Below are positions 1-64,000 of a stretch of 64,000 nucleotides of DNA, piece after piece. Source of the DNA: Halohasta litorea (lineage in GTDB: Archaea; Halobacteriota; Halobacteria; Halobacteriales; Haloferacaceae); NCBI RefSeq assembly GCF_024494645.1, contig NZ_JANHDJ010000008.1, positions 1-64,000 of the forward strand, written 5' to 3'. The notes under the pieces are model-generated. The model had not been told where the DNA came from, ran no database searches, and worked only from the letters and a program-made list of their open reading frames with translations. The translations under genes were made by a program, and so were the position numbers. Numbering within the stretch: the first letter of the stretch is position 1; every line of letters starts with the position of its first letter.

Positions 1-1050
1 CCGCTTTGTCAGGGTTGTCTGTTGCTGTGTCGCAGTAGCGACCGACTCGGCCTGTGTGTCGACGACCTCGCTGAGTTCTGCGAGGTCGTCGATCTCCGCC
101 GAGAGCGTGACGTTTGATTCGGCCTGTCGGTCAGTGACATCATCGATCTCCTGGATCGATTCGTTGACCTGGTGGATATGGTCGACGGTGTCAGTCAGGG
201 CCCCGAGGGCACTGTCGATCGTTTCTGCACTGGAGGTGATCGAATCACTCGCTGTTCGAATCTCGGCAACCGTCTCTTCGGTCTGGGCCTGTGAGGTTGT
301 TATCACCGACTCGATCTCGTTCGCCGAACTCCGTGCTTCCTCGGCGAGCTTCTTCACCTCATTAGCGACTACGGCGAAGCCGTCACCGCTCTCGCCGGCC
401 CGAGCAGCCTCGATGTTGGCGTTCAGCGCGAGCAGCGACGTCTGGTCGGCGATCTCCGAAATCACTTCGACGATCTCGTCGACCTGTGTCATCTGCGTTT
501 CGAGGGCCTCCATCTTCTCGACGATCGACTCACTGACCGTCTCGACCCGCTCTATCTCGTCGATCGCCCGCTCGGCTGCCTCTCGGCCCTCATCACCACG
601 GCGGACCGCTTCGTCAGCCGTGTCAGCGACTTCGGTCGCCGATGCCGCGATCTGTTCGATCCCCGCTGACAGCGTCTCGATCTCGTTTGCGGCCTGTTGG
701 AGCCGTTCATTTTGCTCGTCGGTTCCGTCGACGATTCCCTCGAACTCCGCGTTGACACGTTCACTGGCAGCTTCGACCACCATCGAGTCGCTGGTCACCT
801 CGCTGCCGGTGTTGCTGACCTCCGCAACGAACGACCACACATCGTACATCTGCGACTCGATTTCGTCCATCATCGTGTTGTATAACCGGGCCAACTCGGC
901 GAGCTGGTCGTCGTTCGGCGGATCGACCCGTTCGGTCAGATCTCCGTTGGCTGCTGTCGTCATCGCCGTCCGAAACGCGGCTATGCTCTCGTTGTCTTCT
1001 GACAGTCGTCGACCTGCATTGTCGACTGTGTCGCGTTGCTGATCTCTCAT
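1..1050 (-). CDS. Htr-type methyl-accepting chemotaxis transducer, C-terminus outside window
   Basis: The minus-strand frame is open for 350 codons from the ATG at 1048-1050 to the window edge, so the C-terminus is missing. No transmembrane segment is visible, so this is probably a cytoplasmic transducer. After a short HAMP-like stretch (about residues 25-50) comes a long heptad-rich helix and then the highly conserved signalling-hairpin tip, with [19 protein letters not shown] followed by [15 protein letters not shown]. In this family the hairpin tip contacts CheA/CheW. The input signal cannot be told from what is seen. No chemotaxis genes lie next to it in the window. The family assignment is secure, the ligand unknown. 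Confidence 0.93.
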
Positions 1051-1145
1051 GCGAACGGCCTGTAGATGGTTATTAACTATATATAAAATCTAGTGATTAC
1101 TGTTACGTTGATCGACTCTCCGCTGAGAGAGGTCCGAACGAGAGT

Positions 1146-1403
1146 GTGGATACGCCGCCGCTATCGGCTGGTCGCAATAATTATAATGATACTCACAATC
1201 ACAATCCGCTTCTTGAAATCGCTGGCATGGTGGCAACAGTCATCTTCGCCAGCCCGGGAGAACATTTCATTTCCGTCGATCCACTAGGGTTGGACATATT
1301 CTACGCCTCAATCATTTTGTTCGGACTGCTATTCGTCATATCAGTAACCGATGAGTATGACCCAGGATCCTATGGGCTTACTTCGTCGGAATCTGAAAAG
1401 TAG
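1146..1403 (+). CDS. small hydrophobic protein, hypothetical
   Basis: A possible 85-aa protein with two hydrophobic stretches (about residues 25-40 and 48-68) and a polar acidic tail ending SSESEK. I recognise no family. It stands alone between the transducer and a pseudogene, and the N-terminal 25 residues are not very protein-like, so the real start may be a later codon or the frame may be chance. The acidic C-terminus after a membrane segment is typical of small haloarchaeal membrane proteins, which is the only positive argument. Confidence 0.3.
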   Translation: MDTPPLSAGRNNYNDTHNHNPLLEIAGMVATVIFASPGEHFISVDPLGLDIFYASIILFGLLFVISVTDEYDPGSYGLTSSESEK

Positions 1404-1417
1404 AATCCCTATACTGA

Positions 1418-1879
1418 ATGATACGTGTTTTACCTGAACAGGACGTCGACTAAGCCACCCGAGACAAGATCGAGGCCGCCCAGAATCGAATCGCCGCGGC
1501 GAATCGCGAGATCGCCGCCGCACTTGAGCAGTCGACCGGCCTCGCCGCCAGCGCCCATCCCACGATCGAACTCCGCAACACTCACGCCGAACTCCTGGAG
1601 GCTTATCGGGAACTCACACAGGCGATCGACATGGCCGAACGGGTTCTCGACGAGCTCGACGACAGCCAGCCGACGCCCCTCCGGATCAAATCCGAGCACG
1701 CCGAGCGGCTCGCCGAGACCTACGACGAGCCACTGCTGTATCTCGCCGTCGAGTTGCTGGCGGCCAACCGTCGGAAGTGGTTGCACGGCAAGCCGGAGAC
1801 GAACGGAGCCCAGCAGGTCGAACGCCACGGGTTGACGCGGAACCAGCGGGCGTGGTTGAACGACGTGGCCGACCAGTAG
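1418..1879 (+). pseudogene. small acidic helical protein with an in-frame stop
   Basis: Reading from the ATG at 1418 gives MIRVLPEQDVD and then TAA at 1451-1453. The same frame then continues without a stop to 1879 through a convincing acidic, helical protein (KIEAAQNRIAAANREIAAALEQ region, later AERVLDELDDSQPTPLRIK). The only later ATG is at 1631 and would give an 82-aa C-terminal product. Codon use and composition are the same on both sides of the stop, so I read it as a gene of about 153 codons recently broken by one nonsense change. A shorter protein started at 1631 is the alternative. Family not recognised. Confidence 0.55.
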
Positions 1880-1902
1880 GACACACCACAGTTCCGCTGT
1901 AA

Positions 1903-2142
1903 TTAGTGGTCGTGTGTTGGTGGGTGTAGATCGTCGAGGTCTTTGTCTCGGTGGTGGTAGTGCCACCCACTCTCCTCGTTATAATGGAGGCCGGTCTCGG
2001 TACCATCTTTCTGAAGGAACAGGAATGTCGCAAGACCACCCTGGTCGTCACGAAGCACAGCGTCGTAGGTATCTTGTTGCTGAAGCTGTCGGAACTCGTT
2101 ATCGGTGAGCCCGCGGTCTGGCAACACGTCTTTAATTCCCAT
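1903..2142 (-). CDS. hypothetical 79-aa protein beside origin 1
   Basis: The frame is open further upstream, to 2286, but that extension runs through an origin repeat at 2222-2241, so the ATG at 2140-2142 (MGIKDVLPDRGLTDNEF) is the better start. The product is acidic and ends in a His-rich stretch (GWHYHHRDKDLDDLHPP). No family recognised. It is transcribed away from the origin, divergent from orc1. Its composition is convincingly haloarchaeal. Confidence 0.55.
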   Translation of the reverse strand: MGIKDVLPDRGLTDNEFRQLQQQDTYDAVLRDDQGGLATFLFLQKDGTETGLHYNEESGWHYHHRDKDLDDLHPPTHDH

Positions 2143-2221
2143 ACGTTGACCAGACAGCCTCGGGGAATATAGCTTACTGCTGTCGTAGATCGGGTAGATA
2201 AACTCGCTGGTGAGGGGGACG

Positions 2222-2241
2222 CCCCCCTCAGTCAAAGTGAG
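2222..2241 (-). repeat. origin 1 repeat, outward copy
   Basis: One copy of the origin repeat in inverse orientation (CTCACTTTGACTGAGGGGGG read on the minus strand). It faces the plus-strand copies across a 262-bp spacer (2242-2503). An inverted pair of Orc-binding repeats flanking a spacer is the usual haloarchaeal origin layout. Confidence 0.75.
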
Positions 2242-2883
2242 TTCCAACAATTGCCCAACACCCCACCAGCACACCACCCATCTCATCAGACACGTTTGCC
2301 GTTAGTCTTATAACGGTTGTCGCCGTTAGCAACCGTACTAGAGTTTCGGCATACCGAGACGACGATGTGGTTTCGGCGTCGAGGAAGCGAAACAGCGGTT
2401 GGTTGTGTTGCTGTTCTGTGGTCTCTTGGTCCTGTTTTCGAGTGGTACGGTCCTTTCGACCATCATTTCGACTGCTCTCTGACCCCTACACACCTGTCGC
2501 CGATCTCACTTTGAACGAGGGGGGTGGGAGGTTGTGGTGCCGAGACGCCCGTCGACCACTGTGTTCGAAATCCCGTCAACGGTTGTCGCCACAGCTGACC
2601 TATCAGCAATCTCACTTTGAACGAGGGGAGGGGTGCAATCCACCGACGGCGATACGTCAGACGCGCTCAATATCTCACTTTGACTGAGGGGGGTGTCGCC
2701 TTCGATCTCACTTTGAACGAGGGGTGGGGTCCGTTTGAACTCACTCTGAATCTGGTCCGACAGAACAGTCGTGGTCAACAGCAATGTCGCCCCGATATAC
2801 CCACGCTACTGACCTCACTGTCGCATATCTCACTTTGAACGAGGTGGGGTACTTATTTGTACTCCGCCTGACTGTGTGTCTGT
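2242..2883. other. origin of replication 1 (orc1-linked)
   Basis: A non-coding region directly upstream of orc1 that carries most copies of a G-tailed repeat. The spacer 2242-2503 holds a small dyad (CGGTTG at about 2332, CAACCG shortly after) and is the candidate unwinding region. Haloarchaeal origins typically consist of an orc1/cdc6 gene next to inverted Orc1-binding repeats ending in a G-string. All of these are present, so the origin call follows from family knowledge. Activity is not shown by sequence alone. Confidence 0.75.
2504..2849 (+). repeat. origin 1 repeat array (ORB-like, five plus-strand copies)
   Basis: Copies of TCTCACTTTGAACGAGGGG begin at 2504, 2610, 2673 (ACTGAG variant), 2706 and 2828 (GAGGTGGGG variant), with a degenerate copy near 2740. 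All point towards orc1 and end in a G-run. Spacing is irregular, unlike plasmid iterons, and fits origin recognition boxes bound by the adjacent Orc1. Confidence 0.85.
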
Positions 2884-4179
2884 ATGACCGACGACTCGCC
2901 CGGAACGTGGGGGTCTGATTCTGGCCGAGACACTGGCGAGTTGTTTGCTGCCGATGATTCGAACCGATTGATTAAAAATCTCGAACTGCTCGAAGTGGGC
3001 GCGGTCCCCGAAGGCGACCGGATCGTCGGCCGCGACAACGAGATCGAGTCGCTCGTCTCAAATCTCAAGCCGATTGTCCGTGGCGATCCACCGACGCCCG
3101 TGTTGATCTCCGGCAAAACCGGCACCGGGAAATCACTGGTCGCCCGGCATGTCGCCCAGACGGCGACGAGCGTGGCCGAACGCGAGGATCTCCGGGTGGC
3201 CGATATCTACGTCGACTGTTCGCAACACTCGACAGAGACGCGGGCTGTGTGCGCGACTGCCCGCGAGATCAACAAAGCAGCAGGCTCGCCGAAAGATATC
3301 CCACTGACGGGGCTGGGGGCCTCGCAGTACTATACGATCATCTGGGAGCTCCTGGAGGACTTCGATGCCGCTGTGGTTATCCTCGATGAGATCGATCGGA
3401 TTCAACCCGACAGCGACGGCAACCGGGACAATATCCTCATGCAACTCTCCCGAGCCCGCGAAGCCCAGAAAACCGACACCAACATCGGCATCATCGCCAT
3501 TTCGAACAAACTCGATTACCCAGACAAAATGAACCAGCGCGTCCGATCGTCGTTCGGGGACGCCGAGTTGCTGTTCCCACCGTATGATGCCAATCAACTC
3601 CGAGAGATTATGCACGCCCGTGAGGATGCGTTCTACGACGGCGCACTCGAAGGCAGCGTGATTCCGAAGGCGGCGGCGCTGGCGGCCCGTGAACACGGTG
3701 ATGCCCGGAAAGCGATTCGGATTCTCAAAAATGCAGGCGTCATCGCCGAGGAAAAACAGGACAGCAAGGTTCGGGAAGCTCACCTGAATGAAGCCAAACG
3801 GCGGGCCGAAGCCGACCGCGTGGCCGAACACGTCGCCACCCAGACGCCCCACGCCCGGCATATCCTCCTCGCGTTGGCGTTGCTCACCAAGACCGCCGAC
3901 CCAGACGACGGCGAGGATGGCTACCGAACGACACACGTTTACGACGCCTACTGTACGGTCTGCGAGGAAGAGGGCACAGAGGAACTCAAAATCGATCGTG
4001 TGCGGCAGCTCCTGGACGAACAGGCGTTCCTGGATATCATCGAGAGTCGACGGACCGGCGGCGGCCACCAGCAAGGGACGTTTACGGCGTGGCGGTTGCT
4101 CAAAGATCCCGACGTTGTGGTGAAAGGCGTCGGTCACGACCCTGAATTGGTCTCGCCGAAAATCGGCGCAGACGACTGA
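2884..4179 (+). CDS. orc1: Orc1/Cdc6 replication initiator (origin 1)
   Basis: A 431-aa AAA+ initiator that binds origin repeats and helps load MCM. It has an acidic N-terminal tail, Walker A GKTGTGKS (residues 77-84), Walker B VVILDEID (about 165-171), a sensor region (IGIIAISNKLDYPDKM), the AREHGDARKAIRIL sensor-2 stretch, and a C-terminal winged helix ending with a GG-rich wing (RRTGGGHQQG). Length is normal for haloarchaeal Orc1. Repeats sit both upstream (2504-2849) and just past its stop (4191-4211), so it most likely recognises them. The ATG at 2884 follows the last repeat by 34 bases. Confidence 0.97.
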   Translation: MTDDSPGTWGSDSGRDTGELFAADDSNRLIKNLELLEVGAVPEGDRIVGRDNEIESLVSNLKPIVRGDPPTPVLISGKTGTGKSLVARHVAQTATSVAEREDLRVADIYVDCSQHSTETRAVCATAREINKAAGSPKDIPLTGLGASQYYTIIWELLEDFDAAVVILDEIDRIQPDSDGNRDNILMQLSRAREAQKTDTNIGIIAISNKLDYPDKMNQRVRSSFGDAELLFPPYDANQLREIMHAREDAFYDGALEGSVIPKAAALAAREHGDARKAIRILKNAGVIAEEKQDSKVREAHLNEAKRRAEADRVAEHVATQTPHARHILLALALLTKTADPDDGEDGYRTTHVYDAYCTVCEEEGTEELKIDRVRQLLDEQAFLDIIESRRTGGGHQQGTFTAWRLLKDPDVVVKGVGHDPELVSPKIGADD

Positions 4180-4190
4180 AAACAGCATAT

Positions 4191-4211
4191 TCTCACTTTG
4201 AATGAGGGGGG
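4191..4211 (+). repeat. origin 1 repeat downstream of orc1
   Basis: A single further copy of the repeat (TCTCACTTTGAATGAGGGGG) twelve bases after the orc1 stop codon, same orientation as the upstream array. It shows that orc1 is bracketed by its own repeats. Confidence 0.8.
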
Positions 4212-4370
4212 TGTGGTCGGTGTATCTTGATGGGTAGCTCGTGAAAAACAGTGTATGGTCGACTGGCGAGTACAGACAAACCGTACTGTATCTGTACTCG
4301 AAATAGAGGGGTTGAACCGTCGACTACCACTCGCAGTCTGGCGTGCATTTGAGGTTGATCGGCCTCACTC

Positions 4371-4423
4371 ACTAACTAAGGTTTGGGGTCTCAGATATCT
4401 ATCCTTGGTTAGTCAATATAGAT
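4371..4423. repeat. 11-bp inverted repeat, possible stem-loop or operator
   Basis: ACTAACTAAGG at 4371-4381 and CCTTGGTTAGT at 4413-4423 are complementary at 10 of 11 positions around a 31-base loop. It lies about 70 bases before the AN1-finger gene. It may be a regulatory dyad for that gene or a hairpin. Confidence 0.4.
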
Positions 4424-4491
4424 GGTCGACTACGGCCACTACGGACACACAGCTATTTGTGACTGTTGTTCGAACCAATAGAACAACGCGA

Positions 4492-5019
4492 ATGAACAAA
4501 TGCACGGTCTGTGATGAAACCACTCTCGGCCACCGCTGTCGTGGGTGTGGTAAGATCCACTGTGAGTCTCATATATTACCGGAGAACCACGACTGTGTGG
4601 CCCTCTACGTCGATACTACTGATGGTAAGTGGTTCAATACGAAATTCGAGACGCTCGGTGAGGACAAACACCGCGAGCGGCCTGCAACGAAGTTTGTCGA
4701 CGAAATCAATGCCGCCAGCACTGAGTCCGACGAACCGACACCCGATCCCGACAAGAATTACACTGTTGCGGAGGCAAACGCCGACAATCCGAACTACGAG
4801 ACGGTTAATGTCAGTAAGGATCGCGTATACCGCACTGCCGAACCTGAATACGAGTCGTCGCCTGATGTGAATCCCGACGGCTCAATCAAAACCGACGAAC
4901 TGGCAGAAAGGGTTGGAGCAGACGAAGACGTCGACACTAGGCGGTTGTCTAACGGTCAGCTCGCAATCGCCGGGATCGTCGTATTCTGCTTGCTAGCGTA
5001 CGTCTTCTATCTCATTTAA
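4492..5019 (+). CDS. AN1-type zinc-finger protein with C-terminal membrane anchor
   Basis: A 175-aa protein starting at the internal ATG 4492 (MNKCTVCDETTLGHRC); the upstream open frame from 4255 reads poorly and crosses an inverted repeat. Residues 1-40 form an AN1-like finger: paired CxxC, then CRGCGKIHCESHILPENHDC with the characteristic Cys/His spacing. A low-complexity acidic middle follows, and a single C-terminal membrane helix (about residues 156-174, LAIAGIVVFCLLAYVFYLI) would leave the finger in the cytoplasm (tail-anchored). AN1 fingers bind proteins or ubiquitin-like partners in eukaryotes. The archaeal role is unknown. Confidence 0.85.
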   Translation: MNKCTVCDETTLGHRCRGCGKIHCESHILPENHDCVALYVDTTDGKWFNTKFETLGEDKHRERPATKFVDEINAASTESDEPTPDPDKNYTVAEANADNPNYETVNVSKDRVYRTAEPEYESSPDVNPDGSIKTDELAERVGADEDVDTRRLSNGQLAIAGIVVFCLLAYVFYLI

Positions 5020-5068
5020 CGGGTATGAACGGTGATAAATTAATATACATTCGCCAATACAAGTCAAT

Positions 5069-5263
5069 ATGGGACGATTTAGGACGAACGTCACGGTCTT
5101 CGGTCTAGCCCTCATCACGTCAGTATTACTACTCGAATTTAGTGGTTGGCGTGAGTCGGTAGGTATCTCGTGGAGGTGGAGTGTAATTGGATCGATACCG
5201 GCGTGGGTTGCGGTCCCCCTATTGTTCTTCGTCGGCGCGATTTGGTATCTGGATCCGGCGTAA
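5069..5263 (+). CDS. small two-helix membrane protein
   Basis: A 64-aa protein with two hydrophobic segments (about residues 8-25 and 40-60), joined by a short polar loop rich in Trp/Arg, ending YLDPA. An AT-rich promoter-like stretch (TTAATATACATTCG, about 5040) lies about 25 bases ahead. It follows the AN1 gene in the same direction after 49 bases. No family recognised. Confidence 0.6.
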   Translation: MGRFRTNVTVFGLALITSVLLLEFSGWRESVGISWRWSVIGSIPAWVAVPLLFFVGAIWYLDPA

Positions 5264-5472
5264 GCAACTGATTCATTTTAACCTATCATGTGTTCGTGGT
5301 GAAAGTAATTCCACAGCCGGTCGACCACTTCACTAGGCTGTTACAGTAGCGAAAGATTTCATATATCAATATGCACTTTACTATCTCTAACCAAAACCAC
5401 TCAAACGCCGAATTCTCATAGTAGAGAGGCTCTATTTCTATCCTAATTTCCTCAGTATTGGATTTTAAGCCA

Positions 5473-5526
5473 CTGTACATTAGTCCAGTAGTGTACAGTA
5501 GTTTTACTAGGGTCGCCGCTGTACGT
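5473..5526. promoter_or_regulatory. CTGTAC half-sites upstream of the integrase
   Basis: CTGTAC at 5473-5478 and its complement GTACAG at 5493-5498 form an inverted pair, and a further CTGTAC occurs at about 5519. They lie just before the integrase ATG (5539) and resemble an operator for autoregulation. Inference from symmetry only. Confidence 0.35.
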
Positions 5527-5538
5527 GAAGCAAGAAAG

Positions 5539-6669
5539 ATGGACACCACTCAGACAGAGGCTACTCCGGGGGTTCAGACGCTCGAAGCGGCCATCCAGGA
5601 CTTCCTGGAGTCGGGCTCGAAGTCGGGCAACTACAAATCGAACTTAGCGTACGTACTGAGCGGCTTCCGTGAGCAGGTCGCTCCAGGAGCCACGACGCTG
5701 GCCGACGTCGACAAAGAGGTGATGGCCGAGTACGCCACCTACCTGCGGCGGCGCGTTGATGCACACCAAACCCCTGGTGTCGAAGGTGGGATCGCCGCCT
5801 CGACGGCGTGGGCCTACTACGATAACGTCTCTGCGTTCTTTGATTACTGCCTCAAGTGGGACAAGATCGACGAGAACCCGGCCCAAAAGCAGGTCGCCAA
5901 AGACGAGCTCCCCGAACGACCGTCGACGGTGAGTGGGTCTCAGCAGTTCTGGTCGACCAACGAACGCCGACAGCTCCTGGATCACGTCGACCGGCGAGCC
6001 TCAACGGCGATCGACGACCGCGGCACCGAGGCCGTCGTCGAACTCCGAGACAAAGCACTCGCCTACGTGCTCGCGTTTACCGGCGTGCGTGGTGGCGAGA
6101 TCCTGAAAGACTCACGGGACGATCGGCGTGTCGGGCTTCGGTGGGCCGACGTGGACATTGAAGACAACCAGATTACGATCCTCGGCAAGAACCAGCAGCG
6201 CGAGCCCGCCCAACTGCCGGGCCAAACTCACCACCCACTCAAACAACTCCGACGGGTGGTCGAGCCAGCCAGCGAGGAGTGGCCCGTCTTCGTCTCGCTG
6301 CACGCACCCTCGATGTACTCTGTTCTACCTGATGGCTTCGAGCGGCCAGACGACGACGAGCGGAGCCTGATTGACCACTGTCGGGCCCTTGAGGTTGTGC
6401 CACCAGCACTGTCTACAAACGGAGCTCGGTCAGTTCTCAAGCGACTGTGCCGGGATGGCGAGATCGAAGTTGAGGGCGACAAAGAGTTTCTCACGTTGCA
6501 CGGCGCACGGCGTGGGGTTGGTGAGAAACTGTATCGCGAGCGTGGGGCCGCCGCGGCCCAACGGACGCTCCGGCACGCCGATCCGAAGACGACCTCGGAG
6601 ATGTACTCCCACATCGAGACGAGCGAGAACGCCGAAAACGTGACCGAAGTATTCGGCGACGAACGATGA
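5539..6669 (+). CDS. tyrosine recombinase / phage-type integrase
   Basis: A 376-aa integrase. The start is placed at ATG 5539 (MDTTQTEATPGVQTLEAA) because the upstream in-frame extension to 5458 runs through the candidate operator. It has an N-terminal SAM-like core-binding domain (residues about 15-115) and a catalytic domain with TGVRGGEIL (first Arg), LHGARRGVGEKLY (HxxR) and LRHADPKTTSEMYSHIE (His and the nucleophilic Tyr). All catalytic elements are present, so it is probably active. Its C-terminal tail AENVTEVFG recurs in diverged form at 6930-6960, fused to another gene start. No tRNA attachment site is visible next to it. Confidence 0.93.
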   Translation: MDTTQTEATPGVQTLEAAIQDFLESGSKSGNYKSNLAYVLSGFREQVAPGATTLADVDKEVMAEYATYLRRRVDAHQTPGVEGGIAASTAWAYYDNVSAFFDYCLKWDKIDENPAQKQVAKDELPERPSTVSGSQQFWSTNERRQLLDHVDRRASTAIDDRGTEAVVELRDKALAYVLAFTGVRGGEILKDSRDDRRVGLRWADVDIEDNQITILGKNQQREPAQLPGQTHHPLKQLRRVVEPASEEWPVFVSLHAPSMYSVLPDGFERPDDDERSLIDHCRALEVVPPALSTNGARSVLKRLCRDGEIEVEGDKEFLTLHGARRGVGEKLYRERGAAAAQRTLRHADPKTTSEMYSHIETSENAENVTEVFGDER

Positions 6670-6782
6670 ACGACAGAAGCACCGACGAGAGGCCATGCGC
6701 GAGGAGTTGGCGGCTGTGTTCGGAGGCGGGAACTAATAACACTATACAAAAAGTTAATTGATATGAAAAATCGGATATTGGT

Positions 6783-6971
6783 GTGAAATTATTTCGTAGG
6801 AACGCTCTCCAAATAGGAGGGTCTCTTGGAATCGCTTCATTATCAGGGTGTAGTGCTACAATTTTACGGCCAAGACTGACTGTTGAACTGCTAGATTATG
6901 ATGACGAACCGTATACAGTCGATCTCCAAAACGCTGAGAACGTGACTGAGGTATTCGGGAATGGGCGGTAG
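6783..6971 (+). pseudogene. chimera: lipoprotein signal fused to an integrase tail
   Basis: A GTG start at 6783 gives a 62-residue reading. Residues 1-24 are a Tat lipoprotein signal (LFRRNALQIGGSLGIASLSGC, with Cys at the lipobox). Residues 25-50 look like the start of a haloarchaeal lipoprotein (LTVELLDYDDEPYTVDLQ). The last 12 residues are the integrase tail (NAENVTEVFGNGR against NAENVTEVFGDER in the gene just upstream). The DNA of the two tails differs mostly at third codon positions, so the second tail comes from a diverged integrase, not a recent local copy. I read it as a recombination scar rather than a working gene. Confidence 0.6.
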
Positions 6972-7031
6972 ACACAATTCAAGCTCGTGCAGTCTGTTAT
7001 TGTTTTCTGCTACTGAAAATTGTTACAGAAT

Positions 7032-7262
7032 CCTGTAATATATATCTGTAACTTATATCTGTCCCAATTGTCTGTAATTTTAATCTGTAATAGCTATCTG
7101 TAACCGAGTTCTTTAATCGAGGTTGCTGTCGGATCGCAGAAACCCAATCGAAAGACAGCACCGATTACAGATAGCCATTACAGCTAACTGAAACAGATAA
7201 GCGGTACAGATTTCTGTTACAGTATTCAAGTACATATGTCTGACACAGATTTATGGTACAGA
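7032..7262. repeat. inverted array of 13-bp-period iterons upstream of parA
   Basis: Plus-strand units of TCTGTAA begin at 7032 (CCTGTAA), 7045, 7058 (TCTGTCC), 7071, 7084, 7097 and 7110 (TCTTTAA): seven units exactly 13 bases apart. After a 48-base spacer the complement TTACAGA repeats at 7165, 7178, 7191, 7204 and 7217, skips 7230 and resumes at 7243 and 7256, again at exact 13-base steps. The array ends 18 bases before the parA ATG. The arrangement suggests a partition centromere (parS-like), an autoregulatory operator, or replication iterons. Confidence 0.85.
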
Positions 7263-7280
7263 AGGGTGAATGTCGTATAT

Positions 7281-8276
7281 ATGATTACGGCTGTAGTCTA
7301 CTCAGAATCCGGTGGGACATACAAGACGACAATGACAGCCAATGTCGCAGTGGCACTGGAGCGAATGGAGCTGAATACTCTCGTGCTGGATCTAGATCCG
7401 CAGGAGGGAAATCTGACCAGCCTCTTTGATGCTGGTGAACACCGAAGCGATCCAGATGCAGACAATCTCGTCAAACACATCCTGGATATGCCGGACGGGG
7501 AGTTCCACGATCTCATCGAAACCACCGAGGAAGGCGTCGACATAATCCCGAGCCACGACATGCTGGGTGACTTTACGTCGAACCTAGAACAGAAGATCTC
7601 TTACGAAACGGGCATGAAAAACATGAGCCGAGAGGAGTATCCACGGTTCGAACTCCTCCATGAGTTGCTCTGGAAAAAGCAGGAACTGCACAAGGAATAC
7701 GATGCCATCCTTATTGATCCAAACGCACGTGCGGAAGACCTGCTTTACAATGCTATTTTCGCACTGCGAACGCTCGTCGCACCCGTCAAGCCAGCTGGCA
7801 AGGGGAACCTGAGCCTCGAAGGGCTCGAGGAACTCGTCGGAAACATGGAAAACCAACTCGATATTGAAATTGGGCTCTCCTGTGTGGTCCCATCGGGGGT
7901 TGGGCAAACAAATGCCCACCAACAGTACCAACAACAGTTCGAGAACACAGAAGAATTTGCAACACCAGTCTCTATTGGGAACCGAGAAAGCCTCATGGAC
8001 GCGATGTGGGAGGCCAGAGGCTCAGCATTCAAGGTAGTTGAAGAGCGTTGGAAGACCTTCGAGAAAGACGGCCAGATGGTGAGTGAGCCGGGTCAACGAC
8101 GGGTACGTGATAGAGAGGTCGAAACGCTACGGAGACTGTATGAACTAGCGTGGTTCATTGCGACGACTACGTTCGATGCTGATATCGACCCTGTTTTGGA
8201 ACTCGATATCCAGGGTCATACGAATAGAACAATCGATCTGAAAGAAGACGACAAAACGGAGGCAACAACAGCATGA
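7281..8276 (+). CDS. parA: ParA/Soj-type partition ATPase
   Basis: A 331-aa ParA-family ATPase for replicon segregation. ATG 7281 (MITAVVYSESGGTYKTT) is preferred over ATG 7236 because the 13-bp iterons run to 7262 and the protein begins directly with the first strand of the fold. The P-loop is GGTYKTT, but the position of the ParA signature lysine (K in KGGxxKT) is Ser. The following motif LVLDLDPQEGNLT is typical, as is DAILIDPNARAEDLLYNAI. The next gene overlaps by 4 bases (ATGA), forming a parA-parB-like operon behind the iterons. Confidence 0.88.
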   Translation: MITAVVYSESGGTYKTTMTANVAVALERMELNTLVLDLDPQEGNLTSLFDAGEHRSDPDADNLVKHILDMPDGEFHDLIETTEEGVDIIPSHDMLGDFTSNLEQKISYETGMKNMSREEYPRFELLHELLWKKQELHKEYDAILIDPNARAEDLLYNAIFALRTLVAPVKPAGKGNLSLEGLEELVGNMENQLDIEIGLSCVVPSGVGQTNAHQQYQQQFENTEEFATPVSIGNRESLMDAMWEARGSAFKVVEERWKTFEKDGQMVSEPGQRRVRDREVETLRRLYELAWFIATTTFDADIDPVLELDIQGHTNRTIDLKEDDKTEATTA

Positions 8277-8773
8277 GCAATTTCAAATCTGGTTCTGGAA
8301 ATCTCGATTTCGGCGGTAGTGACGAGGACGATGGGGAACCTGAACCCGAACCCACAGAGAAGACTACCCAAACAGATACTGAGAGCAACGAAGGAGACGA
8401 ATCAACAGCAACCGAACAACCCGGGGAAGACTCACGAAATAAAACCTCACCAGGTACAGACAGCACGACTAGCTCACAAAAAGAGAACAGAGAGTCCACA
8501 GAGGAGTCGACACCAGCCACCACCGCCAGAGAGCAGTATCCGTACTTCATTCGACGGAGTAACGTTGGTGATGAGCGTGATACCCGACTTGAGATCCATG
8601 TCCGGGACAGGGTAGCAGATCAAGAAGCCGCATTTCGAAACGAACTTGCAGAACAACTCAATGCGAACGAGGTCTCGAAAACAGATGCTCGCGAGTTTGC
8701 CCTTCTCGCGGCGTTTCAGCATCCAGAGCGTGTTGCTGAACTGATGGCAGAAGAGGGATTCGGCACCCTCTGA
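8273..8773 (+). CDS. ParB-like partner protein of plasmid partition operon
   Basis: A 166-aa protein translationally coupled to parA by an ATGA overlap. The N-terminal half (residues 1-90) is a disordered acidic Ser/Thr/Glu-rich linker. The C-terminal half (EQYPYFIRRSNVGDERD to the end) is folded and helical, with a likely DNA-binding or dimerisation core (LEIHVRDRV, KTDAREFALLAAFQHPERV). Position and size suggest the centromere-binding adaptor. No canonical ParB nuclease or HTH motif is seen, so this is inferred from context. Confidence 0.7.
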   Translation: MSNFKSGSGNLDFGGSDEDDGEPEPEPTEKTTQTDTESNEGDESTATEQPGEDSRNKTSPGTDSTTSSQKENRESTEESTPATTAREQYPYFIRRSNVGDERDTRLEIHVRDRVADQEAAFRNELAEQLNANEVSKTDAREFALLAAFQHPERVAELMAEEGFGTL

Positions 8774-8833
8774 AACAGCAATAGCGCTCCCGTGTTCATC
8801 GGATGCTCTGTGAGGCTGCGACCTTGATGAAAT

Positions 8834-10137
8834 CTAACTCTCTCTGTTGAAGATTCCCATCAGTTGCTCACGCATGAATTCGCGACGTAACTGGCGAGAC
8901 CGCGAGTCAGAGAGATAATTCTGCATGACGACCTGTGGATCGCTACTACCTTGTTCTGCAGCGATTTCTTCGACACCTTCGAGGACGCCTTCAAGAACCG
9001 CCGTATAGATGTCGTACCAGAATCGTCGACACAGTTGTGGATTCGGACGCTCACCTTCGATCTGGTCGGGGAGATCGGCTTCTGAGGCAAGCTTCTGGAG
9101 CCAATTTCGGATCGTATCTCGTGTTACGTGTGGGGTTTCGCCCAGGGATGAGGGAACACATATCCATTCCACGTCTCACCGTCTCCCAGTTCGTCGATTC
9201 GTGCATCCAGTGCTTCGAGACCGAATAGTATAGAGACCTCTCCAGGACCGTTTTTTCGGCTCTCGAATGGAATATAAGGGACGTCGTTATCAGGAACATC
9301 TCGATTGAACTGCGAAAAATGTGAAGTGCTGCGACCTCGCTTGCACGGAGGCCCCACCCAGCCAGGGCTACTACCAACAGGTGGTCTCCTGAAGTAGTTG
9401 CAACCTCCATCAGCTGACGGATATGATCTGCTGACAGTGAGGGTTGGAAAGTCCTCTGTCTTCCACCTGAATTCTATACAGGCCGCTGGCGGGGTTCACC
9501 GAAGCGATTCGTCGGCCGACCAGATGCTGATACCAGGCGTCGACGATACGTCGGACACGTTGGAGGGTCTGAGCACTGTACTCGTGTTCGGCTCCCTCGT
9601 TCAGCCAGTCAAATGCACCATAGCACGCGTCGAAAGCCTCGTACGCAGGTGCGTCTCGATCTCGTTGAATTGGGGTCAGAAGATCAGCTGTGCCGTTTGC
9701 TTCGGTGTAAGCCCGAACATAGAGGTTCAGCCCCGTTCGAAGCGTGTCGACAGAAGACGTCGAAAGATCGTACCGCGATTGTCGTCGATCCAGGAAACGT
9801 TCGAGTGCGTCGACTGTTTGCTCATCGGAGCTCGCCCAAGAGTAGCCGTCATCGTCGTCACCAAGTCCGAGATCCTCACTCCAAAACTCCCCCGAAAGAC
9901 CGGTTGTGGTATCGGCGCAGGGCTGCGAGGAACGACCGCACACTGTGATCACGGAACCACTAGTGGGTTGGTTTCTCCGTGTAGAGAGATCGAGTCCCTC
10001 CGCTTCGAGACACGGAGCGACCTGTTCCCGGTAGAGCTGTGTAAAGTCTTCGAGTGATAGGTCGACCACCAGATATCGTCGAATGCGGGCTTCTGTGTTC
10101 CGACCTCGCTTTCTTGATCGGACTTAGGTTGACTCAT
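8834..10137 (-). pseudogene. broken site-specific integrase
   Basis: A full-length haloarchaeal tyrosine-integrase-like gene can be followed on the minus strand only by changing frame several times. The N-terminal part reads 10137 to about 10075 (MSQPKSDQESEVGTQKPAFDDI) and then 10069-9410 (VDLSLEDFTQLYREQVAPCLEAEG). The core (EVATTSGDHLLVVALAGWGLRASEVAALH) lies at 9410-9320, the middle (RDVPDNDVPYIPFESRKNGP) at about 9300-9150 and the C-terminus (PQLCRRFWYDIYTAVLEG) at 9172-8834. At least three frameshifts separate these. It lies head-on to the parA operon. Confidence 0.8.
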
Positions 10138-10390
10138 TGGGTTCTGCTCGGCTGTTTCGTCGGTTTGAAGTCCTAATGGCTGATTTCGGAGGAGAAGCCT
10201 GCTCGCTGCCCCGTATGGTGATTCTGGGAGTCTCATATTCTAGTTGTTCAGTCGTTCAGTAGGTATCTTATCAATTTATGAGTTCATCTGCCCGATTCAG
10301 TCTGCTAAACCCACGATAGATTTGGCGATTAAATGCACCATGGGAATAAATCGTATGTTACGATATAGTTTCCCCAAACCAGACGATGCG

Positions 10391-10823
10391 AATAGTCTCT
10401 CTCACGTTCACGAGGTAGACGCTTTCTCGGCAGTGTTGATGCCCGATTAGGGGGAAATTGGGGTGAAAAGTAGATTCTCAGAACGGCATTGTTCGATACA
10501 GTAGGTTCAGACGTGAAAAATAGCTGACTGCGAAAAGATGTCTCTCTCGACTGGCGAACCCGAAACGGATGTTACCTGTCGGGTGTCAACACCCGATCAA
10601 ACATCTTCAAGAACCGTTTGAGCGTGATTCGCGGCTTTGTCCTCGTCTCGATCACCCCTATTCGCTCCTGAGTCAGAAAGTCCACCAGCAACCAGAGATT
10701 GTAGATCACACAGGCGAACGCGAAATGGAACCACCGGACCTCGAACGCTTTTGAGGTCGTCCACGCTGCACACTGCTTGATCGACGAATAGCTGTTCTCG
10801 ATAGTCGCACGGTTACTGTCCAC
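10391..10823 (-). mobile_element. IS remnant with transposase C-terminus (copy A)
   Basis: The minus-strand frame 10572-10823 encodes 83 residues typical of the C-terminal DDE region of haloarchaeal transposases (RATIENSYSSIKQCAAWTTS, then RWFHFAFACVIYNLWLLVDF). I think it is of the ISH3/IS4-like type. The region 10391-10571 behind the stop closely matches 26499-26690, including TCACGTTCACGAGGTAGACG and CCCGAAACGGATGTTACCT, which marks one IS end. The N-terminal two thirds of the transposase are missing, so the element cannot move by itself. Confidence 0.8.
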
Positions 10824-10834
10824 TCATCGAAGGA

Positions 10835-10980
10835 AACCAATGTTACAACTGTGGGAAGCCCTTCTCAATCGAACTCACTGAATTGGAGCTCAAAATGATG
10901 GGGTATATATTTCTGATAACTCCTGCTACGGATGCAAAGCCGAGTACACCCTCACTTCAGGCTATGAGAGAGGAGAATAA
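10835..10980 (+). pseudogene. zinc-ribbon protein fragment next to IS remnant
   Basis: Plus-strand reading gives QCYNCGKPFSIELTELELKM and then, after a one-base frame change near 10895, YISDNSCYGCKAEYTLTSGY ending at TAA 10980. The two CxxC pairs have zinc-ribbon spacing. The 5' end is cut at the IS remnant boundary (about 10825). Probably a gene broken by the IS and then decayed. Confidence 0.35.
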
Positions 10981-11361
10981 TAGCTGCAGCACTGGTGAAT
11001 AAGTTTGGAAGATATGTAAAAGGACCAATTTCTATCACTCTAAAACCAAACAGAAGTGGGAGGACAGGGTTGGATGAGAGCGCATAGAAGCCGAGTAGCA
11101 CCGTGAACACAATTAGGGATCGAGTGAATGGATTTGGCATAGCTCGATACATATTGATGTAGTTATACAGTAAGATGACGAGGAGGCAGATCGTGAACGT
11201 CGATAGAAAGAGTTTCACTTGAAGCAGCACCTCGAAACGTGGTCGCGGGGCTCGGGAAAACGGGATAACTGTGGGTAGAGCAAGGTACATCACGATTAGC
11301 GAGAGGGCGGCAGCTAGTCCAACGAGGAGTGTCGTTTGTTTTTTGTGCTACTTACAGTCAT
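10952..11361 (-). CDS. four-helix membrane protein, paralogue of 15423-15842, with apparent N-terminal frameshift
   Basis: From the Met codon at 11293 the frame gives 113 residues, but homology to the membrane protein at 15423-15842 continues upstream (KQTTLLVGLAAALSLIV), with no start codon there before a stop. A good ATG at 11359-11361 (MTVSSTKK) reaches this frame only if the A6 run (T6 at 11339-11344 on the plus strand) had one more base. The shared core is LLQ(V/I)K...SNPV...VFGFR...LP(N/D)LF. Either a frameshift mutation or a homopolymer sequencing error. The function of this family is unknown. The paralogue is paired with a winged-helix regulator. Confidence 0.65.
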
Positions 11362-11490
11362 AATTCTAGGAGGCTGGTTCGAGTCCGTGTTTCCTTCCGC
11401 TTCGGAAATGGAATCCCCGATTTACCTGGTTTCCTTGAGGAAACAACGAATACGTGAGCGCGTGAAGAAGGGATTGTAGATACGGCATAC

Positions 11491-12636
11491 TCACCCTCTG
11501 AGAGCCTCAACCGGACGATCATTAGCTGCTTTCCACGCTGGGTAAACACCACTCAATACGCTTGCCAAGACGGCGAATCCGAATCCGTACACCAGATACT
11601 TTGAGCTGCTCCAATCCAATGCTCCCATCGCATTGCCCGTCAGCATCTGGAAGGCCAACATACCCGTGCCGAGCGATAGAATTACACCAACGAGACCGCC
11701 TAAGGCACCCATCAGCGCTGCCTCAGTCAGAATCATCCGCAACACTTCTATTCGACGGATTCCGACCGCACGCAGCACACCGATCTCGCCGCGACGCTCG
11801 ACTGTGCTCATCAGCATCACGTTGAGAATGGCAACGCCTGCGACGACGAGGGAGATACCACCGATACCCAGAAGGGCAGTCGACAACGTGTCAAGGAATC
11901 CGCCGACATTCTGGGCACCGCTGGAGGCCTGGATACTCAACTCTTCGGTCTCCTCGGTGTTGAATTGGTTATCCAGCCTCTCCCCGATCTCCGTGGCCGC
12001 ATCCCCGTCACTTGCGACAATCGTCACCGTGTCGTAATATTCCTGATTAGAGAGACCTGACACCGGTATCACGAGTTCGCCACCGCCACGGGGACCGAAC
12101 GACTGCTCCGATTCGATGAAACCCTGGACTCGGTAGAACTGCCCGTCGTATTCTACTGGATCACCCATCTCAAGTCCGAGCGTGTTGGCTGTATCGTTGC
12201 TGATCAGTGCGCCGGACTGCAACCGGTCGGGAGCCTCTCCCGTCGTGAGATTGTACAGCGCACTCGCCTCTGTCACTCCCGTGACGCTCATCCTCGCCTC
12301 TTCCCCGTTTCTCGCCTCAAGTGTCGTCGAGTTCGTCTTCTGTGGGACCACTTGGTCGTCGGTGACTAGATTCTGTATCTCGTCGATCTGATCTTGCGTC
12401 ACTCCGTCAGTGTCGCTGTCTTGACCCGAGGAGACGGTCACGTCATTCCCGATGTCGCCGAGTTGCGACGACGCCTGCTGTTGGAGTGCGACGGTGGCCA
12501 TGCCGAGCGAACAGATTGCGACGACGCCGATAATGATGCCTAGCGCGGCTAGTGCCGTCCGCAGCTTATTTCGACCGAGATTACGCCACGCCATCAACGC
12601 ACTCGGGAACCGCCACAGGAGGTCAGCAACGCTCAC
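11491..12636 (-). CDS. MacB/FtsX-type ABC transporter permease
   Basis: A 381-aa permease with the MacB layout: one N-terminal membrane helix (about residues 27-48, LAALGIIIGVVAICSLGMAT), a large extracellular MacB_PCD-type domain (about 50-250) and three C-terminal helices (GISLVVAGVAILNVMLMSTV; LGGLVGVILSLGTGM; YGFGFAVLASVLSGVYPAW) around the FtsX core (ERRGEIGVLRAVGIRR). It overlaps the ATPase gene by 4 bases. Such transporters usually export peptides or lipoproteins or transmit mechanical signals. The substrate is unknown. Confidence 0.93.
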   Translation of the reverse strand: MSVADLLWRFPSALMAWRNLGRNKLRTALAALGIIIGVVAICSLGMATVALQQQASSQLGDIGNDVTVSSGQDSDTDGVTQDQIDEIQNLVTDDQVVPQKTNSTTLEARNGEEARMSVTGVTEASALYNLTTGEAPDRLQSGALISNDTANTLGLEMGDPVEYDGQFYRVQGFIESEQSFGPRGGGELVIPVSGLSNQEYYDTVTIVASDGDAATEIGERLDNQFNTEETEELSIQASSGAQNVGGFLDTLSTALLGIGGISLVVAGVAILNVMLMSTVERRGEIGVLRAVGIRRIEVLRMILTEAALMGALGGLVGVILSLGTGMLAFQMLTGNAMGALDWSSSKYLVYGFGFAVLASVLSGVYPAWKAANDRPVEALRG

Positions 12637-13322
12637 TCGCGGCTCACCTCCTGAATCACCCCATCGACGATCCGGACTGTACTGTCCGTATAGTCAAGCA
12701 TTTGTTCATCATGCGTTACTGAGACAATCGCAACATTCTCGTCTTCTTTCAGGCGAGTCAGTTCTGTGAGAATGGTCTCTCCAGTATCCTGATCAAGATT
12801 GCCTGTGGGCTCGTCGGCGAGCAAGATATCGGGTTCGTTGATTAGTGATCGTGCGATGGCAACCCGCTGTTGCTGGCCGCCTGAGAGTTGTCCGGGCGTG
12901 TGTTCTAGCCGGTCACCAAGACCGACTCTGCGAAGGAGTTCGACCGCGCGGTCGTGGCGATCAACTGAGGTATCCCACATAGAGGGGAGCTCGACGTTCT
13001 CGGTAGCGGTCAGCATCGGCAGGAGGTGAAAGTCTTGGAACACGAACCCAATGCCAGTCCGGCGCTCTTCGGTTAGCTCGTCCTCCGTGAAGTCAGTCAC
13101 GTCGCGGCCGTCAAGGCGAATCGAGCCTTCAGTTGGGTTGTCGAGCAATCCAATCATGTTGAGCATAGTACTCTTTCCGGACCCTGACGGACCAATCACG
13201 GTGACCATTTCACCGCGTTCTGCGCTAAAATCGACGTACTTGAGCGCCTCAATGGTCTCTTCACCGCTCTGATAGCGCTTCACGACGTCGTCAAGTTCGA
13301 TGACGCTCATGGATTTCGCCAT
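12633..13322 (-). CDS. ABC transporter ATP-binding protein (LolD/MacB type)
   Basis: A 229-aa ATPase with Walker [10 protein letters not shown] (about residues 41-49), Q-loop [10 protein letters not shown], signature [15 protein letters not shown], Walker [13 protein letters not shown] and the His switch VSVTHD. It is the partner of the permease at 11491-12636 (4-base overlap). Its start overlaps the end of the exported-protein gene by 16 bases, so the three form one transcription unit. Confidence 0.95.
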
Positions 13323-14266
13323 CGGTGCACTGCATACCCGGTTGCTCCGAGTAGTGCCAGAGCTAGGACAATTCCGATTTCTGCTACTGGCAGCCCACCT
13401 AGTAACCCGCCGGGGCCACCCCGTCCACCAGCCGGGGGTTCACCACTACTTGCAGCCGCTTGAGTGCTACCTTGCGATATATCTGTCGTCTCGACAGCTA
13501 TCTGTTGGGTTTTTGTCACGCGTTCGTCATCTCGGTTCGGATCGGTCACAATGTAGGTCATTTCGACGGGTATCGTCTCGGCCTCCGACTCAACGTCGGC
13601 GGTCAGTTCGAACGTCCCGAACTCGCTGGCCTCAATTTCACCAACAAAATATTCACCGTTTGGAGCAACCGGAGAGACAGTGTCGGTATCAGCGACACTC
13701 AAGAGGACCGACTGGACATCCGTGCCACCGATGTTCGAGGCATCACCTTGGATCGTCACAATGTCATTACCGGAGGTCTCTGTGCTGGTTAGCTGCACGT
13801 CGCCCCGGGTATCAGACTCAGTGACATCAACAGATACAGGCTGACGGTAGGTGTAAACCTCACTGTCGTCGTCAGAATAGCTGGCTGTAATCACGACTTC
13901 TAGTTGTTTTTGACCAATACTATCGAAAGTTGTAGAAAGCGGCAACGAGAGAGAGCCACCCGATCCAATGGTTCCGGCGTTGTCAAACCGTTGGATGGTA
14001 TTTCCTGACTGGCGAAGATAGACATATCTCACGTCGACGTTCCGGCTCTCACTGTTTTCAATATTGGAAACTGTCGTCTCAATGTCGACCGTTTCGCCGA
14101 CTTTAGGATCTTCTGGTGAGATATTAGTCGAGATCTGAATCGGGGGGTCAGTAGCCAAGCCTGGCTGTACGGACACAAAAAGACCACTCCCGAGAATCAG
14201 CATCACGACAGTCACCCGGAGGAATCGACTATCCGCCCAGTTTCTGTCAGTAGCCATTCGAACCAC
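13307..14266 (-). CDS. secreted CARDB-like protein with C-terminal membrane anchor
   Basis: A 319-aa protein with an N-terminal signal peptide (about residues 15-38, ending GLATDPPIQ) and two to three beta-sandwich repeats of the CARDB/NEW3 kind (VGETVDIETTVSNIENSESR; GNDIVTIQGDASNIGGTDVQ). A Gly/Pro-rich linker (about 275-290) and a C-terminal helix (about 291-312) followed by HRWRNP complete it. It is first in the operon with the MacB-like ATPase and permease, so it is probably their extracytoplasmic partner, analogous in position to MacA. Confidence 0.85.
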   Translation of the reverse strand: MVRMATDRNWADSRFLRVTVVMLILGSGLFVSVQPGLATDPPIQISTNISPEDPKVGETVDIETTVSNIENSESRNVDVRYVYLRQSGNTIQRFDNAGTIGSGGSLSLPLSTTFDSIGQKQLEVVITASYSDDDSEVYTYRQPVSVDVTESDTRGDVQLTSTETSGNDIVTIQGDASNIGGTDVQSVLLSVADTDTVSPVAPNGEYFVGEIEASEFGTFELTADVESEAETIPVEMTYIVTDPNRDDERVTKTQQIAVETTDISQGSTQAAASSGEPPAGGRGGPGGLLGGLPVAEIGIVLALALLGATGYAVHRWRNP

Positions 14267-14717
14267 CTGCTAAACACCACACAATTCGATAGGTGATAGT
14301 TGGCATCCGATGCATGTCGAACCGCGGTATGTGTTCAGTGCAAGTCACATGGTCGATTACCGAATCCAACCTAATGAGTAATTCCCGAATTTATGGATTG
14401 ATTATCCATGAGTTAGGCACAATTCTCACCGAAAACAGGCTCCTGTATAGGGGTTTCAGAGTTTTTCTTGCGGTGCTTGCCCGTGGATCTCTGCGCCCGG
14501 CACGCGTTCGAATGTCTTCACCCACGACCCCTGAGATATTCCTGTGAAAGTAGACTCGCTGTAGGAAGAGAGCTGGGATATGGTATTGGTCTTTGAGCCA
14601 TGCAGTCACGTGTCAGAATTGAGTTGATCGGGCCACTGAGTCATGTGTGGGAAGGATCTCTGGAAATATGAGGTGAGTCGGTTTGTTGAGACTACAGGAA
14701 CTGAGGGCTATTTCGGG
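14267..14717. other. gene-poor stretch
   Basis: About 450 bases without a convincing gene. Short open frames on both strands have atypical composition (Arg/Ser-rich, not acidic). No repeat, tRNA or clear promoter recognised beyond the likely start region of the operon to the left. Confidence 0.5.
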
Positions 14718-14969
14718 TTACTCCGAATCCCGTTCGATGTACCACGTCGTCCCACCGCTGTAACCCCATTTAGTGATGGAAAACTCGGACGCTGAACCTT
14801 GGAGTTGGAAGAGCAAAGCACCAATTTCTTTCGCGGACAGATCTGTCTCTGCGGCTATCTTCCTGCTTTTGAAGTAGTGATGCCCGTCTGCGATTTTTCG
14901 ACGAAGATAAGCTTCTAGTGCCGTGCGTTTCACGCTGCCCTTCGGTTGGGACTCGGATTCCGCTTCCAT
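14718..14969 (-). CDS. small winged-helix protein (DUF7123-like)
   Basis: An 83-aa protein. The pattern ALEAYLRRKIADGHHYFKSR, then AAETDLSAKEIGALLFQLQG and the C-terminal ITKWGYSGGTTWYIERD matches the small haloarchaeal winged-helix proteins I know as DUF7123 (YFKSK..IA...LS.KEIG...TTW). Probably a DNA-binding protein. It stands alone and its targets are unknown. Confidence 0.75.
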   Translation of the reverse strand: MEAESESQPKGSVKRTALEAYLRRKIADGHHYFKSRKIAAETDLSAKEIGALLFQLQGSASEFSITKWGYSGGTTWYIERDSE

Positions 14970-15139
14970 ATCAGGGGAGAAGCGGCCCTACGCTTATCAG
15001 CAATTTCCGAAATTACGCACTGTTCCCACACGAGTCGGGCACAAATTAGCCCGAAATGGCCAGAGTCATCTCGAATTCCCGAACACGACTGAATAGAAAA
15101 ACGAACCTATATAAGCCGAGTAGACTGTGATTTTATTAA

Positions 15140-15433
15140 ATGCGACAGTTGCTATGGTGGCTCATTGGGGGCTCCCGTGGCGGGCGAAACCGGTTACGGA
15201 TCGTCCGCACGCTGGAAGAGCGTCCAATGAACACCAATCAGCTGTCGAATGAATTGGACCTGAACTACAAAACGGTCCAACACCACCTAGAAGTCTTGGA
15301 GGAGAACAACATCGTGACCACGCAAGGGGATGACTACGGAAAACTGTACTTTCTCACTGATAGAATGATGAACAATCTTGACATCCTCAAAGAGGTTGTG
15401 GAGCAAACGGACTTCGATACCAATGAATCGTGA
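15140..15433 (+). CDS. ArsR-like winged-helix transcription regulator
   Basis: A 97-aa protein. Residues 18-75 form an ArsR-type winged helix (RLRIVRTLEERPMNTNQLSN; LNYKTVQHHLEVLEENNIV; wing GDDYGKLYFLT). No metal-binding cysteines are seen. A TATA-like ATATAAGCC (15108-15116) lies about 26 bases upstream, suggesting a leaderless transcript. Its end overlaps the start of the next membrane-protein gene by 11 bases, so the two are co-expressed. The regulator may respond to, or control, that membrane protein. Confidence 0.88.
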   Translation: MRQLLWWLIGGSRGGRNRLRIVRTLEERPMNTNQLSNELDLNYKTVQHHLEVLEENNIVTTQGDDYGKLYFLTDRMMNNLDILKEVVEQTDFDTNES

Positions 15434-15842
15434 CCTCAAACCGCGGTCAATAACAGCGCTCGTAACGGGCATAGCGATTATCCTGGCATTCGGCCTCGTA
15501 TTTGTGTTGCCCGAGCGTTTGTATACGCCACCTTGGGGTATGCTTCCGCCTGAAATAGCGGTGCTCCTCCAGATTAAGGTATTTATCACGACACTCAATT
15601 TCCTCTTACTCCTCACTCTCACGGCTATTTACACCACCCTCTATCGGGATTTGCCGAACAAGTACACGCTGAGTCTCCTTCTGCTTAGCCTCACGCTTTT
15701 GCTCTATGCATTTACCTCGAACCCTGTCGTGCAAGTGGTGTTTGGGTTCCGTCCTCGTCCGAATATCGGCGTGTTTGGCTTCCTTCCGGACTTGTTCATC
15801 GGTATTGCGATTATGGTATTGCTATACCAGAGCCAAACCTGA
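15423..15842 (+). CDS. four-helix membrane protein paired with winged-helix regulator
   Basis: A 139-aa protein from ATG 15423 (MNRDLKPRSITALVTG). Four predicted helices (residues about 12-32, 47-70, 78-98, 112-132). It is a paralogue of the frameshifted gene at 10952-11361, sharing LLQIKVFITT, SNPVVQVVFGFR and FGFLPDLF. It overlaps the upstream regulator gene. The pairing of a winged-helix protein with this type of membrane protein recurs in haloarchaea, to my knowledge without an assigned function. Confidence 0.82.
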   Translation: MNRDLKPRSITALVTGIAIILAFGLVFVLPERLYTPPWGMLPPEIAVLLQIKVFITTLNFLLLLTLTAIYTTLYRDLPNKYTLSLLLLSLTLLLYAFTSNPVVQVVFGFRPRPNIGVFGFLPDLFIGIAIMVLLYQSQT

Positions 15843-16119
15843 ATGTGAAGAGAACCAGTCTGAGAATTCAGAACATGAGTTTCGGAATCAAGGACGGTTT
15901 CACGCGTGTTCTCTGGAAAGCAGTGATGAATCTACACACTATATCTTGTACAGCTCTACCTTACAACTTCGAGATAGGTACCGTTGTTTCACCGTCTTCG
16001 GTAAGAGCTATAACTGAATTTATTCAGGGTGAACAGTGAAAATGTAGTTGATATTATCAATAGAATATTGGTCCACAAATAACTATTTAAGAAGGTTCAT
16101 TAGCAACTATCTATCACAA

Positions 16120-16953
16120 ATGGGTCAAACTAAACAACTGGTAAAACAACTCCCATGGTCTGATATTGGACTATTAATTAGTATCCCAATGATTCTCGCT
16201 GCACTGCACTTTCTAACACCTGATTCTATATATACTGATCTGTGGTTCTACTATAACGATCCCAGTATCGAATCAGCATGGACAGCAGCATACACTCATG
16301 GAAGTAACGGGCACTTGTTCTACAATTTGGGTTCGTACACGCTCACAGTCGGCATCGCGTACTGGTTATTGACCGTTTTCGTTGATGCACGGAGAGTATT
16401 TTGGATTTCCTTTGTATCCCTGTTACTTCTCACTCCATTCATCACAACTGCTATCGATTACGGTATTGTGTACCAGTATTATGAGCTGTTCCCAAGTGAC
16501 GCAGATTCAAAGGGGTTCTCAGGTATAATCGGCGGGTTGGCTGGGATGACACTCGGTGGGATAGGCGTATATGTCGCACGACAATATGGTATCTGGCCAG
16601 GCCTACATTCAGTAGTTGGAACTGGATTGGCAGCAGTGGGCTTCCTCTCAGTATTTCACGGCACGTTATCGGCTCAAACAGGACTTCTGCTGATTTTCGG
16701 GCTTACTGTGATCAGTGCAATGTATATCTCATTTGACGACATAAAGAGCTGGAGTCAGATTAAAAAGACAATGGATGAATACAACGATCCAATCGTAGTG
16801 ATCGTTGGGTTCGGAATAATTGTCTGTACATTTGTGTACGCACTGATTCCAATTGATGTGATACAGTCGGGGAGTTTCGTTAACATATTTGCCCACGGAA
16901 CTGGATTTGTTTTCGGAACGTTACTGACTGGAATAGTAGCAATGATTGAGTAA
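16120..16953 (+). CDS. rhomboid-family intramembrane serine protease
   Basis: A 277-aa membrane protein from ATG 16120 (MGQTKQLVKQLPW); an earlier in-frame ATG at 16048 gives an unlikely leader. Rhomboid hallmarks are present: HGSNGHLFYNLGSY after helix 1, GFSGIIGGLAGM with the catalytic Ser at about residue 134, and a late FAHGTGFVFG with the catalytic His at about 259. About seven hydrophobic segments. A TATA-like element (TATTTAAG, about 16084) lies upstream. The gene is AT-richer than the right part of the window. Confidence 0.85.
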   Translation: MGQTKQLVKQLPWSDIGLLISIPMILAALHFLTPDSIYTDLWFYYNDPSIESAWTAAYTHGSNGHLFYNLGSYTLTVGIAYWLLTVFVDARRVFWISFVSLLLLTPFITTAIDYGIVYQYYELFPSDADSKGFSGIIGGLAGMTLGGIGVYVARQYGIWPGLHSVVGTGLAAVGFLSVFHGTLSAQTGLLLIFGLTVISAMYISFDDIKSWSQIKKTMDEYNDPIVVIVGFGIIVCTFVYALIPIDVIQSGSFVNIFAHGTGFVFGTLLTGIVAMIE

Positions 16954-17331
16954 CTGCCTCACTGAATTATTCATAGAATATATCATATTTCTGTCCAAAT
17001 TCACCCCCCTCATTTGTAACTGGATAAATTCGATTAAGCTACATTATAATAATATCACTGACTAGTGTTTTGTAGGTGGTGCTACCTTCCGAACCTGTGG
17101 ATTCCAACGAAGTACGCTTAATCACGGTTGGTCGACCCTTCTTTTGAGTCTTGCACCAGAATACCCAACTCCTATGAGATGTGGCAGGAATCGACTGCTG
17201 AATACACCGCGCATATGGTCACCAACTCAGCGTTCAGCAACTACCGGCGTCTGGTTGTCTTCCCATACGACTACTGGAGCAGGCTTCCGAGAAATATCGA
17301 TTTTGAATACTGCTTCACTCTTCGACTTGAT
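16954..17331. other. intergenic region, no gene seen
   Basis: About 380 bases between the rhomboid and the convergent P-type ATPase gene. AT-rich start, then sequence without convincing codon bias on either strand. Confidence 0.5.
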
Positions 17332-19704
17332 TTAGGAGTCGAAGTGGTTAGGCTCGATTTGCGACAACCGCATCGCATTCCCGGTCACGCCAAGGCTCAT
17401 CCCCATATCACCGACAACAACCGCAATCGCGACGCTCACCAGTCCTAGTGGCACGCCGAGTGCGAGCAGGAGTTTCACGCCGAGACTCGCCCAGATGTTC
17501 TGCCGGATCACGCCGTTGGCCGTGTGCGATAGCTCGTACAAATACGGCAGCTTCCCGACATCGTCGCCCATCAGCGCGATGTCTGCAGTCTCCAACGCGG
17601 TGTCCGTGCCGGCTGCGCCCATCGCGATACCGACCTTTGCGGTGGCAAGCGCGGGCGCATCGTTGATACCGTCGCCGACCATCGCCACGTCGCCATACTC
17701 CGCCTGCAACTCCTCAACTGCATCGACCTTCTCATCTGGAAGGAGTTCGGCACGGTACTCGTCGACGCCGACCTGCTCGGCGATGGCCCGCGCGGTGCCC
17801 TCATTGTCGCCGGTCAGCATCACCACGCGCTCGATGCCCAGCTCATGCAGGCGCTGGACAGCCCGCTTCGAGGCCGGGCGTACCTCGTCGGCGATAGCGA
17901 TGGCGCCCAACAATTTCGACTCCGTACCGACGATAACGACCGTTTTACCCTCCTGCTCCAGCGCGGAGAGTGCTTCCTCGGCGAACGCTCCATCGTCGGA
18001 CTCGGCCGCCTCGTTCGCCATGACGCCGCCGTCCGTCTCGTGGCGTGCCCGAGAGAGATCGAAGCCCAGCTCCTCGAAGAGCGCAAGCTTGCCCGCATAG
18101 TACGTCTCGCCGTCGATTTCTCCACGGATGCCTTTCCCGGTGAGGCTCTCGAAGCCAGTGGGGTCGGGCAGATCGCCTACGTCCGCCTCATCGGCGCGGG
18201 CGAGGATCGCCGTAGCGATGGGATGCTCACTGCGGCGCTCGAGCCCGGCAGCGCGACGGAGCAGATCTTTCTCAATGGTTCCGCCGACCGGAACGACGTC
18301 TGTGACGGCGAGTTCGCCCTTGGTGAGCGTCCCGGTCTTGTCAACGGCGACGGCGTCGACCTCGCCCATCGCCTCGAGGTAGTTGCCGCCCTTGATCAGG
18401 ACGCCGTTCTTGGCGGCGCTGGTGATTCCCGACACCACGGACACTGGAGTCGAGATGACGAATGCACACGGGCAGGCGATCACCAGCAGGGTGAGCCCGC
18501 GGATGAACCACGTCTGCCAGTCGCCCGCGAAGCTGAACCCGTACCCGGCCACCTGGACTGAGATGGGGTCGGCTATGACCAGCGGCGGGATGGCGACAGT
18601 CAGGATCGCCAGCACGACCACAAGCGGCGTGTAGTAGCCCGAGAACCGGTCGACGAACTGCTCGGTGTCGGTCTTCTTCGCCTGTGCGCCCTGCACCATC
18701 TCGATGATGCGCGAGAGCGTCGAGTCACCTGCCGTCGACGTGACTTCGACCTCGATGTAGCCCTCCTCGTTGATTGCACCGGCGTACACCTCGTCGCCGG
18801 CAGTCTTGTCGACGGGAACGCTCTCGCCAGTGATCGGCGACTGGTCGACCGCGCTCTCGCCCTCCACGACCGTCCCGTCGAGTGGGATCTTGTCGCCCGG
18901 TCGGACGACCACGGTCTCACCGACTTCCACCTCGTCAGCGGGCACCGTCACTTCCTCGCCATCTCGCATGACGGTGGCTTCGTCGGGCGACAGCTCCATC
19001 AGCTCGCGTAGGGAGTCTCGTGCCCTGTCCATCGCGTAGTCCTCAAGCAGTTCGGCGATGCTAAACAGCACCGCGAGGGTAGCTGCCTCGACGAAGTAGC
19101 CGATACCGGTCGCGGCGATGATCGCCGTCCCCATCAGCAGGTCGATGTCGAGACTCCGATTCTTCGCGGAGTAGTACCCGCTGCGGACGACGGGGACGCC
19201 ACTGACTGCAACGGCGCCGAGGAACAGCACGTCCGCGACGTGCAGCGGATAGTCGAGGACGCTCGCCACCGCGACGTTCTGGCTCATAAAGAGGAACTCG
19301 AAGAGGAGGCCGAGCGTGACGAACGCCGCGCCGAGCCACGTCTTCTTCGCGCGAGGACTCATCCAGACCTCCGACGGTGGCGCGATGTCGACGCCGTCTG
19401 TCGCCTGGTTGCCCTCATCATCGCCCCCGGCGTCCGAGCCCCCGATGACCTCGTAGCCAGCGCCTTCAATCGCCTTGACTACGTCGGCTTCGCTGGTGCG
19501 GTCAGGGTCGTACGTGACGTTGGCAGTGCCGGTGGTCGGCTGAAGTGTGGCGTCGATAATGCCGTCGACACGCTGGAGGCTCTTGTCCACCTTTTGGGCG
19601 CAAGAGGGACAGTCCATCTCGGGGACGGCGAGTCGAGCGGTCAGCTCACGTCGCTGTCCGCCGTCGCCGCTTGCTGCCCCCGCTACATTCGGGTTCTCTG
19701 TCAT
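17332..19704 (-). CDS. heavy-metal P1B-type ATPase (Zn/Cd/Pb-exporting type)
   Basis: A 790-aa P-type ATPase from ATG 19704. The N-terminal HMA domain has metal-binding MDCPSC (about residues 31-36). The membrane CPC motif sits in ACPCAFVISTPVSVVSGITS, the wording typical of ZntA/CadA (group 2) rather than copper pumps. The phosphorylation site is DKTGTLTKG, followed by the SEHPIA nucleotide-domain motif and the hinge MVGDGINDAPALA. It probably exports divalent soft metals. The Bat-like HTH gene lies just upstream in the same direction and could regulate it. Confidence 0.95.
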   Translation of the reverse strand: MTENPNVAGAASGDGGQRRELTARLAVPEMDCPSCAQKVDKSLQRVDGIIDATLQPTTGTANVTYDPDRTSEADVVKAIEGAGYEVIGGSDAGGDDEGNQATDGVDIAPPSEVWMSPRAKKTWLGAAFVTLGLLFEFLFMSQNVAVASVLDYPLHVADVLFLGAVAVSGVPVVRSGYYSAKNRSLDIDLLMGTAIIAATGIGYFVEAATLAVLFSIAELLEDYAMDRARDSLRELMELSPDEATVMRDGEEVTVPADEVEVGETVVVRPGDKIPLDGTVVEGESAVDQSPITGESVPVDKTAGDEVYAGAINEEGYIEVEVTSTAGDSTLSRIIEMVQGAQAKKTDTEQFVDRFSGYYTPLVVVLAILTVAIPPLVIADPISVQVAGYGFSFAGDWQTWFIRGLTLLVIACPCAFVISTPVSVVSGITSAAKNGVLIKGGNYLEAMGEVDAVAVDKTGTLTKGELAVTDVVPVGGTIEKDLLRRAAGLERRSEHPIATAILARADEADVGDLPDPTGFESLTGKGIRGEIDGETYYAGKLALFEELGFDLSRARHETDGGVMANEAAESDDGAFAEEALSALEQEGKTVVIVGTESKLLGAIAIADEVRPASKRAVQRLHELGIERVVMLTGDNEGTARAIAEQVGVDEYRAELLPDEKVDAVEELQAEYGDVAMVGDGINDAPALATAKVGIAMGAAGTDTALETADIALMGDDVGKLPYLYELSHTANGVIRQNIWASLGVKLLLALGVPLGLVSVAIAVVVGDMGMSLGVTGNAMRLSQIEPNHFDS

Positions 19705-19764
19705 CACGTCACGGTAGGAGCGGGAGTTCGATATATCTTTGTTGGAATATTCCGACTACGGGCG

Positions 19765-20514
19765 TCAGTGCGATGCCAGCCGTTCTTCCGCTACCCAATC
19801 GCCGGCGACATGTTCCTTCGCCAAATATTCTTCCGCCCGACGGAGCCGGTAAGTGAGTGTTGACCGTGGCACGTTGAGATGCTCGGCCAGCTCGCCAGCG
19901 TCGACCTCGCGGGGCGACTCGTAATAGCCGTGTTCGATCGCGGCCTGAAGAGCGGCCTTCTGGGCTGGCGGTAGGCCGCTCGGTGTCCCGTCGCTTCCCC
20001 CAACTGATGTTGCTGTGTCTGCGGTTCGGAGCATCTCCATTTGTGCACACTCCCCGACGGCGACTTCGAGAGTGTCGAAGAACGCCGCCAGGTCACCATC
20101 GCCGGAGTGGATGAGTCGCCACGTGTAGTGGCGGCCCTCGTGGCGGGTCTCGAATAGGACGCCGTCGCCGAGGTAGTCTCGAGCGATATGGGGGACTGAG
20201 GCGCAGGTGGGAGTACGCTCCCAGTCGGAGTACAGGACGAGCGTGTCGTCCGTCCGATCCAGCACACGAGTCGTCTGCGTGGCGCCGCAACCCTCGGTGG
20301 CGAGACAGTCAGCGTAGTAGTCGCCGTTGAGAAAGGCGTCCTCAATGGCGTCGAGCGCCTCAGGAGTTCCGGTAGCATGGTCGACCCGCCAGAGATGCTC
20401 GGCAGTGGCGTGCAGCGAGAGCGAGCGGACGCGGGCGTCGGGGTGGTCGGAGAGGGCGTCTGCTACCCTGTTACAGCCCGGGACGTATTCGAGGGCGAAG
20501 GCGAATTCACGCAT
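19765..20514 (-). CDS. Bat-type helix-turn-helix regulator (HTH_10)
   Basis: A 249-aa protein. The N-terminal sensing region (about 1-175) contains DGDYYADCLATEGCG-like cysteines that could bind metal. The C-terminal HTH_10 domain (PAQKAALQAAIEHGYYESPR; AGELAEHLNVPRSTLTYRLR) is the bacterio-opsin-activator type common in haloarchaea. It is upstream of, and in the same direction as, the metal ATPase gene (60-base gap), so a metal-responsive activator of that pump is a reasonable inference. Confidence 0.87.
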   Translation of the reverse strand: MREFAFALEYVPGCNRVADALSDHPDARVRSLSLHATAEHLWRVDHATGTPEALDAIEDAFLNGDYYADCLATEGCGATQTTRVLDRTDDTLVLYSDWERTPTCASVPHIARDYLGDGVLFETRHEGRHYTWRLIHSGDGDLAAFFDTLEVAVGECAQMEMLRTADTATSVGGSDGTPSGLPPAQKAALQAAIEHGYYESPREVDAGELAEHLNVPRSTLTYRLRRAEEYLAKEHVAGDWVAEERLASH

Positions 20515-20576
20515 ATATCCCTGTAAGGCCTACTACGACATAACCCATATCCCGGGGCCGGGTCTACTGATGGGAA

Positions 20577-20861
20577 TCAAATCACGTCGTCCGGATCGTG
20601 GACTTCCTGCATTCGCTGCGCTTCGGCCGCGTATTGCTCTTGGAGGTCGGGGTCATCGACCGTGCCGAGATTGTCGGGTTCAGCATCGACTGCTGCTGTC
20701 GTATCGCGGACATCGGTAAATGAGGTTAGCGCCCGCTCTTTCCGATAGTACTGTTCGCCATCGGGCGTTGCGTAGGTGAGGATGATCAAGTTTTGCTCGT
20801 CATCAGAGTACGTCCGTTCGACAAGCCATACACGAACGTCGCCCTTAAATTGATTTGTCAT
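20577..20861 (-). CDS. hypothetical 94-aa haloarchaeal protein
   Basis: The ATG at 20859-20861 (MTNQFKGDVRVWLVERTYSD) is preferred to an upstream in-frame start because the extra residues are not acidic. The N-terminal half looks like a small beta sheet (LIILTYATPDGEQYYRKER), the C-terminal part an acidic helix (DPDLQEQYAAEAQRMQEV). No family recognised. A faint echo of the ATPDG segment occurs at about 21040-21080 on the same strand. Confidence 0.7.
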   Translation of the reverse strand: MTNQFKGDVRVWLVERTYSDDEQNLIILTYATPDGEQYYRKERALTSFTDVRDTTAAVDAEPDNLGTVDDPDLQEQYAAEAQRMQEVHDPDDVI

Positions 20862-21084
20862 ACTAAGGCGTTCCCCGGTATACACTAAGGAGTTGGTGTG
20901 ATAGAACGGTTGGCATACCCAGCTGCGAATTGACAGATACCGGAGATACAAGACTCAGATAGTAAAGTGTCACTAGGTTTGTTATTCAGGCCGTGTAAAT
21001 CCCACACCCCTATCGAGGTCGTCGGAAATATAAGAGAAACTTTAACAAACTCATCCCCGTCTGGTGTCGCCAAAAGAGCCATAG

Positions 21085-21104
21085 TTGACTAAATGCTCAG
21101 TCAA
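21085..21104. promoter_or_regulatory. candidate TetR operator at the P450 start
   Basis: TTGACT (21085-21090) and AGTCAA (21099-21104) form a perfect 6-bp inverted repeat overlapping the first possible P450 start codon. The right half TCAGTCAA with its A/T-rich flank recurs at 23295-23303 upstream of the MMPL gene. A TetR gene lies between the two, so both may be its sites. Confidence 0.5.
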
Positions 21105-22322
21105 TATATGCAGCCCTCCAATTCAGTGGTCGGCGTGGGCCAGTCACCCGAAGCCATCCGAAACCGCGAAGGACAACTCTCGCCATTCGAGTGGTACGCT
21201 GAAATGCGTCGGGAAGCGCCGGTTCATTTCGACGAACAACGAGAGATGTGGGATGTATTCCGGTACGAAGACGTCAAGCACGTGCTCAAGGATCACGACG
21301 CGTTTACGGCTAACCGTGCATTCGGAGCCGACGAGTCGGCAGGTAGCGGCGACGATATGCCGATGCTGCAGACGATGATCACGACCGATCCACCCGAACA
21401 TGACCGCCTTCGAGGGTTCGTCAATGACCGATTCCAACCGGGGGCGGTACGGGAGTACCAACCGCAAGTGGAGGAGATGACGAAGAATTTATTGAACGAC
21501 CTCCCGGACGAGGGGACGTTTGACTTCGTCGACGAGTTTTCGATTCCGCTCCCTGTAATCGTTATCGCCGAACTGCTGGGAATCCCTGACGACCGGCGGG
21601 ATCAGTTCAGGGAGTGGTCGAATGCACTCGTTGCGCGCCCCGAAGACGACACGTCGGAAGAAATCCAACGGGTCCAACGGGAACAGGAACGGGCCCAGAA
21701 GGAGATGGGTAGGTATTTCGCGACGCTACTGGCGGAGCGTCAGGGAGGTAATGGCGACGACCTGATCACGCTGGCAGCAAATACGGAGGCATTGAACAGG
21801 GGAGAACGGATCGGATTCTGTATGTTGCTCCTCCTTGCGGGGAACATCACAACGACGAATCTCCTCACCAACGCGATCTGGGCCTTCGAAGCCCACGGCG
21901 TAACGGACGCGGTTCGGACGGGAGAGGTCGACCGTCAACTGGCCATCGAGGAGGTACTTCGATACCGGTCTCCAATTCAATCATTGAAGCGTATCGCCAC
22001 CAAGGATGTCGAGCTAAACAACCAACAGGTTCAGGCTGGAGACGTCGTGACACTTTGGTTGGGTGCTGCAAACCGTGATCCGGAAATCTTCGACGCACCC
22101 GAGACATTCCGTCCCGAGCGGCATCCAAACCGTCATATAGCGTTCGGAACGGGCGTTCACTTCTGTTTAGGTGCGCATCTCGCTCGGATGGAAGCAGACA
22201 TCGCCCTCAACTACCTGCTTGAGCATTTCGAACGGTTGGATGCGGATCTCTCGGAGCTCCAGCCGTTGAACTTCCTCCACGGTCTCGAGTCGCTTCCCTG
22301 TGAAGTACGTCGGACCGCGTAA
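21093..22322 (+). CDS. cytochrome P450 (bacterial CYP109/CYP107-like type)
   Basis: A soluble P450 of 409 aa (404 if ATG 21108 is used, which lies beyond the operator-like palindrome). Heme-binding loop FGTGVHFCLGAHLARME with the Cys ligand at about residue 358; ExxR motif in EEVLRYRSPIQ; oxygen-activating helix I with LLLLAGNITTTNLL, where Ile-Thr replaces the usual acidic-alcohol Glu/Asp-Thr pair; PERHPNRHIAFG before the Cys. It probably hydroxylates a small hydrophobic molecule. It sits next to a TetR regulator and an MMPL-type exporter. No ferredoxin partner is seen nearby. Confidence 0.95.
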   Translation: MLSQYMQPSNSVVGVGQSPEAIRNREGQLSPFEWYAEMRREAPVHFDEQREMWDVFRYEDVKHVLKDHDAFTANRAFGADESAGSGDDMPMLQTMITTDPPEHDRLRGFVNDRFQPGAVREYQPQVEEMTKNLLNDLPDEGTFDFVDEFSIPLPVIVIAELLGIPDDRRDQFREWSNALVARPEDDTSEEIQRVQREQERAQKEMGRYFATLLAERQGGNGDDLITLAANTEALNRGERIGFCMLLLLAGNITTTNLLTNAIWAFEAHGVTDAVRTGEVDRQLAIEEVLRYRSPIQSLKRIATKDVELNNQQVQAGDVVTLWLGAANRDPEIFDAPETFRPERHPNRHIAFGTGVHFCLGAHLARMEADIALNYLLEHFERLDADLSELQPLNFLHGLESLPCEVRRTA

Positions 22323-22550
22323 CTGGACGCATAGCAGTCCTACTTTTCTCGAATATCTTGTGCAGAATTAGCGGATCAATATAGTCGACAGGTCGCTCAA
22401 TCAGTTGCTTGTCCACCGTCGACGGGGACAATTACAGACCCAACAACGTTGCGACCGATTACCAATCAAGTTCTTCCCCCAAACCAAACGAATTGAAAAC
22501 AATATCCGAGAGAATATTATTTATACAATACATACTGGGAACAAAATACA

Positions 22551-23189
22551 TCAAGTGTTGTTTAGTTCGTCTTCATTATGTTCCTTGTCGGCTAAGAGTC
22601 TGTACTCAATGTAGTTGTCTAGTTCTGAAAGGATGGATCGACGGCTCCCTGTTGTCACGCGTTCAAATATATCGCCACTAACAAGTGTTACTAAAAAATC
22701 CGCAACCAGATCCGGGTCCGTCTCCCTAAAATCGCCGGATTCGATACCATCCTGTATTATTTGTTGTACTGATTCACGAAAAATATCATGTGATTGATTG
22801 AAGCACTTTTGGTATTCTTCGTCCTGTGCTGCCTGTGTCCGCAATTCAATCAGTACCTTCTCGTACTTCTGGTCTGGTTGCTCACTAGTTTCAGGAATGA
22901 CTTGATCAAAGAGACTCCGAAGTCGGGTTTCCGAGTCTCCCTCGTCGGAAACGGGCATTCCTATTTGTTCAAACCGTTCAAGGAGGTGATCGAGGAGATC
23001 TATTAAGAGATCGTCTTTTCCATCATAATGGTAGAAAATCAGTCCCTGTGACTTTGGAAAATACTGGCCGATTCGGTCGATCGTGAGGTCGGCATATCCG
23101 TGTTCGGCAAGCGCATCAAACGTAGCTTTCAGGATAGCTATCTGGGTATCTTCGGGCTCGTCGGAAAAGAGAGGGTCCCTTTGTTCCAT
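22551..23189 (-). CDS. TetR/AcrR-family transcription repressor
   Basis: A 212-aa protein. The N-terminal HTH (residues 13-60: ILKATFDALAEHGYADLTID, RIGQYFPKSQGLIFYHYDGK) is a standard TetR DNA-binding domain; the C-terminal helical domain binds a ligand. It is divergent from the MMPL exporter gene and downstream of and convergent with the P450 gene. Related palindromes stand in front of both genes, supporting a local drug- or lipid-responsive repressor role. Confidence 0.93.
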   Translation of the reverse strand: MEQRDPLFSDEPEDTQIAILKATFDALAEHGYADLTIDRIGQYFPKSQGLIFYHYDGKDDLLIDLLDHLLERFEQIGMPVSDEGDSETRLRSLFDQVIPETSEQPDQKYEKVLIELRTQAAQDEEYQKCFNQSHDIFRESVQQIIQDGIESGDFRETDPDLVADFLVTLVSGDIFERVTTGSRRSILSELDNYIEYRLLADKEHNEDELNNT

Positions 23190-23287
23190 ACTGTCTAACT
23201 CCTCCTGCTTCTAATTAGTAGTTCTTCTGTTTCGGCCAATCGGCCGCTGTGTCAAATCGACAAATTAATCCACCGCCCCCAATTTTA

Positions 23288-23303
23288 TTGAGTAATCAGT
23301 CAA
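23288..23303. promoter_or_regulatory. candidate TetR operator upstream of the MMPL gene
   Basis: TTGAGTAATCAGTCAA is nearly palindromic (TTGAGT against TTGACT). It shares its right half with the P450 site at 21085-21104. It lies in the TetR-MMPL intergenic region, where the repressor would control both genes. Confidence 0.5.
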
Positions 23304-23450
23304 AATGTTCTCGTCTATCAATACTGACGGATGGACGTTCAATTGGATCAACCGCTTACAGCCCCATAGACAGCAACGTAACCCCACGATACTGGAAATC
23401 CTTGTCAAGGGATCCGTTAGTGCAGGAGTCGTCGACCGGAGGCGGAGCTG

Positions 23451-25922
23451 ATGTCACTGGCTGAGAGGGTTGAAACGGCGGTAGAACGTCTCAACAATAC
23501 AATCGTAGACCGCCCACGTGCAGTTATCATCGTATTTTTGCTACTTACGGGAGTCTTCGTCGGCGGGCTAGGATCTATACAGGTCGACGCCGGCGGGCTT
23601 GACGCGTTCACAGAGGGGCTTCCGGAACAGGAGGCCCTCGATGACGTTAATGAGAATTTCGGGGATCCGTTTCAGCCAGACACAGAAACGACGCAACTCA
23701 TTCGGACGGATAGCAATGTCCTAACCAAAGAGGCACTGGTCCGTGAGGCTCTTGTTTTGGAACGCATTGCGGAACACGGTGACCTCCGGATGGAGGGGGC
23801 TAGTGGGCCGGCTCCGCTTATTGCCCAGCAGCTAAACCCATCAGCGACGGCACCGGAAGAGTACCGACGAACCCTCGAACGTGCGTCCCGGTCCGAAATC
23901 AGACAGACTGTTCGAGAGCTCGAAGGAAATTCCCAATTTACTGGATCTCTATCTGATTCTTTCAATCCGACCAGTGTCTCAGCATCTGCATCGATCACAA
24001 CGATATCACATGGCTTTCCTGCGAATGTTGACAATGATGATCTGACTGCTATCCAGACAGATATCCAAGAGATCGCTAACGATATGCCGGGCGACATTCG
24101 TGCCTTCGGGTCAGGAAACACCCGAGCTGAGATATCTCAATCCATGACAGATTCGCTCCTCATTGTGATGCCACTAGTGGTTCTATTGTTACTATTTTTC
24201 TTGGTGGTCGCATATCGTGACCCAATTGACGTGGTGTTGGGATTGGTCGCGCTTGTAATGACGATTGTCTGGACGTTTGGGTTCCTCGGATATGCACGGA
24301 TTCCGTTCAGCCAACAGATGATCTCTGTTCCGGTGTTACTGCTTGCTGTTGGCGTCGACTTCGGTATTCACATCGTCAATCGCTATCGAGAGGAAACCGA
24401 ACGTGGGTTCGAGCCGATCGAGGCGATGCGAGAAGCGAACACCCAACTCATGGTCGCGTTCATCATTGTCACAGTGACAGCGGTGTTCGGGTTCGGTGCA
24501 AACGTTATTTCCGACCTTCCACCGATCCGGAACCTGGGTATCGCCTCGGCAGTCGGTATTATCTTCACGTTTCTTATTTTCGGGCTCTTTTTACCAGCAG
24601 CCAAACTGGTGAGCGATGACATACGTACACGTCTCGGAATCCCGGAGTTCAATTCAACGCCGATCGCGTCGGAAGGGTCGTTCCTCAGTCGGCTGTTAGC
24701 CTTTCCTGCGCAAGTCAGTCAGTACGCCCCAACGGTGATCGTCTTTGGATTAGTCCTCTCAGGGGGTGTTGTCGGCGTGTATGGTGCTGGAGTCGACACG
24801 TCATTCGAAAACGAGGATTTCCTTCCGCCCGAGGAGATTCCAGCCTACCTCACGGAGTTGCCTGAGCCATTCAGTCCGAGCGAGTATACGATCACATCAA
24901 CTCTCAATGTGCTTGATAACAAATTCGGAAACAGTCAGGGTGATACTGTAAAATTATATGTCCAAGGAAACTTTAAAGAAGACCACGCACTCGAAGCCCT
25001 TGCAGTTCCGAACGAAGATCCGCCAGAGTCATTTGCAGTTGGACCGAGCGGGCAAGCAGAAGTACAAAGCATCGTGACCGTCATCGAATCTCATGCGAAT
25101 CAAGACGATGAATTCGCCGCCTTGGTTGCCCGGAATGACCTGAACGACAACGGAATTCCCGACCGGAATCTCGGACGGATTTACGACGAACTGTTTGCCT
25201 CCTCGGCGAGTGCACAGGCCGAACAGTACCTCACTGAGGATTATCAATCCGTTCAGCTCGAATATCAGGCTGACGCTGATGTCTCACAGACGGAAGCAGC
25301 CGCTGATGGAGCTGAGTTAGCAGAGCAGTTCCGGAGCGAAGCGATGGCGACAGGGAGTGTCGTCGTCACGACAACGGTGATGGACCGTATCTTCCAGTCG
25401 GCGGTTCAAGGGCTCGTCATTGCAGTCGTATTAACTGCTGTCTTCCTTGTGATTATATACGGCATCTTGGAACGGAAACCACTGCTTGGGATAGTTAATG
25501 TCTTCCCGATACTGATTGCAATCGCATTTTTGCTTGGGACGATGCGATATATGGCCATCACGCTGAATGCACTGACAGCAACGATTCTCTCTATCTCAGT
25601 AGGGGTTGGAATCGCGTATTCAGTGCATACGACCCATCGGTTCATTGATGAATACGATGCTACGACGGGTGCACATGAAGCAATGATGACAACACTGACA
25701 GGGACTGGTGGCGCATTATTCGGAAGTATGCTCACAACCGCTCTGGGAACTGGTGCACTCGCATTAGCGATTACCCCGATTCTCGGCAACTTCGGGGTTT
25801 TAATTGCCATGAGTGTCACCTATTCGTTCCTGATGGCGATAATCGCCCTCCCACCCGCAGTATTGCTCTGGGAACGAGTACACCAATGGGATCTATTGGC
25901 GCATCTTCGATCAGCACAGTAG
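23451..25922 (+). CDS. MMPL/RND-family exporter
   Basis: An 823-aa membrane protein with the two-fold RND architecture. Helix 1 at about residues 24-44; an extracellular domain (45-235); helices 2-6 (about 236-390: MPLVVLLLLFFLVVAYRDP; VPVLLLAVGVDFGIHIVNRY with the proton-relay Asp; ANVISDLPPIRNLG). A second half repeats this (about 430-820, with SVGVGIAYSVHTTHRFIDEY). MMPL proteins export lipids or hydrophobic drugs. A good GGAGG ribosome-binding site lies 8 bases before ATG 23451. The TetR gene is divergent. Confidence 0.93.
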   Translation: MSLAERVETAVERLNNTIVDRPRAVIIVFLLLTGVFVGGLGSIQVDAGGLDAFTEGLPEQEALDDVNENFGDPFQPDTETTQLIRTDSNVLTKEALVREALVLERIAEHGDLRMEGASGPAPLIAQQLNPSATAPEEYRRTLERASRSEIRQTVRELEGNSQFTGSLSDSFNPTSVSASASITTISHGFPANVDNDDLTAIQTDIQEIANDMPGDIRAFGSGNTRAEISQSMTDSLLIVMPLVVLLLLFFLVVAYRDPIDVVLGLVALVMTIVWTFGFLGYARIPFSQQMISVPVLLLAVGVDFGIHIVNRYREETERGFEPIEAMREANTQLMVAFIIVTVTAVFGFGANVISDLPPIRNLGIASAVGIIFTFLIFGLFLPAAKLVSDDIRTRLGIPEFNSTPIASEGSFLSRLLAFPAQVSQYAPTVIVFGLVLSGGVVGVYGAGVDTSFENEDFLPPEEIPAYLTELPEPFSPSEYTITSTLNVLDNKFGNSQGDTVKLYVQGNFKEDHALEALAVPNEDPPESFAVGPSGQAEVQSIVTVIESHANQDDEFAALVARNDLNDNGIPDRNLGRIYDELFASSASAQAEQYLTEDYQSVQLEYQADADVSQTEAAADGAELAEQFRSEAMATGSVVVTTTVMDRIFQSAVQGLVIAVVLTAVFLVIIYGILERKPLLGIVNVFPILIAIAFLLGTMRYMAITLNALTATILSISVGVGIAYSVHTTHRFIDEYDATTGAHEAMMTTLTGTGGALFGSMLTTALGTGALALAITPILGNFGVLIAMSVTYSFLMAIIALPPAVLLWERVHQWDLLAHLRSAQ

Positions 25923-26125
25923 TAGGTCGAATTACGTTTCAGATTCAATTATGGTCACATCGATCGTTCTCCTGTGAGCTACTGTGGTCGACGTTCCTAA
26001 TAATTGAGATTAACGGGCACTGCACTCTAGTTAGTGGCCTCTGGGATAGCGTTCGATTAGAGTTCGATCTCTATATACAACCCGGACAGCTCACACCATC
26101 AAATACACTCGATAAACTGGCGTAA

Positions 26126-26365
26126 CTACACTGGGCCAAGCGTAGACTCTTTCCAAAGACGCAAACAGTTTTCACACCACGAGCGGTGACCTGAAGGATA
26201 TAGCTTCATTGATTTTCTCTCTGATGCAGAATTTTCACCACACAATGGGCCATTATCAAATGGGATGTGCATTTTACCTCCACTCCGTCCAGTTACATAT
26301 ATTTCAGCTACATGATCTTCTACCTCTAACGCAATCTCCTGAAATTCCATACCTAGTGGATACAC
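26126..26365 (-). CDS. small Cys/His-rich protein
   Basis: A 79-aa protein: an N-terminal beta stretch (EIALEVEDHVAEIYVTGRSG), then PLCGENSASERKSMKLYPSG and HRSWCENCLRLW. The single Cys, His and CxxC could form a zinc site. Similar small proteins with a GPLCG...CxxC pattern occur in haloarchaeal accessory DNA, as I recall. Function unknown. Confidence 0.6.
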   Translation of the reverse strand: MYPLGMEFQEIALEVEDHVAEIYVTGRSGGKMHIPFDNGPLCGENSASERKSMKLYPSGHRSWCENCLRLWKESTLGPV

Positions 26366-26498
26366 TGGATGAATATAGAGTTATTGACTGAGTACTCAAT
26401 TAACACTGGCCTCAGTAGATCATATCTCAGTAATTACTTGTGAAAATAGGTCGAGAACATTCTGTGTCATTCGCAACTTGACCCCAAAGTGATGTTGC

Positions 26499-26735
26499 GA
26501 ATGACTGCTCTCACGTTCACGAGGTAGACGGTTTCTCAGCAGTGTTGACGCCCGATTAAGGGTAAATACGGGCGGAAATCAGCTTCTTCGAACAGTGTTG
26601 TTAGATACAACTAAACTAACAGTGAAAGATATATGGCTGCGAAAAGATATCTCTCTCGACGGGCTGACCCGAAACGGATGTTACCTATCGGTCTCTATTC
26701 GGCTTCAAAATCACTTTAAAAGCCTTCTTGAATCG
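26499..26735 (-). mobile_element. IS remnant (copy B), end plus last codons of transposase
   Basis: This stretch matches 10391-10620 (TCACGTTCACGAGGTAGACG; CTGCGAAAAGAT; CCCGAAACGGATGTTACCT). Reading the minus strand gives a C-terminal tail (KERFKKAFKVILKPNR then stop) comparable to the tail at 10572-10640 (LKRFLKMFDRVLTPDR). Only one IS end and about 20 codons remain. Confidence 0.65.
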
Positions 26736-26814
26736 CTCCTTTGTCGTGAAGCAACTACTCGTCCCACTCTGGATATCCATCACAGCGACCGGCTGTTCGA
26801 AGAGTGGATCACGG

Positions 26815-27603
26815 TTAGAGTATCTCTTCCCCGATACTAGATGTCACCGTTTGGAGAGCCTCTTCAGCTGCGGAGAACTCCGCTGTCGATTCGAAATGAA
26901 GTGTGTCTGGTCGTGACAGGCCGATCCGTGAAGAGACCCAACTGACTGCCTGCCCGATTTGACCCTGCTCTGACTCGTACCATCGCAGTTCGATGGCCAA
27001 CTCTCCTGGACGCGGTTCAACCGACGCGAGTCGAGAGAGGTCATGGCAAACATTCTCAAGACAGAGGGACGGTGGAGAGATGCTACATTCCACACTGGTG
27101 TCTTCCCATTCCGCCATTGGACGGTTCGGGAGAACTACTGCCGGTTCGCCATTGATGGCGTTCTGGACAGCGTTGATAATTCCATTAGACAACTCGTTAT
27201 CAATCGTGAATATTTCGTGTTCAGGAACGTATCGAAGATACGTTTCTGCGTCACGTACGAGTTCGATTTTCCGCACGCCATGGACACGGGCACCTCCAGT
27301 CATCTCTAAAAGTGATTCAATCACTTCTAATGAACTATCAGACACGTCAATTTCGTATCTCACAGCATCATTACGACCGGTTCGTGAAAAGCTGTCGTCC
27401 AGCTCCTGGATCATCGAGGGGTAGTCGTCAGCGACTGTCTCTATCTCGATCAATAGGACTAGCCGGTCCGCGAAGGACGACGCGGCCTGGATAGCCTTGA
27501 ATAGTATTGCACCATGACGTGGCGTACCCTCTATCGGATAACTCGCAACGAGAGTGTGAGTGGGATTATACTGAGTCAAGTTTCTATCAGATAGGAAGGC
27601 CAA
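26815..27603 (-). CDS. hypothetical acidic cytoplasmic protein
   Basis: A 262-aa protein without membrane segments. The N-terminal 100 residues suggest an alternating alpha/beta fold (HTLVASYPIEGTPRHGAILF; SFADRLVLLIEIETVADDYP); the rest is mixed with an acidic C-terminus (ESTAEFSAAEEALQTVTSSI). No family or catalytic motif recognised. Composition fits a genuine haloarchaeal gene. It stands alone near the IS remnant. Confidence 0.65.
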   Translation of the reverse strand: MAFLSDRNLTQYNPTHTLVASYPIEGTPRHGAILFKAIQAASSFADRLVLLIEIETVADDYPSMIQELDDSFSRTGRNDAVRYEIDVSDSSLEVIESLLEMTGGARVHGVRKIELVRDAETYLRYVPEHEIFTIDNELSNGIINAVQNAINGEPAVVLPNRPMAEWEDTSVECSISPPSLCLENVCHDLSRLASVEPRPGELAIELRWYESEQGQIGQAVSWVSSRIGLSRPDTLHFESTAEFSAAEEALQTVTSSIGEEIL

Positions 27604-27715
27604 CTGGGGGCTTAACAGTTAGTCCTGCCTGCCGTCTCGTTCGGTGGGGAATCCCTGTTGTATCCGGTAGCACACTCAAAGAGGACGAATACTACTTTCC
27701 TATGCTCTTTGGCTA

Positions 27716-27877
27716 ATGGAAACGCCGACAGGTGACCACGCAGGGATTACAGTATACGATTCTGGCGGGATTGCCGGAACGATCGTTAATGATTCTGCTG
27801 ATGCAGTCGCGTTGGGTCGTGAAACCTACCAGAGATATCGTGAACAGGCGCAGAGAATCCCTACTTCTACGGTTTGA
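27716..27877 (+). CDS. small 53-aa protein
   Basis: ATG 27716 to TGA 27877 encodes 53 residues (METPTGDHAGITVYDSGGIA, then NDSADAVALGRETYQRYREQ). The acidic composition, the pattern ITVYDSGG and a helical tail look like one of the many conserved small haloarchaeal proteins. Function unknown. Confidence 0.5.
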   Translation: METPTGDHAGITVYDSGGIAGTIVNDSADAVALGRETYQRYREQAQRIPTSTV

Positions 27878-27992
27878 GCCTCACCTGTAACGGAGTCTGT
27901 GACTGTGAGTGTATAATATAATTGGGACCGATCACATTAATTATACAACGAACAGGAAGGTCCGACAGGATCACAGCGTATGGGATGTCAGC

Positions 27993-28589
27993 TCACTGGT
28001 TTTCGAGGGCATCAAGGATGCATGCGGCGACGACCACTGCTTCTTTCGGGACAGTGCTAGCGTCGTCAATGCTGACTGTGTAGGTATCTCGCAACGAAAA
28101 CTTCCCTTCGATGTCGCCGACATGATCGCCGTTGGCATCGAATATCTCGTACTTGTTTGGGATAAGGTTCGCAACGGAGACGAGGTGTCGGAGCGCCGCC
28201 AAGGGTTTGCTCTTCGATCGAATTGTCGCTAGTGACTCTCCCGTGTCGGGGTCACGGACCGTCCAGTTCTCCACGAACAGCGAGAAGTCTTCGTCGAGGA
28301 CAACGACCTCTTCGCCGGTACCCGCGTCCGTGATCGCATAGTTCCCCGCCACATCCAAAATGCCGCCAGCCTTCACCGTGAACGCGTCCTCGTCGTTCCC
28401 GTTCACGAACGGGAACTCCTCTTTCATCTTGAACATCTTCTGCTTCCCGCGCAGGACGGCGTTACCAGCGCTGTCGCGGACGACGTACTTGTTCCGGATT
28501 GCCGACTGTTTGACCTCGTAGCGATCATCGTTAAGATCGACTGTGGAGATGTTGTACGGGGTCGACGTCGATCCGGACAGAGAGGGCAT
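27993..28589 (-). CDS. LURP-one-related (tubby-like beta-barrel) protein
   Basis: A 198-aa protein of the LOR/DUF567 family: a 12-stranded barrel around a central helix. Seen here are YEVKQSAIRNKYVVRDSAGN, LRGKQKMFKMKEEFPF, IRSKSKPLAALRHLVSVANL and YEIFDANGDHVGDIEGKFSL, with the final hydrophobic helix (EAVVVAACILDAL). The family resembles phospholipid scramblases and tubby domains and may bind membranes. The archaeal role is not known. Confidence 0.85.
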   Translation of the reverse strand: MPSLSGSTSTPYNISTVDLNDDRYEVKQSAIRNKYVVRDSAGNAVLRGKQKMFKMKEEFPFVNGNDEDAFTVKAGGILDVAGNYAITDAGTGEEVVVLDEDFSLFVENWTVRDPDTGESLATIRSKSKPLAALRHLVSVANLIPNKYEIFDANGDHVGDIEGKFSLRDTYTVSIDDASTVPKEAVVVAACILDALENQ

Positions 28590-28945
28590 GGGTTCAGATG
28601 GCTCACGTTCGCAAAAAAGCTTTCCGCTCGGATCGATAGTCTATGAGCGACAGAACATCCACGAGTATACTTCGAACACGCAAGCAGATACTGCAGTATC
28701 TCCCCGCTGGAACACCCTTGAGTGTCTTTATTGCTTGAAAAATACCGGCGAGATATGGACAGTAATGACGACCAGAGCGACATACACACTAGATTTGTAT
28801 TGACAGCTCGTCACCCTTCGCAATATGACCATCGGGGAACGCTGCATACGCGGTCGTGATCTCGCAGATACGTTAACGGAACTCTCAGTACCTAATTCGA
28901 TCTGCTCACACAAACTGTAATGGGCTCCACCTACTGAAATGAGAT

Positions 28946-29974
28946 ATGGAACTTTCTATCGTGGACCTCTCTCCAGTTCCCGACGGTGGGACTGCGACAG
29001 AGGCCTACTCGAATACGGTCACGACTGCCCAGCAGGCCGAACATCTCGGATACTCTCGGTTCTGGGTTGCTGAACACCATGGAATGGCACACACTCTTGC
29101 AGGAACAACCCCTGAGGTACTCCTCGGTCACCTCGCTGCTGAAACGGAATCGATTCGGCTAGGATCAGGGGCTGTTCTACTCAACCACTATAGCCCATTC
29201 AAAATCGCAGAGCTGTTCGGGACGTTAGATGGACTCGCACCAGGTCGTATCGACGCTGGACTGGGGCGGGCGAACGGATCACCAGCCGTTGACCACGCTC
29301 TGGGAACAGACCGTCACGTCGAGAATCCTGACAAGGACCACGCCGAGAAGATCACTGCGGTCATTAATCACCTCTATGAGGCCTATCCAGATGAACACGC
29401 CTACAGTGAAATAGAGATCCCACACTCATCTGAGGAACGACCAAGGCCATGGACCCTTGGATCGAGTCCATCAAGTGCAGCACTCGCAGCCGAGCTTAGC
29501 GTCCCCTACTGCTTTGCAGCGTTCATTCGGCCACAGTTTGCCACTTCTGCCTTCGAAGAATATCACACGCAGTTCCAGCCATCACAACAGGCTGGAAGAA
29601 TCGCTGACCCACAAGGGATGGTCGCGGTCAACGCAGTGTGTGCAGAAACAGACGAGAAGGCAGCACGGCTCCGTGCCTCGGCCGAGGCATCGTTTAAACG
29701 TATGCAACGGGGGGTTGTTGGGACTGTTCCGTCGGTCGAAGAGAGTATTGAAGAACTAGGACACATTCCCGAACCAACACCAGCGACGCTTGATCCCGAC
29801 GAATGGCCCAGAGCAATCTCAGGGAGTCCAGAAACGCTCGCTGGCCTACTTGAGCAACTCACAGATCGAGTGGGTGTCGACGAAGTCATGATCCAGGATG
29901 TCATTGCCGACCACGATGACACGCTTCGATCTCACGAACTCCTAGCGGAGGGTGTCGGGCTTACAGATCGTTGA
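28946..29974 (+). CDS. luciferase-like (LLM class) flavin-dependent monooxygenase
   Basis: A 342-aa TIM-barrel oxidoreductase of the MsnO8/YhbW-like subgroup: N-terminal SIVDLSPVPDGGTATEAYSN, substrate/flavin motifs SRFWVAEHHGMAHTLAGTTP, IRLGSGAVLLNHYSPFKIAE and FGTLDGLAPGRIDAGLGRA, and a C-terminal GSPETLAGLLEQL. These enzymes use FMNH2 (or F420 in some archaea) to oxidise small organics. It stands alone; no flavin reductase nearby. Short tandem AATCAATGA-type repeats follow its stop. Confidence 0.92.
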   Translation: MELSIVDLSPVPDGGTATEAYSNTVTTAQQAEHLGYSRFWVAEHHGMAHTLAGTTPEVLLGHLAAETESIRLGSGAVLLNHYSPFKIAELFGTLDGLAPGRIDAGLGRANGSPAVDHALGTDRHVENPDKDHAEKITAVINHLYEAYPDEHAYSEIEIPHSSEERPRPWTLGSSPSSAALAAELSVPYCFAAFIRPQFATSAFEEYHTQFQPSQQAGRIADPQGMVAVNAVCAETDEKAARLRASAEASFKRMQRGVVGTVPSVEESIEELGHIPEPTPATLDPDEWPRAISGSPETLAGLLEQLTDRVGVDEVMIQDVIADHDDTLRSHELLAEGVGLTDR

Positions 29975-29977
29975 AGG

Positions 29978-30027
29978 AATCAATGAACAATCAAGAATCA
30001 ATGATCAAGAATCAATGAACAATCTTG
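29978..30027. repeat. short imperfect tandem repeat after the LLM gene
   Basis: Three imperfect units of ATCAATGA(A/T)CAA(TC)AAGA-like sequence follow the stop codon of the monooxygenase gene. Probably replication slippage. It may act in transcript ending, but no clear terminator is seen. Confidence 0.5.
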
Positions 30028-30122
30028 AACGATGTCGACGCTCTCAACCAACCGGGACGGACCGCACGGAAATACCTTCGAGACGTCCGGCCCGCTGAGT
30101 GAATCGAGAGAGTAGGCAAACA

Positions 30123-30143
30123 CACCCCACGTTGCCGCAGTAA
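30123..30143 (-). repeat. origin 2 repeat at the 3' end of orc1
   Basis: A single copy (CACCCCACGTTGCCGCAGTA) just past the stop codon of the second orc1 gene, in the same orientation as the copies upstream of that gene. The placement mirrors the downstream copy at origin 1. Confidence 0.8.
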
Positions 30144-30151
30144 ATGCGGCG

Positions 30152-31348
30152 TTACGCGGACTTACAGGCCTTGATAACCAGTTCTGGCTCATCAACAAGT
30201 TGATTCACGGTGTGGGCACCACGACCTCGGCCACGCCCTTTGTGCTGCTGGCGGATCACCGATAAGAATTCTAACTCTGATAGAAGATCACGCACCCGTC
30301 GATTTTTCAGGGGATCGGTTCCTTCCTGCTCGCACATAATCTCGTACAACGAATAGACATCCTCTGTCGGGATTTCTGGGTCGTCATCATCGTGCTGTTG
30401 AGCCTGTAGGGCAAGCGCATTGAGCAAGTGTTTCGAGTGGCTCGGCAACTTTGAAATCAACTCCGAGAGTCGGTTTCGCTCCTCACGTTCGTGAGCCTCG
30501 TCGACGTGAGTTTCACGGACTGTCTCGTGTCCACGCTCGTAGGCAGATTCCCCGGCATACCGCAGGATATCGATTGCCTTTCGGGCATCCCCGTGTTCGC
30601 GGGCTGCGAGTGCGGCGATCTTCGGGATGACAGCTTCCTCGACGACACCTTCACGGAACGCATCGATCCGGGAGTTCAGGATTTCACCCAGTTGTTTTGC
30701 ATCGTAAGGTGCAAACACGAGATTTCGCTCAGAGAGACTCGACCGTACGCGCTCGTTCAACGTCTCCTTGTAGCGGATCTTGTTACTGATACCGATGATT
30801 CCCAGTGTGCTGTCCTCGATTTTGCCTGACTCGGCTGCTCGCGAGAGTTGCATGAGGACATCGTCACTATCGAGTTTGTCTATTTCGTCGAGAATGACTA
30901 GTCCTACGTCGTATCGATCTTCGAGGATGTTCCACAGGCGACGATAGTAATCGGATGTACTCAGTCCCGACATTGGTATCTTCACGTCAGTTTCGTCGGG
31001 ATCGTTCAGCGAATCAGCAATCGAACGGACGGTCTGTGTCTCGGTCGAATCCTGGAAGCAGTCGACATAAGCGACACCCACCGACACATCGTTTTCCTCT
31101 GCAGATGAGACGAGATCGTTAGTGATGTACTTCGTACAGAGTGATTTCCCGGTGCCTGTCTTTCCATAGACCAACACGTTGTTCGGTGTTCGTCCATGAG
31201 CAGCGTCTTTGATCGCGTTGGCGAGCTGGGTCAGCTCTTCGTCACGGCCGATGATCCGATCTTTGTCGGGAAGGTGTTGAACCCGAAGCAAATCCTTATT
31301 GGCGAATATAGGATCGGGGTCGCCAAAGAAGGACGTCGAGTCAGACAT
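30152..31348 (-). CDS. orc1: Orc1/Cdc6 replication initiator (origin 2)
   Basis: A 398-aa AAA+ initiator distinct from the one at 2884-4179. Walker A GKTGTGKS (residues 62-69), Walker B GLVILDEIDKL, sensor 1 LGIIGISNKIRYKETL, the AREHGDARKAIDIL motif and a C-terminal winged helix with a basic Gly/Arg wing (QQHKGRGRGRGAHT). It is bracketed by its own repeats (30123, 31383-31598), different from those of origin 1, so the two initiators probably act on separate origins. Confidence 0.97.
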   Translation of the reverse strand: MSDSTSFFGDPDPIFANKDLLRVQHLPDKDRIIGRDEELTQLANAIKDAAHGRTPNNVLVYGKTGTGKSLCTKYITNDLVSSAEENDVSVGVAYVDCFQDSTETQTVRSIADSLNDPDETDVKIPMSGLSTSDYYRRLWNILEDRYDVGLVILDEIDKLDSDDVLMQLSRAAESGKIEDSTLGIIGISNKIRYKETLNERVRSSLSERNLVFAPYDAKQLGEILNSRIDAFREGVVEEAVIPKIAALAAREHGDARKAIDILRYAGESAYERGHETVRETHVDEAHEREERNRLSELISKLPSHSKHLLNALALQAQQHDDDDPEIPTEDVYSLYEIMCEQEGTDPLKNRRVRDLLSELEFLSVIRQQHKGRGRGRGAHTVNQLVDEPELVIKACKSA

Positions 31349-31382
31349 ACAAGATGCATTGTCACGGTGGGGTTATGAATCT

Positions 31383-31598
31383 ACCCCACCTCGTTGCCTC
31401 TGTAAAACACTCACTGAATTTTACGAGTCGGTGTGAACGGGCGAGAGAACAGTTGAATAGCTCTTCTTTGGGCGGTGGCGTGAGTTCTAGACCCTCCGTT
31501 GCCGCTGTAACGTGTCTCGATAGTCTACTCACCCACCCCACGTTGCCGCTGTAACGTGTCTCGATAGTCTACTCACCCACCCCACGTTGCCGCTGTAA
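31383..31598 (-). repeat. origin 2 repeats, left arm, with 44-bp tandem duplication
   Basis: Copies of CACCCCACGTTGCCGCTGTA occur at 31383 (diverged), 31491 (ACCCTCCG variant), 31534 and 31578. The last three sit in a tandem repeat with a period of exactly 44 bases (CGTTGCC at 31497, 31541, 31585), evidently a duplication of a whole repeat-plus-spacer unit. These copies read on the minus strand. Confidence 0.88.
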
Positions 31599-31881
31599 GT
31601 CAGCCATCGGTCTGTGAAGTTAGAAATGAAGGGTGTGTCGTGTGAGTGGTGTTATGATCGCTGTTATCACGGGTCTTACTCTCTTCATGAGAAAAATGAC
31701 ACCCCTTAGCTTCGTATCTTCACTGCCGAAAACAGTACGGCAGTTCAGTAAGCGAAAAGCGTGGTACGGTAGCAAAAGACACACTAGTATAAGAAACCAC
31801 TAGATTTAGCTCGAATAGATGGCAGTACTGTCGACTGCTATTTTGGTGTTTTGAACACTGTTCACCGTACTCTCGTGATAT
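31599..31881. other. origin of replication 2, central unwinding region
   Basis: A non-coding 283-base stretch between the left and right inverted repeat arms, relatively AT-rich near 31680-31860. Inverted Orc1-binding repeats on both sides and the orc1 gene directly next to it make this the likely unwinding element. Confidence 0.75.
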
Positions 31882-32315
31882 TTACAGCGGCAACGTGGGG
31901 TGTGTCCCTGGTGTTGAAACTGGCTGTCGACCGGCTGTCAAGTGTAGTTAGTTACAGCGGCACTGTGGGGTGTCACGGTTTGTATCTAGACCGAGGAAGC
32001 TGTTTGATACAGGAATCAAAGACGTGCTGGCAGATCGTGGGTGATCCACAACAAGGTTCGACAGTACCATTCAGTTGCACGAGTCTACTCCTCCAAACGA
32101 TGAGAGAATGTGCCCACGACTGAATACAGCGGTATTGAGGGGTGTGTTACTATGGTATCAAAATGTGGCAAACTCCCAATAGACTCTGGTTAACTCGACT
32201 CTACCCACAGAATATCGTCGACATCCTAATACAGCGGCAATGTGGAGTCGTTGTCGAAGCAATACAGCGGCAACGTAGGGTCAGTGACAAAGTGATACAG
32301 CGGCAACGAGGGGTG
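31882..32315 (+). repeat. origin 2 repeats, right arm
   Basis: Plus-strand copies of TTACAGCGGCAACGTGGGGT start at 31882, 31952, 32124 (TATTGAGGGG variant), 32229, 32262 and 32295. They are the complement of the left-arm repeats, so they face them across the central region. The G-run end is preserved in most copies. Confidence 0.88.
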
Positions 32316-32372
32316 TGTCCGTCTCTTATTTTGATGAGGACTGGAATCGGAACTCAATCCACCTACACCGGC

Positions 32373-32413
32373 TTAACCAACAAAGCTATGATACTGGCGT
32401 CTATGTTGGTTAA
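32373..32413. promoter_or_regulatory. 10-bp perfect inverted repeat upstream of 32427 gene
   Basis: TTAACCAACA (32373-32382) and TGTTGGTTAA (32404-32413) are exact complements with a 21-base spacer, ending 13 bases before the ATG at 32427. The position fits an operator or a leader hairpin. Confidence 0.5.
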
Positions 32414-32426
32414 TACTGGCAGAGCC

Positions 32427-32747
32427 ATGTCTTACGAGCCACCAACGCCTCCAGCAGAACTCCAGACAAACATCGTTGACACGCTTGACGATTGTTCTCC
32501 CGAGATACTCCGAGAGGTAGCTCAGTACGCTAAGGACCTCGCTGAGTATAGAGAACGAGAGGAACGTCTTGATGAAGCAGAGGAAGATGAAATTAAAGAT
32601 CGTCCTGATGATCTCCCCGATGATGTTCCATCGAGGGCAACTATCACTGTCAAAGAGATCAACGATAATCGATACTACTACTGGCAGTGGAGAGACGGTG
32701 ACCGTGTCAAATCGAAGTACAAAGGACCAGTCGACTCGGACGAATAG
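32427..32747 (+). CDS. conserved small protein beside origin 2 (DUF6788-like)
   Basis: A 106-aa protein from ATG 32427 (MSYEPPTPPAELQTNIVDTL). The longer open frame upstream runs through three origin repeats and is rejected. N-terminal helices (SPEILREVAQYAKDLAEYRE) and an acidic linker lead to a C-terminal beta motif (RYYYWQWRDGDRVKSKYKGP) like that of the DUF6788 family. Such small proteins are often seen near haloarchaeal orc genes, as I recall. Role unknown. Confidence 0.75.
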   Translation: MSYEPPTPPAELQTNIVDTLDDCSPEILREVAQYAKDLAEYREREERLDEAEEDEIKDRPDDLPDDVPSRATITVKEINDNRYYYWQWRDGDRVKSKYKGPVDSDE

Positions 32748-32789
32748 CAGTACTAATAATTAAACGAGGTGAGGATTTTTCCATTTCTC

Positions 32790-33070
32790 TTATTCTGCTC
32801 TGACATATTCTATTAGGTCCATTTCTTGTGTCTCAGCGAGTTCTCGTCGAATGTCTGTTCGGTCCCGCCAAAGCGGCGAAAGGACACTTTCGACAGCGCG
32901 GATGAGTTACGTCTCGTAGTACGACGGATCATACGTTTCGATATCCTGTCCTGGATGGACGACAATCTTGATCGCGGGCGCGTTTCAGTGCTGCGACGTT
33001 CCGGGTTTGATCTACCTGTGGCGCCGTCGCTCGGCGGTTGACGTCTATCATTAACGCAGACATGCTGGGT
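32790..33070 (-). pseudogene. remnant of a family-B DNA polymerase C-terminus
   Basis: The minus strand reads LMIDVNRRATAPQVDQTRNV, AALKRARDQD, then after a frame change IVVHPGQDIETYDPSYYET, a TAA, and LIRAVESVLSPLWRDRTDIR to the stop at 32790. This follows the C-terminal end of haloarchaeal PolB (TRNVAALKRARE, APGQDV, YD..FY...LIRAAESVLSPLGWDR). There is a frameshift, an internal deletion and a nonsense codon. The rest of the gene is absent. It lies just behind origin 2, hinting at a once larger replication module. Confidence 0.6.
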
Positions 33071-33364
33071 CGACTATCCTGATGTGGTTCTGTCGTTCGA
33101 CTCGTCGGATTCTGCACACTGCAACTCGATAACGAACCGCCGGGCGTTTCGATCATTTCTGACATAGTGACGGTTCCTTCTGCTGAAGTCCCACTCGGTG
33201 CTAGCTAGCGGACTGAGTAACGGCGACTGACATCGGTCGGACGTGATCCATGCAGCTGTTTCGTGACACTCACAAAGGTGAGTATTTCCCGTGTTTTACC
33301 ATCAAATATGGTCTTATGAATCTATTTGCATAGTTTTATTCTCTTTGATTCACTAAGTAGAGCC

Positions 33365-33700
33365 ATGGATGGCAATATAGATCCAAAACGGGATTCAGTA
33401 TCAGTGTCGATGGAGATTTCAGGTCCGTATGATGACGTCGTATCGAAATTGAAGCCGGAGCATGAACGTACACAGGGACTCTCACCGTTGATCAGTGACC
33501 TCGAAGTAGTCCTCGATACACTCATTCGAATCGATGGTGGAACTCGAAGCGTTATCGCGGATAATGTTTCTGCTGAAACGTCGGCCGAGTTCGATGCACA
33601 GACCGTTGTCGAAACGATGCAAATACTCAAACGATATGATCTCGCAGTTCTAGAGGGAAATACGTGGAAACCAGGGCCAAAAATCCGAAACCAAGATTAA
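33365..33700 (+). CDS. hypothetical protein with winged-helix-like C-terminus
   Basis: A 111-aa protein from ATG 33365 (MDGNIDPKRDSVSVSMEISG). The second half (SDLEVVLDTLIRIDGGTRSV; QTVVETMQILKRYDLAVLEG, NTWKPGPKI) has the helix-helix-wing pattern of small winged-helix domains. It may be a DNA-binding protein. No family recognised. Confidence 0.6.
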   Translation: MDGNIDPKRDSVSVSMEISGPYDDVVSKLKPEHERTQGLSPLISDLEVVLDTLIRIDGGTRSVIADNVSAETSAEFDAQTVVETMQILKRYDLAVLEGNTWKPGPKIRNQD

Positions 33701-34171
33701 CACGCTATTGAAATACGAAAATAGCTGTTTTAATCGGATTTTGAGTTAAAACACGTTTATTAGATATTATCTAATTGCTATATGAGTATATTATTCCTTA
33801 TTCTGGGTATTAATTTGCTATATATGGTTATAAATATAGTCGTTTATCAACATACTCTGATTTATTTCGGCAGTCGACACTTATCGAAAAGTATGACGGG
33901 TTGACTGCATACGACACAGAAAACGGTTTGTCCGACACGGATCAGTCGTTCAGAAGCCTGCGCTATCGTCTCGTTATCCGCGCTAATTACTGCCATCAGC
34001 GACTGTGTCGACTTCTGGTCTTGACCGCGACAAGAGTGCCATCGAGCCCCTCAAGAGTAGTGGCGTCAACTGTAACCCGGTATTATAACCGCAGTCTAAC
34101 TGGATGAATAGTCAGTCGACAGTACCAATAGACCACTATCATTTTTAAGAACGTAGCTCGATTTACAGGTA
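33701..34171. other. AT-rich intergenic region before rdfA
   Basis: About 470 AT-rich bases. A possible 40-residue hydrophobic peptide (ATG 33782 to TGA 33904) is too short to support. A TATA-like ATTTTTAAGAAC (34140-34151) lies about 20-30 bases before the rdfA ATG. Confidence 0.45.
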
Positions 34172-34783
34172 ATGAGTGAAGGTTCATCCGGTCGAACAGG
34201 GAAAGTAGCACGCGTTCTAAATGAGTACAGTCTTCCGGACCTCGGCGAAGAGTTAGTGGCGCGGTGGACTGCCGAGGACGATCGGATGAGCCTCCGAGAG
34301 CTGGCGGACTATTTTAATACGGAACTGCTCACCACACGACTCGACCAGCAGCACGTCGACATGCTCCCCGGAGAAATTGAGAACATATACGAGTTGCTCA
34401 CCGACGAGGACGTGACCAGCGGGACGCGGATTCAGGCGGAGAACCGCCTCAGCGAGTACGGCATCGATGTCGACGACCTCCGTTCGGATTTCGTCAGCCG
34501 GCAGGCAATCCACACGTATCTAACGAAGGACCGACAGGAGTCGTATACGAAACCCGACACGGACGACGTCGTCGAACGGCGTCTCGAAGAACTCCAACGT
34601 CTCAGCAGCCGACAACGAGCCGTGACCGAGCAGACGGTAGCGACCTTACGAAAGGGAGACCGGCTCGATCTCGGGGAGTTTCAAGTACTCAGTTCGGTTC
34701 AGATCCAGTGTCGGGACTGTGGTCGGCAGTTCGAACTCACCACACTGCTGGATCGTGGCGGCTGTGACTGTAACGCGTCTTGA
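34172..34783 (+). CDS. rdfA: rod-determining factor RdfA homologue
   Basis: A 203-aa protein matching the haloarchaeal RdfA pattern: SGRTGKVARVLNEYSLPDLG, RWTAEDDRMSLRELADYFNT, ENIYELLTDEDVTSGTRIQA, DLRSDFVSRQAIHTYLTKDR, and a C-terminal zinc ribbon (CRDCGRQFELTTLLDRGGCDC). RdfA in Haloferax is needed for rod-shaped cells. Here it is followed by the SMC-like gene, the usual partner. Plasmid-borne copies suggest roles beyond shape, perhaps in DNA handling. Confidence 0.85.
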   Translation: MSEGSSGRTGKVARVLNEYSLPDLGEELVARWTAEDDRMSLRELADYFNTELLTTRLDQQHVDMLPGEIENIYELLTDEDVTSGTRIQAENRLSEYGIDVDDLRSDFVSRQAIHTYLTKDRQESYTKPDTDDVVERRLEELQRLSSRQRAVTEQTVATLRKGDRLDLGEFQVLSSVQIQCRDCGRQFELTTLLDRGGCDCNAS

Positions 34784-34937
34784 ACCGACATGCCTTCGGG
34801 ACATCCGATACAACTGAGAACGGAACTGAAATACTGCTAATGGGGAAACGAAGACTGGATCTATGACAAGACTATATCTGTCATAGAACGCGATCAGTAA
34901 CCAACCTTTTAGTGAGCTCATACAAGATCAGCTATAG

Positions 34938-36893
34938 ATGACCCAATTACACGACGATCAACTAACTGCTCAGGTAGAGATTTCGAACATCGGTGGAATC
35001 GATCACTCCTCGTTGACATTGCACTCCGGGGTGAACGTTCTCACTGGGAAGAACGCGACCAACCGAACGTCGTTTCTCAAAGGCCTTATGGCGGTCTGTG
35101 GGAGCGAAAAGACATCGCTCAAGGCGGATGCCGATCACGGGGAGGTCACGCTCACGATGGGAGAGGATAAGTATACGCGGACGATCACGAGACGAAACGG
35201 CGTGGTGTCCTTCGATGGGACGCCGTATCTCGATGATCCCGTCCTCGCCGATCTGTTCGCCTTCCTGCTCGAAGACAACGAGGCACGTCAAGCTGTCGCA
35301 AGGGGAGACGACCTCCGCGAGATACTCATGCGGCCCGTCGACACCGTAGAGATCGAACAGGAGATCGAGTCCCTCCAGTCGGAACGCGACGAGATCGACA
35401 CGCAGTTGCAGCGCCTCGATTCGCTCGAAGAGCAGCTCCCGAAGCTGGAGGCAGACCAGCGCCAACTCGAAGACGAGATCGAGGAGAAGAAGGCGGAGCT
35501 GGCCGAAAAAACTGACCGAATCGAGTCGTTGGACACGACTGTCGATGAAACCCGAGAGGAACAAAACGAGTACGAGTCGAAGATCGACTCGTTGCGTCAA
35601 GCGCGTCAGGAGCGCCAGCGGGTTGAAAAGCGGATCACGTCCGAACAGGAGAGTATTGAGGGTCTCCGAACCGACCGCGAAGAGTTGGCCGAGGAGGTAG
35701 ATAGCTACGACTCGGTGCCCGACAATCGGATCTCGGAGATCGAACAGGAGGTCCAGCGCCTCCGCGGACAGATGCAACAGATCGATTCGATTGTCAGTGA
35801 TCTCCAGTCGGTGATTCAGTTCAACGACGAGTTCCTCGACGAGGGCCAAACGCCGTTTCTCCAGCAGTTGGACGGAACCGATGGATCGACGGAGGGCGAT
35901 ATCACCGACCAGTTGGTGAATGATTCGACCGATGTCACCTGCTGGACCTGCGGGAGTACCGTCGAGACGACGCAGATCGAATCCACGCTCGACGAACTCC
36001 GGACGATACGCAACGACAAGATGGACCAGCGAAAGACCCTCCAGGGCCGCGTCGACGATCTCCAGGAGGAGAAATCCTCGCTCACGCGGACCCAACAGGC
36101 CCACGAGCGCATCCAGCGGAAACTCGCAGACGTCGAAGCCGAAATCGACGACCGCACCGACACTCTGGACGATCTCAAAGCACAACGAGCGGAACTCGAA
36201 ACGAGGATCGAGAGCCTCGAATCGGAGGTTGAAGCGCTCGAAGATATCGAACAGAGCGAGATACTCGATCTGCAAAAGGAGACGAGCCGGATCGAAGTTG
36301 AGATCGAACAGCTCCGGTCCGATCTCGAAGCCATCGAAGCCGAAATCGACGAGGCCGAATCGGAACTCGCCGACCGCGAACGCCTCGAACGACAGCGCGA
36401 CCGGATCACCGACGAACTCGGGGCGCTCCGGACGAGGATCGAAGACCTGCAGATCGAGGCAGTCGAGGAGTTCAACTCACACATGGATGCGCTCTTGGAT
36501 CGACTCGGGTACGAGAACCTCGAACGCATCTGGATCGAACGCACCGAAACGGAGGTTCGGGAGGGTCGACGGAAAGTAACCAAAGACCAGTTTGAGCTGC
36601 ACGTGGTCCGCAGTACCGACTCGGGAACGGTGTACGAAGATGTCGTCGATCACCTCAGCGAGAGCGAACGGGAACTGACCGGCCTCGTGTTCGCGTTGGC
36701 TGGCTATCTGGTCCACGACGTACACGACCACGTTCCGTTCATGCTGCTTGACTCCATCGAGGCGATCGACTCCGATCGTATCGCACGGCTCGTCGACTAC
36801 CTCGACAGCTATTCCGACTATCTAGTCGTCGCATTGCTGGAGGAGGATGCACGGGCCCTAGAAGGCAGCTATCCCCGAATCGAGTCCATTTAA
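34938..36893 (+). CDS. archaea-specific SMC-related coiled-coil protein
   Basis: A 651-aa Rad50/SMC-like protein: N-terminal head with an unusual P-loop (LTGKNATNRTSFLKG, residues 36-50), two long coiled-coil arms (about 115-330 and 345-540), a zinc-hook-like CWTCGST between them (Cys about 335 and 338), and a C-terminal head half with LSESERELTGLVFALAGYLV (signature-like) and FMLLDSIEAIDSDR (Walker B/D-loop). It is shorter than true SMC. It follows rdfA by 154 bases in the same direction. The pair recurs in haloarchaea. Confidence 0.88.
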   Translation: MTQLHDDQLTAQVEISNIGGIDHSSLTLHSGVNVLTGKNATNRTSFLKGLMAVCGSEKTSLKADADHGEVTLTMGEDKYTRTITRRNGVVSFDGTPYLDDPVLADLFAFLLEDNEARQAVARGDDLREILMRPVDTVEIEQEIESLQSERDEIDTQLQRLDSLEEQLPKLEADQRQLEDEIEEKKAELAEKTDRIESLDTTVDETREEQNEYESKIDSLRQARQERQRVEKRITSEQESIEGLRTDREELAEEVDSYDSVPDNRISEIEQEVQRLRGQMQQIDSIVSDLQSVIQFNDEFLDEGQTPFLQQLDGTDGSTEGDITDQLVNDSTDVTCWTCGSTVETTQIESTLDELRTIRNDKMDQRKTLQGRVDDLQEEKSSLTRTQQAHERIQRKLADVEAEIDDRTDTLDDLKAQRAELETRIESLESEVEALEDIEQSEILDLQKETSRIEVEIEQLRSDLEAIEAEIDEAESELADRERLERQRDRITDELGALRTRIEDLQIEAVEEFNSHMDALLDRLGYENLERIWIERTETEVREGRRKVTKDQFELHVVRSTDSGTVYEDVVDHLSESERELTGLVFALAGYLVHDVHDHVPFMLLDSIEAIDSDRIARLVDYLDSYSDYLVVALLEEDARALEGSYPRIESI

Positions 36894-37566
36894 TACTGAC
36901 CGATTGGAGTCTCCCGACCCGAATACTGGCTGCCTACATCTCTATTCCCTCCGACCTGTTTGGCCATTGCAAACGTCATTCAATGCTGTGTGACCTGTTC
37001 GTCAAACTGTGATTCTGTTCGTATTGGATGGTTCGACCTCGGCTGACGTTCTGATCGGTCCAGATTGCGTTCGTCTCCGTCAGATCGATCACAAACCAGA
37101 GAGATAGCCGTCGTTCTATCCGCTTTCAGCTCGTTTCGACTGTTGACCGGTTGCGTCGTCGACGCGATACTGGGAAAAGACTGGATGGCTATCGTATCGG
37201 GATCGATCGGAACGTTCTATCCGCGTTTGCGACTCACGAACCTATTCGCATTCGGCTCCGAAACACCGTCTTGCCCCCGTTCAAACTGAGGTTGTGGCAC
37301 ATTGTGGGGGAACTGGCGGTCCAACTACCGGTACTATCACAGCTTATCAGTGGTTTTGACTGGTCGACGGACTGGTATGGGGCAAGTACCGGACTGGTAT
37401 AGGACAAGTACCGGACTGGTATGGGGTAAGTATCTGACATTTGTATCTCGCAAACGCAGTGTGGTGTCCTTTTTGCTGGTGATCCCATTGAGAAACTCTG
37501 CAGGTTCCGAAATCCGCCGACATAGCTGCACACCAGCACCGAACACCGTTCGCAAGAGCTGAACGG
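36894..37566. other. intergenic region with three 22-bp direct repeats
   Basis: About 670 bases without a supported gene between the SMC-like gene and the IclR gene. The only structure seen is a set of three direct repeats at 37369-37434. Otherwise open frames are short and non-acidic. Confidence 0.55.
37369..37434 (+). repeat. 22-bp direct repeats (three units)
   Basis: GGACTGGTATGGGGCAAGTA plus CC repeats at 37369, 37391 and 37413 with a strict 22-base period and few mismatches. Two full helical turns between units suggests a protein bound on one face of DNA. It could be an iteron or operator set linked to the rdfA/SMC pair, or marks of an ancestral replicon. Confidence 0.7.
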
Positions 37567-38346
37567 TTAGACCTGTGTCGCGTTGACCTCGATGACGTTG
37601 GCGGCACCTTTGACGACCTCGGGGAGTTCCTCGTGGAACCGGTCGCCTTTGAACCGGCTGGTGGGGCCCGAGATACTGATCGCACCATGGATGTCACCGG
37701 TCGGATGCTGGATGGGGGCAGCGATACAGCGCAACCCTTTGAGGATCTCTTCGTCGTCAAATGCGACGCCCCGCTCGCGGATCGTTTCGAGCACATCGAA
37801 CAGCTCCTCACGGCTCGAAACGGTATTTTCGGTCCGTTGTGGAAGCCCGTGGCGGTCGATTATCTCGTCGACCCGATCGTCCGGGAGCTGGGAGAGGATC
37901 GACTTCCCGAGGGCCGTACAGTGGAGATCCTTCCGGTTCCCGGTGTAGGACGCCGTCTGGATGGCGTTTTCCCCGGATGCCTTGTGGAGGTATACTCCTC
38001 GACCGTGTTCCTCGACCATGAACTGGGCGACTTCTCCGGTCTCCTCGGCGAGGCGATCGACCTCGTCTTTGGCCACCTCGTAGATGTCAATCCGGTTTTT
38101 GGCGTACTCCCCGATGTCGACGAATCGGAGGCTGATCTCGTAGCTGTCGTCGTGTTTGACGATGAGTTCGTTGTCGACGAGGGTCGCGAGGTGGCTGTGA
38201 ATGGTTGCCTTCGAGCGATCCAACCGGTCGGCGAGTTCCGAGACACCCGCCCCATCCATTTCCCGGACCGCCTCGAGTATGTTACAGGATATCTGGACGG
38301 CCTGCACACGGCGGCCGGATGGGGCCTCGGTCGGTGTGTCGTTCAT
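37567..38346 (-). CDS. IclR-family regulator of the catabolic locus
   Basis: A 259-aa protein. The N-terminal winged helix (SCNILEAVREMDGAGVSELA; RLDRSKATIHSHLATLVDNE) and the C-terminal IclR ligand domain (EVAQFMVEEHGRGVYLHKAS; HCTALGKSILSQL; GLRCIAAPI; HGAISISGPTSRF) are complete. Its neighbour in Haloferax sugar-acid loci is XacR, also IclR. It is probably the local sensor of a pathway intermediate controlling the transporter and enzyme genes that follow. Confidence 0.92.
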   Translation of the reverse strand: MNDTPTEAPSGRRVQAVQISCNILEAVREMDGAGVSELADRLDRSKATIHSHLATLVDNELIVKHDDSYEISLRFVDIGEYAKNRIDIYEVAKDEVDRLAEETGEVAQFMVEEHGRGVYLHKASGENAIQTASYTGNRKDLHCTALGKSILSQLPDDRVDEIIDRHGLPQRTENTVSSREELFDVLETIRERGVAFDDEEILKGLRCIAAPIQHPTGDIHGAISISGPTSRFKGDRFHEELPEVVKGAANVIEVNATQV

Positions 38347-38426
38347 ACACCCTGCTTGCGCAGAGAGGTACTTAATTGTTCGCGAGAACCAAACGGGAAT
38401 AACAGTGACGACGTGGGTCGTCCAGT

Positions 38427-39554
38427 TCAGACCGTAATGGCGTTGGTCGTCTCGTCGATCTTACTGTTTTTGATGGCGTCTCCGGTTTTGTCATCGAAGA
38501 TGTGGATCTTCTCCTCGGGGAAGATGACGCCGACTTCCTGGCCAGCCTTGACGTGGCGTTCGCCGTCGACGCTGGCGGTGTATGTTTCCTCACCCAACTC
38601 GAAGTAGACGTGCGTTATCTCGCCCATCGGTTCAGTGACTTTGATCGTCGTCGGGATGGCATCGTCTTCGTCGCGGTCGACGAGCGTGATGTGTTCGGGG
38701 CGGATACCCATCGTTAACTCCCGACTGGCGTCGGCGATGGCCGCTTTAGTGTTGTTGTCGATCGGGTAGTCGAACGCTTCGTGGTCGAGCATCGATCCTT
38801 CTCGGCGAACCGAGAGGAAGTTCATCGACGGGGAACCGATGAATCCGGCGACGAATTTGTTGACCGGACGGTGATAACATTCCAGCGGTTCGCCGATCTG
38901 CTGTAGTTCGCCGCCGTCGAGGATAGCGATCCGATCGCCCATCGTCATCGCTTCTGTCTGATCGTGGGTGACGTAAATCGTCGAGATCCCCATGTCCTGC
39001 TGGAGTTGTTGGATCTCCGTCCGCATCGTCGTCCGGAGCTTCGCATCGAGGTTCGACAGCGGTTCGTCCATCAGGAATACCTCCGGCTCGCGGATGATCG
39101 CGCGCCCGAGGGCGACCCGCTGTTGCTGCCCGCCGGAGAGGTCGCCCGGCTCCTTTTCGAGCAGCTCCTCTATTTCGAGCAGTTCGGCGGTTTCTTCGAC
39201 ACGCTGGTTGATCTCGTCTTTCGAGAGATCGGTCGTGATCTTCAGTCCATAGCCGATGTTTTTCCGGACGGTCATGTGCGGGTAGAGGGCGTAGTTCTGG
39301 AACACCATCGCCATATCCCGCTCTTTCGGCTTGTTGTGCGTGATATCCCGGTCATCCAGCCGTATCTGCCCGGAGGTCGTCTGTTCGAGCCCCGCGATAC
39401 ACCGTAGGGTCGTCGACTTCCCACAGCCCGAAGGGCCGACCAAGACGAGGAACTCGCCGTCCTTGATGTCGATGTTTAGCTCGTCGACTGCGACGATCTG
39501 TCCTTCGCTCAATTCGAACACTTTTGTCAGGTCGTTTAGTTGTAGGCGTCCCAT
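38427..39554 (-). CDS. CUT1-type sugar ABC importer ATPase (MsmK/UgpC family)
   Basis: A 375-aa ATPase with Walker A GPSGCGKST (about residues 40-48), Q-loop VFQNYALYPHM, signature [15 protein letters not shown], Walker B VFLMDEPLSNLDAKL, the His switch YVTHDQTEAM and a C-terminal OB-type regulatory domain (MGIRPEHITL). It powers the permeases encoded at 46814-48668, with the binding protein at 52740. A TATA-like element on the minus strand (39596-39604) precedes it. Confidence 0.95.
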   Translation of the reverse strand: MGRLQLNDLTKVFELSEGQIVAVDELNIDIKDGEFLVLVGPSGCGKSTTLRCIAGLEQTTSGQIRLDDRDITHNKPKERDMAMVFQNYALYPHMTVRKNIGYGLKITTDLSKDEINQRVEETAELLEIEELLEKEPGDLSGGQQQRVALGRAIIREPEVFLMDEPLSNLDAKLRTTMRTEIQQLQQDMGISTIYVTHDQTEAMTMGDRIAILDGGELQQIGEPLECYHRPVNKFVAGFIGSPSMNFLSVRREGSMLDHEAFDYPIDNNTKAAIADASRELTMGIRPEHITLVDRDEDDAIPTTIKVTEPMGEITHVYFELGEETYTASVDGERHVKAGQEVGVIFPEEKIHIFDDKTGDAIKNSKIDETTNAITV

Positions 39555-39621
39555 TGTTCACCAATGTTGGTTATACGTACGTTTACTATCTCGACTAATA
39601 AAACCACCCCTCGATACTGAC

Positions 39622-41982
39622 TCAGACGGTGACCGTTAGACCGGTTGTGGTCATCGTCCACTCGGCGACGGCTGGGTCGGCGTCGACCCGTTCGAGCGAT
39701 TCGCCGTCGACGACGACGTCGTCCGGCTCGCTGTCGTCGTCCGTGCTGCCGTCACGGATGTCGAGCCGGATGCGGTCCGGGCTCGCGCCGTCGAGATCGA
39801 TCAAGACCGTCCCGTCCGTCAGTTCGACGGAGATGTTCTCCAATTCGTCAGCATCGGCGTCATAGAACCGGCCTTCCGCCTCACCGTCGGCCAGTAGCAC
39901 GTCCAGTTCGAGCCGTTCGGGCGTTCCCGGCTCGACCGACTGGGTCGGCTCGCGCTGCGGAATCACGCTGCCAGCGCGGACGAAAATCGGCATCTCGTCG
40001 AGCCCGACGTCGATGTCGACGGTTTGGTTCCCTGGATAGTACTCGTCGGTTCGGAACTCCCGCCACTGGCCCTCAGGAAGGTACACCGACCGCGTGCCAC
40101 GCTCGGTGAACACCGGCGCGACCAGCATGTCCTCGCCCAGCAGGAACTGGGTGTCCAGCCGGTGGACACTGGGATCGTCCTGATATTCGAGCACGAGCGG
40201 TCGGACGACCGGGAGACCGGTCCGCGCGGCCACCTCGGCGTAGGTGTAGACATACGGCAGCAGCCGGTAGCGCAGGCGAGCGTACTCCCGGAAGATGTCG
40301 AGGGCGTCCTCGCCGAACTCCCACGGCTCGCGTGGCGTCGTTCCGTGACAGCGACTGTTCGAGGACAGCAGCCCGAACTGTGCCCACCGGGTGTACACCG
40401 CGTCCGACGGTGTGCCGCGGAATCCCCCGATATCATGGCTCCAGAAGGCGATTCCCGAAAGCGACGCCGAGAGGCCGCCACGGAGTGCTGCACTCATCCC
40501 GTTCCAGCTCGTCTGTGGGTCGCCGCCCCAGTGCATCGGGAACGCCTGGCTGCCGGTCCACGCCGCACGCCCCCAGACGACGGCCTCCTCCGGCCCGTTT
40601 ACCTCCTCGACGGTCTCGTAAACCGCCTCGTTGTAGAGGTACGGATAGAGGTTATGCATCACTTTTCCGCTCTTGCCGTTGGCGAAGACGGCGTCCTCCG
40701 GAACGTACTCCCCGTAGTCGGTTTTGAAGACGGCCACGCCCTGTTCGAGCAGTCGACGGTGTTTGTCTTTCCACCACTCGACGGCGTCGGGATCGGTGAA
40801 GTCGACGAGCGCTCCACGGTAGTCGCCCTGACAGGTGTGGTCCATTACGTAGGGGCTGCCGGTTCCGTCGGTGACGAAGTAGCCCTCCGCCGACCCCTCG
40901 GCGAAGGCGTCGGTGCCGACCGGGACGTGGGGGTGTTCCCACAACGAGAGCCGGAAATCCTCCTCACGGAGTTCCGATATCATCCCTTCGGGGTCGGGGA
41001 ACTGCTCGGTGTCCCACTCCAGATCTGTCGACTTGTTCGCACGCATCCAGAACGGGTCGAGATGGAGAACGTCGCTGGGGATCTCCTCGGCCCGCAGGCG
41101 GTCGGCGACCGCCTCCAGTTCCTCACGGGATTCGTAGCCCAGCCGGGACATCCACGTTCCGAACGACCATTTCGGCGGCCGCGAGGGACGGCCCGTGATC
41201 GCGGTGTAGCGCTGGATGATCTCTCGGAACGACGGGCCGTAAAAGAAGACGAAGGCGAACTTGTCGTCCGCGACCGACATTGTTCCCGAGGCCGTCGAGG
41301 ACTTCCCGAAGTCGTAGTGAACGCGGGCGGTGGTATCGAGCAAGAGCCCGTAGCCGTTCGTCGAGAGGTGGAACGGGATGTTCTTGTAGGCGCGTTCGGT
41401 CTCGGTGCCCAGCGGCTCCTCGTGCCAGAGGTCGAGTTCGCGGCCACGACGGTCGAAATCCACGAACTGCTCGCCTGCGCCGTAGATCTTCTCGTCGGGC
41501 GAGAGCCGGAAGGAGGTCCCCGTCTCGGCCACACGTCGGGGATTGTGGTTGATCTCCTCCTGTGTGAACCCCAGCGCGTCGACGCGCTGTCGACCGAACA
41601 CGTCGGGGTCGGCCCGCTGTTCCTCGAACACTGTCGCACCCGTTTCGGCGTCCCGAACCGCGAACGACCACTCGTTGAGGCCGATCGCGATCTCGAGCCG
41701 CCCGGTGTCGACGGTGAGCACCCCATCGGCCTCGGTCACTTCGAGGTCGATGTCGGAGGCGACGGCGTCGGTGTCCAACGGCGGATACTCGCTGTCGGTC
41801 GGGACTTCCGGGTTCGCCTGCAGTTCGAACCGGAAGGTACGCGGGTCGTAGACGGTCAGCGTCACTGGGATCGTCCGTTGGGTGACGGTCTCGGGAGCTG
41901 CTATTTCGCAGTCGAAGTGGATCGAATCGCCTTCGACGGCGTACTCTGTCACTGCGGCGACTGTAATGCGTTCGCTCGTCAT
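39622..41982 (-). CDS. GH31 glycoside hydrolase (YicI-like alpha-xylosidase/alpha-glucosidase)
   Basis: A 786-aa GH31 enzyme without signal peptide, so it acts on imported oligosaccharide. The nucleophile is Asp422 in FKTDYGE and the acid/base Asp488 in HWGGD, with YicI-like surroundings (WSFGTWMSRLGY; LHLDPFWM; LSGIAFWSHDIGGF). At the +1/-1 site the YicI WCDFEWD is STDLEWD here, so xyloside specificity is not assured. The Arg/Trp motif of YihQ-type sulfoquinovosidases is not seen. It faces away from the GH3 gene, with an operator-like palindrome between them. Confidence 0.93.
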   Translation of the reverse strand: MTSERITVAAVTEYAVEGDSIHFDCEIAAPETVTQRTIPVTLTVYDPRTFRFELQANPEVPTDSEYPPLDTDAVASDIDLEVTEADGVLTVDTGRLEIAIGLNEWSFAVRDAETGATVFEEQRADPDVFGRQRVDALGFTQEEINHNPRRVAETGTSFRLSPDEKIYGAGEQFVDFDRRGRELDLWHEEPLGTETERAYKNIPFHLSTNGYGLLLDTTARVHYDFGKSSTASGTMSVADDKFAFVFFYGPSFREIIQRYTAITGRPSRPPKWSFGTWMSRLGYESREELEAVADRLRAEEIPSDVLHLDPFWMRANKSTDLEWDTEQFPDPEGMISELREEDFRLSLWEHPHVPVGTDAFAEGSAEGYFVTDGTGSPYVMDHTCQGDYRGALVDFTDPDAVEWWKDKHRRLLEQGVAVFKTDYGEYVPEDAVFANGKSGKVMHNLYPYLYNEAVYETVEEVNGPEEAVVWGRAAWTGSQAFPMHWGGDPQTSWNGMSAALRGGLSASLSGIAFWSHDIGGFRGTPSDAVYTRWAQFGLLSSNSRCHGTTPREPWEFGEDALDIFREYARLRYRLLPYVYTYAEVAARTGLPVVRPLVLEYQDDPSVHRLDTQFLLGEDMLVAPVFTERGTRSVYLPEGQWREFRTDEYYPGNQTVDIDVGLDEMPIFVRAGSVIPQREPTQSVEPGTPERLELDVLLADGEAEGRFYDADADELENISVELTDGTVLIDLDGASPDRIRLDIRDGSTDDDSEPDDVVVDGESLERVDADPAVAEWTMTTTGLTVTV

Positions 41983-41993
41983 CCTACTTGGGT

Positions 41994-42023
41994 GGGGTAG
42001 TCTATCACTATTAAAACTACCCC
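41994..42023. promoter_or_regulatory. operator-like inverted repeat in the GH31/GH3 intergenic region
   Basis: GGGGTAGT (41994-42001) and ACTACCCC (42016-42023) are exact complements around a 14-base spacer that contains the minus-strand TATA box (42009-42017) of the GH31 gene. Binding here would block GH31 transcription. The IclR protein is the obvious candidate binder. Confidence 0.55.
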
Positions 42024-42136
42024 GTCATCCCCTCGAATATTTATCAATCGTTCATAGACTCGACTGCACACGGTGGTGGTCGTCCACGGATTTTTATCGG
42101 TTGTCGTCCAACCGGAAGCTATCACCGACTCCGACC

Positions 42137-44362
42137 ATGACTACATCCCACAGTATCGACGCGCTCGTCGACCGGATGACGCTCGAAGCGAAAGTCGCAC
42201 AGCTCGGCACGATCCGCATCGGCTCGGTGTTGGACGACGGCTCGTTCGATCCCGCCCGTGCCCGCGAAACGATCCCCCACGGCATCGGCCGGGTGACGCG
42301 TGTCGGCCGGGAGAGCGGCCTCCCACCGCGCCAACTCGCTACCGAGATCGCGAACCTGCAGTCGTTTCTCCGCTCGGAGACGCCCGAGGGGATTCCCGCG
42401 TTCGTCAGAGAGGAGAGTCTCTGTGGATACGCCGGTCGACGCGGCGTGACGGTCCCACAGGCGATCGGGATGGCGAGCAGTTGGGACCCCGATCTCGTAG
42501 CGGCTGTAGCCAGCGCGGTCGGCGATCAGCTGCGCGCGGTCGGCTGTCAGCTGACCCTCTCGCCGGTGTGTGATCTCGGCGTCGAGCCACGCTGGGGGCG
42601 AATCGAGGAGACCTTCGGCGAGGACCCCGCACTGGCGGCGACGATGACCGACCACGTCGTCTCGGGGCTGGCCGACAGCGGCGTCGACGCGACGCTGAAA
42701 CACTTCGTCGGTCACGGTCGGCCCGCAGGTGGACGGAACCGGGCGCGTCCCACCAGCTCCCTCCAGGAGATGCGTGATGCCGATCTCGTCCCCTTCCGCG
42801 CCGGCATCGAGGCCGGAGCGCCGTCGGTGATGGCCGCATACAACACCGTCGACGGCGTCCCGTGCCACGCGAACGAACGGCTGCTCACCCGGCTGCTGCG
42901 CGAGGAGTGGGGATTTATCGGCACCGTGGTCTCGGACGGCCGCGGTATCGAGATGCTGGCCGACGACTACCGGATCGCCCCGGACCGACAGGCTGCTGGC
43001 GTCGAGGCACTGACCGCCGGGGTCGACGTCGAACTCCCCGAACGCGAGTGTTTCGGCGACCGGCTCGTCGACGCCGTCCGTGACGGACTGGTCGAAGAGT
43101 CGGTGGTCGACCGCGCGGTCGGCCGACACCTCCGACAGAAACGGCGCGCGGGCCTGTTCGACGACCCCGATCCCCATCCCGAAACGGTGGCCGAGGCCTT
43201 CGAGGCCCCCGAAGTCGCGTCGCTCGCTCGCAGGGCCGCACGCCGCTCGCAGGTCATCCTCGACAACGACGGCCTGTTGCCGCTGTCGGCCGACACGACG
43301 GTGGCCGTCGTCGGGCCGAACGCGGACGCGCCGCGGAACCTGCTGGGAAACTATTCGTATGCGGGCGCGGAGAACGCCGACGGGGGCGTCGACATCCGGA
43401 CCCCACGGGCGGCCCTTCGGGAGCGCGTCGACGAACTCCGATACGCCCGCGGCTGTGGCATCCGTGCCGGTCCGGACGACGATCTCGACGCGGCCGTCGC
43501 GGTAGCCCGCGAGGCCGACGTCGTCGTCGCCTGCGTCGGCGGGCAGTCCGGTATCGATGTCGAACGCGACTCCTCGGGGACGGCCGGGGAAGCACTCGAC
43601 CGCGCCGAACTGAGCCTCCCCGGCCGACAGGCAGAGCTCGTCCGCCGCGTTGCCGCGACCGGGACGTCCGTCGCGGTCGTGCTCGTCAGCGGTCGACCGC
43701 TGGCGATCCCCGAGGTGGTCGAGACCGCCAACGCGACGGTGGCCGCGTGGCTTCCGGGACAGGCAGGCGGGGCCGGGATCGCCGACGTGTTGTTGGGGAC
43801 GGACCCCGGCGGCCGCCTCCCGGTCTCGCTTCCCCAGACCGTCGGGCAGCTCCCGGTCGACTATCGCCACCCGCCGGTCTCGGATGGCGAGTACGTGTTT
43901 ACCGACGCCGAGCCGCTGTTCCCGTTCGGCCACGGCGAGAGCTACGCCGCGTTCAGCTACGGTGAGCTGTCGGTCTCGCCGTCCCAACTTTTGACCGATG
44001 GTTCGCTGACGGCCTCGGTTCCGGTCGAGAACGTCGACACCAGGCCGGGAACGGAGGTCGTCCAGCTCTACGCACAGCATCGCGGTGGCCGCACCGTTCG
44101 GCCCGTCCGTGAGCTCGTCGGGTTCCAGCGGCTCGAACTGGCGGCTGGCGAACGGGCGACTGTAGGGTTCGACCTGTCGACGGGGACGGTTGCAACCCAC
44201 GATTCGGCCGGGAACCTGGTCGTCGAGCCGGGCGCGATCGACCTCGCAGTCGGGCGCTCATCGGCCGATTTCCGTGCGCGCCAGACGGTCGAGCTGACCG
44301 GTGGGTCCTCTTCGCCGGAGCGTCGACCGCCGATCGCGTCGTCGACCGTTACGTTCAGCTAA
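42137..44362 (+). CDS. GH3 beta-glycosidase
   Basis: A 741-aa GH3 enzyme from ATG 42137 (MTTSHSIDALVDRMTLEAKV); the open frame upstream to 41882 lies inside the GH31 gene and is rejected. The barrel domain has the substrate motif LKHFVGHGRPAGG and nucleophile Asp267 in VVSDGRGIEML. It is followed by the GH3 C-terminal sandwich (LSLPGRQAELV; FGHGESYAAFSYGELSV) and a fibronectin-III-like domain (NVDTRPGTEVVQLYA). No signal peptide, so cytoplasmic. Specificity (glucosidase or xylosidase) cannot be read off. Confidence 0.93.
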   Translation: MTTSHSIDALVDRMTLEAKVAQLGTIRIGSVLDDGSFDPARARETIPHGIGRVTRVGRESGLPPRQLATEIANLQSFLRSETPEGIPAFVREESLCGYAGRRGVTVPQAIGMASSWDPDLVAAVASAVGDQLRAVGCQLTLSPVCDLGVEPRWGRIEETFGEDPALAATMTDHVVSGLADSGVDATLKHFVGHGRPAGGRNRARPTSSLQEMRDADLVPFRAGIEAGAPSVMAAYNTVDGVPCHANERLLTRLLREEWGFIGTVVSDGRGIEMLADDYRIAPDRQAAGVEALTAGVDVELPERECFGDRLVDAVRDGLVEESVVDRAVGRHLRQKRRAGLFDDPDPHPETVAEAFEAPEVASLARRAARRSQVILDNDGLLPLSADTTVAVVGPNADAPRNLLGNYSYAGAENADGGVDIRTPRAALRERVDELRYARGCGIRAGPDDDLDAAVAVAREADVVVACVGGQSGIDVERDSSGTAGEALDRAELSLPGRQAELVRRVAATGTSVAVVLVSGRPLAIPEVVETANATVAAWLPGQAGGAGIADVLLGTDPGGRLPVSLPQTVGQLPVDYRHPPVSDGEYVFTDAEPLFPFGHGESYAAFSYGELSVSPSQLLTDGSLTASVPVENVDTRPGTEVVQLYAQHRGGRTVRPVRELVGFQRLELAAGERATVGFDLSTGTVATHDSAGNLVVEPGAIDLAVGRSSADFRARQTVELTGGSSSPERRPPIASSTVTFS

Positions 44363-44370
44363 TCACCATA

Positions 44371-44378
44371 ATCTTTAA
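44371..44378 (+). promoter_or_regulatory. TATA-like element of the dehydratase gene
   Basis: ATCTTTAA about 27 bases before the ATG at 44405, the spacing expected for a leaderless haloarchaeal transcript. Confidence 0.5.
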
Positions 44379-44404
44379 CCCGGCATTCTCCGTCTGGACA
44401 GACG

Positions 44405-45670
44405 ATGACACAGGACAATCAACCTGATTACCGAATCCCACAGGGTGGCGGCGTTCCATGGCGTGACATGGGGATGGAGGAGACACACCGACCCCCCGAA
44501 CGGGACGTGAAGATTACCGACATCAAGACGATGGCCATCGCGGGCAACTTCACGTGGGGTATCGTGAAGGTCGAAACCGATGCCGGCGTCTACGGGCTCG
44601 GCGAGACGTTCCGTGCCGAGGCGGCCCTCGATATGGCTGGCCGGATGGACGTCGACCTCGAAGGCGAGAACCCGCTGGATACCGACCGCATCCGCGAGCT
44701 GCTCGAACAGCGGTATACGGGCTGTGGCCGCATCGGGCAGGCGGCATTCACCGCCATCGAGACCGCCTGTTACGATATCAAAGGCAAACTGTTCGACGTA
44801 CCGGTGTACGAACTGCTCGGTGGGAAGTACCGCGACGAGATCAAGATCTACTGTGACACCCACGGCGGCGAGTCGCTGGGTGAGGCCCGCGATCACGACC
44901 CCAAGGACGTCTACACGCCCGAGGGGTATGCGCGTGCGGCCCGCGAGGTCGTCGACGAAGGGTTCGAGGCACTGAAGTTCGATCTCGACGTACCGACCCA
45001 CGCGAGCTACGACGAGGCCAACCGCCGGATGGACAACGAGGCGCTCGAACACAAGGTCAGCCTCGTCGAAGCCGTCCGCGACGAGATCGGCTACGACATC
45101 GACCTCGGAATGGACCTCCACTGGAACTTCACCACCGAGACCGCGATCCGGCTCGGCAAGAAGCTCGAACGGTTCGACCTCGCGTGGCTCGAAGACCCCG
45201 TCCCGCCGGAGAAGACCGAATCCCAGAAACGCGTCACGGAGGCGCTGGATATGCCCGTGCTGACCGGCGAGAACCTCGTGAAGGCCAACCAGTTCAACAC
45301 GGCCGCCCGCGAGGGGATGATGGACATCGCCGCCCCGGATATCAACAAGTGTGGCGGGCTCGGCGAGTACGTCGACATCGCCACCATCTGTGACCTCTAC
45401 GGCGTCCCGGTCGCCTCACACAATATCTCCAGCCCGCTGGGGACCGTCGCTGGCGCACACGTCTCGGCGGCGATCCCGAACTTCCTCTGTATGGAGTGGC
45501 ACTCCCGGGACGTGCCGTGGTGGAACGAGATGTGCACTCGTGTCGAGGGTTCGGGCCCAATTCTGGAGGACGGCTACATCGACGTCCCCGAGGGCCCCGG
45601 ACTGGGCGTCGAACTCAACCGAGACCTCTGTGAACGGTATCTCGTCGACGGCTACGACCTGATCATCTAA
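44405..45670 (+). CDS. enolase-superfamily sugar-acid dehydratase (mandelate racemase/MLE family)
   Basis: A 421-aa dehydratase. Metal and acid residues follow the galactonate dehydratase pattern: Asp237 and His239 (DLGMDLHWNF), Glu263 (WLEDPVPP), Glu289 (VLTGENLV) and His339 (VASHNISSP). The N-terminal capping domain shows GIVKVETDAGVYGLGETFRA. Such enzymes convert an aldonate to its 2-keto-3-deoxy form, as XacD does for xylonate. Here the substrate could be xylonate/gluconate or, if the sulfosugar hypothesis holds, 6-sulfogluconate. It is followed after 9 bases by the 2-hydroxyacid dehydrogenase gene. Confidence 0.9.
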   Translation: MTQDNQPDYRIPQGGGVPWRDMGMEETHRPPERDVKITDIKTMAIAGNFTWGIVKVETDAGVYGLGETFRAEAALDMAGRMDVDLEGENPLDTDRIRELLEQRYTGCGRIGQAAFTAIETACYDIKGKLFDVPVYELLGGKYRDEIKIYCDTHGGESLGEARDHDPKDVYTPEGYARAAREVVDEGFEALKFDLDVPTHASYDEANRRMDNEALEHKVSLVEAVRDEIGYDIDLGMDLHWNFTTETAIRLGKKLERFDLAWLEDPVPPEKTESQKRVTEALDMPVLTGENLVKANQFNTAAREGMMDIAAPDINKCGGLGEYVDIATICDLYGVPVASHNISSPLGTVAGAHVSAAIPNFLCMEWHSRDVPWWNEMCTRVEGSGPILEDGYIDVPEGPGLGVELNRDLCERYLVDGYDLII

Positions 45671-45679
45671 GCGCTTACA

Positions 45680-46645
45680 ATGTCCGAGTACACTGTCGTC
45701 GTTACTGACCACGATTTCACGGACCTCTCGATCGAACGCGACGGGCTGGCGGAGATCGCCGACGTCGTCGAACTGACCAGCGACGTGGGAACGGAAGCAG
45801 CCGACGCCCACGAGACGCTCGCCCGCGCCGACGCGGTCATCAACCTCCGGTATGACCTCGATGCGGCGGCCATTGAGGCGCTTGAGGACTGCCGGGTCAT
45901 CTCCCGGTACGGGATCGGCGTCGACAACATCGACGTGGAGGCCGCATCCGAACGCGGAATCCCGGTCACGAACGTCCCGGACTACTGTCTGGAGGAGGTG
46001 TCGGTCCACGCACTGACGCTCTACCTCGCCCTGTCTCGCGGCCTGAAAAGCTACGACGCGGATGTCGCCGACGGTGGCTGGGACCGCGACGTGGCGACGC
46101 CGATCCACCGGCTGTCGACCCGGACGGTCGGCGTCGTCGGTTACGGTGCCATCGGTCGGGCGGTCGGCAAACGCGCAGCTGCACTGGGTGCCGATGTCGT
46201 CGCCAGCGACCCGTTCCTCACCGAGGCTGATGTCGCCGACGACCCCGCCGAACTCGTCGACTTCGAGGAGCTGCTGGCGCGTTCGGACTTCGTGACCGTC
46301 CACTCCCCACTGACGCCCGATACCCGCGAGCTGTTCGACGCCGAAGCCTTCGAACGGATGAACGAGGGGGCGTACTTCGTCAACGTCGCCCGTGGCCCGA
46401 TCGTCGACGGCGAGGCGCTCGCCGAGGCACTCGATGCGGGCAAAATCGCCGGTGCGGGCCTCGACGTCTTCCCCGACGAACCGCCCGCAGCCGACGATCC
46501 GCTCCGTGACCACCCCAAGGTGCTGACGACCCCACACGTCGCGTGGTACAGCGAGGAGGCCAACGATCAGCGCCGCCGTACCGTCACCGAGATCGTGCGG
46601 ACCGTCCTCGAAGGCGGCGAGCCGACGAACGTCGTCAACGAGTAG
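45680..46645 (+). CDS. D-isomer-specific 2-hydroxyacid dehydrogenase (candidate SlcC-type sulfolactate dehydrogenase)
   Basis: A 321-aa NAD-dependent dehydrogenase of the D-2-hydroxyacid/CtBP family. NAD motif VGYGAIGRAVGKRA followed by Asp (ASDPF), catalytic Arg in NVARGPIVDG, Glu in VFPDEPPA and His in TTPHVAWYS. It is in the same transcription direction as the dehydratase (9-base gap). The (S)-sulfolactate dehydrogenase SlcC of Chromohalobacter belongs to this family, which fits the SuyAB/ComC-like genes nearby. Glyoxylate or hydroxypyruvate reductase is the alternative. Confidence 0.9.
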   Translation: MSEYTVVVTDHDFTDLSIERDGLAEIADVVELTSDVGTEAADAHETLARADAVINLRYDLDAAAIEALEDCRVISRYGIGVDNIDVEAASERGIPVTNVPDYCLEEVSVHALTLYLALSRGLKSYDADVADGGWDRDVATPIHRLSTRTVGVVGYGAIGRAVGKRAAALGADVVASDPFLTEADVADDPAELVDFEELLARSDFVTVHSPLTPDTRELFDAEAFERMNEGAYFVNVARGPIVDGEALAEALDAGKIAGAGLDVFPDEPPAADDPLRDHPKVLTTPHVAWYSEEANDQRRRTVTEIVRTVLEGGEPTNVVNE

Positions 46646-46813
46646 TCGACTCCCTTTTTGTCGGCGTTCGACATCCGTTGTGTAGTCGTCTGTCTACGGA
46701 TCACAGGGAAGCCAGCCGCCAGCTGTTGGGTCGACTTTTAATATAGACCGCTCACAGCTCCGGTGCTTGTACTTGAATCAGGGAAAAAAGGAACGACGAC
46801 GATCAGCGCGAAT

Positions 46814-47674
46814 TCAGGCCTTACCCGTGGCAGTCAGCCCTTCGACGACTTTCCGCTGGAAGAACAGCATGAACAGGATCAGTGGAATCACCGACATGAA
46901 GACGGCCGCGGAGATGGTTCCCCACGGGTACTGGAACTCACCCTGGTAGAGGGCGATCCCGACGGTGATCGTCCGCATCGAGTCCTCGGTCATGAACGTC
47001 AGCGCGAAGAGGAACTCGTTCCAGGCGTAGATGAAGACGATGATAGCCGCTGTCGCCATCGCCGGTGCCGAGACCGGAAGGATGATGCGGAACAGGACGC
47101 CGACCCGCGAGAGCCCGTCCATCAGGCCTGCCTCCTCCAGGGAGTCGGGTAACTCCTTGAAGTAGGCCTGGAAGATCCAGACCGCGAAGGGTAGCTGGAA
47201 GGCGGCGTACGGGATGATCAGCCCCAGATAGCTGTTCAACAGGCCCCACGAACGGGCGAGGCTGAAAAGCGGGATCAGCCGGGCGATGAACGGCAGCATC
47301 GCCGTCCCGAGGATGAGCAGCAGCACCGGGAGCTTGAACCGGAACCGGAGCCGAGAGAGCGCGTAGCCAGCCAACGCACCCAAAAAGACGTCGACGATAG
47401 CCGTTCCGGTGGCCACGATCGCACTATTGAGCATGTACCGGAAGAACGGGGCTCCTTCGATCGCCGCACGGTAGTTTTCGAGCGTCGGATCGCGAGGGAT
47501 GTACTCGACGGGGAACGCCACGACGTTACCCGGCTGTTTGAGCGACGTGATCAGCATCCAGAGGATGGGGAACACCGAAATCAGGGCGATGATGAAGATG
47601 CTTCCGTAGAAGCCGACCTTCTTGCCGACCCACTGGAACCGCTCTATTTCGAAGCCGTCCGAATCGTTGCTCAT
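46814..47674 (-). CDS. CUT1 sugar ABC transporter permease (MalG-like)
   Basis: A 286-aa permease with six helices (first at about residues 20-42). The EAA loop (SLEEAGLMDGLSRVGVLFRI) contacts the ATPase, and the end VEGLTATGKA is the usual MalG-type C-terminus. Encoded one base after the MalF-like gene; the two form the import channel with the ATPase at 38427 and binding protein at 52740. Confidence 0.95.
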   Translation of the reverse strand: MSNDSDGFEIERFQWVGKKVGFYGSIFIIALISVFPILWMLITSLKQPGNVVAFPVEYIPRDPTLENYRAAIEGAPFFRYMLNSAIVATGTAIVDVFLGALAGYALSRLRFRFKLPVLLLILGTAMLPFIARLIPLFSLARSWGLLNSYLGLIIPYAAFQLPFAVWIFQAYFKELPDSLEEAGLMDGLSRVGVLFRIILPVSAPAMATAAIIVFIYAWNEFLFALTFMTEDSMRTITVGIALYQGEFQYPWGTISAAVFMSVIPLILFMLFFQRKVVEGLTATGKA

Positions 47675-47675
47675 C

Positions 47676-48668
47676 TCAGCGTACCTCCGGTTCGTAGAGT
47701 GTTTGCACGTATATCATTGCGATTGCGGCCGCGATGAGGGTGATGAGCGTTGCCGTCGCCGCACCCTCGCCGAAGTTGAGTCGGTTGAACGTCAGTTGGT
47801 GGTCGAACAGGACGAGCGTTGTTGTCGCCGACGACGGGCCGCCGCCGGTGAGTCCGAACGGGAGGCCGAACGCCTGAAACGCCGGCAGCGTCCGGAAGAT
47901 GAGCGCGACCAGCAGCGTCGGCTTCAGTAGCGGGAGCGTGATGTCCCGGAACTGCCGGAGACGCGAGGCACCGTCCATCCGGGCGGCTTCGTAGAGGTGG
48001 TCGGGGATCGACTGGAGGCCAGCCAGCAGGATGAGTGCCATGAACGAACTCGTCTTCCAGATGGTGATAAACAGCATGGCGATCAGTGCCGTATCCGGCT
48101 TCGCCAGAAACGGGAACTGCGTCTCGAGGATACCGACCCGCATCAACAGGTCGTTGATGACGCCGTACTGCCCGTTGAACATCCACGCCCAGATGCGGGC
48201 GTTGATCACCGTCGGGATCGCCCACGGGAACAGGATCGCCGCCTGTGCGAAGTACTTCCCCTTGAAATCCCGATTGAGCAGGAGTGCGATCCCCAGCCCC
48301 AATGCGAGTTCGATCGGCACGCTGACGAACGTGTAGATGAGCGAGACACGCAGCGCGTTCCAGATCCCGCCACCATTGAGCAACTGATCGAGGTACGGCC
48401 CCTCGCCGAACAGATTCCGGTAGTTTTCGAGGCCGACGAACTGTCTCGGGTTCATTTCCAACACGTAGCCCGTGTGGAGGCTCCCAACGATGGTGTCGAA
48501 GATCGGATAAAACGACACCGCAAACAGGAACGACACCACCGGTGTCAGCAGGATTACCGCCAGCTCCTCCTCTGAGAACTGGAGGTCACGATACCGCTGT
48601 AATCTGTTCTGTCGCCCTGATCCCTCGGTGTCGGGTGATCTGGACGAACTCTCTGCTGTTTCTGCCAT
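47676..48668 (-). CDS. CUT1 sugar ABC transporter permease (MalF-like)
   Basis: A 330-aa permease with an N-terminal Ser/Asp tail, first helix at about residues 35-58 (VILLTPVVSFLFAVSFYPIF), the conserved periplasmic entry (VGLENYRNLFGEG) and an EAA loop (LYEAARMDGASRLRQFRDIT). It is upstream of the MalG-like gene with a 1-base gap. The binding-protein gene is on the other strand 4 kb away, beyond the SuyZ/SuyAB-like genes, so these genes are woven into one locus. Confidence 0.95.
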   Translation of the reverse strand: MAETAESSSRSPDTEGSGRQNRLQRYRDLQFSEEELAVILLTPVVSFLFAVSFYPIFDTIVGSLHTGYVLEMNPRQFVGLENYRNLFGEGPYLDQLLNGGGIWNALRVSLIYTFVSVPIELALGLGIALLLNRDFKGKYFAQAAILFPWAIPTVINARIWAWMFNGQYGVINDLLMRVGILETQFPFLAKPDTALIAMLFITIWKTSSFMALILLAGLQSIPDHLYEAARMDGASRLRQFRDITLPLLKPTLLVALIFRTLPAFQAFGLPFGLTGGGPSSATTTLVLFDHQLTFNRLNFGEGAATATLITLIAAAIAMIYVQTLYEPEVR

Positions 48669-48691
48669 TCACCTCAAACGCCGTGGTCTTT

Positions 48692-48702
48692 CATTATAAA
48701 AC
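48692..48702 (-). promoter_or_regulatory. TATA box of the permease operon
   Basis: GTTTTATAATG on the minus strand, 24-34 bases before the ATG at 48668. Its surroundings (GTAGTTTTATAATGA) resemble the GH31 (GTAGTTTTAATAGTGA) and ATPase (GTGGTTTTATTAGTC) promoters, hinting at shared control. Confidence 0.55.
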
Positions 48703-48779
48703 TACGGGGGTGCGGACGTATCGGCTCGTCGGTCGTTCCGGTATGTTTTTAATCGTCTACCCGGCAGAATCATCCATAG

Positions 48780-48917
48780 ATGATCGGCATCCGTTCGCGC
48801 AGTCGGACCGATAGCCTGTCGACTCGCTGTCGACGAGTCGTGATGACCGCGGATCGGGGCTGGAAGGCGACTGCCCTCGGTCTCCTGATCGTTCTCTCCC
48901 TGTCGATGGTCCTCTAA
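48780..48917 (+). CDS. 45-aa membrane peptide coupled to the exporter gene
   Basis: ATG 48780 to TAA 48917 encodes 45 residues: a basic Arg/Ser-rich N-terminus, then one membrane helix (KATALGLLIVLSLSMVL). The stop overlaps the next ATG (TAATG), so translation is coupled to the exporter gene. It may be a small subunit or a coupling leader. No family recognised. Confidence 0.5.
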   Translation: MIGIRSRSRTDSLSTRCRRVVMTADRGWKATALGLLIVLSLSMVL

Positions 48918-49894
48918 TGACCGCGATCCGAACGCTGTTGCCGGGGATCGTGGTCCTGCTGGGGCTGGCTGCGGTCGCACAGGCCGTGGGTGCAGCGACA
49001 CCGCTGAGTCCGCTGATCGCCGCGATCGGGATCGGTGTCGTCGTCGCGGGCGTGGTCGGCGTTCCCGGGTGGGCCGAACCCGGCGTCGACCGACACAAAC
49101 TCCTCTTGGAGACCGGGATCGTCCTGCTCGGTGCCCAACTCACCGTCGGGCAGTTGGTGACCACCGGGCCGCTGGTCGTGGGATTGGCGATCGTCGTCGT
49201 CGTCGTGGGTGTGCTGTTCGTCGAGCTCGTCGGTCGACAGGTCGGTATCGAATCCCGAACGCGCTCGCTGTTGGCCGCGGGCGCGAGCGTGTGTGGGGTC
49301 TCGGCTGTCCTCGCGGTGGCCGGGAGCATCGACGGCGACGAGGCCGAGATCAGCTACGCGGCGGGGACAGTGCTGCTGTTCGATGCGATCACCCTCGTGG
49401 CCTTCCCGATCATTGGAACCGCCCTCGGGTTGGGTGACCGCGTGTTCGGCGTCTGGGCCGGGTTGAGCCTCTTTTCGACTGGGCCAGCCGCGGCGGTCGG
49501 CTTCGCGGTCTCCGAGACCGCGGGCCAGTGGGCGACGATCACCAAACTCATCCGGAACACGTTCATCGGCGTGCTGGCGGTCGCCTACGCGCTCTACTAC
49601 ACGAGTGGCGACGAGCAGACCGGTGCCAGCGAAATCTGGTATCGGTTCCCCAAGTTCCTCGTCGGCTTCCTCGCCGTCGCGCTGTTCGCCAACCTCGGCG
49701 TCATCGATTCGGCTGCGCAATCGGCCATCGGGACAGTCGGCGACTGGTTGTTCGCGCTGGCGTTCGTCGGTCTCGGCTTCGAGCTCAACCCCCGGCGGCT
49801 CCGGTCGACCGGGATGCGTCCGCTGTTGGTCGTCCTCGCACAGCTCGTGACCGTCAGCCTGCTGACCCTCGGTGCGGTCTCCGTGCTGCTGTAA
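48917..49894 (+). CDS. UPF0324/YeiH-family membrane protein, PSE-type (candidate SuyZ sulfite/sulfate exporter)
   Basis: A 325-aa protein with about ten helices. Family motifs: PLSPLIAAIGIGVVVAGVVG, LLLETGIVLLGAQLTVGQLV, SLLAAGASVCGVSAVLAVAG, AISYAAGTV-like (EISYAAGTVLLFDAI), ITKLIRNTFIGVLAVAYALY, FVGLGFELNPRRLRSTGMRP. This is the putative sulfate exporter (PSE, TC 2.A.98) family that includes SuyZ, which sits beside suyAB in sulfolactate-degrading bacteria. The next genes here are UxaA/SuyAB-family subunits, so removal of sulfite or sulfate released by desulfonation is the likely job. Substrate unproven. Confidence 0.85.
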   Translation: MTAIRTLLPGIVVLLGLAAVAQAVGAATPLSPLIAAIGIGVVVAGVVGVPGWAEPGVDRHKLLLETGIVLLGAQLTVGQLVTTGPLVVGLAIVVVVVGVLFVELVGRQVGIESRTRSLLAAGASVCGVSAVLAVAGSIDGDEAEISYAAGTVLLFDAITLVAFPIIGTALGLGDRVFGVWAGLSLFSTGPAAAVGFAVSETAGQWATITKLIRNTFIGVLAVAYALYYTSGDEQTGASEIWYRFPKFLVGFLAVALFANLGVIDSAAQSAIGTVGDWLFALAFVGLGFELNPRRLRSTGMRPLLVVLAQLVTVSLLTLGAVSVLL

Positions 49895-50000
49895 GCGGAT
49901 CGTCCTGTTCTGTCACGAACTGACTCCCGTCTCTGTCACGAACCGATACTTGCCTCGTGGTCGTGAGCGAACAACCGGGTATCGTGTCCATTTGAGAAAG

Positions 50001-50010
50001 CATTATAAAC
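50001..50010 (+). promoter_or_regulatory. TATA box of the suyAB-like operon
   Basis: CATTATAAAC centred about 30 bases before the ATG at 50035, spacing for a leaderless transcript. The same CATTATAAA core occurs, on the relevant strands, at 48692-48702 and 61817-61827. Confidence 0.65.
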
Positions 50011-50034
50011 ACGGGCTTTCGTTATCCAAACTGT

Positions 50035-50358
50035 ATGGCGGACAGATACCTAGAGGTAGTCGAACCAGTAGATAACGTCGCGACCGCGCTTCGTGACGTT
50101 ACAGCCGGCGAGACCGTTACGGTCGCCGTCGGTGACGAGGAACGAACCATCGAAATATCCGAAGACGTCGGATTCGGCCACAAGATCGCCATCGAGGATA
50201 TCACGGACGGCGAGACGATCACGAAGTACGGCAAGTCCATCGGGAACGCCACCGAAGCGATCCCGGCTGGCTCCTTCGTCCACGTCCACAACGTCGAATC
50301 GAACTACGGGCGCGGCGACCTGGCAGAAGAATCAGACGTAGAGGCAATCAGCGAGTAA
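50035..50358 (+). CDS. UxaA-family small subunit, SAF domain (candidate SuyA)
   Basis: A 107-aa SAF-domain protein: AGETVTVAVGDEERTIEISE, GFGHKIAIEDITDGETITKY, GKSIGNATEAIPAGSFVHVH, ending NVESNYGRGD. Fused versions form the N-terminus of altronate and galactarate dehydratases; split versions are the small subunits of (2R)-sulfolactate sulfo-lyase (SuyA) and some altronate dehydratases. The large subunit follows after 3 bases. With the PSE exporter upstream and the Ldh-family gene downstream, the SuyA reading is preferred. Altronate-type dehydration is the alternative. Confidence 0.85.
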   Translation: MADRYLEVVEPVDNVATALRDVTAGETVTVAVGDEERTIEISEDVGFGHKIAIEDITDGETITKYGKSIGNATEAIPAGSFVHVHNVESNYGRGDLAEESDVEAISE

Positions 50359-50361
50359 TCC

Positions 50362-51528
50362 ATGTCCGAATTCCTAGGCTACGAACGCGACGACGGCAGT
50401 ATCGGCATCCGAAACCACACCGTAATCATCTCGACGGCACCGTACGCCAACGACACGGTCGAGCGCACGGCGGACATCGTCGACGACGCGATTCCGATCA
50501 CCCATCCGCTGGGTCGGTGTCAGACCAAACCCGACGTGTTCCAGACCTATCGGACGCTGCTTGGGTATGCGACCCACCCGAACACCTACGGCGCGGTCGT
50601 CGTCGCCCACGCGGGCGAAATCGTCGACGGCGACGAGCTGGCCGAAGACATCGCCGCAACCGGCCGCCCGAGCGCCTCGATCAACATCCACGAGGAGAAG
50701 GGTGTGATGAACGCGCTGGATTCGGCGGTCGACGCCGCCCAGGAGATGGTCCAGGACGCCAGCGCCCAGCGTCGGGTGCCGGCCGACATGTCCAAACTCA
50801 CTTTCGGGATCAACTGTGCGACTTCGGATACGACCAGCGGGCTCTGCCAGCACAAGGCCACCGCGGGTGCGGTCTGGCGGCTCATCGACAACCACGGCGG
50901 CCGGGGTTGTTTCGCCGAGACGCCGGAGTTCTTCGGCGGCGAGAACGAACTCTCCGAGCGGGCGGTCGACGACGAGGTCAGACAGGAGATCCTCGACCGC
51001 GTCGAACACTGGGACAACCGCTTGCAGGCGACCGGATACGACGTTCGCGGTGCCCAGCCGACCCCGGACAACATGGACGGTGGACTCACCACCATCGAGG
51101 AGAAGTCTCTCGGTGCGCTCGTGAAATCCGGCGACGGTCCTATCCAGGACATCATCGACTACGGTGAGAAGATCCCCGATAAATCAGGGATGTACATCAT
51201 GGATACGCCGGGCCACGGCGCGGAGTCGGTTACCGGCATCGGTGCCGGCGGTGCCCACTTCATGGTTATCTCGACCGGTCAGGGCCACACGCTTTCGAAC
51301 GCCGTGATGCCGACGATCAAGATCACCGGCAACCCACACAGCGCCGAGCGAGTGCCCGAACAGACTGACGTCGACGTCAGCGAGGCGCTGGTCGGCGACG
51401 AGTCCATCGACTGGGCCACCGACGAGCTGTGGGAGGAGCTGACCGATGTCATCAACGGCAAGCTGACCCTCAGCGAGACGATGGGCGAGAGTCAGTTCGC
51501 CATCCACCGCATCGGTCCCTCGACGTAA
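50362..51528 (+). CDS. UxaA-family large subunit (candidate SuyB, sulfolactate sulfo-lyase)
   Basis: A 388-aa lyase/dehydratase catalytic subunit. Family features: start MSEFLGYERDDGSIGIRNHT, cysteines in HPLGRCQTK and INCATSDTTSGL (possible Fe-S or metal ligands), DGGLTTIEEKSLGALVKSG, GMYIMDTPGHGAESVTG, and VISTGQGHTLSNAVMPTIKI. As SuyB it would split (R)-sulfolactate into pyruvate and sulfite. As an altronate-type enzyme it would dehydrate an aldarate or aldonate. Its stop overlaps the Ldh-family start (TAATG), so these are one operon: small subunit, large subunit, dehydrogenase. Confidence 0.85.
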   Translation: MSEFLGYERDDGSIGIRNHTVIISTAPYANDTVERTADIVDDAIPITHPLGRCQTKPDVFQTYRTLLGYATHPNTYGAVVVAHAGEIVDGDELAEDIAATGRPSASINIHEEKGVMNALDSAVDAAQEMVQDASAQRRVPADMSKLTFGINCATSDTTSGLCQHKATAGAVWRLIDNHGGRGCFAETPEFFGGENELSERAVDDEVRQEILDRVEHWDNRLQATGYDVRGAQPTPDNMDGGLTTIEEKSLGALVKSGDGPIQDIIDYGEKIPDKSGMYIMDTPGHGAESVTGIGAGGAHFMVISTGQGHTLSNAVMPTIKITGNPHSAERVPEQTDVDVSEALVGDESIDWATDELWEELTDVINGKLTLSETMGESQFAIHRIGPST

Positions 51529-52532
51529 TGCGGGTCGACCGGAACCGCGCGGTCGAGGTCGCCGCCGATGCCTTCCGCGCACACGGGATCTCCGAGGCCG
51601 ATGCGACACAGACCGCCGAGGCCCTCGTCAGTGCCGATGCACGCGGCAAGCATTCACACGGGTTGCTCCGACTCCCACGGTTCGTCCGCGGTATCGAACA
51701 CGGGAACGTCGACCCCGACGGGAGCATCGAGGTGGTCGCCGAGCACGGCGGCGCAGCAACGCTCAGCGGCGGCTCGCGGCTCGGGCCGGTCGTCGCCAGC
51801 GTGGCGGTCGCCGAGGCGATGGACCGCGCCGCGGAGTTCGGCGTCGGTGCCGTCGGCGTCCACGACTCGAACCACCTCGGGATGTTGGGCTACTACACCG
51901 ACCAGGTGCTCCAAGAGGGGTTCGTGGGGATCGGTCTCACGAATACGGAGCCAGCGATGCCGCCCTACGGCGGCACCGAACCGGTGTTGGGAACGAACCC
52001 GATCGCTATCGGGCTACCGACCGATCCGGCGTTCAATCTCGATATGTCGACCTCGGGCATCGCACGCGGGACTGTGCTGCACTACCAGGAGACTGACCAA
52101 CAACTGCCTGAGGGCGTTGCGCTCGATGCCGAGGGACAGCCGACAACCGACCCTGAAGCCGCACTCGATGGAACGATACTCCCCTTCGGTGGGACGAAAG
52201 GCTCCGGGTTAGCCATCGCCGTCGAGGTGCTTGCGGGGGGGCTCGTCGGTGCCGCAATGGGGACCGACGTCACAGGAACCTACCACACCGAAGATCCCTG
52301 TACGAAAGGGGACCTTTTCGTGGTCATCGATCCCGAGGCACTTGGTGTTCCCGAGTTCGGACAGCGGGCTTCGGAGTTCCTCACCGGACTGGTCGAGGGA
52401 GAACCGGCTGCCCACGTCGACGAGATCCGTCTACCCGGGCAACGCTCGATAGAACGCGACCGGACGGCGACCCGCGTCGAGATCGAGGACGACCTCTGGG
52501 CAGAGATTCAGTCGCTCGCTGACGGCGACTGA
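51528..52532 (+). CDS. Ldh/MDH2-family NAD(P)-dependent dehydrogenase (candidate ComC-type (R)-sulfolactate dehydrogenase)
   Basis: A 334-aa enzyme from ATG 51528, overlapping the upstream stop. Family motifs: DARGKHSHGLLRLPRFVRGI, GVHDSNHLGMLGYYTDQVLQ (catalytic His), YGGTEPVLGTNPIAIGLPTD, LPFGGTKGSGLAIAVEVLAG. Members include malate, ureidoglycolate and sulfolactate (ComC) dehydrogenases. In Chromohalobacter, ComC and SlcC together interconvert the sulfolactate enantiomers via sulfopyruvate so that SuyAB receives the (R) form. Both families occur in this locus. Confidence 0.88.
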   Translation: MRVDRNRAVEVAADAFRAHGISEADATQTAEALVSADARGKHSHGLLRLPRFVRGIEHGNVDPDGSIEVVAEHGGAATLSGGSRLGPVVASVAVAEAMDRAAEFGVGAVGVHDSNHLGMLGYYTDQVLQEGFVGIGLTNTEPAMPPYGGTEPVLGTNPIAIGLPTDPAFNLDMSTSGIARGTVLHYQETDQQLPEGVALDAEGQPTTDPEAALDGTILPFGGTKGSGLAIAVEVLAGGLVGAAMGTDVTGTYHTEDPCTKGDLFVVIDPEALGVPEFGQRASEFLTGLVEGEPAAHVDEIRLPGQRSIERDRTATRVEIEDDLWAEIQSLADGD

Positions 52533-52739
52533 ACGACCCTTGACGGCCGACTGAAACCGTCAATGCCGTCGAGGTCAGACAACCGGGTGACGACGACTGT
52601 CCACGTGTGCAGTCGTCGAACCCATCCTAACGAGGCACCCTCCGAAACCCGTTCGAACGGAGCCAACCTGATTTTATTTATCATAATATCGATGAAAAAC
52701 GATAACAATTAATAGGGTATGTGATAGACAGTTTCACGT

Positions 52740-54044
52740 ATGACAGATGATGTCAGTGATAGACGTAGGCGTGGAGTGCTTAAAACAGTGGCCACTGGTA
52801 GTATCGCACTACTGGCTGGCTGTACCGACAACGGCTCGAGTTCGGGTGGCGATGGCGGTGGCGGATCCGCGGAGATGACGTACGTCTACCCGGGCTACTT
52901 CAGCAACGACGCCTCCGATCTCGTTCCGATGTTCGAGGAGCAGGCCGAGAACATCACCCTCGATTCCCAGCAGACGCCGTCGGATGCGTCCTCGACCCGG
53001 GAGTACTACATCAACCAGTTCGTCTCGGGCTCCTCGTCGTTCGATGTCGGGAACATGGACGTGATCTGGCCCGGCGAGTTCGTCGACAACGGCTGGGCGG
53101 CCGAGGTCGAGGATCCACAGGGCCACACGGACAACATGGTCCAGACACCCATCGATTCGGTGACCATCGACGGGACGATGTACGGGATGCCGATCCACAC
53201 GGACGCCAACGCACTGTACTACCGGACCGACCTGCTCTCGGAGTACGGCTACGACAGCCCGCCGGAGACCTACATGGAGCTCGTTAACATGGCCCAAGAC
53301 ATTATGGACCAGTCCGACGAGGACCTCAACGGCTACATCTGGCAGGGCGGCTCCAACGAGGGGCTGACGATCATGTGGCTCAACTGGCTGTGGGGGATGG
53401 GAGGGTCGATCCGGCAGGACGGCGACCTCGTCGTCAACTCCCAGGAGGGAATCGACGCACTGCAGCACGCCGTCGACCTGATCCACGAGTACGAGGTTAC
53501 CCCCGAGTCCGTCCCAGCGTCTGCGACCGACCAGAACCGGCAGACGTTCCAGCAGGGGAATACGATCTTCATGCGCAACTGGCCGTACGCGGTCTCGCTG
53601 ATGAACGAGGACGGCTCGGCCGTGCAGGGTAACTTCGACGTCGCGCCGCTGCCGAAAGCCGAGGGCAATCCCGACGCGAACAACTCCTGTCTCGGCGGCT
53701 GGAACCTGTTCATCAACGCCAACTCGGAGAACCCCGAGGCCGCCCAGCAGTTCGCCAGCTACATGGCCTCGATGGAGGCCCAGGAGAACATGGCGCTGGA
53801 ACACAGCCGACTCCCAGTTCGGGAGGAGCTGTACAGCGACGAGTACTACGAGCAGGCCGAGCATCTGGAGACGTTCGCGGAGATCGTCGACCAGACCAGC
53901 GCACGACCGGCGTCGGCGCAGTACTCGACGTTCTCGGAGATCGTCTACTCGAACTGTAACGCAGCCCTCGTTCAGGACAAAACCCCCGAGGAGGCGCTCA
54001 ACGACGCCCAAGAAGAGATCGATAGCGACGTCAACAACGCCTGA
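52740..54044 (+). CDS. sugar ABC transporter substrate-binding lipoprotein (family 1)
   Basis: A 434-aa extracellular binding protein with a Tat lipoprotein signal (SDRRRRGVLKTVATGSIALL then AGC, lipid-anchored Cys at about residue 28), a Gly/Ser-rich linker and the maltose-binding-type fold (QQTPSDASSTREYYINQFVS; VDNGWAAEVEDPQGH; DANALYYRTDLLSEYGYDSP; GGWNLFINANSENPEAAQQF). It delivers substrate to the permeases at 46814-48668. It is transcribed with the sulfolactate-type genes upstream of it, tying import to that module. Confidence 0.94.
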   Translation: MTDDVSDRRRRGVLKTVATGSIALLAGCTDNGSSSGGDGGGGSAEMTYVYPGYFSNDASDLVPMFEEQAENITLDSQQTPSDASSTREYYINQFVSGSSSFDVGNMDVIWPGEFVDNGWAAEVEDPQGHTDNMVQTPIDSVTIDGTMYGMPIHTDANALYYRTDLLSEYGYDSPPETYMELVNMAQDIMDQSDEDLNGYIWQGGSNEGLTIMWLNWLWGMGGSIRQDGDLVVNSQEGIDALQHAVDLIHEYEVTPESVPASATDQNRQTFQQGNTIFMRNWPYAVSLMNEDGSAVQGNFDVAPLPKAEGNPDANNSCLGGWNLFINANSENPEAAQQFASYMASMEAQENMALEHSRLPVREELYSDEYYEQAEHLETFAEIVDQTSARPASAQYSTFSEIVYSNCNAALVQDKTPEEALNDAQEEIDSDVNNA

Positions 54045-54237
54045 GAGCACGGCGGGGTCACCGACCGGTATCCCTCATCCCTACCTGATTTTACATCGTC
54101 CGATCGCCGAGACGGCGCTGTCGCTGTATACCGAGCTGATTCATTACGTGGAACGTTGCTGGTGTTCACAGACGCGTACGGACGAGTAGCAACCGTTCGT
54201 CGACTGATTGTGAGGCAGTTCGTTCGTCGACTGGTTG

Positions 54238-55140
54238 TTAGGCGGTCCGTTTGGTGATCCGCTCGGAGATATCGCGGTAGGCGGTAGTCAGTGCGGCCCG
54301 TTCGTCGTCGGTCAACTGCGGCAGCGGCGGCAGCGGCTCGCCGATGTCTAGCCCGTGTTGGTCGACGAGATGTTTCATCGCCGCTGCGGTGGGAACGTCA
54401 CTGATGGCGGTGACGAACGGCGTGACGACCTCGCGCATCAGTCGCTGGGCCTCTCCCAAGGACTCACGTGTGTACGCCTCGTAGAGTTCCCTCATTGCAC
54501 CCGGAAACACGTTGGCCGGGCCAGCAATGAGACCGTCAGCACCCACTTCGAGCGAGGCAGTTGCCAACCCCGTTGCACCTTGGAAGACGGCGAACTCCTC
54601 CGCCGTTTCGGTGACGATCCGGTGGTGGTAGGTGAGATCTCCGGAGGTGTCTTTCAGCCCGACGATATCGTCGTGGGCTGCCAGCTTCCTGACGAGGTCG
54701 ACACCGAGTTCGTTCCCCGTCAACTGCGGAATGTTGTACAACAGTACCGGGAGCGACGAGCCATCGGCGATCCCGGTGAAGAATCGTTCAAGGCCCGGTT
54801 GGGTCGTCCCGAGATAGTACGGCGAGACGACCACCGCGGCATCGGCACCAGCATCGTCTACTGCTTCGATGTTGTCCAAGACGTCGTCGACGCTCGTGTC
54901 GCAACAGCCCGCCATTACGGTTGTCTCGTCGGCAGCGGCCTCGACGACGGTTTCGACGACACGACGGTTCTGTGCAGTCGTCAAGCTCGAAAACTCACCG
55001 ATCGAGCTGCCGGGGAACAGACCGTGGACGCCACCATCCACGAGCCTGTTCGTAAACTGTGTGAGCGCGTCGGTATCGATTGATCGCTGGGAGCCGTGGG
55101 TAGGCGTCGCCATAGGAACGACTGTTCCCGAAAGGTTCAT
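54238..55140 (-). CDS. DapA-family aldolase/dehydratase (2-keto-3-deoxy sugar-acid cleavage)
   Basis: A 300-aa class I enzyme from ATG 55138-55140 (MNLSGTVVPMATPTHGSQRS). Schiff-base Lys163 (IVGLKDTSGD), Tyr135 (LLYNIPQLTG) and the GxxGE-type motif GSSIGEFSSL are all present. Relatives cleave 2-keto-3-deoxy-gluconate to pyruvate and an aldehyde, or dehydrate 2-keto-3-deoxy-pentonates to alpha-ketoglutarate semialdehyde. In a sulfo-Entner-Doudoroff reading it would release pyruvate and sulfolactaldehyde. A TATA box (55165-55173) precedes it. Confidence 0.9.
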   Translation of the reverse strand: MNLSGTVVPMATPTHGSQRSIDTDALTQFTNRLVDGGVHGLFPGSSIGEFSSLTTAQNRRVVETVVEAAADETTVMAGCCDTSVDDVLDNIEAVDDAGADAAVVVSPYYLGTTQPGLERFFTGIADGSSLPVLLYNIPQLTGNELGVDLVRKLAAHDDIVGLKDTSGDLTYHHRIVTETAEEFAVFQGATGLATASLEVGADGLIAGPANVFPGAMRELYEAYTRESLGEAQRLMREVVTPFVTAISDVPTAAAMKHLVDQHGLDIGEPLPPLPQLTDDERAALTTAYRDISERITKRTA

Positions 55141-55206
55141 GAAAGTCACAATGACCACCACTCAATTATAATTTTGGATGCCGGTGTGGCTACGCTGACT
55201 GGATCC

Positions 55207-57564
55207 TTACCTGGCCGATTCGTCCGTGTCTGTCGGTGTCGCGTCGGTTCGGTCGGTTTCGAACGTTGCGAGCCGCTCGGAAAGCGTCGTCGCACGGTCC
55301 CGTAACGCCTCCGCACGGGCGGTCACCGTCGACATCGTCCGACTCTGTTCGCTTGCGGTCTCGGCAACGGCTTGGGCGCGGTCGGTGACTGTCCGGCTGA
55401 TCTCGGCGACGTCGTCGATGTCACTCGCTACCTCTTGTGTGGTCCGGGCCTGTTCGCCGGTCGCCCGATCGATCTCCGCCGCACTGTGGTCGGCCGATTC
55501 GACGCTGTCGACGATCTCGTCGAGGGCGTTCTGCACCTCGGTGACAGTCGAGGACGCTTCGCCGACGGCCTCCCGCATCTCGGTCATCTCGGTGGCAGTG
55601 TGATCTGTCTGGGTCTGCACGGCCTCGATCCGGTCGGCAATATCGTCGGTCGCGTCGGCGGTTTCGGCCGCGAGTTGCTTGACCTCGTCGGCGACGACGC
55701 CGAACCCGTCGTCCTCGCCGTTGGCCGCGGCGGCCTCGATGTTGGCATTCAGCGCCAGCAGGTTCGTCTGCTCGGCGATCTCGGCGATGAGGTCCGCGAC
55801 ATCACCGATGGCGCGTACCTGTTCGTCGAGGCTATTCATCTGATCGACGGTTTCGGTCGCCTGAGTTCGTAACGCCTCCATCTTTTCGAGGGCGTCCTCC
55901 GTGGCCGCCCGCCCCTCGGTGCCGCGGTCGACCGACCGCTGTGTGGCGTCGGCCACCTCGCTGGCGCTGGCGGCCACCTCCTCGATGTTCCCCGAGAGCG
56001 CTGCGGTCTCTTCGGTCATCCGATCGAGACGCTGGCTTTGCTCGCTGGCAGCATCCGAGATCCCGTCGACCCGTTGGCTGACGCGGTTGCTGCGTGCTTC
56101 GACGTCCTCGGCACGCTCGGCGACATCGATACTGGCCGCCGCCACGTCGTCGGCGAACCCCCGGACATCGGCGATCGTCGACTCGAAGTCGTCGATCATC
56201 TCGTTGAACGCGACGGCGATCTCGGCCATCGACTCGTTGTCGACGGTCTCGTCGAGGCGGTGGTGAAGTTCACCATCCGCACAGGCACGCATCGTCGACC
56301 CGAACTGACTGGCACGGTCTTCAAGCGTCTGTGAGAGTGCTCGCGCCTCGTTTCGTGCGCTCTCAGCATCTTCGCGTGCGTCACGCGCATCGGCCAGCGC
56401 TGACTCCGTCTCCGTGAACTGCTCGCGAAGCGACTGCCGCATGTCGTCGAACCGATCGAATAGCCGTCCGATCTCGTCGTCCCGTGGCGTCGAGAGCTCG
56501 GTTTCGAGATCGCCATCCTGGATCCCTTCGGCCCGCCGTCGGAGCTGTTTGAGCGGCCTGACCGTCTGGCGGCCGAGCGCCGTAGCCACGAGACCCAACG
56601 CGAGGACGCTCCCGGTGATGATGACCAACACGTTCGTGCCGACGGAGCGTCCGATGGCGTAGGCCTCCCGGGTTCCGAGGCTGACTGCGACGACCCAGTC
56701 GGTCTGTTTGATCGGGGCGTACGCACGGACATCTCGGTCGGTTTCGAGCGACTCCACCCTCCCGTCCTCGACAGCCGCGGTGAAGGCCGAACCGTTCGAC
56801 ACCGCGTTCCCCCCGGTTCCGTCGGGTGCGAGCACCACCTCACCCGTCTTATCGACGATGGTCATCCGGGAGCCGGTTTCGCTCCCGGCGAATCCGGTTA
56901 TTCGGCGTTCGATCGAGCCGACGACCACGACAGCGCGGTCGCTGTCGGGGACGGGACTGACAAACGCGAGCACAGTCTCGTTGTCCTGTTCGTAGGTCGT
57001 GTTGCCGATGGTGACCATCGACGAACTGTACCAGTCGACCGAGTCCACCTGATCGGCCCAGGGCCGGTCGACCCCCGCGATCGACTCCCCATCCAGTTCG
57101 AACTCGGTGCTGCTCAGGAGTTGCCCGGCTTCGGTGTCTACGATGTGCACCGCGGCAATATCGAGGGTGCCATGGTTCTGGGCGGTAGTGAGATAGCCGT
57201 CGACCGCCCGTTTGTCACCCGTCCGTACCGGTTCGGCGTCGGAAATGAATCGTGTCTGGACCTGCATCTCCCTGACCCAGCTCCCGACGGCTGAGGCCTG
57301 CATCGACGCCTGCGACTGGAGTTGGTTCTGTGTCTCCTCGTGGAGCTCGGACTGGATCTCGGCGTAGCTCGCGCCGCCGAGCCCGGCGATAACGACGACG
57401 ACAACGAGCATCGAGATGGCGAACTTCGCGGCGTACCGTCGGCGGACGAACTCGGGTGTGATCCGACGGGCGATCCTTCCAACCCAATCCAACATTGTAG
57501 TGACAGCTTCCCGCCAGTCCGACGACTCATCGGTCGCTGCTTGCCCGGTCATACGTTGAGTCAT
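55207..57564 (-). CDS. transmembrane chemotaxis transducer with Cache sensor domain
   Basis: A 785-aa Htr protein from ATG 57562-57564 ([13 protein letters not shown]). TM1 at about residues 38-60 ([17 protein letters not shown]), an extracellular dCache-like domain (about 62-285, with [20 protein letters not shown]), TM2 at about 290-312, HAMP ([20 protein letters not shown]), then a long coiled coil with the tip [20 protein letters not shown]. Sitting between the aldolase and aldehyde dehydrogenase genes, it probably steers cells to the substrate of this pathway. Confidence 0.95.
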
Positions 57565-57703
57565 CCCACACCAGATTATAATGATTATGATACTGGAACT
57601 ACACTCGCTGCCGTCCAGTATCCGTCTTCGATCGGGTCGGTCAGCTCCCCAACCCTTGGGCGACGTTCTGGGATCCCACCGCAGCCGCCGACCGCTGCGT
57701 AAC

Positions 57704-57712
57704 ACTTATAAT
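57704..57712 (+). promoter_or_regulatory. TATA box of the aldehyde dehydrogenase gene
   Basis: ACTTATAAT ends 22 bases before the ATG at 57735, leaderless-type spacing. Confidence 0.6.
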
Positions 57713-57734
57713 TCTAAATTCCGACGACTGTATT

Positions 57735-59216
57735 ATGAGTCAAAAAGCAGCCACAGGGCTCGACAAGCATGTCCTTATCAACGGCGAGTGGGTCGACGCA
57801 GCCGACCGAACCGACGTCATCCACCCGTATGACGGGGAACTCGTCGGTTCGGTCCCGATGGTCAGCGACCAACAGGTCGTCGAGGCGATCGACGCCGCCG
57901 ACGCCGCGGTCGAGGCGTCGTCGCTCTCGGCCTACGAGCGGTACGAACTGCTCTCGGAGACCGCCCGCCTAGTCGAAGAGCGCCTCGACGACATTGCACA
58001 CATCCTCACCAGCGAGCAGGGCAAACCACTCTCGGAAGCACGTGGTGAGGTCGACCGCGCCGTCCAGACGCTGGAGCTCTCCGCCGAGCAGGCGAAGCGA
58101 ATGACCGGCGAGTACATTCCGATGGACGCCCAGAAAGGGTTCGCCCGCGACCACTGTTTCACCCAGCGTGAACCCCTCGGTGTCGTGGCGGCGATCACCC
58201 CGTTCAACTTCCCGCTGAACCTGATGGTGCACAAGGTCGGCCCGGCGCTGGCCGCTGGCAACGCCGTCGTCGGCAAACCGGCGACCAACACGCCACTGAC
58301 CTCCATCGCGCTGTTCGAGTGTCTCGACGACGCCGCTGCGGCGATCGACGCCGACGTCCCGGACGGTCTGTTCAACGTGGTCACCGGCTCCGGATCGTCT
58401 GTCGGCGATGTGATTCTCGACCACGAGGCCGTCGAGGCGATCTCCTTTACCGGGTCGACTGGCGTCGGGAAGTACATCGCCAACAACAGCGGGATGACGG
58501 AAGTGACGCTGGAACTCGGCGGGAACGACCCGACGATCGTCTGGGACGATACTGACCTCCAGGAGGCTGCCGTGCAGGTCATCGGCGGCGCTTGTTCGAA
58601 CGCCGGGCAGGTCTGTAACAGCGTCGAGCGCGTCATCGTCCCCGAACACATCGAAGACGAGTTCGTCGATGCACTGGTTGAGGCCTGTCAGAATCTGGTC
58701 GTCGGCGACCCCTTCGAGGAGGAAACCAACGTCGCCTCGATGGTCGACGACAGCCAGTTCGAGGATCTCGTGGACCTCTTCGAGTCGACCGTCGAGGCTG
58801 GCGCGACCGTCGAGTGCGGCGGCAACTACGGCGGCGACCTCGGTCCCCGAACGTTCGAACCGACGGTCCTGACGGACGTCGACCCCGAGATGCCCGCGGC
58901 AGCCGAGGAGACGTTCGGGCCGCTGGTGCCGGTCATCACCGTGGCTGATTTCGACGAGGCGATCGCGGAGGCCAACAACACCAACTACGGCCTCGAAGCC
59001 GGACTGTTCACACAAGACATCGACCGCGCCAAGCGTGCGGCCGACGAGATCGACGCTGGCGGCGTCAACATCAACACGGTAAGCGGGTTCCGCGCCGACC
59101 ACATGCCGTATGGCGGGTTCAAGGACTCCGGCGTCGGCAAGGAGGGCATCAAGTACGCCATCGAACACTTCTCGCGGGAGAAACTCGTCGGGTTCCATCA
59201 GGGATTCAACGCCTAA
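57735..59216 (+). CDS. aldehyde dehydrogenase (alpha-ketoglutarate-semialdehyde or sulfolactaldehyde type)
   Basis: A 493-aa ALDH-superfamily enzyme. Catalytic Cys294 (NAGQVCNSVERV), general base Glu260 (VTLELGGNDP), NAD-binding FTGSTGVGK (about 238-246), PFNFPLNL and the FGPLVPV motif. The C-terminal YGGFKDSGVGKEG is of the succinate-semialdehyde/glycolaldehyde dehydrogenase subgroup. In a Xac-like pathway it would be XacF (alpha-ketoglutarate semialdehyde). In the sulfosugar reading it would oxidise sulfolactaldehyde to (S)-sulfolactate. Confidence 0.93.
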   Translation: MSQKAATGLDKHVLINGEWVDAADRTDVIHPYDGELVGSVPMVSDQQVVEAIDAADAAVEASSLSAYERYELLSETARLVEERLDDIAHILTSEQGKPLSEARGEVDRAVQTLELSAEQAKRMTGEYIPMDAQKGFARDHCFTQREPLGVVAAITPFNFPLNLMVHKVGPALAAGNAVVGKPATNTPLTSIALFECLDDAAAAIDADVPDGLFNVVTGSGSSVGDVILDHEAVEAISFTGSTGVGKYIANNSGMTEVTLELGGNDPTIVWDDTDLQEAAVQVIGGACSNAGQVCNSVERVIVPEHIEDEFVDALVEACQNLVVGDPFEEETNVASMVDDSQFEDLVDLFESTVEAGATVECGGNYGGDLGPRTFEPTVLTDVDPEMPAAAEETFGPLVPVITVADFDEAIAEANNTNYGLEAGLFTQDIDRAKRAADEIDAGGVNINTVSGFRADHMPYGGFKDSGVGKEGIKYAIEHFSREKLVGFHQGFNA

Positions 59217-59431
59217 CCGGGTCTGCAGTCGGGAGCCGTCCTTCGGTTCCCACTGCGACCCGCCCCGATTCACCCCACTCCTCTTCATCCACTCCTTTCG
59301 CACTGGTCGACTGTGTCTCTCCACTACTGACCAGTAACGCAAAACACTAGTAACCGGAAACGACTACTTCAGCACACGATAACGGTCTCTATGGACGAAT
59401 CTAGTGACTTTCACCGGGAGCGGACCGTCGA

Positions 59432-60640
59432 ATGAACTGGCGCTCCGAGTACACGATACTGCTTGTGGCCGCGGCAGCGAACCTCGCACAGGTCGCAACC
59501 CGGATGGTCATCGGTCCTCTCGTCCCGCGTCTGTTGACTGATTTCACCGTCTCTCGGACCGTCATCGGCGGGCTGCTAACCGGGATGTGGGCGCTGTTCG
59601 CGCTCATGCATTACCCCAGCGGCGTCATCGCCGAACGGGTGGGATCGCGCACGGTACTCGTGGTCGCACTCGCGGCCACCTGCCTCGCCAGCGGGCTCCT
59701 CGCCGTCGCCCCGACGTTCCCGCTGTTCGGCATGGCCATGCTGCTGTTGGGATCTGGGGCGGGGCTCTACTTCGTCGTGGCGACCGGGTTCGTTGCCGAC
59801 CGTTTCTCCGGGAACACCGGCCAGGCACTCGGCGTCCATTCGAGCGGCGGCGCGGTTGCAGGGTTCTTCGTCCCGGTGGTGGCCGTCATGATCGCTGACC
59901 GCTTCACGTGGCGCCACTCTATCGCCGCCTCGTCGCTGTTCGTGCTGGTCGTCCTCGCCGCTTTCGTCTACCTGACGCGCCCGGAGCCACCGGTCAAACC
60001 CGACGTCGACCTCGTCGCCGCGTTGCATCCCCGCAGGCCGCTCGGGATCCTCCGCACGCCAGGGCTGGCGCTCCCGCTCGGGATCGTCGTTATCGCCGCA
60101 TTCGCCTGGCAGGCGGTCATCTCGTTTCTCCCGACTTTTCTGGTCCAACACTGGCTCCTCTCGGAGGGGCTCGCGGCGACGCTGTTCTCGACCGTGTTCG
60201 TCCTCAGCGCCGTGGCGATGCCTGCGGTCGGCCGACTCGGTGATCGGGTCGGCAATCAGTGGGCGATCACGCTCTGTCTCGTGCTGCTGTGTTGTGGATT
60301 CACGATCCTCGTCACCGTCGACCGGGTTCCGGCGCTCCTCGCGGGGATCGGCTGTCTCGGGGTCGGCATGAGCTACGGCGGTGCCGTCCAGTCGTTGTTC
60401 ATGGCTCGGTTCGACCGCGTCGACCGCGTCTCGGGGTTCGGCACGGTTCGAACGGTGTATATGTTCCTCGGCTCCCTCGGCGGCGTCGTCACCGGAACGC
60501 TGGCCGACAATTTCGATTGGGGCGTCTCATACGGGCTCGTCGCCGGACTGCTCGCAGTGGGTGTAGTCGTCGCTGGACTGTGGACGATCACGACGAGCGA
60601 GAAGGGGTCTCGAAGGACGGAATCTCGTGGAGCGGCCTGA
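59432..60640 (+). CDS. MFS transporter
   Basis: A 402-aa carrier with twelve helices. N-terminal MFS motif (GLLTGMWALFALMHYPSGVI, ERVGSRTVL), helices spread evenly, central loop PEPPVKPDVDLVAALHPRRP, second half starting at about 210. It may move a sugar acid or a sulfonate such as sulfolactate out of or into the cell. The substrate is unknown. Downstream of the aldehyde dehydrogenase in the same direction (216-base gap). Confidence 0.9.
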   Translation: MNWRSEYTILLVAAAANLAQVATRMVIGPLVPRLLTDFTVSRTVIGGLLTGMWALFALMHYPSGVIAERVGSRTVLVVALAATCLASGLLAVAPTFPLFGMAMLLLGSGAGLYFVVATGFVADRFSGNTGQALGVHSSGGAVAGFFVPVVAVMIADRFTWRHSIAASSLFVLVVLAAFVYLTRPEPPVKPDVDLVAALHPRRPLGILRTPGLALPLGIVVIAAFAWQAVISFLPTFLVQHWLLSEGLAATLFSTVFVLSAVAMPAVGRLGDRVGNQWAITLCLVLLCCGFTILVTVDRVPALLAGIGCLGVGMSYGGAVQSLFMARFDRVDRVSGFGTVRTVYMFLGSLGGVVTGTLADNFDWGVSYGLVAGLLAVGVVVAGLWTITTSEKGSRRTESRGAA

Positions 60641-60710
60641 GATTGCCCGCAGCGGACTCCTGATTCGATCGTTGCAGATCGGGGAATGGGACCGTCTCGC
60701 ATCGGGAGAG

Positions 60711-61796
60711 TCAGTCGAGGGTGATCCACCGGTCGGTCTCGGCGGCCTCGTAGATCGCCTCCATCGCGTGCATATCCACGAGCCCGTGGTCACCGTCGGG
60801 GTAGATCGGCTCGTCGCCCCGAACCCGATCCGCGAAGTAGTCGACCTCTTCGTGCATCTGGTCGACTTTGTTGAGTGTCACCGAGGCCCGTCCGTCGCCC
60901 CGGGAGACGTGTAGCTCTCGGGTCTGATCCTGGAAGAACGCTGGCTCGATCCGGACCTGACCCTCGGTTCCGGTGACGGTGATCCCCGACGACTGGCGGG
61001 CATTGTGGCTTGCATAACACTGGGCGTACACATCTCCGGGGAATTCGACGGAGAACGAGACCGTCTCGTCGACGTCGTCGAAGGCGTCGTGTGTGCTGGC
61101 GGTGTTGCCGGTGACCGCAACCGGGTCCGCATCCAGCAGGAATCGGGCGGTGTTCAGCGGATAGATGCCGATATCGAACAGTGCTCCACCGCCGGCGAGC
61201 CACTCGTCGAGCCGCCACTGATCGGGGTTGGGGTCGATGCGGTCGAGCAATCGCTGCGACATATTGCCAGTGACTGACATCGGCTCACCGATGTAGCCAG
61301 CAGCGATGAGCTCCCGTGCCCGCCGGACTGCCGGTTCGGTGTGCATCCGGTAGGCGATCATGAGGTCGACGCCAGCGTCGGCGGCCGTCGCATGGAGTTC
61401 GGCGGCCCGGTCGCTGTCCCGCTCCATTGGCTTCTCACAGAGAATGTCCTTGCCGAACGCCGCCGCCGTCTCGACGTAGTCGAGATGGAGCGCGTTCGGG
61501 GTGACGATGTAGACTGCATCGTAGGCATCGGTCCCGACACCGTCGTGGAACTCGTCGTAGGTGATTCCGTGGGTCGCACCATCGGTTTCAGCGGCGATAC
61601 GATCGGCCTTTTCGGCCGCCCCACTGACCAGCACCGCGGGCGTACAGAGGTCGCTTCGCTCCATCGCTGGCAGTGCTCTGCCTTTCGTAAACCAGCCGAG
61701 TCCGATCACCGCGAACCGAACCGGCTCGACGGCTGCCGGGTCGACCGTCTGCCAATCACGCACACAACTGTCTTCAAGGATAGCACTCAGCTCCAT
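60711..61796 (-). CDS. Gfo/Idh/MocA-family sugar dehydrogenase (XacA-like)
   Basis: A 361-aa NAD(P)-dependent enzyme from ATG 61794-61796 (MELSAILEDSCVRDWQTVDP); an earlier in-frame start overlaps the TATA region. Rossmann motif RFAVIGLGWFTKGRALPAME, catalytic Lys122 in LCEKPMERDS, C-terminal DIGIYPLNTARFLLDADP. The wording is close to Haloferax D-xylose dehydrogenase XacA, as I remember it (DWQ...RFA..G.GW; MIAYRMHTEPAVRRARELIA). It would oxidise the imported aldose, or 6-sulfoquinovose, to its lactone. No lactonase is seen nearby. Confidence 0.9.
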   Translation of the reverse strand: MELSAILEDSCVRDWQTVDPAAVEPVRFAVIGLGWFTKGRALPAMERSDLCTPAVLVSGAAEKADRIAAETDGATHGITYDEFHDGVGTDAYDAVYIVTPNALHLDYVETAAAFGKDILCEKPMERDSDRAAELHATAADAGVDLMIAYRMHTEPAVRRARELIAAGYIGEPMSVTGNMSQRLLDRIDPNPDQWRLDEWLAGGGALFDIGIYPLNTARFLLDADPVAVTGNTASTHDAFDDVDETVSFSVEFPGDVYAQCYASHNARQSSGITVTGTEGQVRIEPAFFQDQTRELHVSRGDGRASVTLNKVDQMHEEVDYFADRVRGDEPIYPDGDHGLVDMHAMEAIYEAAETDRWITLD

Positions 61797-61816
61797 ACAG
61801 GACCCACTAATGGCTG

Positions 61817-61827
61817 CATTATAAATG
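61817..61827 (-). promoter_or_regulatory. TATA box of the sugar dehydrogenase gene
   Basis: CATTTATAATG on the minus strand 21-31 bases before the ATG at 61796. It shares the TTTATAATG core with the permease promoter at 48692-48702. Confidence 0.6.
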
Positions 61828-61862
61828 ATACTCTCCGAGCCAGCGGATAGCCATTCACTCAT

Positions 61863-62263
61863 CGTTCAGTCACCCCGACGCGAACCTTTTCAGTGACATC
61901 GATCGGTTCGTTGTGGCCTATTATGTTGGGTATCGAAGTAGTTTCTATAATAGGTAGGTTAATATATAACCAAATCTGCGGATTATTTGGATATTAACTC
62001 AAATAGAGAAATATCGAAGGCATATTTGAAATTCTATTCTCAATTTTAAAGATATTTTACTGCAATTCAAGAATATATCTTCTCTCTATGAACAGACAAA
62101 TCCAATTTTTGGCTCTATTAAACCGTTATATGGCGTTAGAATTAGTAGATCACGTACTGTTTGATGTTGTAAACGGGATACACCCGACGATTTTACGGAG
62201 AAATCGCGCGCGACACTTCCACAAAAAGATGTTTACCACACTCCGTCGACTATTCGTGAGTCG
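61863..62263. other. AT-rich junction region
   Basis: About 400 AT-rich bases between the GC-rich catabolic locus and transposon debris. The composition shift is abrupt. Only weak frames; a stretch RRNRARHFHKKMFTTLRRLF at about 62200-62258 may be further TnpB debris. Confidence 0.5.
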
Positions 62264-62610
62264 TTGGACTACGAGAAGTGGATGAACCGCCGCCGACACG
62301 CATGGGCGTTTGCTCGGCTACAGGGTCGAATCGAAGACAAGGCGACCGAGACAGGGATTCGCGTCGAGTACGTCAACGCGGTGTACCCGTCCCAAACCTG
62401 CCATGCCCACGGTCGCCTTGGTCGGCGAGATCAACAGGCAGAATTTGTGTGTCCATACGATGACTGCCACGTATTAGAGTTACAACAGATATTAACGCGG
62501 TGGCGAACATCACCGGTCGCGTCAATCCGTGGGGTGAGAGCGTCCGTTGGGAACCCGGCCGCAATGACATGCCTCGGGATGTGGCGTTGTGGACTGGACG
62601 TATCCGGTAT
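62264..62610 (+). pseudogene. TnpB (IS605/IS1341-type) remnant
   Basis: The plus strand reads DYEKWMNRRRHAWAFARLQG, RIEDKATETGIRVEYVNAVY, PSQTCHAHGRLGRRDQQAEF, VCPYDDC, then after frame changes ADINAVANITGRVNPWGESV. This is the C-terminal RuvC-III/zinc-ribbon region of TnpB; the first zinc-ribbon pair CxxC is CHAH here. The N-terminal RuvC part is missing. No tnpA or IS ends seen. Confidence 0.8.
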
Positions 62611-62619
62611 ACCGACTTT

Positions 62620-62820
62620 AGTACGCAGTTCACGTTCCAAGGTATAGATGAGCAGGAACCCCAGGACTTGGAAGACTTCGTTAGTGAGCATGGTCCTGTG
62701 GCCACCCCTGAAGTAATGGATATCTATGGTGTCCACCGTGAGAAAGCGGTCGAGTCACTCCAAAACCTCGCCGGTGCTCCGTCGTTTGAGATAGGTGGCG
62801 AACTGTTCTGGGACCTCTAA
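62620..62820 (+). pseudogene. C-terminal gene fragment behind TnpB remnant
   Basis: In the frame following the TnpB tail, FQGIDEQEPQDLEDFVSEHG, VATPEVMDIYGVHREKAVES and FEIGGELFWDL look like an acidic winged-helix C-terminus of another protein, cut at its 5' end by the transposon sequence. Family not recognised. Confidence 0.4.
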
Positions 62821-63049
62821 ACAAGTCATAGACCACTTGGTCAAGATATGTCTCAGATAGATATTGTGCTGCTATTTTCACAGGTAACAATGAGATACTA
62901 TGGTTCGTAATTTACAACAACAAACTCACTCAACTCCTGAGGAAGATCACAATAGGCTTTCTCAACTCTTCAAGCTACACGAGCAGATCGTAATCTATGA
63001 ACCAGTCAACATACCTGTGGTGTTTGGTAAAGACCCAGATCAGACAGTA

Positions 63050-63334
<285 letters not shown>

Positions 63335-63378
63335 TCAACTCGTTTTGTATTATATATTGTATTGAACTGCTATGAATT

Positions 63379-63999
63379 TCAATTCGGCTCGTAGAATTCA
63401 AACCGTACACCACCTTCCGTATTTTCTGTGATAGTGATACTCCAGTTGTGTGCCTCCGCGATTTGGCTTACTACTGTGAGTCCGATACCACTCCCATCGT
63501 CGCCTGTTGTATAGCCATGATCGAACATATTCTCACGGTCTGTTGGAAGAATCTCATCACTTGTATCCTCGACGTAAAACCCGTTTTTAAGTGGGCCAGC
63601 TCTCACCGAAACGTCTTCCCCGCCGTGGTTCACTGCGTTTCGAAACAGGTTCTCAAGCAAAGCTTGCAGTTGGCTTCGATCAGCAGCGACAGTGTAATCT
63701 ACTACCGATAAACTCGCAGAGCGGGTCGTGACCATCTTCCATGCCGCTTGGGAAACATCGTTGAGAAAAACGTGGGTATCGATCTCGTTCGGTACATCGT
63801 GTCGAGCGAGTCCGGTTAAATCCGCCAGCAGTTCCTGCATTCGAACGAGCGCTTCGTCGACTGTTTCGAGGTTCGATTCAGCACCTGTTTCCTGATACTG
63901 CTCAAGGTAACCCAGAGCAATCGAGAGCGGGCTTCGAAGATCATGCGAAACCATGCTGGCAAATTGGTTGAGACGCTCGTTTTGCTGTCGTAACTCTTC
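63379..63999 (-). CDS. sensor histidine kinase, C-terminal part (start outside window)
   Basis: At least 206 residues at the right edge, still open upstream. The HisKA dimerisation helix has the phospho-accepting His in FASMVSHDLRSPLSIALGYL, followed by the HATPase domain: N box LLENLFRNAVNHGG, G1/G2 boxes (YTTGDDGSGIGLTVVSQIAE) and the end GGVRFEFYEPN. The G1 Asp motif is replaced by FYVEDTSDEI. Typical of haloarchaeal PAS-containing kinases. The sensing domain lies outside. Confidence 0.92.
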   Translation of the reverse strand, partial: EELRQQNERLNQFASMVSHDLRSPLSIALGYLEQYQETGAESNLETVDEALVRMQELLADLTGLARHDVPNEIDTHVFLNDVSQAAWKMVTTRSASLSVVDYTVAADRSQLQALLENLFRNAVNHGGEDVSVRAGPLKNGFYVEDTSDEILPTDRENMFDHGYTTGDDGSGIGLTVVSQIAEAHNWSITITENTEGGVRFEFYEPN

Positions 64000-64000
64000 T

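Follow-up and report, generated by a model that had tools for sequence, protein, structure and literature searches.

A tiled array of 13-bp palindromes upstream of parA as a candidate centromere and operator of a haloarchaeal partition operon

We found that a plasmid-sorting parA/parB pair in a haloarchaeal genome is preceded by an array of a 13-bp palindromic unit (ATCTGTNACAGAT), which is tiled head to tail in 18 degenerate copies that form two blocks, with an exact 13-base spacing within each block. The array in front of parA is real and far above chance, and it very probably serves a haloarchaeal ParA/ParB partition operon both as its centromere (parS) and as an operator for autoregulation. 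The window (the whole stretch of 64,000 nucleotides that was analysed) is part of a 103,842-base contig, one of the 34 contigs of the genome, and its genes include orc1/cdc6 (2884-4179), an integrase gene (5458-6669), parA (7281-8276) and a small gene overlapping parA (8273-8773).

The array in the window

The distal block (6992-7121) consists of ten units, which start at 6992, 7005, 7018, 7031, 7044, 7057, 7070, 7083, 7096 and 7109 and were located with a matrix trained without the window and with a de novo fit to the window alone. The proximal block (7160-7263) consists of eight units, which start at 7160, 7173, 7186, 7199, 7212, 7225, 7238 and 7251. Between the blocks lies a 38-bp spacer (7122-7159), which shifts the register by one base and the length of which is not conserved among relatives; no strand is assigned to the blocks or to the spacer. 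In the distal block, the left half TCTGT is better kept from 7031 onward (the unit at 7109 being marginal), and in the proximal block the right half ACAGA is better kept, with half-site polarities of +4.0 bits (left) and -5.0 bits (right), respectively.

The earlier note had described seven TCTGTAA units facing seven TTACAGA units, with exact 13-bp steps in both arms, 48 bp between the arms, and the last units 18 bp from the parA start (ATG 7281), and these three distances were all confirmed. The letters fit less closely. The left arm does have seven positions (7032-7116), but TCTGTAA stands at only four of them, the other units reading CCTGTAA, TCTGTCC and TCTTTAA; there is a TTACAGA-type arm at 7165-7262, but it has eight positions and TTACAGA at only one of them. 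In addition, three further units upstream (6992-7030) had been missed, and within these a TTACAGA in the "wrong" orientation is found at 7023. Since the unit itself is a 13-bp palindrome, each arm shows the half that is better kept in its palindromes, and the term "inverted array" says only which half is better kept.

Autocorrelation of the window gave peaks at 13, 26, 39 and 52. The array reached 0.508 in the lag-13 statistic, whereas the 64-kb window as a whole gave 0.265 ± 0.023 and none of 1000 dinucleotide shuffles exceeded 0.324. A 13-column matrix was trained on close relatives with the window excluded and no symmetry imposed, and it came out two-fold symmetric (A-TCTGT-N-ACAGA-T). After symmetrisation, this relatives-only matrix gave the array region a total of 134.2, compared to at most 11.1 in 1000 dinucleotide shuffles, and the de novo fit to the window only returned the identical 18 units with the consensus aTCTGTtACAGAt. 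By pattern search, the array pattern occurs in the window's own genome only at this par locus, and in Halobacterium salinarum pNRC200 likewise only at the par locus. In the array region, bacterial sigma-70 promoters and terminators were no more frequent than by chance, and there was no Rfam match to a structured RNA.

Two other repeats were seen in the window. The integrase 3′-end contains a 29-bp stretch (6628-6656) that recurs (86%) at 6930-6958, where a short ORF (6783-6971) ends, and the integrase and the short ORF thus both end with NAENVTEVFG plus three residues; the repeat is probably what remains of a second integrase end, or else a scar left by recombination. At 31497-31598 there is a perfect 44-bp tandem repeat in 2.3 copies with a GCCGCTGTAACG motif.

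The 13-bp period and the unit sequence among related par loci

We fetched 15 parA loci from plasmid records and 49 from species genomes, and the periods common to their upstream regions were 13, 26, 39 and 52. In a profile search, a ParA matching the family profile was found in 247 of 391 genomes of the class; besides the loci from this search, 60 further loci, many of them remote, were added. In the resulting non-redundant set of 115 haloarchaeal loci, periods of 7 to 24 bp were compared, and the period of 13, which the earlier note had proposed to look for upstream of related parA genes, was the best one at all 115 (70/70 close and 45/45 remote loci). Among the controls, 13 was the best period in 3.3% of 2224 stretches from the same loci and in 4.8% of the upstream regions of 378 other ORFs, and 107 of the 115 loci lay above the 99th percentile of the controls. 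Chance or low-complexity periodicity was ruled out by the shuffles together with these 2224 and 378 regions. The weak loci include the chromosomal relatives L112, L115 and L117, which have little or no array upstream of parA; L115 and L134 have a strong 13-bp periodicity downstream instead. In a later set of 20 more loci, 13 was the best period in all except L189. As a negative control, the parA locus of phage PhiCh1 showed no 13-bp period; its ParA carries the normal KGG box and is paired with another small protein. Among the relatives, the period persists even at loci with a remote ParA and with units of quite another sequence.

In the close ParA clade, all members examined have an array upstream of parA, with 7 to 29 units, the largest extending over more than 400 bp. 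Both halves are well kept in 273 of 846 units and one half in 462, and since most units are degenerate, the affinity of the site may be low. Of 50 proximal blocks among the relatives, 32 are dominated by the right half, while distal blocks are mixed (18 left, 25 right); the gaps between blocks range from 1 to 237 bp, and several relatives have a single uninterrupted array. The main array of L026 is displaced to about -870 to -630 relative to parA, and L041, L042 and L134 have arrays downstream of parB. Overall, extra or displaced 13-bp arrays, either 3′ of parB or several hundred bases 5′ of parA, were seen in these four loci and in L031.

Two observations concern the records themselves. One contig filed as a Candidatus Nealsonbacteria MAG (L020, PUMP01000053.1) carries a haloarchaeal parAB with its array and a 90% identical ParA, probably as a result of binning contamination. 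On NZ_CP122313.1 (L056/L059) and on contig C2 of genome G367, two near-identical parA copies lie at distant positions of one contig, and these are either duplicated par loci or assembly repeats.

Fits to single loci gave differing, mostly palindromic units, e.g., CAGTnTnACTG, TTAGTTACTAA, TCTTAGATA and GTTAGTCTAAC. Units were compared with the ParB partners at 105 loci with a readable partner, with the promoter excluded. The similarity between units was about 0.36 at a ParB C-domain identity below 50% and about 0.82 above 50% (Spearman 0.69, which was reached in 0 of 500 permutations). Thus, unit sequence tracks the C-terminal domain of ParB, a relation to which shared ancestry contributes as a confounder. 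One genome (G016) has five par systems, all with period 13 and with different units, the window's own genome has a second par locus with a different unit (contig C31), and the same unit type is found with the same ParB type in different genera. Different units within one cell and the same pairing of unit and ParB type across genera argue against shared descent alone.

ParA, its small partner and the parA promoter

The parA gene (7281-8276, + strand) encodes a ParA-family P-loop ATPase of 331 aa, with Pfam matches to AAA_31 (4e-17) and CbiA (4.5e-13) that are both above the gathering score; relatives align and are annotated from the methionine at ATG 7281. The protein is short and has no N-terminal HTH domain, with Walker A from residue 9, which is a type Ib trait. 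Its Walker A reads ESGGTYKTT, in which the signature lysine of the deviant Walker A box (KGGxxK[S/T]) is absent and replaced by serine. Among the 174 family ParAs that could be read at this position, 119 have Ser and 55 have Ala, and the family box is E-[S/A]-G-G-x-x-K-[T/S], in which the Ser/Ala almost always follows a Glu. Of 135 aligned ParAs, 134 have K174 (Thr in PhiCh1 ParA), and on this alignment it may substitute for the lost signature lysine. Because the signature lysine is absent, we liken the system to type I in its working and do not count it as a canonical member.

The parB candidate (8273-8773, + strand, 166 aa) overlaps the parA stop by 4 bp, and the two genes overlap or abut in nearly all loci. 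This conserved overlapping downstream gene, both protein ends of which are conserved, encodes a candidate centromere-binding protein with an N-terminal FKSGSGNLDF motif, an acidic disordered linker and a helical C-terminal domain (about residues 105-160). Among 148 ParB candidates, the K-x-G-x-G..F N-terminus is common, the acidic linker varies in length, and P90, R95, R102, R111, K136, D138, R140, E141 and G162 are shared within the C-terminal domain; the selection filter, which 148 of 155 passed, demanded K-x-G, so the conservation of those two positions is partly circular. Relatives are annotated as acyl-CoA dehydrogenase (in many public plasmid records, L001-L012) or as hypothetical proteins; the ParB candidate is a small acidic protein that has no acyl-CoA dehydrogenase domain.

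In the AlphaFold model of ParB, the N-terminal two-thirds are disordered and the C-domain that follows is confidently modelled as helical, with residues 105-110 extended and helices at 112-129, 136-149 and 151-160; in the model of the C-domain alone, a helix runs through 105-110. The segment R105-L-E-I-H-V-R111 followed by two helices, the second of which opens with K-T-D, recalls a ribbon-helix-helix in these models, and we treat this as a resemblance only. The ParB C-domain matched no known DNA-binding fold: ParB fell into no Pfam family, two Foldseek searches gave nothing significant, and profile searches gave no significant match to any PDB chain, SegB included, with no SegB chain among the profile matches up to E = 10. 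An hhalign comparison with haloarchaeal RHH_1 proteins scored only marginally above shuffles. Faint Foldseek matches to the histone fold (E 5 to 10) were treated as noise.

A parA core promoter, GTCTGACACAGATTTATG, was predicted by consensus at 7238-7255 (+ strand), with a BRE region and a TATA-like TTTATG (7250-7255). The centre of the predicted BRE/TATA is about 28 bp before the parA ATG, as for a leaderless transcript. TTTAT is present at -45 to -20 in 53 of the 70 close relatives, with the consensus TGTCTGACACAGATTTATG, and over the 115 loci no other position of TTTA is nearly as common as a start 30-32 bp ahead of the ATG; the TCTGAC..TTTAT part is also present in the sister clade despite its different units. 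The last two units of the proximal block lie on GTCTGACACAGA-TTTATG. The centromere-like array upstream of parA overlaps its promoter, as in type Ib systems, with the promoter assigned by consensus. Since these units cover the predicted BRE/TATA and the TTTA is at the position of a leaderless promoter, their occupation should repress parAB.

Function of the array and comparison with known systems

The earlier note had offered an archaeal partition centromere or operator as one reading of the array and had named the 8273-8773 product as the protein to test for binding. This reading is supported, with that product as the likely binder, and the 13-bp period that it led one to expect is present at the related parA loci. 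A cis-acting repeat array near the par genes is itself a trait of type I partition, and we consider a type Ib-like system in which ParB would bind the array the most likely one. We propose that a dimer of the small ParB would read each 13-bp palindrome through its C-terminal domain. Since 13 bp correspond to about 1.24 turns, neighbouring units are rotated by about 86 degrees and four units make about five turns; dimers on adjacent units could then stack into a continuous helical nucleoprotein complex, so that the spiralling multimer that had been suggested is plausible. The acidic disordered linkers would extend the conserved N-terminal K-x-G-x-G..F tails, which would contact nucleoid-bound ParA-ATP and trigger its release, leading to the separation of plasmid copies. 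The tiled tails would present many ParA contacts, like the contiguous repeats in pSM19035, and occupation of the last two units would shut off the leaderless parAB transcript by covering its BRE/TATA.

The array might instead serve as an operator only, bound by ParB or another repressor, with the true centromere elsewhere. The proximal block does lie over the predicted parA BRE/TATA in most relatives; however, as many as 29 units over more than 400 bp go far beyond the needs of repression, and no second array of the kind was found in the genome by pattern search. The arrays or 13-bp periodicity downstream of parA/parB in L041, L042, L115 and L134 and the main array of L026 about 650-870 bp upstream also speak against it; the arrays far upstream (L026) or downstream of parB (L041, L042 and L134) indicate that the array is more than an operator. 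We regard the operator-only reading as quite unlikely.

The earlier note had also suggested that the units are the origin iterons of a small replicon, at which a replication initiator would then bind. Tandem direct repeats look like bacterial plasmid iterons, and orc1 is less than 5 kb away. However, CTCACTTTGAACGAG-type ORB-like repeats surround the orc1 promoter (2227-2843), about 4 kb off, and the 13-bp array goes with parA/parB in diverse surroundings, usually without an adjoining orc1. Seven such CTCACTTTGA[AC][CT]GAG repeats, unrelated in sequence to the 13-bp array, were seen, six upstream of orc1 (2227-2843) and one after its end (4192-4206), and they are likely to mark a replication origin. 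Since origin-type repeats stand by orc1, the array need not be origin iterons, and this function is very improbable. The third reading, a designed inverted array with TCTGTAA and TTACAGA arms that loop together, agrees with the window, where left halves are better kept in the distal block and right halves in the proximal one, but not with the relatives, in which polarity is mixed, the spacing between blocks varies freely and several arrays are unbroken; such a design has hardly any probability left.

Alongside the partition centromere and operator, we considered a broader idea, a separate haloarchaeal ParA machine that takes its lysine from elsewhere (ParA K174, or a ParB tail lysine in trans), couples ATP turnover to gating by ParB and keeps only the register in evolution. 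This combination is unlikely as a whole. If it were true, the lysine would in the boldest form come in trans from the K-x-G-x-G..F tail, ATP turnover would be gated by ParB fixed in a 13-bp register on the DNA, and evolution would keep the register alone and not the base sequence.

The nature of chromosome and plasmid centromeres was listed as an open question in a 2016 review of archaeal genome segregation (PMC5120986), and in the literature searched, with subscription papers outside it, we found no description of a haloarchaeal plasmid centromere. The array offers a concrete candidate centromere for par loci in most of the haloarchaeal genomes searched (247/391), including the model organism H. 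salinarum (pNRC200, array at about 184361-184693), in which VNG_RS11340 is the ParB homologue. It also provides a search rule for further centromeres, namely a 13-bp register upstream of an E[S/A]GG ParA, makes available a natural series of ParB/site specificity changes, allows prediction of which plasmids have a common par specificity, and brings to light a ParA subfamily without the signature lysine.

Among the closest known systems is SegAB of the Sulfolobales, which pairs an archaeal ParA-family ATPase with a small DNA-binding protein, the gene of which follows and overlaps that of the ATPase (PMC12284271, PMC9178275). In both systems, sites lie ahead of the ATPase gene, and the site is a 13-bp palindrome with a 6-1-6 build, TCTAGA-S-TCTAGA for SegB (PMC12284271) and ATCTGTNACAGAT here. 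However, SegB sites occur one at a time at scattered positions on the chromosome, whereas the haloarchaeal units are tiled head to tail, and the haloarchaeal ParB has no sequence match to SegB. Type Ib systems with a ribbon-helix-helix ParB (pSM19035 delta/omega, PMC9499535; TP228 ParF/ParG, PMC9178275) share the small ParA without an N-terminal HTH, the small ParB with an acting N-terminal tail, and contiguous short repeats over the parA promoter. In pSM19035, at least four contiguous repeats are needed for ParA activation (PMC9499535), but these are 7-bp non-palindromic heptads in contrast to the 13-bp palindromes here; the haloarchaeal ParA also differs in having no signature lysine, and its ParB is RHH-like by resemblance only. 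The AspA-ParB-ParA cassette of Sulfolobus pNOB8 (PMC5120986) is another archaeal plasmid partition system with a palindromic site upstream, but it has three proteins and a single 23-bp palindrome from which AspA spreads, compared to two proteins and an array in the haloarchaea. McdA of carboxysome positioning (beta type 1), with the box SGGQGKT, is also a ParA-family ATPase without the signature lysine (PMC8262871, PMC9178275). It positions an organelle, works without a centromere, and has a partner, McdB, with no relationship to ParB. It provides a precedent that a ParA-family ATPase can work without the signature lysine.
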